A DNA stretch of 64,000 nucleotides. It comes from Allodiplogaster sudhausi. Lineage: Eukaryota; Nematoda; Chromadorea; Rhabditida; Diplogasteridae. The stretch spans positions 3,345,501-3,409,500 of the forward strand of contig CALZFC010000027.1 in NCBI GenBank assembly GCA_945643635.1, read 5' to 3'. The translations under genes and the position numbers were made by a program. Positions 1 through 64,000 of this stretch are shown piece by piece. Numbering within the stretch: the first letter of the stretch is position 1; each line of letters opens with the position of its first letter. The notes below the pieces were generated by a model, which did no database searches, had not been told where the DNA came from, and saw only the letters and a program-made list of their open reading frames with translations.

Positions 1-1786
1 GACTCGAACATCTCGGTGAGGAAGTGCTCACTCTTCTCCTTTTTTGTATCTCTTCTTGGTAGTGCCGTTTTAAATGATAAGTCAATAGGCAAACATTTTA
101 AGGGAAAAGAACGTGCTTTAGGCATTCCGGAAGTGTAAACCAGAGTTTTTTTTTGGAGTCCTTGCTTTTCCAGCAAAATTTGCTAGGCGGCAAACCATAC
201 GGTAGCGATGTTGTGCTGAAGCTCCTCCGTCGACTGCTCCGACGTCTTCTCAGGGATGAGACGCTATTCGAGCCACGGGTCTTAGCTTGCATGGAGATGC
301 TTGGTGTCGCGTACAACAGAGGCGATCTAGACACGGCGAGCGCGGTATTCTACATACATATACATATACTAGTCCACCAATGCTACTGCTTTATAATTAT
401 GTATATAATTCGAGTTCCTTAATAACTCTTCCTGTGATAATTTAGAAAAGAATATCAAGTTCCTCTAACTTCAATTTCAGCCCCTTTATGTACTTTAGCT
501 TTTCCTTTAGATTTCTACTCCTTCAGGGTATTCGAGTGGTCAGCGAGTTCTTGAGAAGGTCTCCGCCCTGGATTCGTAGTACATTCTTCGCCAAGGTTCA
601 TTCGTCTACTTTCCTCAGTTGCTCGTCATTTGCTATAAACCGAATCTGCATTTGGCTGAGAAGGAACAACAGAATACGCCATTCAGCACTAGTTGACCAG
701 TTGATAGTTTTTCTTTCTTAAATGCTTAACGGTTGGATGCGATAGCTTCCAACCGTTTAAATGTTTCGCGCTCCTTTTAGATTAAACAATTGTATTCAGA
801 CTCTGCGGTACTCGCTTCCAAGCTTCGTAACACTTCGTTTGATGCACGAACTGGATGTCGACCCACTGCATCCACTTCCACGCGCATTTCTCTTCCATCT
901 CGGCAACTCTGTTGGAGGTAGAAGGGATTGAAGTTACATATATCATTGTGTAGATGGCGTTTTCCTGCAATTTTTAAATTTTCAAAAGTGGTATTGCATA
1001 TCTTGTTGAATGTGGTCCTTTTGCGGTCCTGACCGAATAAGCGAGAGAGAGAGAAACAGAGACTTTTCACGCTTTCAGAAAGTCAGTGGGAGCTAGGCGA
1101 GCAAAAAGCGTACGTCCTTGGCGTCGGCGAGAATCGCATAAGCAACCTTGGCATGCGCGGGAGCAGCTGCCAAGAGGCCATCTCCACGCCCCGGCCCGTC
1201 CCGTTTCTATGCGCTAATCCGGTATTTTTCTCTTCTAATCCCGCTTATTTGTACCTCTTTAAAAAAAACTATTATCTAATAGTAATGCAAGTCTGTTAAT
1301 ACAATTGGCCATATTCTTTGGATGTCTTGGAAGCATCCAAAGAATACTGCCAATCTCTTTTTGGGGCCGCGGCAGCAAGAAGGAGAATGAAGGCTAACAG
1401 TAATGTTCTTTTTATGAATAGTAACAAAAAGCTTGAATGCACGTGTTTACGTGTTTACACATAAATAAATATTCTTGAGCCTGTCTTGTATGCGATTGGC
1501 AACGACCACTCCGTGTTCGTGCTTCGCGATGGCCGCGTCTTCATGACCGGCCGGACCCGTAATGTCACCGGCCATGCTGCCGATTCCACCATTGCCACTG
1601 AGCCAACGCCCGTCGCACTCATTGGAGGGGTACAGTAAAATAGATGAGGAAGTGCGGTAGGACACTAAAGGAGCACTGTATTACATGCTTGTGAGATCTT
1701 GCAGTAGCCTACGAAAATTTTCTTGATGGCTGATCAGGGTGTTGACATTCTCTCTCTCTCCCTCCCTTTCTCTCTTTCTCTCTTTC

Positions 1787-1819
<33 letters not shown>

Positions 1820-4800
1820 GCTCCCTTCAATCAACACTAGTTCAGCTGACCGACATTCAAGCTGTCTTTGTCAGACGAGAGTGCACAGCATTTCTATGCC
1901 GTTCGGCAAATGAGGTTCACTGATTTCTTCTTAATTTTTGTTCTTAATTTAGTAGTTAATTTGTGTTCAGTGGTGTGGCTTCGTTGGCGGGAACATCTTC
2001 GGAAAGTGGAAGGCGTTGCAACTGTGGTGTTATGCTTCGAGCGAACGTTTGACGCGAAATCAATGTTAGTCAACACAAGAGGAGCTTGGCATAAGTTAAT
2101 TTATTTTAATTGTAAATCTTCAGAATTCATATTAAAGGGGTAAAATAATTATTTGCTAATGTGTTGTGTAACTCCATGTATTTTATTAATTGCAGTGATT
2201 GAAGTGATGGGCGGCTTCCATGAGTGGAGTTCAGGAGTGGCTGTCCAACCTGAGCTATTCTTGAACAGCGACAATCATATGGTAAGATAACTTGAAGAAA
2301 ATAAAAGCAACAGAAAGCAACCTGCTCAGATATCCATGCTACATATATTCACTTAGACGCTTAGTCAATATGGTGCAGTGAGTTTTTCTATTATGGAAAG
2401 ACTGCAGGTGCAAATAAGGGATCTGAGAATGTATGATTTTTTTTATAAGTTGATTATATATAGAATACGTTTACTTCTTTACAGTACACATTGTCCTTCC
2501 GAGATGGCAAGCCCGTACTGCGCAACTTCAAAGGTCTAGAACTCGAGATTTTCATCACAGTGGGGGGCATGCCGGTTAGTATGGGAGTTGCTGTTGTTTA
2601 TTGCGAGTTCAGGAAGCCATGCTAAATATTTAAATAGGTCGAGCTTTTGACATTGGTCCTCCCGAAAAATTGTGGTTAAAAAAGGAGACTCTTCCGAGCC
2701 AAGGTTTCATTCCAAAGAGGATAAAAAGAGCTGCTAAGTATATGGTCCTTTACGCCAATCTTACACTGGCGAAACCATATAAACTCAACGAAGTCGTTCA
2801 CGCCTTTTCTTTCAGTGTAGCAGATAGTTATCAAATAGGGTGACCTTTAATTCCCTATAATATGTATGCTCCATTCCGCCAGCCTCACTATGGCGCGACC
2901 ATATAAAAGTCAGACTTCCACTCATATACGTAGTGCAGATTTTTTTTGCATTTTTTTCTCTTATTCCCTTTATTTCAGACAGAACCACTGGGCTGGTCGA
3001 ACGTTCGTTGGCTTGCCGTTGTCAATAATAGCGAGGAGCTAATGTGCGCTCTATCAATGCCGCAGTCTCCGGTTCGATATTATAATTAAAATTAATTGGA
3101 AATTTAAATCTAATCATCTCATAAGATTATTTTGGGATTGCTAAATAACTAACATGACATCATTGATCTCTTCAGCACACGTCGCTGTACAGAGGCAAGC
3201 TACGCGCTGTCAAACTGATGGGGAGGACACCGAAGGCATCTGCATCCTCTACCGCCGCAGTGCTCTTTCTCCAAGTCTGTGCACTCTTTGGACGTACCGA
3301 TTATTTCTGGACAAGCGTGCATAATCTTGCATCTCTGATGTCTCTGACATTTAAAAGATGATTCTAATAGATTCTGTTAAATAATACTTCTTTTGCTGTA
3401 TGTGCCTTATCATTCATCACCCAATCACCCCTTTTCAGCCGATCGCAGGCGCCGAGTCCATCCGACAAGCGTCCGTCTCTCCGGACGGCAAGAATCTCGT
3501 GTTCTCGACGACGCGGACCTGCCATGACTACGTGCCGTTCGAGCGAAATCGGTCCGCTTCTTCTTCCAATTTTGCATTTGATTGTACAGAACTTATCAAA
3601 GGAAAGGAATCTCTCTTCGCTGCAAAGACAAAACTAAGAAGAAAAAACTTCTTTTATTGCTTTTTTTGTTGTTGTTGAGGAATTATGCTACAAGGCGGCT
3701 ATGAATTTGATTTCTGCAGAACGCCCGTGGATTCTGCCGTAGAGATGAAGCATCGAACAACGTTTGATAGCTGCGATCGAGTCAAGGAGTACCGCTTCAA
3801 GACGCTCGACCTCGCCGCCATCTCAGCCTCTGCGATCCTCGCAGTCGAGCGTGGTATCATTGGGAAAGAGACGATTGAGGTATTTTACATGGTTTTAACG
3901 GCCCAAATGTACAATTATCTTGATAAACATGTATGTTGTACTCTCGTCTTACAATTAGAAATATTGCCAAATATGTTGCTTTCTTGCCGAAAAGAAGAGG
4001 CTACATTTTGTTTTGTCTATCTGACAAACAATTTCGTAGCTTGGTTTGTAGGCTGGTCGTGATCACGGCCACGTCTTAGCCGACCTCTTCGCCAACCGAT
4101 TTCCGACTCTCTACAATGAAATGAAGCAGCGCTGCTGTCGCGGTATACCGGCAACGCTTGAGGCAAACTTCCCCTTTGCCCGGTTCCATTTTACTTCTTT
4201 TTTTATAATTTTGTTTTCCATTTTTTCTGTAAAGTGAGAAGTAATTTTACCATAACAGAAATGTTAATTGTAAAAAAAAATCAACAATGAAAGGCAAGTA
4301 AACGTCATGCTGCTCGACCTGATCTGCTATGGCACGGCACCAGTCGTCGTCGAGCCAGGAGATCGATGGCAGAGGCAATTGGTTGGCGGCTGTTTGCTCA
4401 TATTTGTAATCAATCGAATCTCTTCGCCACGGTTGCGATGCACAAAGATATACAGTAGCGTGCAATAAAAGTGTATATTTTGGTTTTTCATGCATATTTT
4501 TCTTCAAAGTGAATTTAAGTTTATGAAATTTTCAGGATTGCTTCTGTATAGTGACGCACTTATATTAGTATAATATTGGTTTCATTGATCCACTATTGAT
4601 CGAGAAAAAAATCAATAACTCAAATCACCCGTTTAGCAAATTTAGTCGTGCTGGATATAATGATTTATTTCTTAGATATCACTGGAGTTTTTATAGATAT
4701 TTTATTATATTTGCATTGAAGAACATCCCAATGATAACGTTTAGGCCTAGCTCTTGTTTAACCTCATGTTGTTACATGCTGGCTGCCTTCAGTTCGAGAT

Positions 4801-7800
4801 TCATTCAATCGGCCTGAGATGCAGAAGGCTCAGCAGGATAAAATCAATCATTTACTTCAATACGTATTGTAATAATGATTTTAATATATTCATAGATAAT
4901 CGTTTAAGCTATTCAGATAGTACTTGAGCAGTGGAAATTCCATGCTAACTATTAGAGTACGTTTTGGACACCGCGGTCAGCTTTCGTCAGCAGCCTAGAC
5001 GTACTTAAAGTGCTGCTATGTAGGGATTCATGTTTCAAACACGGTTTTGCCTATCTCAAATGATAGTTAATAGGCTTTTCCATATTGGGCAGCTTTCTTT
5101 TATCCCTGGCTTCATGTGGCTTCAAGAACCAGAAGAACGTTTAATTGTTCCCCATGTATGGAATACTACGGAATTCAACAAGGTAGGAATATTGAGGCAA
5201 ACATAGTTAAGATCGAATAAAAATGGCTTTAATCGATGTAGAAGAGTGCTAAGCAATCGCCACTGTACTAAAAAGATAATTTAATGCTGTGATTGATATA
5301 GTTACACCACCTGTCAAATATGACATTTTCTCGCATTTTTGGTGTCTTCAATCGTGCATTGGTTTCTTGAAGCCACATGAAGCCAGGGATAAAAGAAAGC
5401 TTCCCAATATGGAAAAGCTTATTAACTATCATTTGAGATAGGCAAAACCGTGTTTGAAACATGGACCCATTCATAGCATCACTTTAAGTACGTCTAGGCT
5501 GCCGACGAAAGCTTACCGCGGTGTCCAAAACGTGCTCTAATAGTTAACATGGAATTTCCACTGCTCAAGTAACTATCTGAATAGCTTAAACGATTATCTA
5601 TGAATACATTAAAATCATTATTACAATAAGTATTGAAGTAAATGATTGATTTTATCCTGCTGAGCCTTCTGCATCTCAAGCCGATTGGATGAATCTCGAA
5701 CTGAGGGCAGCCAGCATGTAACAACATGAGATTAAACAAGAACTAGACCTAAAAGTTATCATTGGGATGTTCTTCAATGTAAATAAAATGAAATATCCAT
5801 AAAAACTCCAGTAAGATCAAAGAAATAAATCATTTTATCCAGCACGACTAAATTTGCTAAACTTGTGATTTGAGGTATTGATTTTTTTCTCGATCAATAG
5901 TGGATCAATGAAACCAATATTATACAAATTTAAGTGTGTCACTATGCAGAAGCAATCCTGAAAATTTCATAAACTTTCCTTCACTTTAAAGAAAAATATG
6001 CATGAAAAACCAAAATATACACTTTTATTGCACGCTACTGTAGATCAAAGCCTGTAACGGCCCCAGCCCAACCTGCCACAAAAAAGTAGTGCCGGCCAGC
6101 AGGCCTTTGAGGGCCGGCCCAAACTTTTTGGGCCATTTACCACCTTTGCTTAAAATGTCAAGCTCTGGATGTCCAGTTTTTAATATTTTGGATATGAGAT
6201 GCCTTGCCCGGCGATGTCTAATCCAACTTTCTCATTGACAAGATTTTCGCGGCTTCATAATCTCTCGCAAATAATCTTCATTTTAATTTGAACATGTCTT
6301 TTAGGATGCATGTCTGTTGGCTGTCTCCAGGCTGGCACATTCGTTGGGTCTCGGAGGCTCGCTTCATTGCTGCCAAGCGTGCAAAGCCGCCAAAGTTGTC
6401 CATCTGCGTCTTGAGGTTTGTAAATCGGCTCGGACAGTCAATGGCTTCCTCGACTGGGAACAAGATGAGAATGCATCGAGAAATCACGAACAAATAAATA
6501 AACGAGCAAGCCGATTAGATATCAAATTAAAGACAAATTGAATTTAGAGCGGAAGCAGTCCGATCGCCTTGGCGCCTGAGCACGAGCTTTGCTTCCAATG
6601 CGCTGATGGAGTGCAAGTCATTTGTGATAAGTAAGTAGTAATTGCCGATTGCTCACTTTCTCGTCAGGTTGTAAATTCGCTTCTTTTTGAAGCTTCTAAT
6701 GTGGTTGATTGTTTTTTTTTCAATTTGCTTAAAGAAAGAATGAGAAAAAGTCTCTTTAAGACGCATCTGGGCGACTCACAGCGCGTACGTCCCAACGATG
6801 CTGGAATACGCTCCTTGTTTGACGCTAGAGGTTACATACATTCTGCGGTCATTTACATAAATATAGCGCATTAAAAATTTTGCGACTCTTAATTGATGAA
6901 ATGAGTTCAGTTCGAATCTTCGGTGGTGCGAGTAGTCGACTCTTTACTGCGCGACCCTCAAATGTTGTGTGATGCAAACTTCAAGACGGTATATTTGCTT
7001 TATTAATCCTTCATACATACAAACAACTCTTATAAGGATAAATGAAAAGATGAGATCAGGGATTTATAACAAAAACTTGGCCAAAAAATATTTTAGCCCA
7101 AAGCAAGAAACAAAAAAGACAAAAATATATTGTTTTATTCTTAATTTTGGTAGATAAGCAAAGTGAACTTCTTTATCTTCAACAACAGGAACACAATATG
7201 GTTATGAAAAATTGTGGAAATGTTTATTATGCTAAAAAGAGATATAAAGAACTGAGAAAGTAGAACCCCATAGTTTTGGCATTTTTCTGGTGGAAGAGAC
7301 CATCCGAAAGATTAGCCGTAAATGTATCTTTTTTTGTGTCGACCGAAACAAGGATACATACTTGCAAAAGCTTTTGTTTAAACACGAAAAACACTGCAAT
7401 TCTGGATGAGATGACATGCTGACTTTCCTTGGCCAATACGGGAATGCTGAAAGTTCCCACACCACCGGATCTTTTTTTCCATAGGTTAAAGGCGCGGCAA
7501 TTGTTTTATCTTCATTGTTTTCATACTTTACCTCCATTTGCTTCCAGCTGAAGTGCATCCTCACCTTCGCAGACTTCATGCAGATGAAGGCGCTTGCAGA
7601 GGACGTAGCATATGCACTTGTTTACAGTGGTTAGGCCTGTTATCAAAAAAATCTTCAAAATTAATTGTTTCATTTTTTTCCTTCTATCCATGGGCAAAGT
7701 GAAGTAATTGCTAAAGTGATTAAAACTATGTCATAATCACAAGAGCCGTTTTTCTCCAGCACATTACTGGAACATCAAGGAAGTCATCGAGTGCCTCCTC

Positions 7801-9006
7801 GCATATCCCACACTCGAGGGACAACTGGTACATTTGCTGTCCGAGCGACCGCATGTTCTTGCGCTGTGGAACGTTGATAATCTGCCAGAATCGCTGCTTT
7901 ACAAGTTCGTTCATGAATTATTTCTTTCCTCTTGTTCCCACTTCCGCTTCTTTTTTTTGTTGTGAAATATTCTTTTTTTTTATTATTATGTGGAGGTTTA
8001 TCTACATGTACTGCAGAATCTGCGACAACTGGGACGAGCGCTTTGTTCAGCCGCTATCTCTACGGAGCCATACGGCTGCTGTCTACTGGTACGGCTGTCC
8101 CGACTTTTGCAACGTCGGACCTTACCGATCCGCTCTCTTCAATGTGCACCCGCAGGTAAACTCGAATGTGTTCTATAATTTATGAGCTTGATTAAAAAAT
8201 ATTTTAAAGCTTTAAAATACTATTTATGGTTAGAATTATTATAACCCATGCCGTTGTGGTGGCGTATAATTCGCCGTTCATATTCTATTCTTTAGATAGG
8301 TGGCAAACGGATGACCACATTGGCCGATGTCGCCTTCGCAGATCGCGAGGAGATTTTTGGCGCTAGTCTTGAGGAGGGCATAACAGAGCACCTCGTGAAA
8401 GCGCACGAAATCTTCAGTGTAATTGTTCTACCTCTAGTGGATATATATTTTTTTACACGATTTGCTATTCCTTAAATTAGTGGATACGCGGCCAACACTT
8501 TTTCATTTCAGAAACTCGACAAGATTCATTCCGGCCAGAAGAAAAGTCCAGAGCCTGAACATGATAGGCGCAAAATTATCGACCAATTTGCTTCTATTAT
8601 GTACGAGTGATGTTTTATCTTTTTCCTCTTTACGTTTCTCTCATTCATTTGTTTCGTGGTCTTTTCTTCACTCTGTTTTTGATCTTGATCTTTACCCTAC
8701 TTGTTTCTAGTGTTCGTAAGATCTACAAAATTGGCGGTTCGACAAGTCAGAGTTCAAGCAGTGGTGCTGGCAACTCCAACGGGCATTCTCATATGCATCC
8801 ACTGACGCAAAGGTTTTTTTTTCGTTTATTTATTTACAGACCTAATTCTATATAGTTTTTCTATTTCCCTTTTTATAACTCATTTTATCGTATTGTGAGC
8901 GTGGCTTGTTGAAAAGAGCATAAGGGAGGACTTTGTTTTCATTAGCGCCCCGAACGACTTGTCGAGCGACTCAGACAGCGAAGACGAAAAGGACGCGATG
9001 TCGTAG
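1..9006 (+). CDS. RCC1-like/tandem BTB protein (IBTK-like), copy 1, 5' partial
   Basis: About 27 coding exons read in frame by comparison with two paralogues: 1-15, 174-344, 527-595, 800-917, 1079-1221, 1480-1629, 1846-~1913, then about 1972, 2196, 2485, 2980, 3176, 3440, 3719, 4052, 4290, 6305, 6548, 6761, 6916, 7549, 7759, 8017, 8296, 8512, 8711 and 8946-9006 (TAG). Order: a helical N-terminal region (GKPYGSDVVLKLLRRLL), an RCC1-like segment (YVLGVGENRISNLG; HSVFVLRDGRVFMTGR), a first BTB-like domain (VLADLFANRFPTLYNEM, LDLICYGTAPVVVEP, AHSLGLGGSL), a second one (CADGVQVICDK, WATHSAYVPTMLEY, CILTFADFMQMKALAED), a Cys/His-containing segment (CDNWDERF, GCPDFCNVGPYR) and an acidic tail. RCC1 followed by two BTBs resembles IBTK, a Cullin-3 substrate adaptor in mammals; orthology is inference. 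The donor after the ~1846 exon is shifted relative to copy 2. A foldback transposon sits in the intron at 4.4-6.3 kb. Confidence 0.68.
1749..1822. repeat. CT microsatellite in copy-1 intron
   Basis: Nearly pure CT dinucleotide run just upstream of the exon starting at 1846. It may serve as an extended polypyrimidine tract. The equivalent copy-2 intron has only a weaker pyrimidine stretch. Confidence 0.8.
4453..6040. mobile_element. Foldback DNA transposon with TA target duplication (Tc1/mariner-like ends)
   Basis: The ends are a near-perfect inverted repeat (CAGTAGCGTGCAATAAAAGT at the left, its complement at the right), flanked by TA on both sides. The inversion continues for roughly 680 bp: 4453-5130 pairs with 5361-6040, leaving a central spacer of about 230 bp. 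No transposase reading frame is seen; small ORFs in the arms are mirror images of each other. It is inserted in an intron of copy 1 between the exons ending near 4381 and starting near 6305, and splice sites on both sides look intact. It is non-autonomous; the mobilising transposase is inferred to be Tc1/mariner-like from the TA duplication and CAGT start. Confidence 0.85.
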
Positions 9007-9565
9007 GGTCGCATGCAATCCTGGAGTGCCGGCAAAGACCTGCGTTGTCTTGAGGAAGGCTGATTATGTTAATAGTAGGAATAATTATTAGGGAGTATTT
9101 CATAGTTCACTTCTACTTCTTCTTCTTTTCTTTTTTTTAAGAATTGTTAGTGTCGTCATACTTGGCCAATTATGCTACACAGAGGGAAAATAGCCAGTCT
9201 TCTGATACAAGCTTTCATTACACTCTGGTGACTTAAGCATTTTACCTCATACATATATGTCTTTCATGCAAACGTTTGATCTCATATATGTCCTTCATAC
9301 ATCTACGATTGCATTTCTTGCCCGTTTCATCATGAGAAGTAACGACTTTTTCTGTGTCTTTTTCCATTATGATGCCTCAGGAACCATTGTGCAAATGTTT
9401 TTTTTACTGCCATATTACCAAGGTGCTGTTTATTTCGTAATATTATAAAGAATAAAAGAATATGCTTATTGGTTCATTGGCTCATTTGTAGATAGGCTAA
9501 TTGGTGCACGTGAACCAAGCAGATATTGACGACTTCAAGTAAGACTCAACAGGAAAGGTAGATGC
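9007..9565. other. Spacer between gene copies 1 and 2
   Basis: AT-rich sequence between the copy-1 stop and the first recognisable copy-2 coding sequence. The stretch at 9480-9545 resembles the leader of the truncated copy at 19.38 kb, so the duplicated unit begins here. No promoter motif is recognised. Confidence 0.5.
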
Positions 9566-12044
9566 GGTTGTGTAATATGCTATCCCTGAACAGTCGCTTG
9601 AAAGGCTAGAGAAAGAGTTCAAGGTTGAGCTGGGTGTCTCTCTGTTCATCATTCAGCATCCAATTCCGCGCATTGGCCCGACTGAAATGGAGTCCACGAA
9701 ATGCTCCATTGTGGATATGCGAGCAGCGGCTTTTGACGACTCGAATATCTCGGTGAGGAATTGTTTTCTCTTCTCCTTTTTTCGTCTTATTTTCGTGGTA
9801 GCGCTTTACATAAATAGTCCTCAAGCGTGCCTTTAAAGGAACAAGAAAAAAGTGTATGGACATTCGGGATTCTTAACGAGAGCGTTTTCATTTCTATTTC
9901 CAGCAAACTTTGCTATGCGGCAAGCCATACGGCAGCGATGTTGTGCTGAGGCTTCTCCGTCGAATGCTCCGACGTCTTCTCACGGATGCGAAGCTATTCG
10001 AGCCACGCGTCGCTGCTTGCATGGAGCTGCTTGGTGTCGCGTACAACAGAGGCGACCACGGCACTGCAAACGAGGTTTTTCTCTATGCTGACCCATATAT
10101 AAACCTTTCTATGCTTTTTTATGCCACAACTACGGCTATAGTTAATTCCAACTCGTCAAGTTATGTTTTATAATCAATTTTTTAATGATAATTCGATACT
10201 ATTTTGGAAATGAGATGAAAGTTCTCTGGTTTCTTATAATTTCAGCCATTTTGTTCTCTCGGTTTTCCTTTTGATTTCTGCTATATCATAGCATTCGACT
10301 GGTCGCCGAGTTCTTAAGAAGTTCTCCTCCATGGATTCGCAACACATTCTTCGCCAAGGTTCTTTCGTACTCTAAATATTTCTTCTGGCTTTAGTCGCTT
10401 GCTAAATACTGATTCTAGATTTGTTTGACTGGGAACTACAAAATACTTCGATTTAGAACGATTCTTAGTTTGCTTTCTTAAGTATTGTTGTGATGCGTTA
10501 GCTACCATATCTTTCTAACTTCTAAATATTTTGCGCTCCTTTAATCTTAAAAGGTGTGTTCAGACTCTACGGTACACGCTTCCAAGCTTCGTAACTCTTC
10601 GGTTGATGTACGAACTGGATGTCGACCCTTTGCATCCGCTTCCACGCGCATTTCTATTCCATCTTGGCTACTGTCCTAGAGGTAGAATGGATTGAATTCT
10701 CTTAGCATATGAATGTATGTATGTATGCATATCATTGAGGAGTTCGAGCTTTGCTGTAATTGTTTTCAAGTTTCAAAAGTGGTATTACATATCGTCTTGA
10801 TTGTGGTCTCTTTTCCTGTCGTGAGCTAGAGGAGATTATGCTTCCAGACCGTGACTGGGAGATCGGTGAGCAGAAGGCGTACGTCTTTGGCGTAGGCGAG
10901 AATCGCGTAAGCAACCTTGGCATGCTCGGAAGTAGCCGCCAAGAGGCCATCTCCACGCCCCAGCCTGTCCCGTTTCTCTGCGCTAATCCGGTATTTAATT
11001 TGTTTAATCTGGCTAATCTGTTCTGTTAATTCGTTTTACTATTATATCAATTATAAGTGCAAATAAGTTAATACAAGTCTCTGTCCTGTGCGAATTCAAG
11101 GGGTAGGGGAAAGGAAAATGAATATTTACAAAAAGCATCTTACTCCGTTGATGCATTTTCTTGAGCCGTCCTTCTATTCTATTGGCGACGGCCACTCCGT
11201 GTTCGTGCTTCGCGATGGACGCGTCTTCATGACCGGCCGGACCCGTAATGTCACCGGCCAAGCTTCCGATTCCACCATTGCCACTGAGCCAACGCCTATC
11301 GCTCTCGTCGATGGGGTACGGTAAATGTAATGAGGGAATACGGTAGTACAACAATACCTACACCGGGCAAAGAATAATGCGTACTAATGTGATTTTGCAG
11401 TACCCATCGATACTTTTCTAAATAAGGGGCAGCATGTTAATTTTATTTCTGTCTCTTTTTTTATTTCGCTCCTTCTCTTTCTCTCTGACTTGCTTTCTCG
11501 TCGCTGTTCCCTTCAATGCACTCTTGCTTAGCTGACCAGCGTACAAGCTGTATTTGTTGGAAGAGAATGCACGGCCTTTCTCTGCCGTTCGGCCAAGGAT
11601 GTTCAGGTATTCTTTTTAATTTTTGTACATATTTATTATTATTAATAAAGCAAGCAATTGTTGTTCAGTGGCGTGGCTTCGTTGGCGGGAAGATTGGCGG
11701 AAAGTGGACGGCGATGCATCGTGCGCATCTGTCAGATAACTCTTACGGCGGTTTTGGGATACGAAATGAATGTTAGTCATCGCCGCGAGAGATTTTAGGA
11801 AAATTATATTTGGTCTCGTGAATTTTAGAATTCGCTTCAAACAGATGTAATTTTCTCATGTTTTGCAAATTTCTCATGTTTTGCAAATGCTCTTGACAAA
11901 GAGCATCGAAATTGCAGTAATTGAAATGATTGGTGGCTTCCACGAACGAATCGCAGGAGTGCCTATGGAGCAGCCTGCGCTGCACTTGCACATGGACAAT
12001 CAAGCAGTAAGATTTTAACCAATAATCTTCTACTGAAGTTTGAA

Positions 12045-12118
12045 AATATACATAAAAAAATTTCATAAAGTTTCTTCTGCTCTGCCTCACAATATACACT
12101 TTCTTGCACGCTAGTGAA
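12045..12118. mobile_element. Relic end of the TA foldback element
   Basis: An AATATACACTTT...TTGCACGCTA end resembling the right terminus of the 4453-6040 element lies in a copy-2 intron. Only one end is recognisable. Confidence 0.45.
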
Positions 12119-13979
12119 TATGCAAGTCATTGTTAGAAACATTTTATGAGGTTTGAATTACTGATTGGATCGCTTACAGTATACACTCTCGTTCCGTCAA
12201 GGCGAGCCCGTACTGCGCAACGACAGAGGTCTAGAGCTCGAGATGTTCATCACAGTTGGAGGCATTCCGGTTAGTGTTGTTGTTGTTTATTGAAAGGGCT
12301 ACTTAAATAAGCCGTGCTCAGTTTTTCAATTGGTCCCCCTTGTTAAAGACAGAACCGCTGGAATGGTCGAACATTCGCTGGCTTGCCATTGTCAATGAGA
12401 GTAAGGAACTGGTGTGCGCTCTGACAATGCCACAGTCTCCGGTTTGTGATTATGGTTATAATAAATTTGATATGAAAATTTAATCAACTCAACTTTATTT
12501 TGAGATTGATAAATAAATAGACGGATATAATTGATATCTTCAGCACACGTCGCTGTACAGAGGCAAGCTACGCGCTGTCAGCCTGCTTAACTCCGAATGG
12601 CAGATGATGGGGAGGACACCGAAGGCTACTGCCACCTCTAGCGATGCATTCGTCCTCGTTCTCCAAGTCCGTGCACTCTTTGGCCGTCCCTGTTATTTCT
12701 GAATATTATTGTACTCTGATATTTAAATGATGATTCTAATAGATTCTGTAAAATGATGCTTCATTCCTTGCTATGCCTTATTATTCATCACCCAATCTAC
12801 TTCCTATACAGCCGATCGCTGGTGCCGAGTCCATCCGACAAGCGTCCGTCTCTCCGGACGGCAAGAATCTGGTGTTCTCGACGCAGAACTGTCATGCCTA
12901 CGTGCCGTACCAGCGACATCGGTCCGCTTCTTTACCCAGTTCTTGGAGGCTACTAATCTGATTTTTGCAGCAAGTCAGCAGATGCTGCCGTGGAGATGAA
13001 GCTTCGAAAGACTTTCGATCTCTGCGATCGAGTGAAGGAGTACCGCTTCAGCACGCTGGACCTCGCCGCCATCTCAGCGACCTCTGCACCCTTCGCAGTC
13101 GATCGTGGTCTCATTGGGGAAGAGACGATTGAGGTCTGAATCAAATACAATTTCTAGACCAACATGTATTTTGCGTCTTAAAAGTTTTGTCCATATTTTG
13201 TTAGATAGGTTACATTTTTTTGTACATCTGGCACTCTATTTCGTAACTTGGTTTTCTAGCCTGGCTGTGATCGCGGCCGCGTCCTGACGGATCTCTTCGC
13301 CAACCGATTTCCGTCTCTCTACAATGAGATGAAGGAGCGCTCCTGTCCCAGCGTCCATGCAGCCATCGAGGATGCTCTCGATAGGGAAAACAATTCCCTT
13401 GCCTTTTTTCATTTGAACTTATAATTTTGTTGTTAGTTTCTTTCTGGATGTTGAGAACATATTTATGCCATGATACCATGTTTAGGCCAGTTTTATCGAT
13501 AAGTGATTGATAAACAATCTTTAATTGTGAAGACTATTCAAACTTTTCAGCGATGGCTCTCGAGAGCACATCATGCTCGACCTAATCTACTATGGCACGG
13601 CATCTCTTGTCGTCGAGCCAGGAGATCGAGGGCAGAGGCAATTGGTAGGCGGCGGATTACTTCATATTTGTTATCAATCGATTCGTTTTCGTCACGCTTG
13701 TGATGCGCAAAGATCTATTGCATAATTTATGGCATATCTTAGATATGATTCCAAACCCGGCGATGTCAACTCCAACTATCTAATTGTCGTTTCGGGTCCT
13801 TTTTCTCTGGGATACATTCTTTATTCGCCTGTTGAACATTATTTTTTAGGAGGAATCTCTGAAGACTGTCTCCAAGCTGGCAGGTTCACTAGGTCTCGGA
13901 GGGGCACTTCTTTGCTGTCAAACGTGCAAAGCCGCCTGTGTTGTCAATCTTCGTCTTGAGGTTTGTCGATCCGGACTGC

Positions 13980-15241
13980 GATGGCTTCCACAACAGAGAG
14001 TTGTCAATAAAAGTCTGCGAGCGAGTGAAGGCGTACCGCTTCAGCTCACTCGACCTCACCGCCCTCTCAGCATCTGTTACCCTCGCAGTCGAACGTGGTC
14101 TCATTGGGAAAGAGACGATTGAGGTCTTGTTTGCACGAATCACATACAATTATCTGTATCAACATACATGACGCTATTTGCGAAGCCGGGGAACTAATCG
14201 CGTCATACATATATGTATACGTATGTTGTTGTACTAAAAATGTTGCCAAAGATGTGGTTTCCTTGATGCTAGGATGCAGTTAGATTTTGTTTGGTTATCT
14301 GGCAAATTATTTTATAGTTCGGTTTTGTAGCCTGGCTGTTCTCGCGGCCCCGTCTTGGCAGATCTCTTCGCCAACCGATTTCCGATTCTCTACAATGAGA
14401 TGAGGCAGCACTCTTATCGCAGTGTGCATGCAGCCATTGAGGCTGTCGATAGGTAACACGACCCCTTTGGCTGGTTCCATTTATTTTAAACTAAAATGTC
14501 ACTTGTTCCACTATTTGGTGTTTCCGTGGTGGACAAAAAAGTCTTTAAAGGAACCACGCTCTGAATCATTCTACAGTAGTACATTAGGACCAATTTTAAA
14601 GCGCTGCCTCAAACATTTTCTAGTTAGAGAGCCTGTGAAATATGAGGGTGGCCAAAAGCTACGGTGACAAATTTTAACTTTGTAACAAGTAGATACCAAT
14701 GGTTCAAACTTTCTCGAATTACTTTAAAACAGATGTGAAAGAATGCAGGTTCATAAAATTATTGTTAATTATTCAGTGAACTGCTCCTTTAACAGTAAGG
14801 TTAATTGCAAAAAAAAATCAGCGATGTGTCTCGAAAGAACATGATGCTTGACCTAATCTACTTTGGCACAGCATCACTCGTCGTCGAGTCTGGAGATGAA
14901 AGACATAGGAAACTGGTAGGCGGCCGTTTACTCATATCTGATATCAATCGATTCTCTATCGTCACGTTTGAAATGCACAAAGCCAATGTGAAATGTCAAG
15001 CCCTGAATGTCTTGGATATGAGATGTCTAGCATAACAGTGCCCAATCCAACTTTCTGTTTGTCAAGCTGTTTGCGACTTCTTCATCTCTGGCACACATTT
15101 TTCATTCTCAAGTTGCACATACTTTTTAGGTAGAATCTCTGGAGGCTCTCTCCGGTCTTGCAGATTCATTGGGTCTCGGAGGGACGCTTCGTTGTTGCCA
15201 AGTATGCAACAACGATTGTATTGTCCATCTACGTCTCCAGG
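13980..15241 (+). repeat. Internal duplication of the BTB1 exon block in copy 2
   Basis: Four exons repeat those at 12971-13960 in order: one ending at 14123 (ERVKAYRFSSLDLTALSAS), one near 14331-14454 (VLADLFANRFPILYNEM), one near 14821-14913 (LDLIYFGTASLVVES) and one near 15130-15241 (SLGLGGTLRCCQVC). Here the donor after the second exon is an intact GT, whereas the first unit has GG. A transcript joining both blocks would encode three BTB-like domains; skipping the damaged unit would restore the normal two. Confidence 0.75.
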
Positions 15242-16193
15242 TTTGTTAGTCGACTCACAGCGAGGGATTCCGCAACAGGTAGTTGTTAAGGGTTTGGTGA
15301 TTCGAAAAAAATTAATGCGAGAAAAAACTTAATGCGGGCTCGCTTTTCCAGGATTAATCTTGTTTAATGTTCACAATATAATAAAAGCCAAAATAATACT
15401 GGAAAAATAATTCCTTTTTCGATTAAATAAATTTAGATTGGAAACAGCCGCCCGAGCGAAGGCGAAGAGGAGGCGAAAGCGCCTGAGCAGGAGCATCGCA
15501 TCCAATGCGCTGATAAAGTGCAAGTCATTTGTGACAAGTAAGTTATATTTTGCCGTCTTCTTATCAAGTTAAGATTTCGCTTCTTTTTGGAACTTTTCAT
15601 GACGTCACTGGTATTTTCAATTCAAAGAAAGAAGAATGAAATCGTAATATCTCATTTAGACGTGTCTGGGCTGTTCACAGCGCGTACGTCTCGACGATGC
15701 TGGAATACACTCCTTGCTTGACGCTCGAGGATATTTTTGACGTCATTAATTATATCGATTTGCAGTACAACAGAAATTAATTTGTGAAAAAAATCAAATA
15801 ATCAACAAAATAATTTGAATCATCTGTCGTGCGGTTGGTCGACTCTGTACTGCGTAACCCCCATCTGTTATGTGATGAGAACATCAAGACGGTAGTTCTT
15901 CTTCATATTTGCTCATTTTATAATGTTTAAGAGTACTTCCATGCGTTATAATACAGTTTCTTATTACAAGCATTGACCTGATGAGAAATTGCACTTATTT
16001 ACCTTCTTTTTCTAAGAATTTACGTCCCTTTGCTTCCAGTTGAAGTACATCCTCACCTTCGCAGACTTCATGCAGATGAATGCGCTCGCAGAAGACGTGG
16101 CGTACGCTCTTGTTTATAGTGGTGAGGACTGTTATAAAAAAATTAATTGTTCAATTTATTTAGATTTATCTATTGGCAAAGATAATTCTTGAA

Positions 16194-16971
16194 AGAGCTT
16201 CTCAGTAAGGCTCCAGTGGGCCCTGCCCTAGATGCAAGATGACGGATCCAAACTTTGAGAATTTTGTTTGCAAGTTTTGACTGCCCATTTCGCCATTTTT
16301 TGTCGAGTTTTGACTGCCCATTGCGAAAATGGGTTCAAAAGTTGAAAAAAATCTTTTAACCCAGGTCTGGCCTAGAGAGGTTGTTTGACGGGAAAGATTG
16401 TTATTTTGTACGAAAAGATCGATTTTTAGAGTTATCGCATTATGAATTTACCCGATGCAAAATTTTGCTCTTACCGCGAATTCGAAATCAACTTTTCGGT
16501 CAAGTGGGATGTCGAGTTAATGAGCTGAGAATATACATACATATGTTGTGTATAATTTTCTGCTCTACAAGATACAACTACAGGGATATCGTTTTCAGCA
16601 AGTTCTTTCGAACTAACCTTGATAAAATAGGTTATCCTCCATTTTCCAAAATGCTTGAAAATTGGATTTTCAAGATTTTATCAATAAATCGCGCATTGTG
16701 AGAAAATATCATAGATAGCTTTATTGTAGAGAATAAAGTTGTGAAACAAAATCGCCCCGATGAGAGTTGCTGAATTTAAAGCCCGATATGAATTTTCAAA
16801 ACTTGAGCACACTTTTCCTGGAAAGAAAACTTTTATGAAAATAAAAATTTTCCCAAAAAGTTAATAGAAAGGTAATTGGTAATGCCTGATAACATTCTCA
16901 AAGATTGGATACGTCACCTGTATCTTGGGCAGGCCTGTATGAAACTCTCCTTGAGCCTTACTGATAGGCTG
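16194..16971. mobile_element. Non-autonomous TTAA-type element in copy-2 intron
   Basis: Left (CTCAGTAAGGCTCCAGTGGG) and right (CCTTGAGCCTTACTGATAGG) ends are inverted and related to the ends at 21.24-21.29 and 44.37-46.09 kb. The right end is followed by TTAA; the left flank reads TTGA, a possible decayed duplication. Copy 1 lacks it at the same intron position, so it arrived after the duplication or was lost from copy 1. No credible coding region. Confidence 0.6.
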
Positions 16972-17639
16972 TTAAGTGCTTAACGCTTTCTCATAATTAC
17001 AAGACTCCTTTTTCTGCAGCACATTATGCGAATATCAAGGAAACCATCGAGTGCCTCCTGGCATACCCTTCGCTTGAGGATCAACTGGTTCGTTTGCTGA
17101 CCGAGCGACCGCATATTCTTGGTTTGTGGAACGTTGATAATCTGCCCGAAAGGCTGCTCTGCAAGTTCGTTCTTGAGTTTTTTCGTCTTTTTCTCCTTTT
17201 ATTTTTTGCGATGTATCCTTTCCTGAATAATTATATTCATCTTTATTGCAGAATCTGCGACAATTGGGATGAGCGCTTGCTGCTGCCCCTGCCTCAGGAC
17301 CGCCCCCACACGTACGGCTGTCCCGATTTTTGTAACGTCGGACCCAACCGACACGATGTCCTCTTCACCCGTTCTTCGGTAATGGCAGTTTTTTTCTATT
17401 TTGTCGACTTTCTACCAAATCGATTCCGTGGTTGTGACGCATGATTCGGCGGACAACCTCTATAGTACATATATGTATGTATGTATGTAGACCAGCCACT
17501 TCGCGCGCGCCTCACCGGCTGGTTGCTCGGCCGCTTTGCGGCCTCGCTATCTGAAACCTTCGTTGTTGTAAATAGTCTGGAAACTTCCATGTCCCGGGCT
17601 CTGTTCCTTGCGGTACCTCCCTAGACCGTGAGCAGACAT

Positions 17640-18235
17640 TGGTCCCTTCTTTAACCTTCGGGAATATTCCAAGGAACGGGGGCGGACATTGGCCCCTTCC
17701 GGAATGTTCTGGAAAATTCCTCATCCATGGCCGAACTCCGTCCTTTCCGGAATTCACTCGAATATTTCCAGGACCCAGTGCAGCCGTCGGCTCCTTCCAA
17801 AATGTTCTGGAAAATGCCACGTCCCATGGAAGAACTTTGTCCCTTCTGGAACCTTCTCGTATGTTCCATGGACGGAGGCAGACGTTGGCACCTTCCGGAA
17901 TGCTCTGGAAAATTCCATGTCTCGGGTCGGAACTCTGCTGTGGAAAATTCCATGTCTCGGGTCGAAACTCTGCACTCTCCGGATCCTTCTCGAAATTTCC
18001 AAGGACCCGGGGCAGGCGCACGCCTCTTCCGGAACGTTCTGGAAAATCTCGGGGAGAACGTTGTCCCGTTGGGAACCTTCTAGAATGTTCCAGGACCTGG
18101 GGCCGATGTTAGCACCTTCCGGAATCTTCTGAAAATTCACCATCCCGGAGTCGTGAGCCTTCTCGAATATTCCCAGGACCCGGGGCAGACGTTGGCCCCT
18201 TTCGGAATGCTCTGGAAAATTCCGTGGCAATCAGA
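17640..18235. repeat. About 97-bp tandem repeat rich in heat-shock elements
   Basis: A GC-richer block in a copy-2 intron. Roughly six diverged units of about 97 bp begin with versions of CTTCCGGAATGTTCTGGAAA. These are alternating TTC/GAA pentamers at 5-bp spacing, the heat-shock-factor consensus, with up to five contiguous pentamers (for example near 17698-17725). A second HSE-like cluster per unit resembles GGAACCTTCTCGAATATTCC. Overlapping ORFs on both strands are artefacts of the repeat. Confidence 0.8.
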
Positions 18236-19379
18236 AACTCAGGAGCGAAGTCGTATTCGTTGTGGTACAAACGTCGCAGCGTTCGTAGTGGTTTTTAATA
18301 CTTTCAAACTTGGGTAATTAAACCGGAAGGAGCATGGAAGGTTCCAGAACGAAACTGTTACAAAGCCACGCTTAGCGCTTTATTATTAGCAAGATGTTTA
18401 CTAGAGATATTTGCAGATATTTGCGACCGAATATAACATCACTCTGGACAATATTGCATTCGCAGATCGCGCGCAAATTGTTTGCGCAAGTCTGGAAGTG
18501 CTCGCGACCGAGCAGCTCGTCAAAGCGCACGAACTATTCATAGTAAGCTGTTTTTCCTCCATGAAAAAATTAAAGCCCGTTGAATGAACTATCCAATGGC
18601 ACCTCGCTGGTTGTCTATTAATAGTAGTAAGCGACTTATGACCAATCAAATTTATAAGATTACTGCACCCGGTCTAGTACGGAAAATGTTTTCACGTTTG
18701 AACTATAGCCTATTGTGTTGACCACGTCGAGTTGTATACGGTAATTAATGTTGGTGAACAAAATCGAAAAAAAAAAGTTTCCTTGAGCAGATCTTGATCG
18801 AAGGATACTGACATGCTCCCTTAAAATAATATATGTATATATATATATATTTTTTTTAACAGACGCAAAGGTTCCTTGTTGCGTAAAATTATTGATTTGT
18901 TATGCTTTGACTTACCATTAGTGAATATATGTACGTGTTGAACACGTTCCCAACTCGATGAAGTCTACCGCTCCATCCGAAAGGAAGCCGTTTTGTGAGT
19001 GATCTTTCGCTATTCCTTTTCTCTCCTTACTCTTTTTTCAATCATGGCTTGTTGAAATGAGCAAGAGAGATGCCATCTTTTCATTAGCGCTCCGAACGAC
19101 TGGATGGAATCTGACAGCGAAGAGGAAGAGGAGGCTCAGAATTTGGCCGCGGCTTTGAAGGTTCGGCAGCAGTCAGCAATCGAGCGAGAGGTCGATAAAG
19201 GCAATGATGAGCATTAAGCTGATGATCAAAGATATTCATTTCAATTCTTACAGATTACATTTTTTTTATCCATGCCTCATTCCATCCATGTTTTCTTTCG
19301 TATCTGATTTTCGAATCAGAGCGCATTGTTTTTGCCACGTCTCTATAATAAAGGAGCTGTTTACTCGTTTCTTTTACTC

Positions 19380-19695
19380 ATTTGCAGTTAGGCTAATTGG
19401 TATACGTAAACCTAACAGATATTGAATATATCTAGAAGGGTGTAGCAGGAAGCGTGGATGTGTGGTTCATCGTGTTTTATCATGAAACGCCAATGCTTGA
19501 AAGTCTCGAAAGATATTTTAAGGTTGAGCTGTGTTTGTCCATCATTCAACATCCATTACCCTGCATTGACGAGAATGAGGAGTCTATTGAGGAGATGCGA
19601 GCAGCAGCCTTTAATCTCCTTACCTTCTCTCTTTCAGGGCTTGTTGAAAGGAGCAAGAATGAGGATTTTTCATTAGCGCCCTGAACGACTGAACG
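19380..19695 (+). pseudogene. Truncated copy of the RCC1/BTB gene 5' end fused to its 3' end
   Basis: Reads MLESLERYFKVE, then IIQHPLPCIDENEES and EEMRAAAF, matching the copy-2 N-terminal exon. It then jumps to the last-exon region (intron end, APERL-like and acidic-coding remnant). Everything between is deleted. It follows copy 2 in the same orientation. Confidence 0.7.
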
Positions 19696-19713
19696 AGCGA
19701 CTCTGTTAGCGTT

Positions 19714-20948
19714 GTTTTCAGTCAATAACTTTTTTTTACTATAACTGACAAAACACTGAATCATCCATAAGAAAGAGCAGGAAAAACTACACATAATATG
19801 TTCCTACGAGGAAAAATCTCGATTACTTTTTTTGGGTATCGCCATTTGAATATCGGTTTCTAAGCAAATTTCGGGGTTGGCTGCAAACCACGATATCAAG
19901 CAAGCTTCATAAATTCTTAAACTGAATAGTCCAGTCGATGTCATTTTTTATGCTCTTCAAAATGGTATATGATTTGTACATAAAAAAAATTAAGTCTAAA
20001 TTTCGAAAATTGACTTTTTGTGTTTTAGGCCAATTTCTGGTGTTCAAATACGTGTTCTTTGGACCTTTACTGGGTCATGTACTCTGATTTTCAAAATAAT
20101 ATTTAGACTAAAAGAAAGAGCAGCTAAAACTGAGTCGGATATAGCTTTATTACCAAAATCAGAGGATACATTTTTTGGGAACATGTATTTGAATGTTGCC
20201 TGTTGAAGGCGATATTACTGAATATTTCTTAGAAAATATTTCAAAATTGTCATTTTGAAACATCTAGCACCCAATAATGGGTATTCCATGATTCTTTGAA
20301 GTTCTTTTATGATATACCACTCAAAAGTACTCAAAAAGTCATGAAATTTCATTTTACGAGCCTAGATGGCGAAATAAATGTACGAAAACTCCTTCGAAGC
20401 CAACTATCAGGTCACTTGTGAGCCCGAATGCCAAGAAGGTCATAACCATTCGAAAGAGCAGAGACTTTTACATAATATATACACCTATGAAAGAGCAAAA
20501 CCTGTACATGTTTTAGAAATCTTGAAATTTCGAAAAAAATCGACTACAGGTTTCGACTATTTTGAGCTGTTCGGCGAAAGCTGGTAAAAAAGGAAACTAT
20601 GCTCTGAAAACTCAACCATAATGTTAGTTGAGATGAGAAACATGAATTTGATGTTCATTTTCTACTTTTGAGTACCATCCATGGAACGCTTGATCGAAAT
20701 GAAATTTTTTTGCATTTTATATTTCATTCTTCTGGCAAAAAAAAGTAGAAAATGAACATCAAATTCATGTTTCTCATCTCAACAACCCCGAAATTTGCTT
20801 AGAAACCGATGTTCAAATGGCGATACCCAAAAAAAGTAATCGAGATTTTTCCTCGTAGAAACATATTATGTTAGGTTGTCCTGCTCTTTCTTATGGATGA
20901 TTCAGTTTTTTGTAAGTAATAGTAAAAAAAAAGTTATTGACTGAAAAC
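19714..20948. mobile_element. Palindromic element at the centre of the gene array
   Basis: 19714-19880 is inversely repeated at about 20782-20948 (outer end GTTTTCAGTCAATAACTTTT). A second inner inverted pair lies near 20625-20665 and 20743-20785. No transposase is visible. It lies between the plus-oriented and minus-oriented halves of the array. Confidence 0.65.
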
Positions 20949-20999
20949 CACATTTCAAAAAATTAAATTGGGCAAAAGTCATAAAAATAATTTCTTTCG

Positions 21000-21288
21000 A
21001 AAATAGTCACCGCGGACTTTTTTGTGTAGTTCTGAACAAGGAATCTAACATTAAAAAGATTTTCGTGAAATATTATGTATAACTTAAGATATGGTCTCCC
21101 AACGTTTTGGAGCATTTAGACTTTTAACTAACGTAAGAGAAAAAAATTTTCGAAAAATTTTTGACCGCCAAAACTTCGTAATGAACACTATATGCATCCC
21201 TCATAATGTTTTCAAGGTTCTAGGAAAATGAAATTTTTCTTGGGCAGGCGTCTATAGCGGCCTCCTTGAGTCTTACAGAGAGGCACTC
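21000..21288. mobile_element. Right-end fragment of a TTAA-type element
   Basis: GGGCAGGCG...CTCCTTGAGTCTTACAGAGAGGCACTC followed by TTAA matches the right ends at 16.97 and 46.09 kb. No matching left end is found nearby, so the element is truncated or interrupted. The left border given is approximate. Confidence 0.45.
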
Positions 21289-21324
21289 TTAAGCAACTCG
21301 CACCAGAATTGTCCAAGAAGTATA

Positions 21325-21885
21325 TATAGAAAGCTCGCTCGCCGTGCCGTGTTCGCCTCTGTTGTACGCGACAGCATCTTGCTCAATTCAAACTGAGACG
21401 CGCAGCTCGAGGAGATGTCTGAACAATCGACGAAGACGCCACAATACAACACCGCTGCCGTATAGCTTGCCGCATACATATCTAATTCCGAGTACAAACT
21501 GACTCCAAATAAGCAACTCTCTCGTTTATGCTTCCGGAAATTTTTTAACGAAGTTCCAACTAAAATCTTATGAAATATAAACTGATTCTTAAATTTTATA
21601 TAGGCTGCCTCTTCAATGGCTAATTGATACGACCAATTGTAGTGGAAGACAAAAAAGTAAATTCCTCATCGAGATGAAAGAGCCGTCAGACGCCGCGACT
21701 CGCATGTCCATAATGGAGCATTTCTAAGGCACCATTCTGTCGAACAGTGAGGGTGTCCAATGCCCACGGCATTGGACACCCTCCCTGTTCAACAGAACAG
21801 ACACATATATGTATATGAAGCTCAACCTTGAAATCGCTCTCCAGATATTCAAGAATAGGCGACTCCATGATAATTTGTGATTGAA
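21325..21885 (-). pseudogene. Fragment of the RCC1/BTB gene 5' exons, minus strand
   Basis: Minus-strand 21690-21870 resembles the first N-terminal exon (PILEYLESDFKVEL). 21325-21480 resembles the second (GSDV-like, then the VAYNRG...GTASE region) with internal deletions. It sits just downstream of copy 3 in copy 3's orientation, mirroring the fragment that follows copy 2. Confidence 0.6.
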
Positions 21886-24800
21886 AAACAACACCTTTCC
21901 TGTTGCTTCTTACTAGCAATCGTCAATATCAGCTTCGTTTATGCATACCATTAGCCGAATTGCAAATGACGAAAGGAACACATCTTTAATATTGCATGAT
22001 ATTACGAGGCAAAAAAAACAAGAGCTCTGATTTGAAAGCGCAATCACATACTAAAAGCAAACATGGATGGACTGGAACGTGTATTATCTGAATGATTTTC
22101 TTTTGAAAAGGCCACCGTTCGGAAAATGGAAAATAGCAGTCATAATAGAATAAACGCAATGATCCAGTGCTTTCGGACAGGTAAAACGATTAAGTTACCA
22201 GAGTGTAATGAAATCAAGTATCTGAAGCTGGACATTTTGCCTCTGTGTAGATTATGTAATTAAGGTCGAGTATGAGGAGAGCAGGTATTATTGCAGCAGG
22301 AAAATAGGCCAGTCTTCCTCGAGAAGGTCTCAGTGATCATCAGCTTCATGCTCCCCAATGCATTGAATGCCGTCTCCCGCGCTTGCAGACTCATTCCGAA
22401 CCTTCAAAACGGCCATGTTCTGCGCTGTCGCCTCGTCTTCGTTATCGCTGTCAGAGTTGCTCATCCAGTCGTTCACGGCGCTAATGAAAAAAAATTTCCG
22501 TCCTTCTTGCTTTTCCACAAGCCATGACAGAAAGAAGGGAATTGCTCTCGGCGGGTACGGAAGAGCTCGTCGAGTTGCTGAAATGGGAGAGCTGGCAGCG
22601 TATCCACTGAGTCAAAAAATTTAGGAAATCAATAATTTAATATTAAAAAGAACTTTTTACTTTTGTAAATAATAAAAAAAACTTACTCTGAACACTTCGT
22701 TCGCTTTGACGAGCTGCTCTGTAGCGCCCTCCTCTACACTCGCTCCAATAATCTCCGTGCGATCTGCAAATGCCATATCGGCCAGAGTGGAGTTCCGATC
22801 GTCCCAATCCTGCTGCAAATATCTATATCAAATATCTAAACTATAGAATATGTCCGTTGAATCCTCGTACATCACAACAATGACATATGGCTTTGGTAGA
22901 GATTGAACAAAATAAATTTGTAACGACCATTACGGGACGGCCGTAGGAGACGGCGTGTCGGTAGAGTCCGACGTTGCAAAAATCGGGACAGCCGTAGAAC
23001 TTGACAGCGCGATATTCGTCTTCGTCTTCGCTGTCAGACAGCGGCAGCAGCAAGCGTCCCAACTGTCGCAGATTCTGCAAAATACATGGATTAATATTCA
23101 TATACATACATAATTATCCACAACAGGATATTTCTTAAAAATAAAGCAGGAAAAGACAACAAAAAAAAACTCAAGAACGAACTTGCAGAGCAGCGACTCG
23201 GGCAGATTATCCACGTGAACATGCAAGAACACGTGAACACAGTGCAAGAACATGCGGTCGCTCGGACAGCAAGCGAACCAGTTGTCGCTCAAGTCGGGGA
23301 AATGGCAGGAGGCACTCGATGGCTTCCTTGATGTTCCAGTAATGTGCTGAAGTAATGGGAGTATTGTGATTATGAAAAACTTTTCAAAGAGACCTTACCA
23401 TTGCAAATAAGAGTATAGGCTACATCCTCTGCGATTGTTATAATCTGCATGAAATCGGTGAAATTGAGGATGCCCTTCAACTGGAAGCAAATGGAGGCAA
23501 ATTGTTAAAAGAAAAACAAGTGCAATATCTCATCATATCACTTATTGTTATAAGAAACTGCGTTTTAGCGCACATTGTTACTTTATATAGGACGAATAAA
23601 GTAAACGTTAAAACAATCCACCGTTGCATTCTTCTGTTTAAACAACAGGATTGGGTTGCGCAGTAAATAGTCAACCAGTCGCACGAAAGATGATTCGAAC
23701 TAAACATATTCATTTTAAAATATCAGTACGTAATTCAATGACGACAGGAAATATATGGAACCTCGATCGCCAAGCAAGTAGTATATTCTAGCATAGTCGC
23801 AACATACTCACTATGAGCAGCCCAGATATGCCTAAAAATACACTACTTATGTCGTCGTTCTTTATGTTTAAAAAATACCATCCACCACATGAATAGTTTA
23901 AAAAAGGGAATTTATAGCTTGACGAGAAAGTGAGAAATCGCAAAATACAACTTACTTATCACAAATGACTTGCACTCCGTCAGCGCATTGAATGACAAGC
24001 TCGTGCTGAGGTGCCAAGGCGATCGGACCGATTCCGATCTAAAAAAATTTTTCCTTTTTATTTATTTACTTATTTTATCAATACTAAAGATTAAACAAGA
24101 GCAAACCAGAAAAAGAGAGCAGCATCTTTCTTTTCTGACTACTAATTTGTTAGTCCGTTCACACAAACTTCAAGACGTAGATGAATAACACGCTCGTCTT
24201 TGTACTTTTGGCAGCAAAGAACCGACGGCTTTCCGAGACAAAATGAATCTGCCAGCTTGCAGACATCATTCAGTGAATCCATCTAAAACTTGCGAATGAA
24301 CAACATGTGTCGCAAATATCTTGATCATTATAAATTTGGATTACGGATGACCGGGTTAGGCGTCTCATATCCAAGACATTTCACTACACTTTCGCTGGCA
24401 AGATATGTATGTATGTCATGTCCTAGATTTCCTTTGGGCATCACAAAAGGGACGAGAACGAGATTATATATGAGAAATATGAATAAACAACAGCCTACCA
24501 GTGGATCCCAGTTTGCAATATCGCATTCAGGTGGCTCGACGACGAGGGTTGCCGTGCAATTGCAGATAAGTCCCATTATCACGTTCACTTCGGACTCGTC
24601 GCTGATTTTGTTTTAGCAATTAAGTTTTCTAATAAATATTTTTTTATCTACCACTTATGTACGAAACATGGTCTTAGCACGATATAGTGGAAAAAAGTGG
24701 TTTCTTAGCTAAAAACATTTACAACAAAATTAAAAGCATAAAATGGAGCCACGCAAAAGGGGTCACGTTACCTATGGACAGCTTCAATGGCTGCACGCAC

Positions 24801-25027
24801 GCTGGGACAGGTGCGCTGCTTCATTTCATTGTAGAGTGTCGGAAAGCGGTTTTGGAAGAGATCGGCCAAGAAAGGGCCGCGATCACAGCCAGACTAGAAA
24901 AGAAAGCTACAAATTAGTATGCCAGATAGATAAAACATTAACCTCATCTTTTCAGTACTGAAACAAATTATTTGGTCAAGATAAGTCGCATTATTATGCA
25001 ACATAGGCATACATGTTGATCCAGATA

Positions 25028-25473
25028 CCGTATTTTCTCTATTAGTATCCTCCCCTTTATTAGAACCCCCCCCCCCTCTAATTGTGCCCTCCTCTGATAA
25101 ATCCATTGAAAAATAGAACCTCTCCCTCTAGTAAACCCAACCCCCCTCCAATAGAGCCCCCCCCCCTAACAGCCTAATATCTCAGCTCGAGACGTACCGC
25201 GAATGGATCCTGGAGGCATGGGATGCTCTCCCCAATGAACTGATTGCAAATTCATTCAAAATATGTGGGCAAATGGATATTCCAGTGATGATTCGTATGA
25301 ATTCGAGCTACAATTCTTCTTTTTTGGAGAAGAAAATGTTGTTATCAAACTTTTAGTGTCTCACATTGAAAAATAGTACACCTCCCTCTAGTAGAACTCC
25401 TCCCTCTAATAGTGCCCCCTCTCGCAAGGGTATTGAAAAATAGAACCCCGGGGTACTAATAGAGAAAATACGG
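25028..25473. mobile_element. MITE with TACCGTATTTTCTCTATTAG ends
   Basis: Inverted termini (ACCGTATTTTCTCTATTAGT and its complement), bounded by TA, enclose C-rich repeats of the type ATTGAAAAATAGAACC and CCCTCTAATAGTGCCC. It is inside a copy-3 intron and non-coding. Confidence 0.7.
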
Positions 25474-28249
25474 TAATTATTTATGATGCAGGTAAAGAAG
25501 ACCTCAATCGTCTCTTTCCCAATGAGACCACGCTCGACCGCGAGGCGCGCAGAAGTTGAGATGGCGGCCAGGTCAAGCGTGCTGAAGCTCTCCTCCTTGA
25601 CTTGATCGCGGAGATCGAAAGCGGTAGGTAAACTTCCACTCTAGGCCAGGTTCCTTTGGCTTGCTGCAGGAATCAAATTAGTAGCCTACTTTTAGCATGC
25701 CCTTCAACAACCAATTAAGCATATCTTATTTTTAAGGAGGTTTCCAGGAAATAATTGACCTCATTGTCAGTGTTGTTCTATGTGGATAAGTTCATCTTGA
25801 CGTAAAACGTATATCCAGAAAGTTTAAGCGATTTTCACTCTGAGCAAAAGTAAGGTGATATCTGGCGGGTAGAAAATTAGCTACGGTAGTTCAGAGCCGC
25901 CCTCCTATTTCACATGCTCTCTAGACCGAGCGACAGGCAAATTTTTGAGCGCGCGCATTCAAAGTGGTTCTCTAGCGTTCCTGTATTATTATTCGCCGGA
26001 TACTTTGTTTAATTATTTATTTTTCATAGAAGAGAGATTCCTTTCCTTTGAATATTTTGTACTAAAAAAGAAAATATTCAGTGAAGAAGCGGACCGATGG
26101 TCCACGTATTCATTGCCGCCCTGCGTCGAGAACACGAGATTCTTGCCGTCCGGAGAGACGAACGCTTGTCGGACGGACTCGGCGCCTGCGATAGGCTGTA
26201 CAGGAGGTTAATTGGGTGTTGAATAATAGGAAAGCAATGAAGTACATGTATAATTTATCTGTATATATTTGATTCCATTTTTTCTTTTTTTGTATTCATT
26301 TGACATGATAGCTGTGCAAGAATTTGTTTGTTCAGAAGTAGCGGGGCACACTGATTGTGAGCGAGGAGCGCCGACCTGGAGAACGAAGACGCATGCCGTG
26401 CCAGAGGACGCAGCAGGCTTCCTCAGCCTCATCTGGGTTTCTGAGTGCAGCAGGCTGACAACGCGTAGTTTGCCTCTGTTGAGGGATATGTGCTGCAAAG
26501 ATCAATGATAGTATTGCTTTTGTTATTTATCAATCTCGCAAACGTTGACAATAACATCATTTTTAGTCCCTATTAATTGTAACTATAATTTAATACCGGA
26601 GCCATTTGCATTGTAAGCGCGCACAGTATCTCGCCCTCATTGACAATGGCAAGCCAACGGATGTTGGTATAGTCCAGTGGTACACTCTGAAACAAGAGGA
26701 ATAATAATAAAATAAGTCAAATAATAGTTTAAAAAATAATAATAAAAGACGTTAAAAATAACTAGCATTTGAATAAACAAACAGCAAAACAGATACTAAC
26801 CGGCATGCCTCCAAGAGTCAATATAATTTCGACTCCTTGATGAATGTCGTTGAGCACTATAGGATTGCGGTCTTCGTCGAACGACAGCGTGTACTATAAA
26901 CGAGGCTATCAATAATCAAATTATTTAATTAAAAAGTTCAATCATTCTCTGGTGCCTCATTTGCTCCTTATCTAGCTAATTATGCTATCTTTAGAAAGAA
27001 CATAGCACCACAGTGGCAATGCTTGTAAGTCGCTGTCAATTGAAGGATATCAGAGCAGTATACATATATGATATTCAATATCAATTTTCAGAAGTTATCG
27101 TACTACAATACATACTTGTTTTTTTGTCGATCTGAAAGGGCAGTGCAGGCTGATCGATTGGAAATCCTGCGACTCGCTCATGGAAGCCAATCATTTCAAT
27201 TACTGCAAGAAGGAAGCCTTTGATAATCGCATTAGGACATATGGGCACACAGAGTTTTGGAGAGTATGAGGGAAGTTCAGCGGTTATTTGGGTAGTGTCC
27301 AATTGGACAACAATATGCTATGAAGGATTGGAATGGGAAAATGCAGCAAAAAAGTGTAATTGTTTGAAGAGAATGAGATTTTGCACAGAGATTCTAAATA
27401 AAATCTAGCAGAGGAAGGGCAGGTATGATCTCCCTAAATCTTTATCAAGTTTTCAGGATATTTGTATATTTAGATTGACTAAAATCATGAAATGATATCT
27501 TGTTTTCGGCAATTCCCCGTTGCACAAATCACCACTGTGCTTTCCTCATACTTCCGAGTTTTATTTCCAGTAGTTTGAGTAGCATTTGATGTTTTACTAA
27601 TCTAAGGACATATTCCGTAGATTTTCACCAATTCACGGCCGAGTTCCGTCAATATATCTCGAACAAAAAAAAAAGAACATATGTTTAGGCGTTGTAGACG
27701 CGATGCGCGGTTTTTTTCATTCCATAAGACGACCAATGAAAGATGACTCGGTGTGCGGACTAGCAAAGCATGTAAAAATCACTTATTTCTTAACACGAAT
27801 TCTGAACATTCGCGAGACTAAATTCACTTTATTTTTAAATAACGTCAAGCTGTGACTAACAAAACTCGTTGGAAGAGTTATCCACGCGATGCAGCGCCGT
27901 CCACTTTCCGTGAATTTTTCCGCCAACGAAGCCACGAAACTGAATAACAAAAACTCAATTAATAAAGAAAAGCCTGAACAAAAATTAAGATGGAATCAGT
28001 GAACCTCTTTGGCCGAACAGCAAAGAAAGGCTGTGCTTTCTCGGCCGACATAGACACTATACACGACGCTCATCTTAACACTGGTGGATTGAAGGGATCC
28101 CGGTGAAGTAGAGAAAGCGTAAGAAAGAGAGAGAGAGACAGAGAGAGTGTTAACATCCCGCCTCGTTATTAATATAAGTGTCAAAGGATACTGCGCAATA
28201 CAACAAGCATGTGGTTACTAGTGTCCTACCGTACTTCCTCATTAATTTC

Positions 28250-29492
28250 ACCGTACCCCATCGATGAGTGCGATGGGCGTTGGCTCAGTGGCAATGGTGG
28301 AATCGGCAGCATGGCCGGTGACATGACGAGTCCAGCCGGTCATGAAGACGCGGCCATCACGAAGCACGAACACGGAGTGACCGTCGCCGATCGAATAGAA
28401 GGAAGGCTCAAGAAAAGTCATTCAACCGGGGTTATTTCCTAAAACCCTAAAACTATTTATTAACGACTAGAAATCATTGGTTGAGTCATGAACTAGATGT
28501 CGAGCCATTGCACTCACTTCTCTTAGCATTCCTTCCCGCTTCCCTGGTCTCTTCGGCCCAAAATGCAGATGTGTCGTTTTCTTTGGATGCTCCCAAGACA
28601 GAGACTTTTATTAACAGATTTGCACAACTATTGCATAATAGTTAAAACATAAGGTACAATTTAGAAGAGAAAAAATACCGGATGAGAGCAGAGAAACGGG
28701 ACGGGACGGGGCGTTGAGATGGCCTCTTGGCGGCTGCTCCCGATCATTCCAAGATTGCTTACGCGATTCTCGTAAACGAAAAAAACTTACGCCTTCTGCT
28801 CGCCGGTCTCCCAGAAAAAGCCTAGAAAAATACAAAGTCGCCTTTTTCAACCTTTCAATACTGCAGGAAAAAGAATATTTTGTTAAAAATGTCTCTCTCT
28901 CTTTCTCTCGCTTATGAGGCCGGGACCGCGAAACTACCACATTGAGAGTAGAGGTGATTATTGAACCTTGAAGAGAGTAGCCGAGATGGAAGAGAAATGC
29001 GCGCGGAAGTGGGTGCAGTGGGTCGACATCCAGTTCGTTAATCAACCGAAGTGTTACGAAGCTTGGAAGCGTGTATAGTAGTGTCTGAATAAACTTTTTA
29101 AACTAAACAAGACGTACACTATCTAGAAAATAGAAGTTATCTTATCTAATAAGCTAATATGAATGAAGCGGCGAGTACGAACGAACCTTGGCGAAGAATG
29201 TATCGCGAATCCATGTCGGAGACCTTCTCAAGAACTCGGCGACCAGTCGAATACCCTGAAAGAGTAGCAAACAAAAAGAAAAGCCAAAGATGTGCACAAA
29301 AGGACTGAAATAATAGGAAACCAGAGAAATTTCATTTCATTTCCGAAAATAGTGAACGAATTATTATTTTAAAATTGATTACAAAATATAACTTGACGAG
29401 TTCTAATTATACATGTATAGAAGTAAAATTGGCATGTACAAGGCATAGAAAAATTTTTCTATAAGGGAGTACTTATGTAGAAAAAAAACCTC
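28250..29492 (-). repeat. Second RCC1 exon block inside copy 3
   Basis: Repeats the exon block at 29640-30826: RLVAEFLRRSPTWIRD, MRLINELDVDPLHPLP-type, YVFG-type and GHSVFVLRDGRVFMTG-type exons, with a remnant of the preceding exon's 3' end near 29492. In this block the codon for the Tyr of the conserved AYVFG motif is TAA (28787-28789), so the block is broken. Confidence 0.7.
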
Positions 29493-31074
29493 GCTGGCCG
29501 TGCCGGTTTATAATTATCTGTAAAAGGATACTAAGAAAAATGTATGTCGTGGAGTACAACAAAATTTCATCAGCAAGCATTACAGCGCTCCTTGCCTGAA
29601 ATGGGTACTACTGTACTACCGTACTCCCTCATTCATTTTACCGTACCCCATTGACGATTGTGATGGGCGTTGGCTCAGTGGCTATGGCGGAATCAGCAGC
29701 TATGCCGGTGATATGGCGGATCCGGCCGTTCATGAGGATGCGGCCATCGCAAAGTACGAACACGGAGTGGCCGTCGCCAATCGAATAGAAGGACGGCTCA
29801 AGACAATGAATTATTCCTAACAATAAGACGTGCCAAGTAATAGAGATAATAGTACGAAAAAGGCATATTTAAAGTACATTAGAAGGAAAAAAAACCGGAT
29901 TTTCGCAGAGAAACGGGACGGGCCGGGGAGTGGAGATGACCTCTTGGCAGCTGCTCCCGCGCATGCCAAGGTTGCTTACGCGATTCTCGCCTACGCCAAA
30001 GACGTACGCTTTCTGATCGCCGTACGCCCAGAGATCGTCTGGAACCATTATATGTACAATTTGTGAAATAATAAGTAAATATTGGAACGCTGCTAAATCT
30101 AAACCTCTTTCTCGCTCTCTCGCTCTCTCGCACTTATGGTCAGTACGGCAACATCCGAAAAGATATGCCCTACTGCTTTATTTTCAAAGTAAAAAAAATT
30201 AAAGGAAAACTGTGAGTCCTCGATATATGATAAGGAAATTCAAACCCTTCTACCTCGAACTGAGTAGCCAAGATGGAAGAGAAATGCGCGTGGAAGTGGA
30301 TTCAACGTGTCGACATCCAGTTCGTGCATCAATCGAAGTGTTACGAAGCTTGGAAGTGAATATAGCACAGTCTAAATAGATTTTTTTTTATCTAAAGAAG
30401 CTTAAAATGCTTAGAAATTATCAAGTAATCTATCTAAACATCACGTCAATGTTTAAAAAAAATAGCAGCTAAAAAATCAACCAGTCAAACAGAACTAAGC
30501 GGCAGTATTATGTCGTTCGACGTTAGCCAAATCCAGAATCTGTGTTAAACAAGTGAGTAAAGCCAAAAGTAAAAAATACTAAAGAACCTTGGCGAAGAAT
30601 TTGTTGCCGATCCATCGAGGAGACTTTCTCAAGTACTCGGCTACCAGTCGAATGCCCTGAAAGAATTCAAAAGAAAAGTCGAGAACTCAGTAAAAGAGCT
30701 GAAATTAGAGAAGCTAGAGGAATTTCATTTCCTTTTCAAAATTTGTGGACGGTTTGCCATTGGTTGAGATATCGAAGAACCGGAAATATAAAAAAGTATA
30801 TATTGGCCAAAAATAGAAAGAAAACCTCGCTCGCCGTGCCGCGGTCGCCTCTGTTGTAGGCGACACCCAGCAGCTCCATGCAAGCAGCGACGCGTGGCTC
30901 GAATAGCTTTGCATCCGTGAGAAGACGTCGGAGCATTCGACGGAGAAGCCTCAGCACAACATCGCTGCCGTATGGCTTGCCGCCAAGCAAAGTTTGCTGG
31001 AAAAAAAGTCAGTAGTAAAAACAACCGACCTCATAAGACTCCCGAAATGCCTACCGCCCATTATTTATATTGAC

Positions 31075-31320
31075 GGCTACATAATTTTTTTTTCTGCGTC
31101 TCAAGCCGAGTGAATGAATCTCGAACTGAAGGTAGGTGGCATGTGATTAAATCAGGCGATATTATTTTTTTCTCTCGGTAGGGATAATCTGACATATGTC
31201 TGATAGTATAACGAATTAACCATTAACTTTCACCTACTTTGCAGGAAAATATGCCTGAAATACCAAAAGCTATATAATATATATATATACAATATACTTT
31301 TGCCTATTGTGTATAAATTT
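31075..31320. mobile_element. Decayed fragment of the TA foldback element
   Basis: CGTCTCAAGCCGAGTGAATG and following bases, and a terminal-like TGCCTGAAATACCAAAAG stretch, match inner and terminal parts of the element at 4453-6040. It lies in an intron of copy 3. Confidence 0.55.
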
Positions 31321-31560
31321 TTCTCAGCATTTTCTCCTAGTTTTCTCCTTAAATATACAACCTAAGCAAACAACCAAGGAAAATTAAAAAAAAATCAAGG
31401 CCCATACCGAGATCTTCGAATCGTCAAGAGCGGCTGCCCTCATGTCAACAATCGTGCGTGTCATTCCAGAAGCCCATGCGCGGAATTGGATTCTAAATGA
31501 TGGGCAAAACACACAGTCCATGCTTGAACTCTTTTTCGATGTTTGCATGCATTGAAGACA

Positions 31561-31800
31561 CATTTCATAACCTACTTTAATGTTGCGCCTTAAAAGCCAC
31601 AGTCAATATCTGCTTGGTACCAGTAAGCCTAACCACAAATTAGCAAAGGAACGAGTAAACATCGTCTTTATTATTGATTATTGGCATAGACTATGAGCAA
31701 TGTTTCGAAAACATATGTAATGCGCAAACATAAATATTTTCCATTAATTGTAAAGTACGAAAGATGACATATTGTAGGAAGGAAAGGCATCTTGTATACT
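31561..31800. other. Non-coding spacer upstream of copy 3
   Basis: 31600-31680 resembles in reverse the leader seen at 9480-9545 and 19380-19440 (TTAGGCTTACTGGTACC-like). This marks the outer end of the duplicated unit. No core promoter motif is recognised. Confidence 0.4.
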
Positions 31801-31801
31801 A

Positions 31802-32055
31802 TTGCTGAACATGAGTGACAAGGAGCTCGGAAAAGTGCAGCAGAAAATGACTATTCAGGCACGGGAGCGAGGCATACTGGAAGCGGAATCCAGAGCGGAA
31901 CTTTCGGCATGGGAAGCAAATGTGGCAGATATTGGAGACAACAATGAAAAGGAAAAGCTAAGAAGAACCGCTATCAAAACTGCAAGCGCAAGAGAGAGAG
32001 AGATAGAGAGAGAGAGATAAAGATAGAGAGATAGAGATAGAGAGAGAGAGGGAGA

Positions 32056-32086
<31 letters not shown>

Positions 32087-32612
32087 GGATGAGGACGGTC
32101 TTCCCTTACCGCTAGCGTCTTGGATGACTACCAATGACTCATTGGCTTGCTCGAGCAGATCGATTGCGAGCAGAAAGAAAGGAAGGGAGCCAGGCGAGAG
32201 TATTGCCGTAAATCAGAGAAGCAAAGTTGCATTGCACATCAATGCCGAGTGTACAATGGTGCCTGGGGAAGGAAAGGCCAGCCTCGCAGGGAGACGGAAA
32301 AGATCACTGCCTTCCCCTGGCAGAGAGCGAGAGAGAGAGAGCGAGAGAGAGTGCTGAAATTTTCTCGTCTCTGTTCCGCGAAGAGAACGTGAAGCATCCC
32401 GGCAGGGAAGAGAGAGTATGTAGAGATGTCAGAAGCCCATTTCGCTAAGATCAGCAAGAAGCTCCAAGAGGGACCAGAATTTCGGAAGAAAATGCGATAA
32501 CTGATGTAGCCAACGGTTAAGAGAGAGGTCGTGTGCCTTATCTGTCGACTAGAGCACCGGACTAGGGAAGAATGCGGATTGAGCTACGGACAAAACTAAA
32601 GCTATCCCTTTC
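31802..32612 (+). pseudogene. Possible retroelement gag-like relic
   Basis: An open stretch at 31802-32020 reads as charged coiled-coil (KELGKVQQKMTIQARERG) and runs into a GA microsatellite. Downstream, one frame reads MSEAHFAKISKKLQEGPEF, two stops, then REVVCLICRLEHRTREECG, a C-x2-C-x3-H-x5-C pattern reminiscent of gag zinc knuckles. No reverse transcriptase or LTR is seen. It could also be an unrelated broken gene. Confidence 0.28.
31988..32088. repeat. GA/GATA-type microsatellite
   Basis: Dense GA dinucleotides with GATAGAGA variants. Confidence 0.8.
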
Positions 32613-33258
32613 AGCAAAATCAAAATTTTAATTTTACCCAAATTATACTAAAGACTTTACTAAAATTAATCGAAAGTTCAATAAAGTAGCTCGTTAGGTT
32701 TTTTTTAATAATCGAAAATGTTTGAACTGAACGGAGTTAGAGTGTGCTCTGTTGACAGTTGCGAAATTTACCGCTGCTCATTGTCAGTTGCCTACTGCAC
32801 AGTTTTTTTCCGCTGCTGAATCCGGATGCCCGCGTGATCAGTGTCTAAGATTATTTGGGAGGGGTTGACATCATTTCCGCAAACATTCTATATCGGTGAC
32901 CATTGACGAGTGTGTAGATTTGAGAAGACTGAACACATACATATGATATGCTCAGTATAGCACTTACATCTGTATGGGCGCACTGGTGCTTAGTAGTGAA
33001 TAGAACAGTATGCAGCTATCTAATAAAAGGAAGAATTTTACAAGCCAAAGAAGGAACAATTCAGACGAAAGAGCGAATCAGAAAGCGATGAGTCTGTCTG
33101 TAGCGGTGGCACTTGATGTAAATACATACATGTTCATTTTTCCAGTCATGAATACAGTAGAAATTTTGCAAACATTGCAAACATTTTGTTATAGTTATGA
33201 TTATGCGTAGTATTGATAACATAGTAACAAGGCCATATTTGTCGTTGGCTTGAAATTT
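32613..33258. other. Intergenic region, nothing recognised
   Basis: AT-rich sequence without a supported gene. It lies downstream of the VWA gene's stop (which reads leftward), so the right part may include its 3' UTR. Confidence 0.5.
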
Positions 33259-33364
33259 CCTCTCGCTCTCTCACTCTCTGACTCTCTTTTTCTATCTCTC
33301 TCTCTTTCTCGCGCTCTCTCTCTTTTCTCTTTCTCTCACTTTCTCTCTCTCTCTCTCTCTCTCT
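33259..33364. repeat. CT microsatellite immediately 3' of the VWA gene
   Basis: On the transcribed (minus) strand this is a GA-rich 3' UTR start adjoining the stop codon at 33365-33367. Confidence 0.75.
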
Positions 33365-36253
33365 CTATCCCCATCGTCGCCTCGTCGTCGGCGTCCTCGT
33401 GGTGGTTGATTTGGCCTTCATGGTGCACTTGTCATTCCGCTTCTTGACATCTGCGACGAGTCGGTCGAAGCTCTCTTCAGTGTGCATATGGCCTGCGTCG
33501 GATGACACGGCGAGCAGCGTCTCCTCCTTCATCGGCATCACATTCGCCAGCTTGGCCTGGATATTTCCTTCTTTTCTTGTTTCACTCGTAGACTAGCTAA
33601 AACATTAAGTGTTCACTTCAACGTTAAATCATTGTACTTGTCGAGTAAAACATGTTTAACATTTTTTTTCTTCTTCAAAATTTTCGCTTCAGTAAGATTA
33701 CCTCTTTGCATAATTAAAATTTTTTTTCGATTGTTAAGATTTGCAAGTGGTCGCAGTGCATATTCAACGGTATAAAAATTATTATTATTATTATTATTTA
33801 AAATGTCATATTGTGCATCGAATCATAAGGAAAAGTCTGTTCAAGCGTTTTCTATCAAAGCAGACTTGGACGGACGGCCAACCTGATAGCCGCACGAGTA
33901 GATCTCAAAGCCCTGCTCGATCGCCTTCTGCGCCGATTCGCTCGGTTCGGGACCTGGAATGCAAGAATTGGCGCGAATTTCAAAATGGTTGACCTAATGT
34001 ACCCTTGTTGCTCCATCCGTCCGTGAAAACGACCATGACGCGCGTCGCAATGTCCGGCCGTGCGCCCTGCCGCTCGTTCGTCTGTGTCAGCGCTTCCATG
34101 ATGCCGGCGCCTGCATAGGGAGGTTCTTTGAGGACTTTCAGAGTCGCAGATATTATATCTTATTCTATATTGCCTTCTTCTCACTCGATATTGTCGGAGT
34201 ATAGTGTCTGAGCATCGTTACCTTCAGTGTGGAACATACTACCCAAAATATGTAAGGAAAAATTTAGGTGGAAAAAAGTCTGTATAACCCAGCGCTGTAG
34301 TTCCGCCGTTGGAGACGAGCTCGCTGATCGCCTTGACGATATCGTCCTGATCATCGTATCGCTGTACAAAATGTGAAACTTTTATTCCATGTTCTGACCA
34401 TGAGAAAATGACGTCATCATTAAATATGAACCTTGAGATTGAAGACGGTCCGCGTGCTGCCGACCGTTGCGAAAGTGACCAGGGCGACCTTAAAATTTTT
34501 CATGGTAATTAATTTCTTATGTAATTTTTGAAAGAAAAAAAAACAACAACATTTTACAAATATGTCCGCACTCTCGTGTAGTGAGGTCCGATCTTGAGCG
34601 CCTTCACCAGCTGGGTCGCCATGTCCTTGTACTTGTCGAAGATCATCTTGGTCGTTGTTGAGAAGTCCATCACGATCACGAGATCCAGCTCGCAGCCTGA
34701 AAATGTCGCGCATCTCTTACAAGCAGTTCCATGTGTACATTTGAGAGCATGTCGATATTCGCTAACATTTGAAAATTAAAGTGTATAACTATACATATGT
34801 TCGTAAATCCTCACCAGTGATCGGATTGGTTGTCGTTGTGGTAGTGGTTGTAGTGGTCGTCGTTGTCGTCGTTGTTATGTGGCATTTCGAAAAGATCTTA
34901 AAGGCGCCAAAAAGTCAATTTTGAATTTTCCTGACCAAAGTACGAGAGAACAACTGCTTTAGAATATATTGCGGTTGAATTTCGTGCAACTTTAAAGCTG
35001 TTTGTACATACATATGTAATTCTTTATTTCCTCCAAATAACATTGAATTTTATAGAACAGTGTATTTTTTTTCTAATATAAGCAAACAATATTATTAATA
35101 AAGTAACCCTGCGAAGCGCCTTCTTCGTCTGCTCCGCTGCGCCTCCTCGTCCATCCTCAAAGATGACCGCGTCGCGTGAGTCAGCAATCGCATTGAGCAT
35201 TGGTCTGAGTTTGCAGGGAAAATATTGATCGCTTCATTTTAGTCATTCAATTTAAAAAAAAAGAAGCAACAATAGATGTTTGTCCAAAAACAGCATCCCA
35301 CTTGCTAATCCTCCTCGGGTCGCCGGTCGCAGCGGCGAACACCCAGACGTTGTCCATCTCCTTCAGTCGTTTTGCTGCAGGGCGCGGATCATCGGCTGAC
35401 CTTAAAGGTGCACGAAAAAACTCAATAGTATTCTATTGAAATTTTCGCGAACTTTGTAGCCTCATCTCTCAATGTAGATTGAGTTTTGGGTGCTTTTATC
35501 GAAATTTTAAGAATATTTTTAAGCGAGTTCATGGCGAGTTATCAATCGATAGCGCTCGAAATGTCCACCAACTGTCCATCCGTGACGACGAGCACCAGCG
35601 TTGGCAGCGTCATGTTGCGCTCGTCCAAGACGTCTTTTCTCGCGTTATCGAGAGCCTTTAATTCAATTTTTCTTGTAATCTATTTTATAAATTGTATATA
35701 TAAATGCTGCAATTTTCAACACAGAACCAATATTTTTTTTTGAAAAAAAAAATATATATTGTTGAATTTTTTTTCTTGTTCATTTTAAAATGCCCAAACA
35801 TTGCCCGTGTTCGTGGTGCCGCCGACTTGACGAATGCCCATCAGCAGCCGATTAAACTCGGCGTTGTTGCGCGCACGATTAAACGGAATCTCGACGCATT
35901 TGTAGCTCATGCCCGAGTAGGCGAGCAGACCGACCTGAATCACTTTTTAGTTATTTATTCGAGAACTTCGGCTTACCTTTATGGACACTCGAATTTTCAC
36001 TTTCTTTTTAATTATTATTTAAATTATTTAAATCGTATAATTTCCCGCCTACCCGATGCATATGCGGGCCGACGTCCAGCTCTGATGAGATGTCGACGAC
36101 AAAGTCACGCGACTGATTGAAGCCACCGTGCACCGAGTCGGAGCGATCGAGAATGATCATAACGTTCATCTCGCAAGAGAACGGAAAGGGCGGCTTGGCT
36201 TGAGCGAGCTCGAGGGACGCACGCCATAGGAGAGCAATTACTACGGTAGTGAG
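33365..36253 (-). CDS. Secreted protein with two von Willebrand A domains, 5' end unresolved
   Basis: Minus-strand exons: 36053-36253, ~35797-35934, ~35580-35645, ~35315-35400, ~35110-35205, ~34815-34895, ~34572-34697, ~34431-34490, ~34295-34362, ~34005-34110, ~33871-33953 and 33365-~33563 (TAG). The first exon has a hydrophobic signal-like stretch (VVIALLWRASLELAQA), then VWA1 with a MIDAS-like NVMIILDRSDSVHG and LVLVVTDGQL. A threonine-rich linker follows, then VWA2 (DLVIVMDFSTTTK, VALVTFATVGS, VMVVFTDGWSNK) and a basic C-terminus. VWA domains bind metal and extracellular ligands; nematodes have many secreted VWA proteins. The first visible exon starts after a TTGTTCAG acceptor and no upstream ATG could be assigned. 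The donor at ~35580 is ambiguous. Confidence 0.72.
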
Positions 36254-36289
36254 CTGAACAAGGCGGGAAAGTTGAATATTCAAAGGTTT

Positions 36290-37853
36290 TTTTTTTTAAT
36301 ATATATAATAAAAATTTGTTTACAACAATGTTTTGAATTTGAACTTTTATTTCTAATTTTTAATATTGCATGAACGAAACGACAAAGAAAGCAAAGTGAA
36401 CGAACTATTACAATTTATTCTTCTTATTTTTGATATTGGTTGAACCAAACGAAAATATAGGCAAACTGAGCGAACTGTTATAATTTTTATTTCTACTTAT
36501 AAATATTTGCTGAAATGAATATGGAAGAGAAAGTAAAAGTGGACCAACTCTCATCTCGGCTGCTGCTGCAGCGTGCGTCTAGTTTGACCTTTTGCGCCCA
36601 TGAATCGCAGTAAAATAGTCGGTCGTCGGCCGAGCTCATTTCACTTCTTTCGCGTGTTCTATAATTGGAGTTACCGCCAGGCACGCACGAGAACAATATG
36701 TTGGCAGATATTCTTTGTGGCGACATCGTAATTTTCTCATTATCTCGTCTTCGTAAACGAGTTTGTATTCATACAGCGAACATGAACTGCTGACGTAAGC
36801 AATTCTTAAAAAGCAACCGCTGTCCAATTTCTTTCTGTCTATGAATAGGGCACCAACTTCCTTCTCTACCTTGAATAGATTACTCACCTCTCTCTCTCTA
36901 CAACTACTCTCTGTTATCAAATCCGTTTGTTCTTTCATTCGATAAAGGGGAAGAAATAAACAAAGAAAATACTTTATACGCATTATTTATACACAACAAA
37001 TTTAAACAAATATATGTATATATATTGCTTAATTTGCATATAAATTGGATAGTGTCTTTCGTGACGATGAAGTAATTTAACGCATGTAGATATGGCAAGG
37101 GTGAGATCGGACTTGATTTGTTTGTACACGAACAGTTGAACGATGTCCCGATCGAAAAGAGATTAACGCTTAAAAGCAATAAAGATAAATTTGGAAAGAG
37201 TAAATGCGATGAATAATTTATATTTCAGGTTGCGGAAAAGATGAATCAGAAAGTTAAAAAAAAAACAAATATGATGCAAACTACTTGTATTATATTAGTG
37301 CATATGGACATAAGTAAATCAAATACGGAACAGCCATTGAAAATATTTTTAGAAGAACAATTCAAATCTCAACGAATTAGTAGACATAATAATGATGCCA
37401 TTTAGACTTAGTAATAAAATGCCTTTCACTATTGCACATGTACTTACATATGGCACGGCATGACGAAGTTGAACAGATAAATTTTTTATGCTTATCGTTG
37501 TGGCTAAAAGATTGGAGGATCTACACACATTTGGCCAAGCAATGAAAGCAACAAATGGAATAAAATATGGAATGCTTCACGCAACGCATGGAATGTATGA
37601 GTATGGACATTTTTGCTAGAGATTTGACAATTCAAGCCAATTGGAGTGAGACTACTACAAATTATGGAATATTGTACAACTGGACTTTCAAACTGCTGTT
37701 TGGTTTCTGCTCATTTAAAGAGTCATAAGAAGCTGTTGACAAATCATACAAATTGTGCCTTGTCGCAACTACATATCTACATAAGTTAGGTTTGCGATAA
37801 CTTTTTAGCCGGGAAATATTTGCGTTTTTGGCGGGAAAACTTTTCAGAGTCGA
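36290..37853. other. Intergenic region between VWA gene and receptor gene
   Basis: Mostly AT-rich. Two diverged copies of an approximately 80-bp repeat lie at 36345-36485. An upstream first exon of the VWA gene is expected here (36.3-36.75 kb), but no start is convincing. The right part is the probable 3' UTR of the receptor gene. Confidence 0.45.
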
Positions 37854-40806
37854 TCAAAGACGAAGAGGAGGCTGCCTCGCGCGCACTCCTCGATCGAGAC
37901 GCGCACCTTGGTGCGCACCAGTTTGGACAGGCGCATGAAGCAGCCGGCGTACGCGATTCCGAACAACGGGAAGAGCGTGTACTTTAGCTCCTGAAGCCAC
38001 TGCGGCGTGCATTTTCACAATAAAAATAATTTCCTATTTAATATCAATATTCTTAGAAATTATGCTTGTAATATTGAATGTTAACGCGACTAATAGTCAA
38101 CCGTTCATGAGCCAACAACTTTCATTGAAATGATATTATAATATTGAAAAGTCAATGAATGCTAAAACCATATATGAAAATGATACTTCTAATATTGAAT
38201 GTTTGTGACCAACAGTCAACCGTGAATGAAAATGTCCTGATATAATATTGAAATGTCGGTGATGGACCAACAGTCAACATACCCTCAAGATGGCGTGTCT
38301 GGCTGCGAGGAGGTCGTTGGCGAGTGCATAGTCAACGATGACGAAAGCGGCCGCAGTCAACGCGAGCATGACGTGGATCGGCTGCAGCAGCTGGCACGTC
38401 TCCTTGTTCTGGCGGATCTGTGCGAAGCTCTTGCATTTATCACACCTCGTACGAATTGGTCATACCTATGTATGTATGTATGTATTAAAGATGCAAACTA
38501 ATTTTAACCAGAATTTTAGCTATGTATTAGCTAAATATAAAGCTTCAAGATAATTGCGAAAACAAAGCAATTTCTCAAGCCATACCAAATAGCGCGACGA
38601 AAAGGAGTCGTAGTTGTTCTTGACGTACTCGATCTCGTTACGACGATTTTCCTGAGAAATGAAAACTGTACAAAAAAAAATCTCTTGTCACAGGTATTTG
38701 AGAAAAGATTCTTCATCTTTTCTCAATGGAGCAATAAAAAAAATATTGTTTTTTTTTATTTTATTTTATTTATTTGTCTTATTACAAGAACGACTAACCG
38801 TAGCGAGCATCATGAAGATAGCGGCGTATGCGAGATTGAAGAGCGCGAAGAAGACGAAGAGGACATTCTCGACACGGAGCGTGCTGCGTGGCATGGACGG
38901 GATGACGTCATCGACCGCGTCGCATGCAAGCCAGCTGCGTCGCGTGTCGAAGAGGAGCGAGCAGTAGGAGGAGAAGATGGTGCACGCCATGCACGGCAGC
39001 CACTGAATTATGTTTACTTTTGAATTTACGTATTTTATTTCGTATATTACTTCAACCATTCATTATTATTGTAGTAATAATGCGATATATTAATTAAAAT
39101 ATGTATCTACCTCTTCTATTCGCCTAGAAAACGTTTTGTGATTCTAGGTGTCTGCGTGTGTGTTTTTTATTCGAACTTTTGAACAAGCACTGCGTATTTC
39201 CTGTCACGCCCATGGTAACAATTGTGATCTTCTATTGCACTTTTTCTTCTGTCGTAGGCAGTATTTTTTTTTGACATTTTCTTTCTGACTTATTGTTAGG
39301 CACTATTTTTCCATCTTTTTCTTCTGACTTAGGCACTATTTTTGCCCTTTCCCTTCTGACTTCCGCACTATTTTTTCATTTGTCTTCTGAGTTTTTCCAC
39401 TTTTCTTTTTGGCTTTGTCAGTTTTTTTTCCACTTTTTCTTCAGACTTATGCACTATTTCTCCACTGTTTCTTCTGACTTATGCACTATTTCTCCCTTTT
39501 TCTTCTGACTTGAGAACTATTTTTTTCACTTTTTCTCTAGCTTATTGGTAGTCATAATTTTTTGCAGTTTCTTATTCAGGCTGACCGCGAGTGCGCACGC
39601 TCGTTTGAGTGCACGTGTCGCTCCACTCGCGCGTTCGTAGCGCGTGTACTGCAGCGTCGCGTAGTAGCGCTTGCAGCAGACGGCCATCGAGAGAGCGAGC
39701 AGCAGGAGGAGAGGCGCCGATGGCACGGGAGCCTGAGGGCAGCCGGAGGACACATCGAGCACCTCGTCCAGTGCAGGCACCTGCGGTTTCGTCAGCGTTT
39801 CTTTATACATGGAAGGACATTCAGCAAATGACTAAATATGAATGAGTGAGTGAGTGAGAAAATAATTTGGGTTATAGAATGAAAAGCAAGAAAAAATATA
39901 GCAGACCACGCTTGCTTTTATATTTTTTCTGATAGTCCTACTTTTTCCTCATATGTTTTTTTTTAATTGTCATTAGTAGATAAAGTTAAGTTGTTCAGAC
40001 CTGAATTTGTTTTTTTTACCGCTATAAACTTAAAGCGTTAGAGTATATTATGTCATACTAAGAATCTTCTCATACCCTCTTCTGCATCCAGGCCGACTCG
40101 TAGTGCACGCGAATGGCGCGCAGAAAATAGAGGGCGGAGAGCGAGAGGACGGCGAGTGTCTGGTGCGACGTGAGCACGCTAGAGTATAAAACACATGGGA
40201 GTAAAGTCCGCTAATTCTCGGGTGCTGGAATATGATCACAACAAAAAAACTCTTCGTCTGCTTCCATTTCGTGTTGTGTGCTGATGAATAGCGTGGGATT
40301 GAATATTTTTGTCATTGTTACATATAATTGTGATGTAACCTACATAATTGTTATAACCATTACTCAACGAGAGAATACAAATATGTATGTAGACAAGAAT
40401 ACCGTAGATGATCGTGGTAGACGTTGAACTGGCGGATGACGTGATGAAGGAGGCCGTTGAGTGCGAGCGACGACAACGAAAAGGCCACCTCTGACGCGAG
40501 CACAAACTGCAGCGGCCAGTCGATCGCGAGCGTGCCGAGACCACCGTCGGCATACTGTAACCATTTTTTTCTTGCGCTTAAATTTTTATTAGCTTTATGT
40601 TTTTTTCTTGAAAATAAATATTTTATATTGTTACGTCACATAGAACTTATGAATGATAATAAATTATTCTATGCCGTCAATGCAAAAGAAATATTCCATG
40701 TTGTATTGTTGAATGTTCAGCGTCCACTGACCACGGCGTCCTTGAACTGCTGCAGCTTATGTGTCGGCGGCTCGAGCGCCACCATTAGCAGGTGGCCCGG
40801 AGGCAT
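37854..40806 (-). CDS. Seven-transmembrane serpentine receptor, Sre-like
   Basis: Exons on the minus strand: ~40727-40806 (ATG at 40804-40806), ~40408-40556, ~40074-40178, ~39592-39780, ~38799-39004, ~38590-38652, ~38288-38423 and 37854-~38003 (TGA). Seven hydrophobic segments are visible: QFVLASEVAFSLSSLALNGL, LAVLSLSALYFLRAI, APLLLLLALSMAVCC, ACTIFSSYCSLLF, VLFVFFALFNLAYAAIFMML, VMLALTAAAFVIVDYALA and LFPLFGIAYAGC. Landmarks recalled for nematode Sre/Srab chemoreceptors: a YHDHL-like end after TM1, KRYYATLQYTRYE after TM3, and NYDSFSSRYL followed by RQN before TM6. The likely role is chemosensory G-protein signalling at the plasma membrane. Introns are unusually long at 38.1-38.3 kb and 39.0-39.6 kb and contain diverged repeats. 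Family-level assignment is moderately sure. Confidence 0.62.
39240..39545. repeat. Pyrimidine-rich imperfect tandem repeat in receptor intron
   Basis: A roughly 35-40 bp unit containing TTCTTCTGACTTATGCACTA followed by T-runs recurs about eight times with mutations. On the transcribed strand it is purine-rich. No coding content. Confidence 0.7.
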
Positions 40807-41102
40807 GGCGTCTTTAAAAAATTAGTATGCTAATTACAAGTATTTTAATTAGAAGCTAACATGTTTATATATTAAAGTGGAAAATGTTAGATAACATTAA
40901 TGCGATATAAACATGATTGCAAATGGTACCTAATAAAACGACAAATATAAGTTAGTCAAAGACAATGGCATGATACAGAGTGAAGGCAAAAACAAGTGAC
41001 ATGGATTTCAATGGTTTCTAAACAGAATACGAGAATGCGCAAGCGCAAAAGAATGCCCCATTGGTCTCTTAGCAACAGCAGCCGAAGAATTGAACGAGGA
41101 AG

Positions 41103-41152
<50 letters not shown>

Positions 41153-42374
41153 CTAGAGAGAGAGAGAGAGAGAGGGCGAAAGAAGAGGGAGCTGGAGAGC
41201 AAGAGAGAGAGAAAGAGAGAGGGAGAGAGAGAGAGAGAGGGAGAAGATTGAGCGAGAACAAGAGAGACCGGCCGAAGCTGTCGCGGGAACGCGACTGAAA
41301 ATGTGCATCTGAATTCTTGAGTCGTCCAATTTGTCGCCGAGGAAACAGCGGGCAGTCTCGGCTTCTTTGGATCGTAGGACATAAGATTGGAAGGTTAAAA
41401 ATAGGCCAGCCAATATCTCCTGACGCCAGGGTACATCGTAATAATACCATTTCTCGACACGCAAGAGTGCTAATCGGAGAAAACAGTGCTGAAGCTATCC
41501 AGAAAACTTTAAAAGCAACGTTGTTTCGCAGATGCTATGCGAAATATTTATTAATTAGCTAACTTATTCACTCTTTCTCTCTATCCCTCTTTCTCTCCAT
41601 CTCTCTCTCTCTCTCGCTCTCTCACTCTCTCTCTCTCTCAGAGTTACAAGAAACACTTTCGATGAGCGTGTCAAGTGGATGTAGAAAAAGGAAATGTGGA
41701 TGGACGTGGTGAGACAGACTTTACATGCGCAACGCGCCTTCACTGGGCTTCATCGATTGGGAGAGATAGCAGAGAGAATGGGGGAGAGAGTGAAGCAGAT
41801 TAGAGAGAAGTGAAGAAAAAGAGAAGAGAGAGAAGTGGGAGTGATAAAGGGAGTCAGAGAGTCAGGCGACGGCAGGCAGATGCCCCGGAGGATGAAAGAA
41901 TTCCTGCATGAAATTCAACAATGTTCCACCAACTTCCGCATTATGAAGCGCACATTATATGAATGAAAAATTTAAAGATAGACTGTTTAGAAAACCTAAG
42001 TTTCATAAAGCAAAAATATTTCAACAACTTCAGCATTCATACACGTTTTCTCCAGTCTTACAATAATCATCGCTGACAAGGAAAAGTGACAGGCTATATG
42101 AAATATGTATGAAATAATTCATGGGTAAAGATGTAAAACATAAAATATTCATGAACTCCTCTTTCCACTGTTTATTTTGAATTGCTTGGGCAAACATTCG
42201 CTGGAGACATCCTTTAAATTACATATGCAGGTCGGACTGAAAAAAATTTGCAAGCTGACTATTATAATGAGAATGCTAATGTTGCACGTATTATGTATGT
42301 AGTTTCAAAATTGAATATTAAATTGATTCGTTTTGACTTTTGCTCTTCCTTTCTCACTTTCTCGCCTCGCTTCA
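40807..42374. other. Divergent intergenic region between receptor and secreted-protein genes
   Basis: Contains a GA microsatellite (41099-41250), a CT microsatellite (41575-41641) and low-complexity GAGA sequence to 41860. No gene is supported; long ORFs on both strands around 41.0-41.45 kb only reflect the GA repeat. It should contain both promoters; no TATA box is convincing. Confidence 0.55.
41099..41250. repeat. GA microsatellite
   Basis: Near-pure GA dinucleotides with interspersed GGAGCT units. Confidence 0.85.
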
Positions 42375-43944
42375 ATGGCAAGTGGTCGTCTCTGGCTGCT
42401 GGCTTCGCCTCTCCTCCTTCTTCTTCTTCTTCCATCTGCCTTTGCTGCTTTCGCAAAGCCGATCACGTGCTTCCATGGAACTGTCAAGGTAATTTGTTAT
42501 ATATTACATACATATTGTACACTTATATACAAAATAAGTTGGCACTATTCAGTTACTCCTGTTCCAGTAAAAAATTTTTCAAACATTTATTTTTTTTCTC
42601 CAAATTCACTCCAGGGGGGTTTATGAGTACGAGAAAATAATTCCGTCGAAAAAAAAAGTTATGATAATTTGTCATCAAAATATTTTTTCACTCCAAACTG
42701 CTTATAAATCGCTGCACTTGGGTCTCTTTACGCGGGGAATACGAATATAACATTTATATCGCGTGATCATGTCGTTATAAAGAAGTGCAGGAGCTCCGAA
42801 AAAGGCCCAGGACTTGCCTTCTTGACCATGAGCGTGGGAAACTTGTGGGCGTGGCTTACCTACCGCGGACTCTCCCTCTCGCATAGAGCGTGGGAAAGTG
42901 AGGACTTATCCTTATCATGTTGATTTTTTTAGAATGGGGATTCTCCTCGTCGTCTCGTTGAATGCAGAGAAGACTGCTTTCGCTTATCCGATTACAAATC
43001 AGCAACGTGACAAATTTTGATACTCTTTTCTCTCACTGTATTCGTTGGCCTTCTCTAATTTCGATCGAGTTGAAATGTTTGCCTTTTGCCGCAGTCATGG
43101 ATGTTCATCGCTGCAAACGTATATCAGCCTAGATATGCTCGATAAAGAACGAGGCAGCTCTAACATATCGATTGGAAGGTCTGTTTTTATTATACAAAAA
43201 TTTTAGACTTGAATATAATGATTAATGAAAGTCGATTTTAAGGACAAAGATAGTCATCAAGTCTACGTTTGAGGGCCCTGGAGTGGTCGTTTTCTGCGGA
43301 TGGTCACTTTGTAACGTTAGTAAACTCTCCTAAAAAAATTTTGTTTCCTAAAAAAAATTTATTTTGTCTCGAAGAGCAGCACAGTTAAATAATGTTGTAA
43401 ATAATGAACTCAGTCTAGAATAATGTTGTTGTTCTGATCTTGGAAGATCAAAGATCAAAGATCAAAGATCAATGATCAAAGATCAATCATCATTGCAGAT
43501 CGATGAGAAAAGTGTGCCGCCCGAGTCTGAGCGGCAGCACCAATTCTATGGCGGCGAAATGGACGACTACGATGCAGTCGGCGAGTATAGAGTCTATGTT
43601 AGTATATAGGCTGATGAGACGAATATAATTCAAAGAATAAATTTAAAAATTAAACCACAAATTGTCTTCAGAAAACTTCATAATCGCTCTATTCAGTTGA
43701 ATATACTATGGTTTTAAGTTAAAATGTTTGGAAGCCGTGTGAGGCGAGAAAAAGTTATCGAGAATGATTGATTCTTTCACAGGATAATTGTCCATACGAC
43801 CAGTTCGAATTGGCGGAGGGCATTCGGCGCTACGTGCAATTCTTTGGCGATTTTGAGCAGAACGAGTGGGAGGAGGAGGAAGGAAAGGAGAGAAAGGCAG
43901 ACTTTGAGAAGGAGACGAGAAAAGATGAGACGAAGAAGCCGTAG
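42375..43944 (+). CDS. Small secreted cysteine-rich protein, ET-module/Ly-6-like
   Basis: Six exons: 42375-42488, ~42933-43005, ~43093-43180, ~43242-43319, 43500-~43598 and 43783-43944 (TAG). Exon 1 encodes a strong signal peptide (LWLLASPLLLLLLLPSAF) followed by KPITCFHG. Later exons carry REDCFRL, SHGCSSL, VVFCGWSLCN and DNCPYDQFE, then an acidic/basic charged tail (WEEEEGKERK). About 165 residues. The CFHG start and cysteine spacing recall nematode ET-module (three-finger-like) proteins, but the pattern is not complete enough to be certain. A consensus polyA signal follows at 44004. Splice sites at every junction fit consensus. Confidence 0.6.
43446..43487. repeat. GATCAAA short tandem repeat
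   Basis: About five or six units of GATCAAA/GATCAAT in the last long intron, just upstream of the 43500 acceptor. Confidence 0.8.
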
Positions 43945-44003
43945 GGGCAACTTCTCTTTTGCATCATAACCATTTATTTCCCTTGTTGTTGTTCTTTTCC
44001 CCA

Positions 44004-44009
44004 AATAAA
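44004..44009 (+). terminator. Polyadenylation signal AATAAA
   Basis: 60 bases after the stop of the secreted cysteine protein. A second AATAAA lies about 15 bases on. Confidence 0.7.
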
Positions 44010-44368
44010 CATGTTTGAATAAATTTTTCTAGTTTCGAAGAAAATCTTTTTTATACAATATTATACAGGCAACCGAATAATCGGCCTCTTCCCGATCCAC
44101 TATTTACAAGGATTCATTCGTCAGCAGAATATAATCTTGCAATATTTTCATCGTGTACATCATTTTCATGGTTATTTAAGAGGAGCACATTTTAGACACA
44201 ACAATGAAAACTGACAATTTTTTTTCCAAATTAAAGTAAACTTTCTCACCAGTCACGACAAAAATTAATGATGTTTATGAATAAAATTATATCCACAACC
44301 TTACATGCATATAGGAAGAATCTGAAAGGAATTCATTGATTGCATGTGCATCCAAGAAAGAGTATTAA

Positions 44369-46087
44369 GACAGCATGTCTGTAACCTTTGAGCACGACCT
44401 GCCCTGGGGAATTTTTTTCGATTTCGATTATGAAAATTGGCTCACCTATACAACTCGACGTCCTCTACAATATACCGTACATTTTAATTTTTTTCAGAAA
44501 AATTCCGTTCGAGAAACAGTACAGTACCCTTCAAAATATGATGAACCATAACTCGGCTAGTTTATAGAATTTGACGAAAATAAAGATACCATTCGATAGC
44601 CCGTTGGACGCACTTCAATTTTGATCTTGGGTGAATTTTCTAAAAAATATATTTTCGACCCAAAACACGGCCCTGAACATTTTTATGACCACTTTTTGAC
44701 AAATTGTTGTTCATTTTTGGAAAGTGTACCCTGCAGTTTTTTTGATATGTTGTAGCGCGTGAAATTTTCTACAAGAATTCATTTTCATTACAAAAATTCC
44801 GATAGGCACACGTTGCGAAAAATGCGCGCGAGTCGGTCAAAATGGTGCATTTTCGGTCGCCGAGACACAGTGCAAGCGCATTCATCGATCCATAACTACG
44901 CTCAATCTTAATATTACAAAATCGTAAGTATATCATCTAAGAGCTCTCATGGAGATCTTCAAATGTTACATACATACTTTTATTGAAAAGTTTGGATTTA
45001 TATGGGAAATTTCTTTCTGTATGATAAGAAGGCTTAAAAAACTACTTCCGAAACGTTTCCACATGCCGAATCATACATCAAAAGAAAGAGGATGAAATTT
45101 AGTACAAGATGAACCCCTTTAAATGAAATTCGATGAGTACGATACTTTGTTATAAGCCATAAGATTAGGATTACAACGCCTCAAGGAAAATGTGTGAAAA
45201 ACAAGATTGGAATATTCTAATTCGAATAAACTAAACTATGAATTCTTTTGCGAAATGACAGCGACGCTACCGGCAATACTCTCATGGCTTATAACAAAAG
45301 ATTGTAAGCATGGAATTTCATTTAAAGGGGTTCATCTTGTACCAAATTTCATCCTCTTTCTTTTGATGTATGTTTGGGCATGTGGAAACGTTTCTGAAGT
45401 TGTTTTTTAAGCCTTCTTATTATACAGAACGAAATTTCCCATATAAATCCAAACTTTTCAATAAAAGTATGTATGTAACATTTGAAGATCTCCATGAGAG
45501 CTCATAGATGATATACTTCCAATTTTGTAATATTAAGATTGAACGTAGTTATGGATTGACGAATGAGCTTGCACTGTGTCTCGGCGACTGAAAATGCACC
45601 ATTTTGACCGACTCGCGCGCATTTTTCGCAAGGTGTGCCTATCGGAATTTTTGTAATGAAAATGAATACTTGTAGCAAATTTCACCCGCTACAACATATC
45701 AAAAAACTGCAGGGTACACTTTCCAAAAATGAACAAAAATGTTCCAAAAAGTGGTCATAAAAATGTTCAGGGCCGTGTTTTGGGTCGAAAATGGATGTTT
45801 AGAAATTTTTGCCCCAGATCAAAATTGAAGTGCGTCCAACGGGCTATCGAACGGTATCTTTGTGTTCGTCAAATTCGGAAAATTAGCCGAGTTATGGTTC
45901 ATCATATTTTGAAGGGTACTCTACTGTTTCTCGAACGGAATTTTTCTGAAAAAAAAAATGAAATGTAAGATATGTTGTAGAGGACGTCGAGTTGTATAGG
46001 TGAGCCAATTTTCATAAACGAAATTGAAAAAAGTTCCCCAGGGCAGCACCCAATAATGCCGTGCTCGAGTCTTATGGAGAGGCTGTC
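44369..46087. mobile_element. Long foldback element flanked by TTAA
   Basis: Left end GACAGCATGTCTGTAACC and right end GGAGAGGCTGTC are inverted, and both are directly flanked by TTAA. The inverted repeat runs almost the full element (about 800-850 bp per arm, centre near 45.23 kb). Arms differ by scattered mismatches, so it is not recent. TTAA duplication is typical of piggyBac-like elements; no transposase is present. Outer ends resemble those at 16.2-16.97 kb and 21.29 kb. Confidence 0.8.
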
Positions 46088-46312
46088 TTAAATATATTAA
46101 ATGGACATCAACAGAAGCACGGAGAGTTAGCGCAGTGCAAATGCGACACTTAGAGAAAAGCTACAGTATGAAAGAATTCGTGTCATGAAACCTCAAAATT
46201 CAAAAATATGGTAGTTATTGATTGATTGAGGAAACATCCTTGAACGGACGCCATTGTCATCCGTGATTGCTATTGTGGGCTAATTATTTGTTTGTCTGCC
46301 TTATTTTTCAGG

Positions 46313-47217
46313 ATGAACTCGTTCGCATCAGCGCTCGCACGGATGATGCAAGAGCCACACCCAATGCTGTCTCCTCCGCTCCAGCCGCAGCTTCCTCCGA
46401 ACATCTTCGTGTACCACGCTGGTGGTGGCAGCGACAGCAGCAACATCAACGGATGCGGTGGCAGCAGCAGCAGGAACTCTGGTGGCGGCGGTGGCAGCAG
46501 CAACTCTGGTGGCGGCGGTGGCAGCAGCAACTCTCTCGGCGGCGGCGGCAGCATCAACTCTCTCGGCGGCGGCGGCAACAAGCAGGAACAGCCCAGCAAC
46601 CGCCGCATCAACAACAACAACAACAACAATAACAAGAGGTTTGAAATATATTTTATCGTTATTTCTTTTAGGAAAACAAGTCATTTAATCATAAGAATCT
46701 TTTTTGTTGTTGTTTCAGAGCGGCAGCCAAGCGTGTGGCAGAGAACGCTTGGCGCGAGAAAGAAGCTGCCAAGCGGGCCAGGAAGGAGCGCGACAGGCTG
46801 GCGGTCGAGGCGGATAAGGTTTTTACATAAAATTCCTTTGAGGTAGTTTTACACAGAACAACCTTCTTGCAGCTCCAGTTGTACGTGAGAAGGAAGAAAG
46901 ATGAAAAGGAAGCACTGAGAAAGGATCTGGACGGTCTGGGAGCTGAAGTGGAGAAGATGAAGAAGTTAAAGGAAAAGATGGAAAAGGAGTTGGAGAAGCT
47001 CAAAAAGGGCAAGGAGGCGATGAAGACTGGGAAGGAGATGTTGGACTTGGTCGTGCTGACTCTGGAGGAGCGAGCGAAGGAATTGAAGAAGGCCATTGGA
47101 GAGGAAGAGAAGGAGAAGGAGAAAGAGAAGGAGAAGGAGAAAGAGAAGGAGAAGGAGAAAGAGAAGGAGAAGGAGAAAGAGAAGGAGAACGAGAACCAGA
47201 TCCAGAACCAGCACTGA
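46313..47217 (+). CDS. bZIP-like transcription factor candidate
   Basis: Three exons: 46313-~46636, ~46719-46819 and ~46871-47217 (TGA). The N-terminus starts MNSFASALARMMQEPHP and leads into Gly/Ser-rich repeats and a poly-Asn run. Next comes a basic region (AWREKEAAKRARKERDRLAV), a leucine/valine heptad coiled coil (ALRKDLDGLGAEVEKMKKL), and a long Lys-Glu repeat near the C-terminus. AAKRARK aligns with the PAR/C-EBP-type basic region AAKRSRD, but the nearly invariant Asn is Glu/Lys here. A TTTTTCAG acceptor two bases before the ATG suggests a trans-splice site or an upstream exon. The fold is well supported; sequence-specific DNA binding is uncertain. Confidence 0.58.
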
Positions 47218-47394
47218 TTTTTTTTAAATTATTTGTTCGTTCGTGTCCTCCCCGCCCGCTTTGTTGTTGTTGTCCGCGTGCCGCGCTCGCCTCGTCGTGA
47301 TGCATCCGCGATTGTTAATTTTTTTTAGTTAAAATGCATAAATTAATGCTTTTCTACTTCAGATTCTTTTCTCAACCGGGTAAGATGGAAGAAC

Positions 47395-48541
47395 ATGAGA
47401 GTAGGCAACATGCGGGTGCATACCCACCCCTTTCAGAGAATGCCACGTCGTCTCATTCTCTGCATGCCCCTGTCCCTTCCTCTCTGCATGTTTCTGCTTC
47501 CCCTTCGGTCCATGTCGCTGTTCATCAAGCCATTGAAAGAGTTGGCACTGCAATTAGATCATGGTGGTGCTCCCTTGGGAGGCAGAGAAAAGAAAGAACT
47601 GATCAAGAAACGGGAGGCAGAGATCAGCGCACTATCTGAACAAATTGAAGACTTGGAAAGGAAAGCCAAGAATGCCAGCACAACAACAGAACCGCAAGAC
47701 CTGCAGTCATTACTGCCTGCTACAACACAGAGAAGCAGAGAACATGCAGGAAGACGTAAGAAGTAACGTTGAATGCAATGTCTGCGATAGATCAATCCAC
47801 TTCTGCTGTGAAGGGCTCTTGACATCACAAGACATTGCAAGGGAAATGCATGAAGGGGAAGGAGTAACATGCCGGGTGTGTTCTGGTCTCACGTCTATCG
47901 CGGAGATACAGAGAGAGATGGAGAAAGTACATTCAGCATCGACAGAAGAGCTGAGGGATCTCTTGGAAGAAGCTAAGCGAAAGCTTACTGAAGCGAAACA
48001 AGCTGTTTCCTATAACGGGACTCACTACAAGGAGCTAGAAAAAAGGTTCCGAGAGGTGGGTGCCGACTTCCAAGCATACAACCAGGATCTCACTGGTAAT
48101 CACATCATGAAATGCTTGAAAGAAGGAGCACCTGAGAAGCTATGGTCTGCTTTCCCGCAGACTCCGGAGGTGTTGAACAGAGTGGAAGCAATGAAGCTGC
48201 TAGGTCGAATTGTCAAGTACGCTGAAGCGCGTGACTTTCAGAACACAGAAATCCTACAGCTAAAGAGGATCCTGTATCGGTTTGAAGAAGTGTGCTCGAA
48301 GCTTGAAAACGGCACAATATCAAGAACGCCCAAGATGCACATGCTTCTCCAGCATGTCTTCCCATTCATGTCCACTTACGGAAGCTGGGGTGCCATGAGC
48401 GAACAAGGAATAGAGTCATTACATGCAGCGTTTAAGAACCGACAGAGACAATACGCCTGCATAAGAAGCACGGAGAAGCAGTGGAGGGCAATTGCAAAGC
48501 ACTTCACTATCGAATCAGGAACACTCTACGGAAGCTGCTAG
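47395..48541 (+). pseudogene. Transposon-derived protein fragment with coiled coil and PHD-like finger
   Basis: Frame 1 (47395-47766) gives MSLFIKPLKELALQLD and a coiled coil (KKREAEISALSEQIEDLERK). Frame 2 continues to TAG at 48541 with a C4HC3-like finger (VECNVCDRSIHFCCEG, then TCRVCSG), another coiled coil, and a C-terminal region containing PKMHMLLQHVFPFM, YGSWGAMSEQGIESLHAAF and KNRQRQYACI. The last part resembles the end of transposase-derived proteins common in nematode and other animal genomes (KMH..L.H...F...GS.G..SEQG.E..H). The frame change near 47.65-47.75 kb indicates a frameshift or missed intron. No catalytic core is seen, so this is a 5'-truncated remnant or domesticated tail. 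The finger plus coiled coil could bind chromatin; that is inference. Confidence 0.5.
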
Positions 48542-48567
48542 CAAGACAGCTAAACCCAGAACCCAAC

Positions 48568-48583
48568 GGCCCTCTTTAGGGCC
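48568..48583 (+). promoter_or_regulatory. Histone-mRNA-type 3' stem-loop
   Basis: GGCCCT-CTTT-AGGGCC followed by ACACA: a six-base-pair stem with a four-base loop, lying 27 bases after the stop of the preceding ORF. It matches the replication-dependent histone 3' end consensus in stem, loop and flanking CAAC/AC. A purine-rich CCAAAGAAGATTAAAG follows, where a histone downstream element would sit. No histone coding sequence is present upstream. Confidence 0.6.
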
Positions 48584-48599
48584 ACACACAGTCCAAAGA

Positions 48600-49390
48600 A
48601 GATTAAAGGTATAGCACGCTTATCACACATAACACGAAAATGAAGCAATACTAAAAGTTGTGAAACAAACCCATTCGAATTCCAAATGCCGGTGCCTTAA
48701 CCACCATAAAAGCAGCCGAGAGAAACATGCGGAACGAAGCAGACGGTGATGCTATAAATAATCCACAAGCCAAAAGCAAATATGATGAAGAAAATAGCGT
48801 TGCTGAGAAAATTACTCATCTAATCTGAATTCGTCCGGTAGTTGGTCGAATAGCGCCTCGACACACGGAGAAAGTCGAGCACGACACGTTGCCAGCCAGC
48901 TACAATAATAATCATAATTTTATTTCAATATACTATTCAATAAAGAAGAAAATTAAGCGAAAAACCAAGAATGGCGACATTTGACATAGCGTCCCTTTAT
49001 TTAGTGATACCGTATCCCAACAAGGTCTTAAGATTAGCTTCTCTCGACATGATGCCACACTAAAATGTTTCTAAGTGTCGTCTTAACTCCCCGTGGAAGA
49101 AGAGGGTTTCGAGTTGTGTCAAGTCGAACGGCAACGCCCCATCAACAAGTACATACATATGAATTCAGCGAACACATGACATGTGATAAGAAAGGGTTGC
49201 AGTTTCTCCTTTTGCTGATCACAAGATTACAAAACTGTGACAGTTATCTCACCCATCTTTTCACCTCCTCCTATTATACCTTTCTCTGTTCCCTCTCAAT
49301 ATCTTTTCTCTGTCTCCCTTCTCTCTATTTCAAGGGACTGTTGATAGTGTGTTCAACTTTCTTTTCCTTCACACTTTTAACCTCGTTTCG
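48600..49390. other. Intergenic sequence; upstream region of the peptide gene
   Basis: No gene is supported. A minus-strand open stretch at about 48818-48900 ends in a stop and follows an AG, but no partner exon was found. Pyrimidine-rich sequence at 49250-49380 precedes the TATA box. Confidence 0.45.
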
Positions 49391-49392
49391 AG

Positions 49393-49400
49393 TATAAAAG
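49393..49400 (+). promoter_or_regulatory. TATA box of the small secreted peptide gene
   Basis: TATAAAAG lies 63-70 bases before the ATG and is followed by GC-richer leader sequence with CT repeats. Position and match are typical of strong, inducible small genes. Confidence 0.65.
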
Positions 49401-49462
49401 GGAGCCGAAGAAGGCCACAGGTCTCTCTCTAAGACCGTCTCCTTCTCTGCGTCTCTCCAACC

Positions 49463-49786
49463 ATGCGAACTCTCCTACTCTCACTGTTCGTCGCCTTCTT
49501 TGCTGTGGCACAACTCGCGTTTGCCAGCTCGTCAGTGGCAATTAATTGATTAATTTAATCATTATTTATATTTTTTGAAAATATGTGTTGGTATGAAAAA
49601 AGTTAAAGATTACGTCTCTGATGATATTTCTGATACTGAATACATGTTGTGATGGATTATTAGAGATGCAATTAGTAATCAAACTTGTATTGTTTTTAAG
49701 ATAATATATTGAAAAGTATAAAAATTATTTGTGTCAATCAGGGTTTTCTTTTCAGCCGACAAGGCATGATGAATTTTGACGAATAA
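49463..49786 (+). CDS. Tiny secreted peptide precursor, two exons
   Basis: Exon 1 is 49463-49530 and exon 2 is 49756-49786, joined by GTCAGT and TTTTCAG sites. The 32-residue product is a signal peptide (LLLSLFVAFFAVAQLAFA) followed by a short mature part, about SSRQGMMNFDE. The TATA box is upstream, and an AATAAA polyA signal overlaps the stop (49783-49788), so the transcript is complete and very short. No processing site such as dibasic-Gly is present, so this is not a classic amidated neuropeptide. It resembles in size nematode short secreted or antimicrobial-type peptides. No family is recognised. Confidence 0.55.
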
Positions 49787-50593
49787 AAATGAAGAAAAAA
49801 AGGATTATTCGCTTAATTTTCAGCTGCATCGAATGGAGGGACGGAGCGATGAGAGAATGTATGCCGATACTTCAGTAATTTGTATGCAAGCAAATAAAGG
49901 ATGATAAAGATTCACAAAAGAGCAGCAATAACTTGCCGCAATGACAAGCTAGAGACAAAAATCATTTCATCTTCAGAAGCCTTTTTTGAGAATAAATAAA
50001 ATATTTGTTTCGCCTTCATTTTGCGATCATATAGAAAACAGTGTAAAATCATGCCTTCTCACTCTTATTTGTCATTCTTCTAACAAAAAGCGAAAATTTT
50101 ATCGGTCAAACGCATTTATGTTCTCTTGAAATCCATGGAACGCCCACTCTTGAATAAAGGTTCGTGATTACGGCGCAGTCCTTACTTACAATTAGACATA
50201 GTCGGATTGCATACTCCGTCAGCATGTACATACATTCGTTTATTTTAAGTTAAAAGAAGAAAGCTTAAAAAGATCAAACAGGCTCTTGGGCAAGAATTGG
50301 TCTTATTGTATGCATATGTAATTAATTTGTGCAATTAATTGGCTTCCGGAATGATAATGCGAGTAAATTAGAAATAGTACATGGAAAAAATATCAACAAC
50401 GATTAACGTGGATGTAGAGACAAATGAAAAGAAAACCAAAAAAAAAGAAATTCAAAGCATTTGCAAAATGTTGACTTTCACGGGTGTCTTCTTCATGCTG
50501 AGATATGGTGAATGGATTTGTTCAGTTCGAAACGAATTGCTTGCTAGGCCGATGGCAACATGAAACAATTACATATTACTCGCATTCTGGCAC
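49787..50593. other. Intergenic, nothing recognised
   Basis: AT-rich; an isolated open stretch at 50381-50563 lacks gene-like features. Confidence 0.5.
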
Positions 50594-50698
50594 TACCGTA
50601 TTCTCTATATTTTAAGCGCCGTGTGTTTTTATGCTATTTCTCGACACTCTCCGAAAGGGAGCTCCTATTAGAGAAAATTTTTTTAGAGAGAATACGGC
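50594..50698. mobile_element. Short MITE of the ACCGTATT family
   Basis: Starts TACCGTATTCTCTATA and ends TAGAGAGAATACGG; inside it carries CTCCTATTAGAGAAAA. Same termini as the 25028-25473 element but only about 105 bp. Confidence 0.55.
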
Positions 50699-50869
50699 GT
50701 TTAAATATGGCATAATGTACTTAAAATAAGTACCATCTTATGCGGACAACGACGCCTAGAATACTGGTTAAGATCGGCCGTAGAATAGCAAAAAAAGTTT
50801 TTTTTTAATGGCTTTAATTATTAAAAAAAAGTTTCTGCTGCATATTTCTCCATTACTTGTATTTAATCA

Positions 50870-51869
50870 GCCGCGGCATTAATCTTGCCGTTTGTCCAAG
50901 ACATGTCAAGGACAATCGGTCATGACCGTTTCAAAATAAAACGGACACATGTCCTGGACACATCCACTTCCGCCTATCTTAATACACAGGAGTCTTGGAC
51001 ATGTCTAAGACATGTCCTGGACGCGTCCTGGACAAAGAAGAAAAAAATCTCAATGGTCATGGACACTTTTGTGGGCTTGTCCCATACGTCAATCTCAATG
51101 GTCATGGACCACAGCGAGAGAGTGCATAAGCGTGGAGAGCACAGAGTGACAGGCTCGCGGTTACTACCGATGTCCCGGACAAATTATGGCATGCGACACA
51201 GTTTACGACCGATGACACCTTCTTTTTTATTAATGTTTGAAAACATTTGGGGGGAACATTTTAAATGCGCCAACAATTCTCGAATGAATGCAAGACAAGC
51301 TGCACTTATTTTGTGTTGTTTTTTAACTGATTTCGGAATGTTTCGTTATCCATTTGCCATACTTATGTTGAAGAGTTATGGAGCCACATCAATAAATGTT
51401 GTAACATCTAAGATGTTATTGTGCAGGAGAAGATACAGGAAAACTGGCTTGCAGGAAGGACCTTGGGCGTGTCTCAGAGTTGGGGTATGGAAAGGAAACG
51501 GATCCTGGTTATTCGATACATAGTTTCAACCAGATTTACGGCCTTTTTTCCTGCCGGTGAGGTGACCCTCTTCCAATTGATTAATGAATAAGTGTCTGGT
51601 GCAATTCGACGTAAAAAGTTGATTTTTTTTCAAAAGTGTACTTAGAGTGAGCCATTTTGGCTTCTTTTTTTTAATTTGATTATTTTTGTGAAATAAATGT
51701 AGAATAACAGTAAAAATGGCTGAAAATGTCAAAAAAGTATTTTAAAGCGCATATGTGCCGGTGTCCATGACATGTCCATGACGTGTCCTTGACATGGTTA
51801 TGACCATGAACGGTCATGACCGATTGTCCTTGACATGTCTTGGACAAACGGCAAGATTAATGCCGCGGC
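50870..51869. mobile_element. 1-kb TIR element with GCCGCGGC ends
   Basis: About 60 bp perfect or near-perfect inverted ends (GCCGCGGCATTAATCTTGCC outermost). Next to both ends are repeats of ACATGTCC/GGACATGT-type words. A 212-codon ORF starts within the left terminus and reads through the repeats; it shows no domain and is not taken as a gene. Target duplication is unclear. Confidence 0.75.
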
Positions 51870-52235
51870 AGTTGAATAAAATTTCACTAGTTAGTACATG
51901 TTGACATTGCGAAACTTGAAATGATTCTGCCCGGCACTATCATGAGGAAGTCTACTCGTGATTATTATGTCCTTTGAAGAGAGCAGAACAGAGGAAGGGA
52001 AGCGGTAAAATGTTTAGTTGTAACAAAATGAGTGAAGCAGTCAAACTTATTGCAATGACTACATATGACGAAAACATCGGTAAAGTTACTTCGAGAAATG
52101 ACACATTTGTTTTCGTTCTCAGTCGGATCGCGACGGGACCAAAGTGGTCATTGGACCGGGACCAAGATGGTCCGCGGACCAAACACCGAATTCACGGACA
52201 CGGCCCAAGGGGTTGGACTACGACCTCGACATGAG

Positions 52236-55200
52236 CTAAGCCAAAAAGGCTGCACTCTGCAGGTCGGTGGCGCTGTCTCGTCTCGCCGAACTGCTCGGCC
52301 GCTGCTTCTCTCTCTTGGCCGAAGAGGAAGCAGAAGACGCTCGACGACGTCGCCGCACCTTTCGACAGCAGATGCAGCACGTTACGATGATGGCAAAGAG
52401 CTGGAAATGAGAGAGAAAAAAAAAGAGTTTTTTTTTAGAAAGAAATCTTTCTCTTCTTCTTCTACTTCTTCTTCTTCTTCTCTTTTACATCTTTTTTTAA
52501 TGCATTTACATACCTATTCTGGATTTTAAATTAGTATTATTATTATTGTTATTTTTCTTTTAATATAAATTTTTTTAAATCAGATATAGTAATGCAAATT
52601 TTAGAAGAAGAAAAAAATTCAAACCTGGATTACGGAGCCCGAAAACGACAGCGTCATGATCATGTAGATCGTCTGCTTCACTTGTCGTTGCAAGAAGCGC
52701 AGGCAGCCCTAGGTACATATAAGACAGTGTGAATTAAAAAGTTTGGTTTTTCTCTGCATTTTTCAGTTTTGCTGTTATTTTTGGCAAATTTGGCAAGTAA
52801 AACACACAAGCAAATATGGCAATATTTTATTTATTGATTCAAATTTGTCATGGCAAATAAGACGGTTAATAAAATGACGGACACAATGTACAAGCGAAGA
52901 AAATGGATGATCCACAGAAATATGCTCTAATTATTGACAACCGGGCTTCGGCAAATTTAGCAACAAAAAAATTTGTTGCGGCAAAAATGAAGGCCGTGAA
53001 ATATGGATGGGAAGCATGCCAAATTTGATGGCCCCCAAAATTTTCCATGGCACAATTAGCAAGGATCCAAAATTTTGAACGTTTTGGCAAGTCTATCAAG
53101 TATGGAAAATGTCACTGCCAAAATAAACAGCTATCGGAATTGTCAAGTCGATTCGGCATTTTTAGCAGCTGAGAAATTTGCCACGAGGAAGCGACTGTCG
53201 GCCGAGCAACTTGGCAATTTTGACAGTCGTCAAAAATGGCAACTTGGCAAATTCAACGGGCATAAAAAATGTCAAGCCAAATTTTCGACCCTTCAAAAGT
53301 GGCAAGCCAATTTTAACGGCTATGAATAATGGCTGGCAGTATTGACAACCGCTAAAAAAGGCAAATCCTTTTCTGACCGCAAAAAGTCTTCTCGCTCCTA
53401 TTAAAATCGCGTTCTTCCTCAGATCACTAAAGTTTCATAAACAGCATATATAAAGAAAATGCAAGAAGGAAGCAATGACAATACCACATTCAATCAGTCA
53501 TGAAACAAGAGTAGTTCTACAATAAGATTTCTGCATAAATAAATACCATTTAGCGTTCACCATTACATTCTAGATGTTATTTGATAAATGTTAGCAAAGA
53601 AGACATACTAGGCACTCGAGTCGCCGTCGTCACTGGAAGAAGCAATTCTTCTAGCTGCGAGCTGCATGTTCTCGTGTGAGTTGCCCATGGGGAATCCGTG
53701 ACCACGCAAGAAGTCGTAGATACACTCCTCTTCAACAACGTCCACTGTTTCAGCTTCTCTATTGCAGGCCTCACATCTTTCCAGCAGATCATCGAGCAGC
53801 AGTGCAAGCGGAACGGCTGACAATCAGGATATTAACTATCATAAAAAATTAACTGTATGCAAAAATACAAAATAGCCCTTGTTTTGAAACTATAATTGGA
53901 CGGTAGACGGATCACAAGGCCTCATAAATGTCTATTATTAGGCTTGTTTAATAATTTTTTTATCGGATGCAATTGACATATGTTCATACCCTGTTGCCTC
54001 CGTAGCCGTGCTGGAAGCTCTGCAATCTCTGCTTTCCGCTCATCGTTCATGAAAGGAGCAACAACTTTGAGAAGGGCAGCACACGCTGCTTCGGCCTTCG
54101 CGACGTCAGGAAGCATCTGCCCAGGAAGAGTCGCTTTTAGTTCCTGTTCCGCATCTTCCTGTAAAGAGAAATGAAAAATAACAATTCGGATTCAGAATCA
54201 ACATAAAATTGAAAAAAAACAGGCTGTTGAGTGGCCTTAACAACTACCGTAGAAAAAAGATAGTAATGTAAGCTCCATGGTGAGCCACTTTAATAGCGCA
54301 AGATAACTGAAAAAGAGACTAACAGTGAAGAGATTCAGCGAAGGCCCGTCGCAATCGGCTGCCGCGCGCGACAACAGATCTGGAGTCATACAAGCAGCTG
54401 CCTTGAATCGGATTGCTGAAAAAACAACTTTCCAACGAACAGAAGAAGGGCGAGCTTTTTTCGACTAGAAGGCATGAATAATATAGCTAAGAGAGAAGTA
54501 AAAATTAATTAAAACCTCCATTGCACTTGAAAAAGCAATAAAAACCTCCATTGCGCTTGAAAAAGCGGAAGACTCGTTGCTTAACGCGGTTCTTGTATTT
54601 CTGAGCGAATCGACCAAGCTCGCTGAACATGTACTGCGTCGACGCTGGCAGGACGGTAGTGTATCCAATACCAGCGATGACTTCAGAGAGATCTGAGCAT
54701 AGGCCTACCGTAATAATGCTTGTTAAGAATTTTTCTGACTTGGCTCTATTTTTTTAATAATTAGTTACCTTGAGGAGTGTAAATGTTTTCCCTTCGGAGA
54801 GCTCGAGAGACGGAGCCAAAGAAAGCATCCACTTCGTTGTGCGTGTGCCCGACTGCCAAGTGAGCACAGATGATCTGAGATCACACCAGACTTATTTACA
54901 AGGTAGATTATATCTAGAAAATTGACCCTGCGAATTCACATGCGCAATGTTGCGAACATTATCTTCTAGTTCAACATACTGTGATACTTTTTTTAGAGTT
55001 ATATAAAAGACGGACCTCATCGATTGGCAGATGAAGCATCACCCAGCCGAAGAATGCATGCAGTTTCTCCGACTTCATGCACGGCGCATTGTCAGCAATA
55101 ACGACGAGACGTGAAGGGATCACGTCCGCCTTTCAAACAATACATTTTGATAGTTATTTCGTCAGTCTCCCCATATTATAGTACATAATTTACAATATCG

Positions 55201-58200
55201 AAAACCTTACCTGTGAAAGCGCGTGAATGATGTAGCTTCCAAGTTGATCAGCGCCTCCAGTATGTGCTTCGAAGACATTCAAGAAGGCAATGTTATGGAA
55301 CTTGCTGCCATCAATGTCTAAACGAATACACTCTTATTCTCAAAACAATTATACATAATGCAAGACTCTCAGTAGTTACGGTAATCGGACAAATGAAAAG
55401 AACAAACTACGGTATTGTCAGCACAGTAGAATGCATAAAATGAACAACTGACGCATTCGTGAGAGTTGTACAGCAGTCAGGTCGACATTCTGGCGACTCA
55501 CGTCACCAATTCTCTTGGGTCTCCGTACAAGACAAGGAATCTGAAATGGTTATCTTAACGGAATGAAAGTGAAAACATTCTTTAAATAGTGAAATCAACT
55601 TATGTGGTTTGCAGCGTAATACAATATTAACGATAGAATTTCAGAGATCAATGTTAAAACCTTCGTCGATTTTTTGCTCATTCCGTCCACTCTCAGCACA
55701 AGTAATTCGCTAGGAGACGCTCTCGAGATCTGGTCAGCAGTTCCGACAGTTACCCGATCAATCCTGACAACAGTTACAGTCATAGATAAAAAAATGTTTA
55801 AAAAAAAAATGCTGAGGTGTTTGAATGCATGATATTTTGCCAGTCTTGTATTTTATATCTTAATGTCAGATGTAGTAGATGACTTAACAATTTTTATCAT
55901 ACCACATTGTTATTTCATTAACTTACTAGTATTTAATAAAGCAGCAAAAAAGATCCCAAAATGTCGTAAATACGCACCACATGGCTTCGTAGTGCTGCTT
56001 CCTGAGCTCTAATGCCTTCTGCTTTTCGGCCCCAGCACGTGTAGAGATGATGTGAGCGAGACCGACACAGATGTCACAGCGCAGATGATTATCGGACTGA
56101 AAAAGATAAATGAAAAAGATAAGGAATATAACAATAAAAAGGAAAGCAGAAAAGAAAGTTCGTAATAAACATCACAATTACTCACCTTTCTAAATCGCAC
56201 TTGCATCCCTGTGAGCTTAGAGAAAGTCGAAAAGCGGAGCGGCGTGTCGCAGAGGCGAAGAAAGGAGCTAAAGGTGGAGTGTGGTTACGACTGAAGAAGT
56301 ATTGTAGCGTAAGATACGCTGTTAGATAAAAAAAGAAAGCCAAAATATTTCTTCTAAAATTCTAACGACATATAGTTGAAATTCTCAATGGTTGTATTGA
56401 AATGATACCTCTTGTTCAGTCCGGCCGGCATCATGATTCCACCTTGCGGGTGCTCCTGCCCATGTCGAAGCACCTCTGCCATCATAGTCGAGCACGCATC
56501 AATCGTAGTCTGTTTTTTAGATTGCGCGGCTGCGTGAACGTGCTCAGCCTGACCGTTCTTAGCCTTCCGAAGCCAGTCCACCAGTCTAAAAGAGAAAGCT
56601 TCTATTCTCAAGGAACTTAGAACAATGACGAAATAGGTCTAGTTTTCGGTGACAAAACCTCCCCTCCTTGGTAGGATGTCCCAGAGCCCCGGGATAGCCC
56701 TTTTCTAACCTCTTGTACCTTCCCATCAGCCATCTCTAATATTTTAGCACTGACTTATTAGTGAGTAAGTTATAAATTGATAACTAGGATGAAATTATAT
56801 AATCATACCTTGTCAGCCTGACGTTCACGATTACGCAGAAGAGCTCGGCGCAGATTGACTTCCCATTTATGATGGGCAGAATGCTCGCTTCGTCGCCATT
56901 CAGAGTTGCACTACTCAGGGCCTGAAGTTTAATTCAAATACCTTTCCAATGCGACGTAACTTTTCGCTATTAGCCGAAAATAAGGAAACAAATAACAATT
57001 CGAAAATATGGAGAAATAAAACATTCCAAACGAAGTAAAGCCACGACATACCAGTGCTCGAAGGACTTCTCCTCGGTTTCGCTTCCCCTTCTCTCGCATT
57101 TCCTCGTATAGCCTTGCTCGAATCATATTGATATCTAATCTGAAACAGCGTTACTATTTTATGTTAAGAAAAAAGCAAAAATTTGTGACGTCATTTTCCC
57201 AATGTACGGTAAGTATACATTTCATGCAATTTTGCTCGTAACTACGTGCAAGTCATAACTTTGCGGCGTTGTTTGAAATAAAGGTTAACGAGAAAAATTA
57301 ACAGTATCTTCGTCTTCTCCATTTAAAATAATACTATGAATTATCATTAGCTGGGTGCCAAAAGTGCAAATACCGAATACCTACCGTAACTCTGGAATAC
57401 AACGTCAATATAGTATAGGAATACCAGTTTAGTGTTCTCCGTACCGATAAATTTTGGGAAACTTAAATTTCGAAAAAAGGCCTTTGGGTGTGAATAATTT
57501 AAATGCTCCTATAAATTATGCTCAATTTAATTTGATGACTTATACTTGCTTATATTTATCGGTTCTACCTTGTCACGTAGCTGGAGCAGTAGTGAGCACA
57601 GCAACGTATTCGCATTACAGCTGTATCTTCTAGAACGTCCTTGAACAGCTTGGCGTATTCCTCGCCCTTCTCTAGAATCGATACAACAGCACCCGGGTCC
57701 ATCGCTAAAACAGATATTGGTGCATATAAACTAAGCGACTTAGTTTAAGCTTAGCATTTACCATATGATCCACAAAAATATGTTGAAACAGTATCCAGTT
57801 ATGAATCGTATTACGAACATACAATCACATTTAAAGCAGCCCTTTAACAGAATTTATCACAGAACTGAGGAAGAATTGCCTCGCATGGCTTGGTTCAATA
57901 ACGAAAAAGGAACAAATGTCATATACTTGTTCTCCTGGTCCTAGAACCCCCGATGCACAATTTGAGAATCATGGTGTTAACGAACCCAATATAAAGGTGA
58001 CGCTTAAAATAAAATTAGCTCGATAATCCCAAAAAGCAAAATAAATATATAAAAAGATTCCAAAGAGAATTCCAAACCTTCAAAGTAGTGGGAGCTCACT
58101 CGAAGAGGCGCGAAGAAGCAGCCACGCTTCAATCTTCTCTTAAAGTGTAAACTATTCATATGAATTATAGTTGAAGAAAAAAGGAAAGGCAAAAACAGAA

Positions 58201-61200
58201 ACATTGACACAATTACAAGCCTAACACTGAACTAGTTTCATTTGTCATTTATTAGTATTTGAAAAATTTCTGCACATCAAAAACCGCGCGACGCGTGACC
58301 GCAACGCAGGCTGGCAAATTGCCAAGTATTTTCGTATTGTCAGCAATAGCCGCAGCGGTGGTTTCATGGATCGCATGAACTTTTTGTTATTAACTTTTTC
58401 TGAGATTTGGCGTCTTTTGTTTTTAAATGTTTGCCGCTTTTTACTTAATTTTTAGCGCATAAATTTGAAATGCTCACCTAGGACTGTGCGTTAGTAGTGT
58501 AAGCCGATGTCTCGATTTGCCAACTCGATTTACCTTGCTCAAACTCGTTCCCCTTTTACCTCAACACCATTCCACACCCTAAGAATTTAATCTCAGAATG
58601 CCGTTGAGGTCTTACATGGCTGATCTGGCAGCGAACGAAATGGAGAGGCGGTCTTCACTCTCTGACACTGTCCCGGTAAGAGCCTTATTATTTTCGATGA
58701 TTTTTCCACTTTAGGATCGTTTTTCTATACGATCGTTTTTCTTTTCTTCGAGTTAAAGTTTTGTGAACACGGGGAAGGAATTCCACTACAATTAGCTCCG
58801 TTCAGGAAACTCAATTCGGAAGCGAGAATGCAAGGCCGCTAAGGGATATTTCGAACTTATCGACCTGGTCGAGCCCCGCGACCAACTACACTATTGCGGT
58901 ATATTACATCTTTTCAGTATTATAGTATTCATCCTTTCGTTTTGAATCCTTCAGTTACATAACTATAGTTTCAATAACTATATTTTGGTCATGCCTTGAG
59001 AATATATAAAAAAAAATTAATTACCGAACACTGGATCGTTATATTCGCATTCTTCGCATCAAAAAACACTTTCGATTTTGAGGGGCATTTCTTTGTAGAA
59101 AATTTTGGTGCGGGAATAACCGAATATTACCTCCGTTTTAATTGTTGCAGCCAACGAAAGCTAAGAAGCGTCGCATGACCGCGATTGAAACGAGATCCAC
59201 GCTTCTTCATTCCTCAGAAACTGCAAAAGGAGTCATCAACGGCTGGATGTCTAGTACGAAGGAGTCTGTAGAGGTCAGTCGAGTATTCCATCTATGAAAT
59301 CATTACTGTGAGTGTACTGTTCATGTTCTCGAAATGTTTATGGGACCCACGGCCCTCCAGCAGCGCTAATAAAGTTTTTTAAGCGTAATTTGTCTATTTG
59401 AGCAACTTATAACTTGTATAATGTTCAGTTAGCTGTCGCGGAACTATTCGTTGACGGCATTCTGCGAAGTGTCTACCCCGACCATGTCGAGCGGATGAAG
59501 CAGCTTCTTCTTTCGCGTCATATGCTGCCCGAGAGTGTCGTCCCTTTCGTGTTCCACGATGGGCGAAAGTATGTTTATTATCCTGATTGTAAACAATGAA
59601 GTGTGGAATGTAAATGAAAAAAATTGCACTTTTATTCAGATACATTTATTTATTTTTTAATGAAATTTAAATATTTTGTGCAGATTCCTGGTGTTAAATG
59701 GACAGCATCGAGTGACTGCCCTGCACCAATTGAATGGCGAATCTGTCAAGAGAGGCGGTACACCATTCTTTGAAGGAAAGGTGTGTTTTATAATGTACAA
59801 AAGAACGTCATGTTTTCATTCTCTAGTTAAACCTTCATTCTTTCCAAATGTTAATTTTATTGTAAACATAAGCTTAGACTTTCTTTCCTTTACAGCTCAA
59901 GTGCGTCACCGTTAAACTGTCACGAGATGCAGCATCACTCCTTGCACTTAAGTCTGAGAAGAGCGAGAAGGAGTACACCGTGGCGGAAAAAGTTTGTTCT
60001 TAATCGTTTCTATTATGAATTGCAGCAGCGTGAAGTCATTAAGACGTCATAAAGCTGATTTTATTCGCTTTTGCCAAACCTCTTTTTAAGTATTGTTGGA
60101 ATACTGTTTCAGGCATCTCACGTGAGAAGGATGCTGCGCGTTCTAGGACTCTCTCGAGAATCAACTCTTTCTGCGGAAACGACAAGATTCACGGACGCAC
60201 CAAGGATGCGACTGCTGTCACAAACTGTCCGTTCTACTTTTTTCTTACCTTTTATGTGCTAGAATCTTAATATCCTGGATTACTTCATTGTTTTTTATTC
60301 TAATAATTAGAGAACAGCGGAAGGTATGTTCTCGGCTTACAAAAGATGTCACGCAAAAAATTAGTTAGATTTGTCTTTAAAACTATGAACTCGTTTTTGT
60401 TCAGGTTCATCTTCTGCTTCCCGCTTCGCAGTATCCTTCTGAGCCGATTATTCGTTTGGCGGACTCGGATGAGGCCATATACAACCCCTTCACAAGAGTC
60501 TTGGTGCGTTATTTTCTCATAAACAACAATAGGAAAAGTTCACTTTTTAATTACATATTTGATGCAGTCTCGTGAGTTCGACTACTTCAATAACTTCTCG
60601 GTTTGGAAAGTGGTTCTGAAGAAAAGGAAGCATAATACGAGCGCCATCAACGCCCTCCTCTCTGAATTGGCAGACGGCAAGATAGATGCAAGAGAATTCA
60701 AGGAGGTAGAATAACTTTTGTATTATTTGCTTCCAAACATATTCAGTTTGCTATCTATTTTTCATATTCCTTTACAGAAGTTGACGCAAACGGAAGAATG
60801 CGCCGTACAGCTCCTTCTCTCTCAAGGATACTCTGAAGAAGTTGCGAGCGCCGTTCTAGAAGGCCTAAGCAACAAGGAGGCCTACCGAGGGTTACGGTAG
60901 GTGCATTAAAACTTTTTGGATTAAAAGTGTTATTGTGTTAGGCTTAATAGTTTACTTTGACTTTGCTATGATAATTACAACTTTACCCAGACTAATTCGC
61001 TCATCACGCATGACAAGACTGGATGGGGCTGAGATTAGAAGAAGATTGCTGATGCCGATTGAGAAGGATCGGGCAAAAAGATCGGAGTTTGGCTCTTGCG
61101 CCAGTTTCAAGACTGTCGACATCAACTGCGACTCACCTCCCTTTGCAATTGTCGCCGAGCCTGTTAGTTGTATGAAAATGTAGCTCCAATCTATTTTCTT

Positions 61201-63591
61201 AATCATTTTTGTATCGCAGGGTGCAAATGTATTCATCGAGGCCATGCTGAAGAGACGATCATGCCTCGTCATTCTGCTCGGCAACGGAAACAGCGCCTTT
61301 GATGCTCTGCGCTGTCGTCTAGGAGTCAGCGAGATCCACCAACTGTACCTGTCTCTCACCAAGCAAGTTGGAGGTATCTGCTTCATTTTATTCTCTCTAA
61401 ATGATCTATAGCCGGATTATTCTGGCTCTTCTGATAAGCATCATTGACATTTTGCAACATATTTAACATTTAGATTACATTCACAACGCCATCCTGCCAT
61501 TTCGTCTCCTCTTCAAGCTCACGGGCGAACAATACACGCTTCCCAAGATCTGCGAGACATTTCATGTGCGATCGACTCTCTTGTCGATGGTCAGCTTTTT
61601 TAACATGTTGTACGAAACTTGTTTTATTAAATATAAGTATTTAATGTTTTAATTGCTTTCACATGAACTACAACGAGAGCAATAGATTGTATTCTAATAG
61701 CAATAAAATGAGGCGTCATATCCACCTTACAATGTTCAATTTGTTGGCAGTTTTAGAATGATTCGATAAGCCTCTTCCGGAAGATGTACGCCATGTGTGC
61801 GGATGAGGAGAGCCCTAATGCAATCAGTACAAGCTTCTTTGGCCCGATCGAGTCATTCAAGAGTAAGCTCCCTCAATTATATCAATTTGCTAGATTTTTT
61901 GTAGTCTTACAATTAATAGAGAGCAAAGTCTCGCGGTCCTTAGTTGATCGTCAGGTTCGTTTAGTAAGTCCAGAATCATATACGGGCACAACATACCGTT
62001 TTCATATCGAAACTTTGCAAAGTCTATTTTAGGCTCAGTGGCAATCTTCGCTGTCGCCTCCTCCTCCATTCGAATCGTCGACTCAAATTGTGACGAGTTC
62101 GAAGGCGCCTACAGAGCATATCGCCAGAGGCTATCGATTCAAGCTGACGTGGAATCGGATGATGATGTCAGTCGGGATATTGATGATTGATTCATTTGAA
62201 TTCTTTTTTGACCGTTATATAATTCGTAACTCCACTGATTCATTCCGGTTTTGTTACATAGTTAACACGATTAATAGATCCATTATTATTGTCCGCCTGT
62301 GAATTTAATGAATTTAACGGACAATTTGATCTCAATACTGTTATATTCTTTCGAAATATGAATCCTTTCAGTTTTGCCCCCAGTCTTTGCAACATATCTG
62401 TAGCAGTTTACCGTATCACTTTAAATCTCATTCCTTTTCGACTATTCCATGCTCCATATTTCTTGTACTATGTTGTAATTGATCCGATCATGAAATTCCA
62501 CTTTTTGCCAAATTTGACGGTCGTTGAAAATGACGAGCCAGTTTTGACAACCGTCAAAAAGGCTTTGCCAATTTTGATAGCAATAAATTTTGCCAGACTT
62601 TTTTGCCACCTGTTTAAACTGCCATGCCATTTCTGCTAGCCGCCAAAATTGGCAAGCTGATTTGCAAATTTTTCACTCTAATATTTTGGCTTGGCAAATT
62701 TAGCAGTTGATCAATTCTGGCAGGTTTTCTTGGCAGATTTATCAGCTGGTTTTTTTGGCAAAAAAGCCCACTCCTCCTCGAGAAGATGTGACAAATTTTT
62801 CGACCGTTTTCTGTGCCATGTTATTTTAACACTTGTACAATTTTGCCCCGCCCCTTTTGACTCGTTTATTTTTTGGTTAGGCTGTTTTTGCCATTTTAGA
62901 CAGCTGTTAATTTTGGCATGATCAATATTAATGAATAAACCTTGGTGGCATTCTTGACAATCGTACAAATTGCCGTGGCATAATAATTGGGTTTGAAAAC
63001 TGGCAAATTTGCTTGCCAAAAATAAAAGCAAAACTGAAAAATGCAGAGAAAAACCAAACTTTTTAATTCACACTGTCTTATATGTAGCATGTTTTTTTGA
63101 TTTTTAATCAATTACTGATTTTTTTTTCAGAAAAAGTTAAATGTAAAAATTTAAAAACTTAAACGGCGATAAAAAAAATAAGTTTAAAATCTAAGGCTGC
63201 CCAAGGCAAGCGTATCTTGATTTATAGTCAAATAGCTTTAGAATTATTAGTTAATTTTTTAAATAAATAAATTTAAAAGCTGAAAGGGCGGGAAATTTAA
63301 ATTTTATATTACTGATACCGCATAGTAGATGTTCGATGGATGATCGGAGACGCCGCATCCTTCGGAGAAGGAGCGGCAGCACGAGTCGGGGATGTACTGG
63401 GTCGGCCGCTTGCGGAGACCTGGCAGGAGGAGCAGCGGTCGCGAGGGGTCGTGCGTCTCGCGCACGAACGGCATCACTGTCTCGCCGTTCGGTGCCTCGC
63501 GATGCGTCCAGTCCTCGAAGCCGTCCGAGCCACAGCAACGGCCCTATAATAGGATGATCTCTCTTCCATTCTCTCTCTCCTTCTAAGTTCC

Positions 63592-63629
<38 letters not shown>

Positions 63630-64000
63630 TTTCCAATGCCACCATCGCTCTATAGATATCGGTTTATCTCTCCGGTATCAATGCTCCGAGCCTTGAGCCC
63701 GAAAAAACATTAATTATTTAAAAATGATGAATGACATTCGTGGATTCGATACAAATAAACACAAAGGAAATGGTCAGTGAGATAAGAAGAGATATGAATG
63801 GGGATGCATGAGCTTTTTAAACTTTCTTTCTTTTTTTTCTTTATTTACGGCGCATAATTAGTAATACTGAAGGAGAAGGATGATGATAAATATACATACA
63901 TACTATGTAAAATGAGACTGAACAAAAACCTCAATCTGGAGTACGTCGATGGCGCGTCGAATGTCACTGTTGTTCGAGTAGAAGAGAACGTCGTTCGGCA
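52236..64000 (-). CDS. Tetraspanin, 5' partial, split by a 10.4-kb transposon
   Basis: Visible minus-strand exons: 63930-64000+ (RRAIDVLQIE), 63319-63543, 52625-52708 and 52236-52400 (TAG). The second carries the large extracellular loop signature: GRCCGSDGFEDW, IPDSCCRSFSEGC and NIYYA. The third reads GCLRFLQRQVKQTIYMIM, and the last is transmembrane segment 4 (LFAIIVTCCICC) with a basic, Ser-rich cytoplasmic tail. CCG, PxSCC and GC are the diagnostic cysteine motifs of tetraspanins, plasma-membrane organisers. All joins are in phase 0. The intron between 63318 and 52709 holds the element at 52716-63084; without it that intron would be about 240 bp. The gene's first half lies beyond the right edge. 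Confidence 0.85.
52740..53400. repeat. Left subterminal array of TGGCAA-type words
   Basis: At least fifteen variants of TTTGGCAAATTT, TTGCCAAAA, ATGGCAA and GTCAAAAATGGCAA in both orientations, at irregular short spacing. Matching words fill the right subterminal zone. Likely binding sites for an element-encoded protein (inference). Confidence 0.75.
53608..57702 (-). CDS. DDE/RNase H-like transposase candidate
   Basis: About 16 minus-strand exons (57575-57702, ~57049-57130, ~56809-56922, ~56667, ~56410-56584, ~56187-56270, ~55981-56098, ~55656-55766, ~55449-55541, ~55212-55320, ~55019-55130, ~54775-54880, ~54517-54691, ~54325-54418, ~53990-54160, 53608-53818) give about 650 residues from MDPGAVVSILEKGEEY. 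An N-terminal helical region is followed by a Cys/His pair region (LRCDICVGLAHIISTRAG), then candidate catalytic strands: LLVLRVDGMSKKST (D1), LVVIADNAPCMK (D2) and HLAVGHTHNEVDAFFG (third acidic region; the GHTH..VD motif recurs in large animal DDE-type elements). The C-terminus is acidic with Ser-Asp. All exon joins have consensus splice sites and no stops. It would cut and join the element's TIRs in the nucleus. Family name (KDZ-like or related) is uncertain. Confidence 0.65.
57703..58597. promoter_or_regulatory. Divergent intergenic region of the transposon
   Basis: 895 bp between the two start codons. It probably contains both promoters and possibly a 5' untranslated exon of the minus-strand gene near 58070-58140. 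No TATA box is convincing. Confidence 0.4.
58598..62190 (+). CDS. ParB/sulfiredoxin-like domain protein of a transposon
   Basis: Fifteen exons: 58598-58675, 58806-58898, 59151-59273, 59429-59568, 59684-59780, 59896-59992, ~60115-60230, ~60404-60503, ~60568-60704, ~60779-60899, ~60991-61169, ~61220-61375, ~61474-61589, ~61757-61862 and ~62033-62190 (TGA). About 600 residues from MPLRSYMADLAANEME. After a basic stretch (PTKAKKRRMT) comes a ParB-like core at roughly residues 125-215: VVPFVFHDGRK, then FLVLNGQHRVTALHQL with the G-x-H-R signature of ParB/Srx folds, LKCVTVKLSRDAASLLAL, and KEYTVAEKASHVRRMLRVLG resembling the ParB helix after the core. The remainder is helical with a UBA-like patch (LLLSQGYSEEVASAVLEGL) and acidic end. 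The domain is typical of bacterial chromosome partition and of nucleases; its presence in an animal transposon is odd. All joins keep frame. Confidence 0.68.
62430..63050. repeat. Right subterminal array of TGGCAA-type words
   Basis: Mirror counterpart of 52740-53400: TTTTGCCAAATTTG, TTTGGCAAAAA, GGCAAATTTAGCAG, GACAACCGTCAAAAAGG and similar words in both orientations. Confidence 0.75.
63593..63630. repeat. CT microsatellite in tetraspanin intron
   Basis: CT dinucleotide run between the exon starting at 63543 (minus) and the exon at the right edge. Confidence 0.8.

Follow-up and report, generated by a model that had tools for sequence, protein, structure and literature searches.

What would a relative of the partition protein ParB be doing inside an animal DNA transposon? 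The question arises from the window analysed here, a 64,000-nucleotide stretch of the nematode Allodiplogaster sudhausi (assembly GCA_945643635.1, contig CALZFC010000027.1, positions 3,345,501 to 3,409,500). A sequence-only reading of this stretch had noticed two divergent open genes between terminal inverted repeats (TIRs), one with a GQHR core and the other with the pattern D..D..GHTH..VD. As gene predictions, both were borne out. Is the element mobile, what might its two proteins be, and do they belong together?

The element, of the family we call A, covers 10,373 bp from 52714 to 63086, measured from outer end to outer end of the TIR match. Its arms, 74 nt each (52714 to 52787, plus strand; 63013 to 63086, minus strand), are 99% complementary over the 74 nt, and the left one contains the constant end ATATAAGACAGTGTGAATTAAAAA, starting at 52717. 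The terminal 27-mer, allowed up to three mismatches, occurs at two places in the window, the two ends, against an expectation of 0. Among ten family-A copies the constant terminal block is ATATAAG...CTTATAT; C precedes it at nine of ten left ends and G follows it at nine of ten right ends. The repeats had been described as about 75 bp long with TA borders: the repeats stand, but a constant TA border does not. At five family-A ends (C59 left, C4 left, C16 right, C46 right and C270 right) an outer TA is absent. The duplicated target may therefore be TA, ATAT or TATA within the constant block, and the flanks of the copies are compatible with any of these. If it is TA at 52718-52719 and 63081-63082, the element is 10,361 bp long.

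Evidence of movement comes from its copies. The genome has five further near-identical copies with unrelated flanks; together with the one in the window, family A has six copies of 10.2-10.4 kb. The window's copy and C345 align across 10.37 kb with 0 mismatches and 2 gaps. The 0.9-kb flanks of family-A copies show no mutual match at 1e-5 (low-complexity filter on), and because these flanks differ we rejected assembly duplicates as the source of the copies. Two copies of family C, L031 and L032, share 99.98% identity across 9.3 kb and have different flanks. A stretch of about 170 bp, with the predicted start codon of the DDE-like gene in it, is missing from three of the six copies of family A (C16, C46 and C59). 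TIR-bearing copies with shortened genes are also present in the genome and look like ordinary deletion derivatives. At C335, facing TIRs lie 12.6 kb apart. With TIRs and multiple copies at unrelated sites, the element is mobile and best explained as a cut-and-paste DNA transposon; its family and at least five related ones occur in this nematode genome. A Pfam search of four other open reading frames of the window was uninformative.

Which gene would encode the transposase? The minus-strand gene (57702 to 53608) is predicted to have 16 exons and to encode 626 aa. Its predicted exons are 57702-57569, 57391-57374 (uncertain), 57139-57052, 56921-56809, 56585-56409, 56267-56186, 56096-55978, 55763-55661, 55540-55453, 55332-55211, 55129-55016, 54874-54769, 54692-54546, 54415-54324, 54158-53990 and 53816-53611, with the stop at 53610-53608. 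A start at 58159 was rejected, since an MDP, MDI or MEL start at 57702 is common to the families. The protein contains the motifs RVDGM (residue 268), IADNAP (359) and GHTHNEVD (395). Its first conserved acid, in LRVDGM, is encoded by the exon at 55661 to 55763, the second, in IADNAP, by that at 55016 to 55129, and the third, E or D in GHTHNEVD, by that at 54769 to 54874. D270, D361 and E400/D402 are invariant in all five aligned proteins (five of eight models; D, E and E2 were left out); the family-E copy L029 seemingly lacks part of the DDE core. Pfam PF25273 (DUF7869) is matched by all five, the window protein scoring 53.6 bits against a curated cut-off of 26 (E 2.8e-14). Apart from DUF7869, the Pfam families listed for these proteins are two below cut-off, neither a Tc1/mariner transposase domain; the profile gave two chance-level matches only against PDB sequences. 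The conserved D...D...GHTHxEVD pattern and the DUF7869 match therefore make a DDE-type transposase likely. DUF7869 is by description a family of unknown function; its presence here inside defined TIR elements suggests a transposase. Among the papers searched, none named DUF7869 and none GHTH, and the two element proteins found no match at E 1 in a protein database search (about 8,000 candidates scored each) and none in viral contigs.

The plus-strand gene (58598 to 62190, stop included) is predicted to encode 570 aa in 15 exons: 58598-58675, 59151-59273, 59429-59568, 59684-59780, 59896-59991, 60113-60226, 60405-60503, 60568-60705, 60778-60896, 60991-61162, 61220-61373, 61474-61589, 61757-61862, 61955-61963 and 62039-62190. 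The GQHR core (59700 to 59711) reads VLNGQHR in all six aligned proteins (six of eight models; the partial F and E2 were left out) and VLKGQHR in the partial copy L021. The ParB core had been recognised by eye, with the expectation that a profile search would return a ParB/Srx fold, and two profile comparisons agree. All six proteins match phrog_1033 (best E 1.1e-6; window protein 3.7e-5). In hhalign, the ParB-like profile matched a profile of 28 ParB proteins (the query and 27 homologues hand-picked for spread from 157 found, 120 of them listed) with a probability of 92.5 over 175 columns and a pairwise E of 5e-7; a DDE profile, the control, gave 0.2%. The Pfam and NCBIfam ParB models miss these proteins, none being listed at E 10, where HMMER filters drop most matches above 0.1. 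By profile comparison, the predicted protein is a ParB relative.

In ParB, box II (GxxRxRA) contacts CTP and box III is ENxQR. The box II region reads GQHRIRAL in four of the six aligned proteins (B, C, D and H) and GQHRVTAL in two (A and E); read by eye, the alignment of the six shows no ENxQR motif. The hhalign alignment spans the helix-turn-helix region, and the HTH_ParB model is not among the listed matches. Against PDB sequences the profile found no match. The phage and bacterial partition proteins of phrog_1033 (Curvibacter phage PCA1 UZZ64548.1 and relatives) have an N-terminal ParB domain and a following stretch, both alignable to the element protein. The phage PCA1 protein, however, is 263 aa long against about 570 aa, and the element protein has no recognised HTH_ParB model and no ParA context.

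Do the two genes travel together? The genome has 20 other DUF7869 stretches, and in 17 of them a ParB-like gene runs on the opposite strand, with a best E of 4.1e-5 or better in each. These 17 represent family A and five others, and all six families have the gene. We rejected a separate family F and count it as E because the two are 97.8% identical over 6.8 kb; the further families are thus five, not six. Same-TIR copies without the ParB-like gene had been named as the finding that would speak against the pair, and this check does not do so: with 40 of 144 candidates scored, each of the ten family-A places where half or more of the DDE-gene DNA is present has ParB-like DNA adjoining it (part only at C42). 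The genome contains 23 ParB-like loci, 14 within the examined DUF7869 stretches and 9 outside those examined, of which one or more may be a host-only copy. The claim of ParB-like and DDE-like genes in one animal transposon (of a nematode, with SL1 genes) thus extends to many copies and several families.

Between families, with columns of local identity below 20% dropped, dN/dS is 0.17 (A-E), 0.24 (C-D) and 0.23 (C-B) for the ParB-like gene and 0.18, 0.17 and 0.15 for the DDE gene in the same pairs. Within family A constraint is weaker (A versus L028: 0.55 for the ParB-like and 0.39 for the DDE gene). Trees of the two genes are congruent, the order of B, C and D being unresolved in both. Intron positions common to A and C number 12 of 14 and 13 of 15; this is the independent comparison, since models for B, D and H were built on a family C guide and those for E, F and E2 on a family A guide, so that sharing inside these groups leans on the guide. 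Five of the models (B_parb, D_parb, E_dde, F_parb and E2_parb) are partial or contain errors. Taken as coding sequence, the two predicted genes are kept together under purifying selection.

What might the ParB-like protein bind? The motif GTACGCGTAC, an almost perfect palindrome, was counted with up to two mismatches in one copy per family, in the outer 1 kb of both ends and in the interior: 8 and 0 matches in B, 13 and 0 in C, 11 and 0 in D, 16 and 3 in H. Shuffled ends gave means of 0.25-0.32 and a maximum of 2 in 60 shuffles each, a control somewhat biased by the discovery of the motif through comparing the same ends with interiors. In two families, H and C, it is arrayed in tandem as a 39-bp unit (scores 400 and 339, respectively). 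Family A has no match to GTACGCGTAC. Its own short imperfect palindromic repeats, TGGCAANNTTGCCA-like and TTTTGACNNNNGTCAAAA-like, lie at 52782 to 53370, where a 33-nt direct repeat occupies 53206-53271, and at 62500 to 63010. They are weak, with 6 matches against a shuffle maximum of 4 and 9 against a maximum of 2, and here too the control is biased, the motifs having been picked from the same sequence. A different repeat is in line with the different TIR of family A and with its ParB-like protein, which shares only 30-33% identity with its counterparts in B, C, D and H. Short of proof, the arrays near both ends in four families suggest that the ends of an element are bound by its own ParB-like protein. 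Of the three roles put forward in the sequence-only reading, namely end recognition, target choice and nucleoprotein assembly, the palindrome arrays make the first plausible, and no more than that.

We consider it an even call that a DUF7869 transposase acts with a ParB-like accessory factor that binds the subterminal palindromes of its own element. By metal-ion chemistry of the D/D/(E or D) type, the DUF7869 protein would cut the element ends. The ParB-like protein, a DNA-binding factor of the element's own, would bind the palindromes much as ParB binds parS; dimerised or spreading, it may bring the ends together or flag the element to the transposase. The family-A protein would bind sites of a sequence other than GTACGCGTAC. 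En/Spm-type elements likewise have a catalytic protein and a second protein that binds subterminal repeats, a two-protein logic that we compare with no claim of sequence relation.

It is equally conceivable that the transposase binds the arrays. Large DNA transposons of plants and animals usually have subterminal repeat arrays to which the transposase or a partner protein binds, and the invariant cysteines of the DDE-like protein, including CC...C near its N-terminus, could belong to a DNA-binding module. The ParB-like protein would then do something else, such as regulating transcription between the divergent genes, while the arrays served the DUF7869 transposase itself or a host factor. We find this possible though rather unlikely: the usual ParB site is a palindrome in arrays, the very form of GTACGCGTAC, and between families the ParB-like gene is constrained nearly as strongly as the DDE gene. 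Could the ParB-like protein instead act enzymatically on ends or joints in transposition, as a nuclease or NTPase of the ParB/sulfiredoxin fold? The fold includes some nucleases, and phrog_18056, 'ParB-like partition nuclease', matches the phage ParB that served as a link (E 9.4e-4), yet no listed PHROG family of the element proteins is named a nuclease and no catalytic signature can be assigned, which makes an enzyme improbable. We are more doubtful still of retention or marking, by which the protein would coat the element in a centromere-like complex (to retain an excised circle, tether it to chromosomes or resist silencing); its ParB ancestry and the parS-like arrays would suit such a role, as would algal ParB-methyltransferase accessory proteins, for which the excerpt cited here proposes binding and modification of the transposon that carries them (PMC12477816). 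Neither predicted element protein, however, matches a ParA-like protein or a methyltransferase. Passenger genes do occur in transposons, but a ParB-like gene captured once by chance is very hard to credit and largely refuted by its presence in 17 of 20 other DUF7869 stretches and six of six families, the congruent trees, the shared introns and the between-family dN/dS of 0.17-0.24.

How new is the pairing of a ParB-like with a DDE-like gene? The sequence-only reading knew of no described animal element with this pair, which is only partly right: the excerpt cited reports ParB-like accessory genes, fused to a DNA methyltransferase, in algal transposons, namely Sola1-1_Ec32 of Ectocarpus and others in green and red algae (PMC12477816). 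These are the closest precedent, being in eukaryotic DNA transposons whose ParB-like gene and transposase are encoded on opposite strands (PMC12477816). The algal protein, as excerpted, has 1104 aa with a methyltransferase domain and belongs to a Sola1 element (PMC12477816). Here, by contrast, the protein has about 570 aa, no Pfam or NCBIfam methyltransferase match is listed for any of six ParB-like proteins, the partner is DUF7869, and the host is an animal with several such families and palindrome arrays. KolobokP composite-like transposons, according to the portion cited, are likewise animal elements that join a DDD/E transposase to a second protein uncommon in transposons, but their pair is a Kolobok transposase and a His-Me finger homing endonuclease (PMC9587614).

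The best reading of these sequences is a little-described transposon group whose ParB-like protein would bind subterminal arrays. New here are the GTACGCGTAC palindromes at both ends of four families, with nearly none in the interior. DUF7869, an unnamed eukaryotic domain family, gains a candidate function as transposase, and a ParB relative has been retained as an element protein across several animal transposon families. Binding to the discrete palindrome arrays is measurable, and with two predicted proteins and copies that are young and near-identical the proposal is open to direct test. Only tentatively do we go further, to an animal transposon superfamily that moves via a ParB-parS-like complex, loading at the end arrays, possibly in a nucleotide-dependent manner, and bridging the ends for the DUF7869 transposase, so that a partition machine would have become a factor of transpososome assembly. 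Should the arrays prove to be ParB sites, transposition would have reused a partition-type mode of DNA binding.

The element at 52714 to 63086 of the window is bounded by TIRs of 74 nt that are 99% complementary. The terminal 27-mer of the TIR occurs at only two places in the window, the two ends of the element (none expected). Two divergent predicted genes fill the element: a ParB-like gene on the plus strand (58598 to 62190; 15 predicted exons, 570 amino acids) and a DUF7869 or DDE gene on the minus strand (57702 to 53608; 16 predicted exons, 626 amino acids). The sequence-only reading, which described TIRs of about 75 bp around two divergent genes, was right in its overall observation, and the element is richer than described there.

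The D..D..GHTH..VD pattern noticed earlier in the minus-strand gene is conserved. All five aligned DUF7869 proteins match the Pfam profile PF25273 (best E 5e-17), and D270 (RVDGM), D361 (ADN) and E400/D402 (GHTHxEVD) are invariant in all five. These residues would form the DDE triad of an RNase H-like fold.

Is the plus-strand protein related to ParB? No Pfam or NCBIfam profile scored above cut-off against the ParB-like proteins; the weak matches were to DGQHR (TIGR03187; one of six proteins, E 0.12) and DUF6551 (three of six, E 0.017). Among the PHROGs, phrog_1033, a ParB-like partition protein, is matched by all six members (best E 1.1e-6), the window protein matching at E 3.7e-5 over residues 82-194. 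Three more ParB-like PHROGs are matched weakly by element proteins. For a motif-independent test we used a phage link protein, the top match of a phage tblastn search, whose E of 0.1 is not significant by itself. This protein is annotated as a ParB-like partition protein, has an HTH_ParB domain and matches phrog_1033; its relatives are named ParB/RepB/Spo0J. A ParB comparison profile was built from an alignment of 28 proteins of this type. With hhalign, the element profile matches it at a probability of 92.5% (E 5e-7) over 175 columns, extending from the N-domain as far as the middle domain; the control, the DDE profile against the same ParB profile, gave 0.2%. VLNGQHR, present in all six aligned element proteins, lies opposite VDGHHR of the ParB profile, and the partial copy L021 has VLKGQHR. 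The protein departs from classical ParB in two motifs: ENxQR was not found in the aligned element proteins, and the second arginine of GxxRxR is missing from those of families A and E. We conclude that the plus-strand protein is very probably a ParB relative; the profile searches bear out the ParB-like core first read from its sequence.

Other features of the window were recorded. Two nested long inverted repeats, 91-94% complementary, form large foldback-type structures at 4447-6046 (arms of 475 + 222 nt) and 44488-45955 (430 + 255 nt). Numerous inverted repeats, 120-220 nt long and 74-95% complementary, link 1-17 kb with 23-31 kb (the 25 longest of 153 pairs), as though 1-31000 held two oppositely oriented copies of a large stretch. 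On the plus strand, 47603-48541 is an open frame of 312 amino acids with a Cys/His-rich stretch and EQGIESLHAAFKNR near its end. Its only Pfam match is a sub-threshold one to Mod_r (7e-4), and it is possibly part of another transposon protein. Genome-wide, SL1 RNA has at least 26 full-length matches, all under the Rfam cut-off (best 50 of 60,808 candidates); both SL1 places examined contain GGTTTAATTACCCAAGTTTGAG, the nematode SL1 leader, so the host genome is that of a nematode.

A DUF7869 profile search of the whole genome (352 Mb, 382 contigs) found 27 places. Six of them comprise the copy in the window and five others of its family, A, that are nearly identical to it, each of those five retrieved as two stretches. 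The copy on contig C345 differs from the window copy by no mismatches and two gaps over 10.37 kb; the remaining ones are 10.2 kb long and, indels aside, 99.3-99.6% identical to it. Pairwise comparison of 0.9-kb flanks (blastn, 1e-5) gave no match, so the copies are separate insertions and not a single duplicated region. The copies on C16, C46 and C59 all lack some 170 bp that surround the start codon predicted for the DDE gene. The family-A TIR occurs at at least 40 genome places (best 40 of 704 candidates), and facing pairs are spaced 3.5, 5.2, 9.4 and 12.6 kb apart; the first three spacings enclose pieces of both element genes. The 12.6-kb pair (C335:66488-79108) has perfect TIRs, and neither gene matched there among the matches listed in two element-gene searches; it may be a derivative carrying other content or two adjacent copies. 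Family-A copies lacking the ParB-like gene were also sought. Wherever half or more of the DDE-gene DNA is present (ten places), ParB-like DNA lies next to it, at C42 in part only (best 40 of 144 candidates). Separately, the final 103 bp of DDE coding sequence (window 53609-53711) recur at 87-93% identity at at least 14 other genome places, and at some of these a second piece matches as well, at 65-68%; these places are perhaps a short derivative family.

The pairing extends beyond family A. Around the other 21 DUF7869 places, two of which lie together on C41, we took 20 stretches of 10 kb, and in 17 of them a ParB-like gene lies opposite in strand to the DUF7869 gene. It is absent within the 10 kb taken for L019, L022 and L035: L019 can be aligned to its sister copies across about 2 kb only, L022 belongs to an inverted pair of which it makes up one half, and L035 matches its sisters along the DDE side alone. 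By DNA identity the stretches fall into five further families, B (L020, L023, plus L035 and L019), C (L024, L025, L031, L032), D (L026, L027), E (L029, L030 and the inverted pair L021/L022) and H (L033, L034, L036-L038), with one extra family-A member, L028 (E2 in the gene models), 94% identical to the window element. A separate family F (L021/L022) was merged into E, to which it is 97.8% identical, reducing the total from seven families to six and leaving the odds of all conclusions unchanged. That pair, at C18:5412775-5427627, is a large inverted pair with two family-E DDE genes tail to tail, 99.7% identical over 3.8 kb. DNA identity between families is 67-78% wherever they can be aligned; A/E and B/C/D/H do not align at the DNA level. 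A genome search with one ParB-like domain gave 63 exon matches in 23 loci (counted from the listing), 14 inside the examined DUF7869 stretches and nine outside them.

Both genes are under purifying selection. For the ParB-like gene, dN/dS is 0.17 between A and E (567 codons), 0.24 between C and D (519) and 0.23 between C and B (464); for the DDE gene the values are 0.18 (421), 0.17 (555) and 0.15 (593). Synonymous sites are saturated in the C-H and A-C comparisons. Higher values, 0.55 for the ParB-like gene and 0.39 for the DDE gene, come from the comparison within family A (window versus L028). The two genes have travelled together. Their protein trees are congruent, separating A, E2, E and F from B, C, D and H, with the B/C/D branching order not resolved in either (supports 68 and 47). 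Across this divide, protein identity is 30-33% for the ParB-like and 44-45% for the DDE protein. Intron positions in the ParB-like gene agree between A and each of C, H and D at 12 of 14 sites, and between A and E at 13 of 14; in the DDE gene, A agrees with C at 13 of 15, with H at 12, with D at 10 and with E, whose DDE model is damaged, at 8.

The TIR ends are related across families, ATATAAGACAGTGTGAATTAAAAA in A and ATATATGACGnnGCCAACTAAAAAA in B, C, D and H. Twenty-three of 24 ends of 12 copies start with ATATATGACG, the exception being the left end of L020. All ten family-A copies examined (six full, four derivatives) have ATA|TAAG on the left and CTTA|TAT on the right, preceded by C in nine of ten and followed by G in nine of ten. 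In the 12 copies examined from families B, C, D and H, the ends are without exception ATA|TGACG and CGTCA|TATAT. CATATG-like sites are therefore preferred for insertion, and the target-site duplication may be TA, ATAT or TATA.

Words enriched in both element ends over the interior led to a palindrome, GTACGCGTAC. With up to two mismatches, and in one copy per family, counts for the two ends (outermost 1 kb) versus the interior are 8/0 in B, 13/0 in C, 11/0 in D and 16/3 in H; dinucleotide-shuffled ends gave means of 0.25-0.32 and a maximum of 2 (60 shuffles each). In H and C the palindrome is part of a unit of 39 bp repeated in tandem (TRF scores 400 and 339), and several units in H contain one further inverted repeat of the form TGCTCA...TGAGCA. 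The top autocorrelation lag is 39 bp at C right and both ends of H, 38 bp at C left, and 49 bp at B right and both ends of D (39 is not the top lag at B left), peaks in B, D and H right (0.32-0.37) barely exceeding mid-element controls (0.29-0.32). Family A has no palindromes of the GTACGCGTAC type. Near both its ends are different short palindromic repeats (6 versus a shuffle maximum of 4, and 9 versus 2), the two motifs having been picked from the same sequence in which they were counted. The arrays are likely candidate sites of the ParB-like protein, the least secure step of the analysis.

In the open-access literature searched we found no mention of DUF7869 and nothing on 'GHTH' with transposase. 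A 'parb' match, PMC3671162, was rejected as the abbreviation of a virus name. Among the matches listed, the one relevant ParB/transposon report is PMC12477816, which reports a eukaryotic transposon with an accessory protein of ParB-like type; such a protein is therefore not new. An animal DUF7869 element with parS-like arrays and no methyltransferase had no precedent among the matches listed from this open-access literature. Taken as a whole, these elements almost certainly form a genuine group of recently mobile transposons in which the DUF7869/ParB-like pair is conserved, and the odds seem even that the ParB-like protein would act by binding the subterminal arrays.
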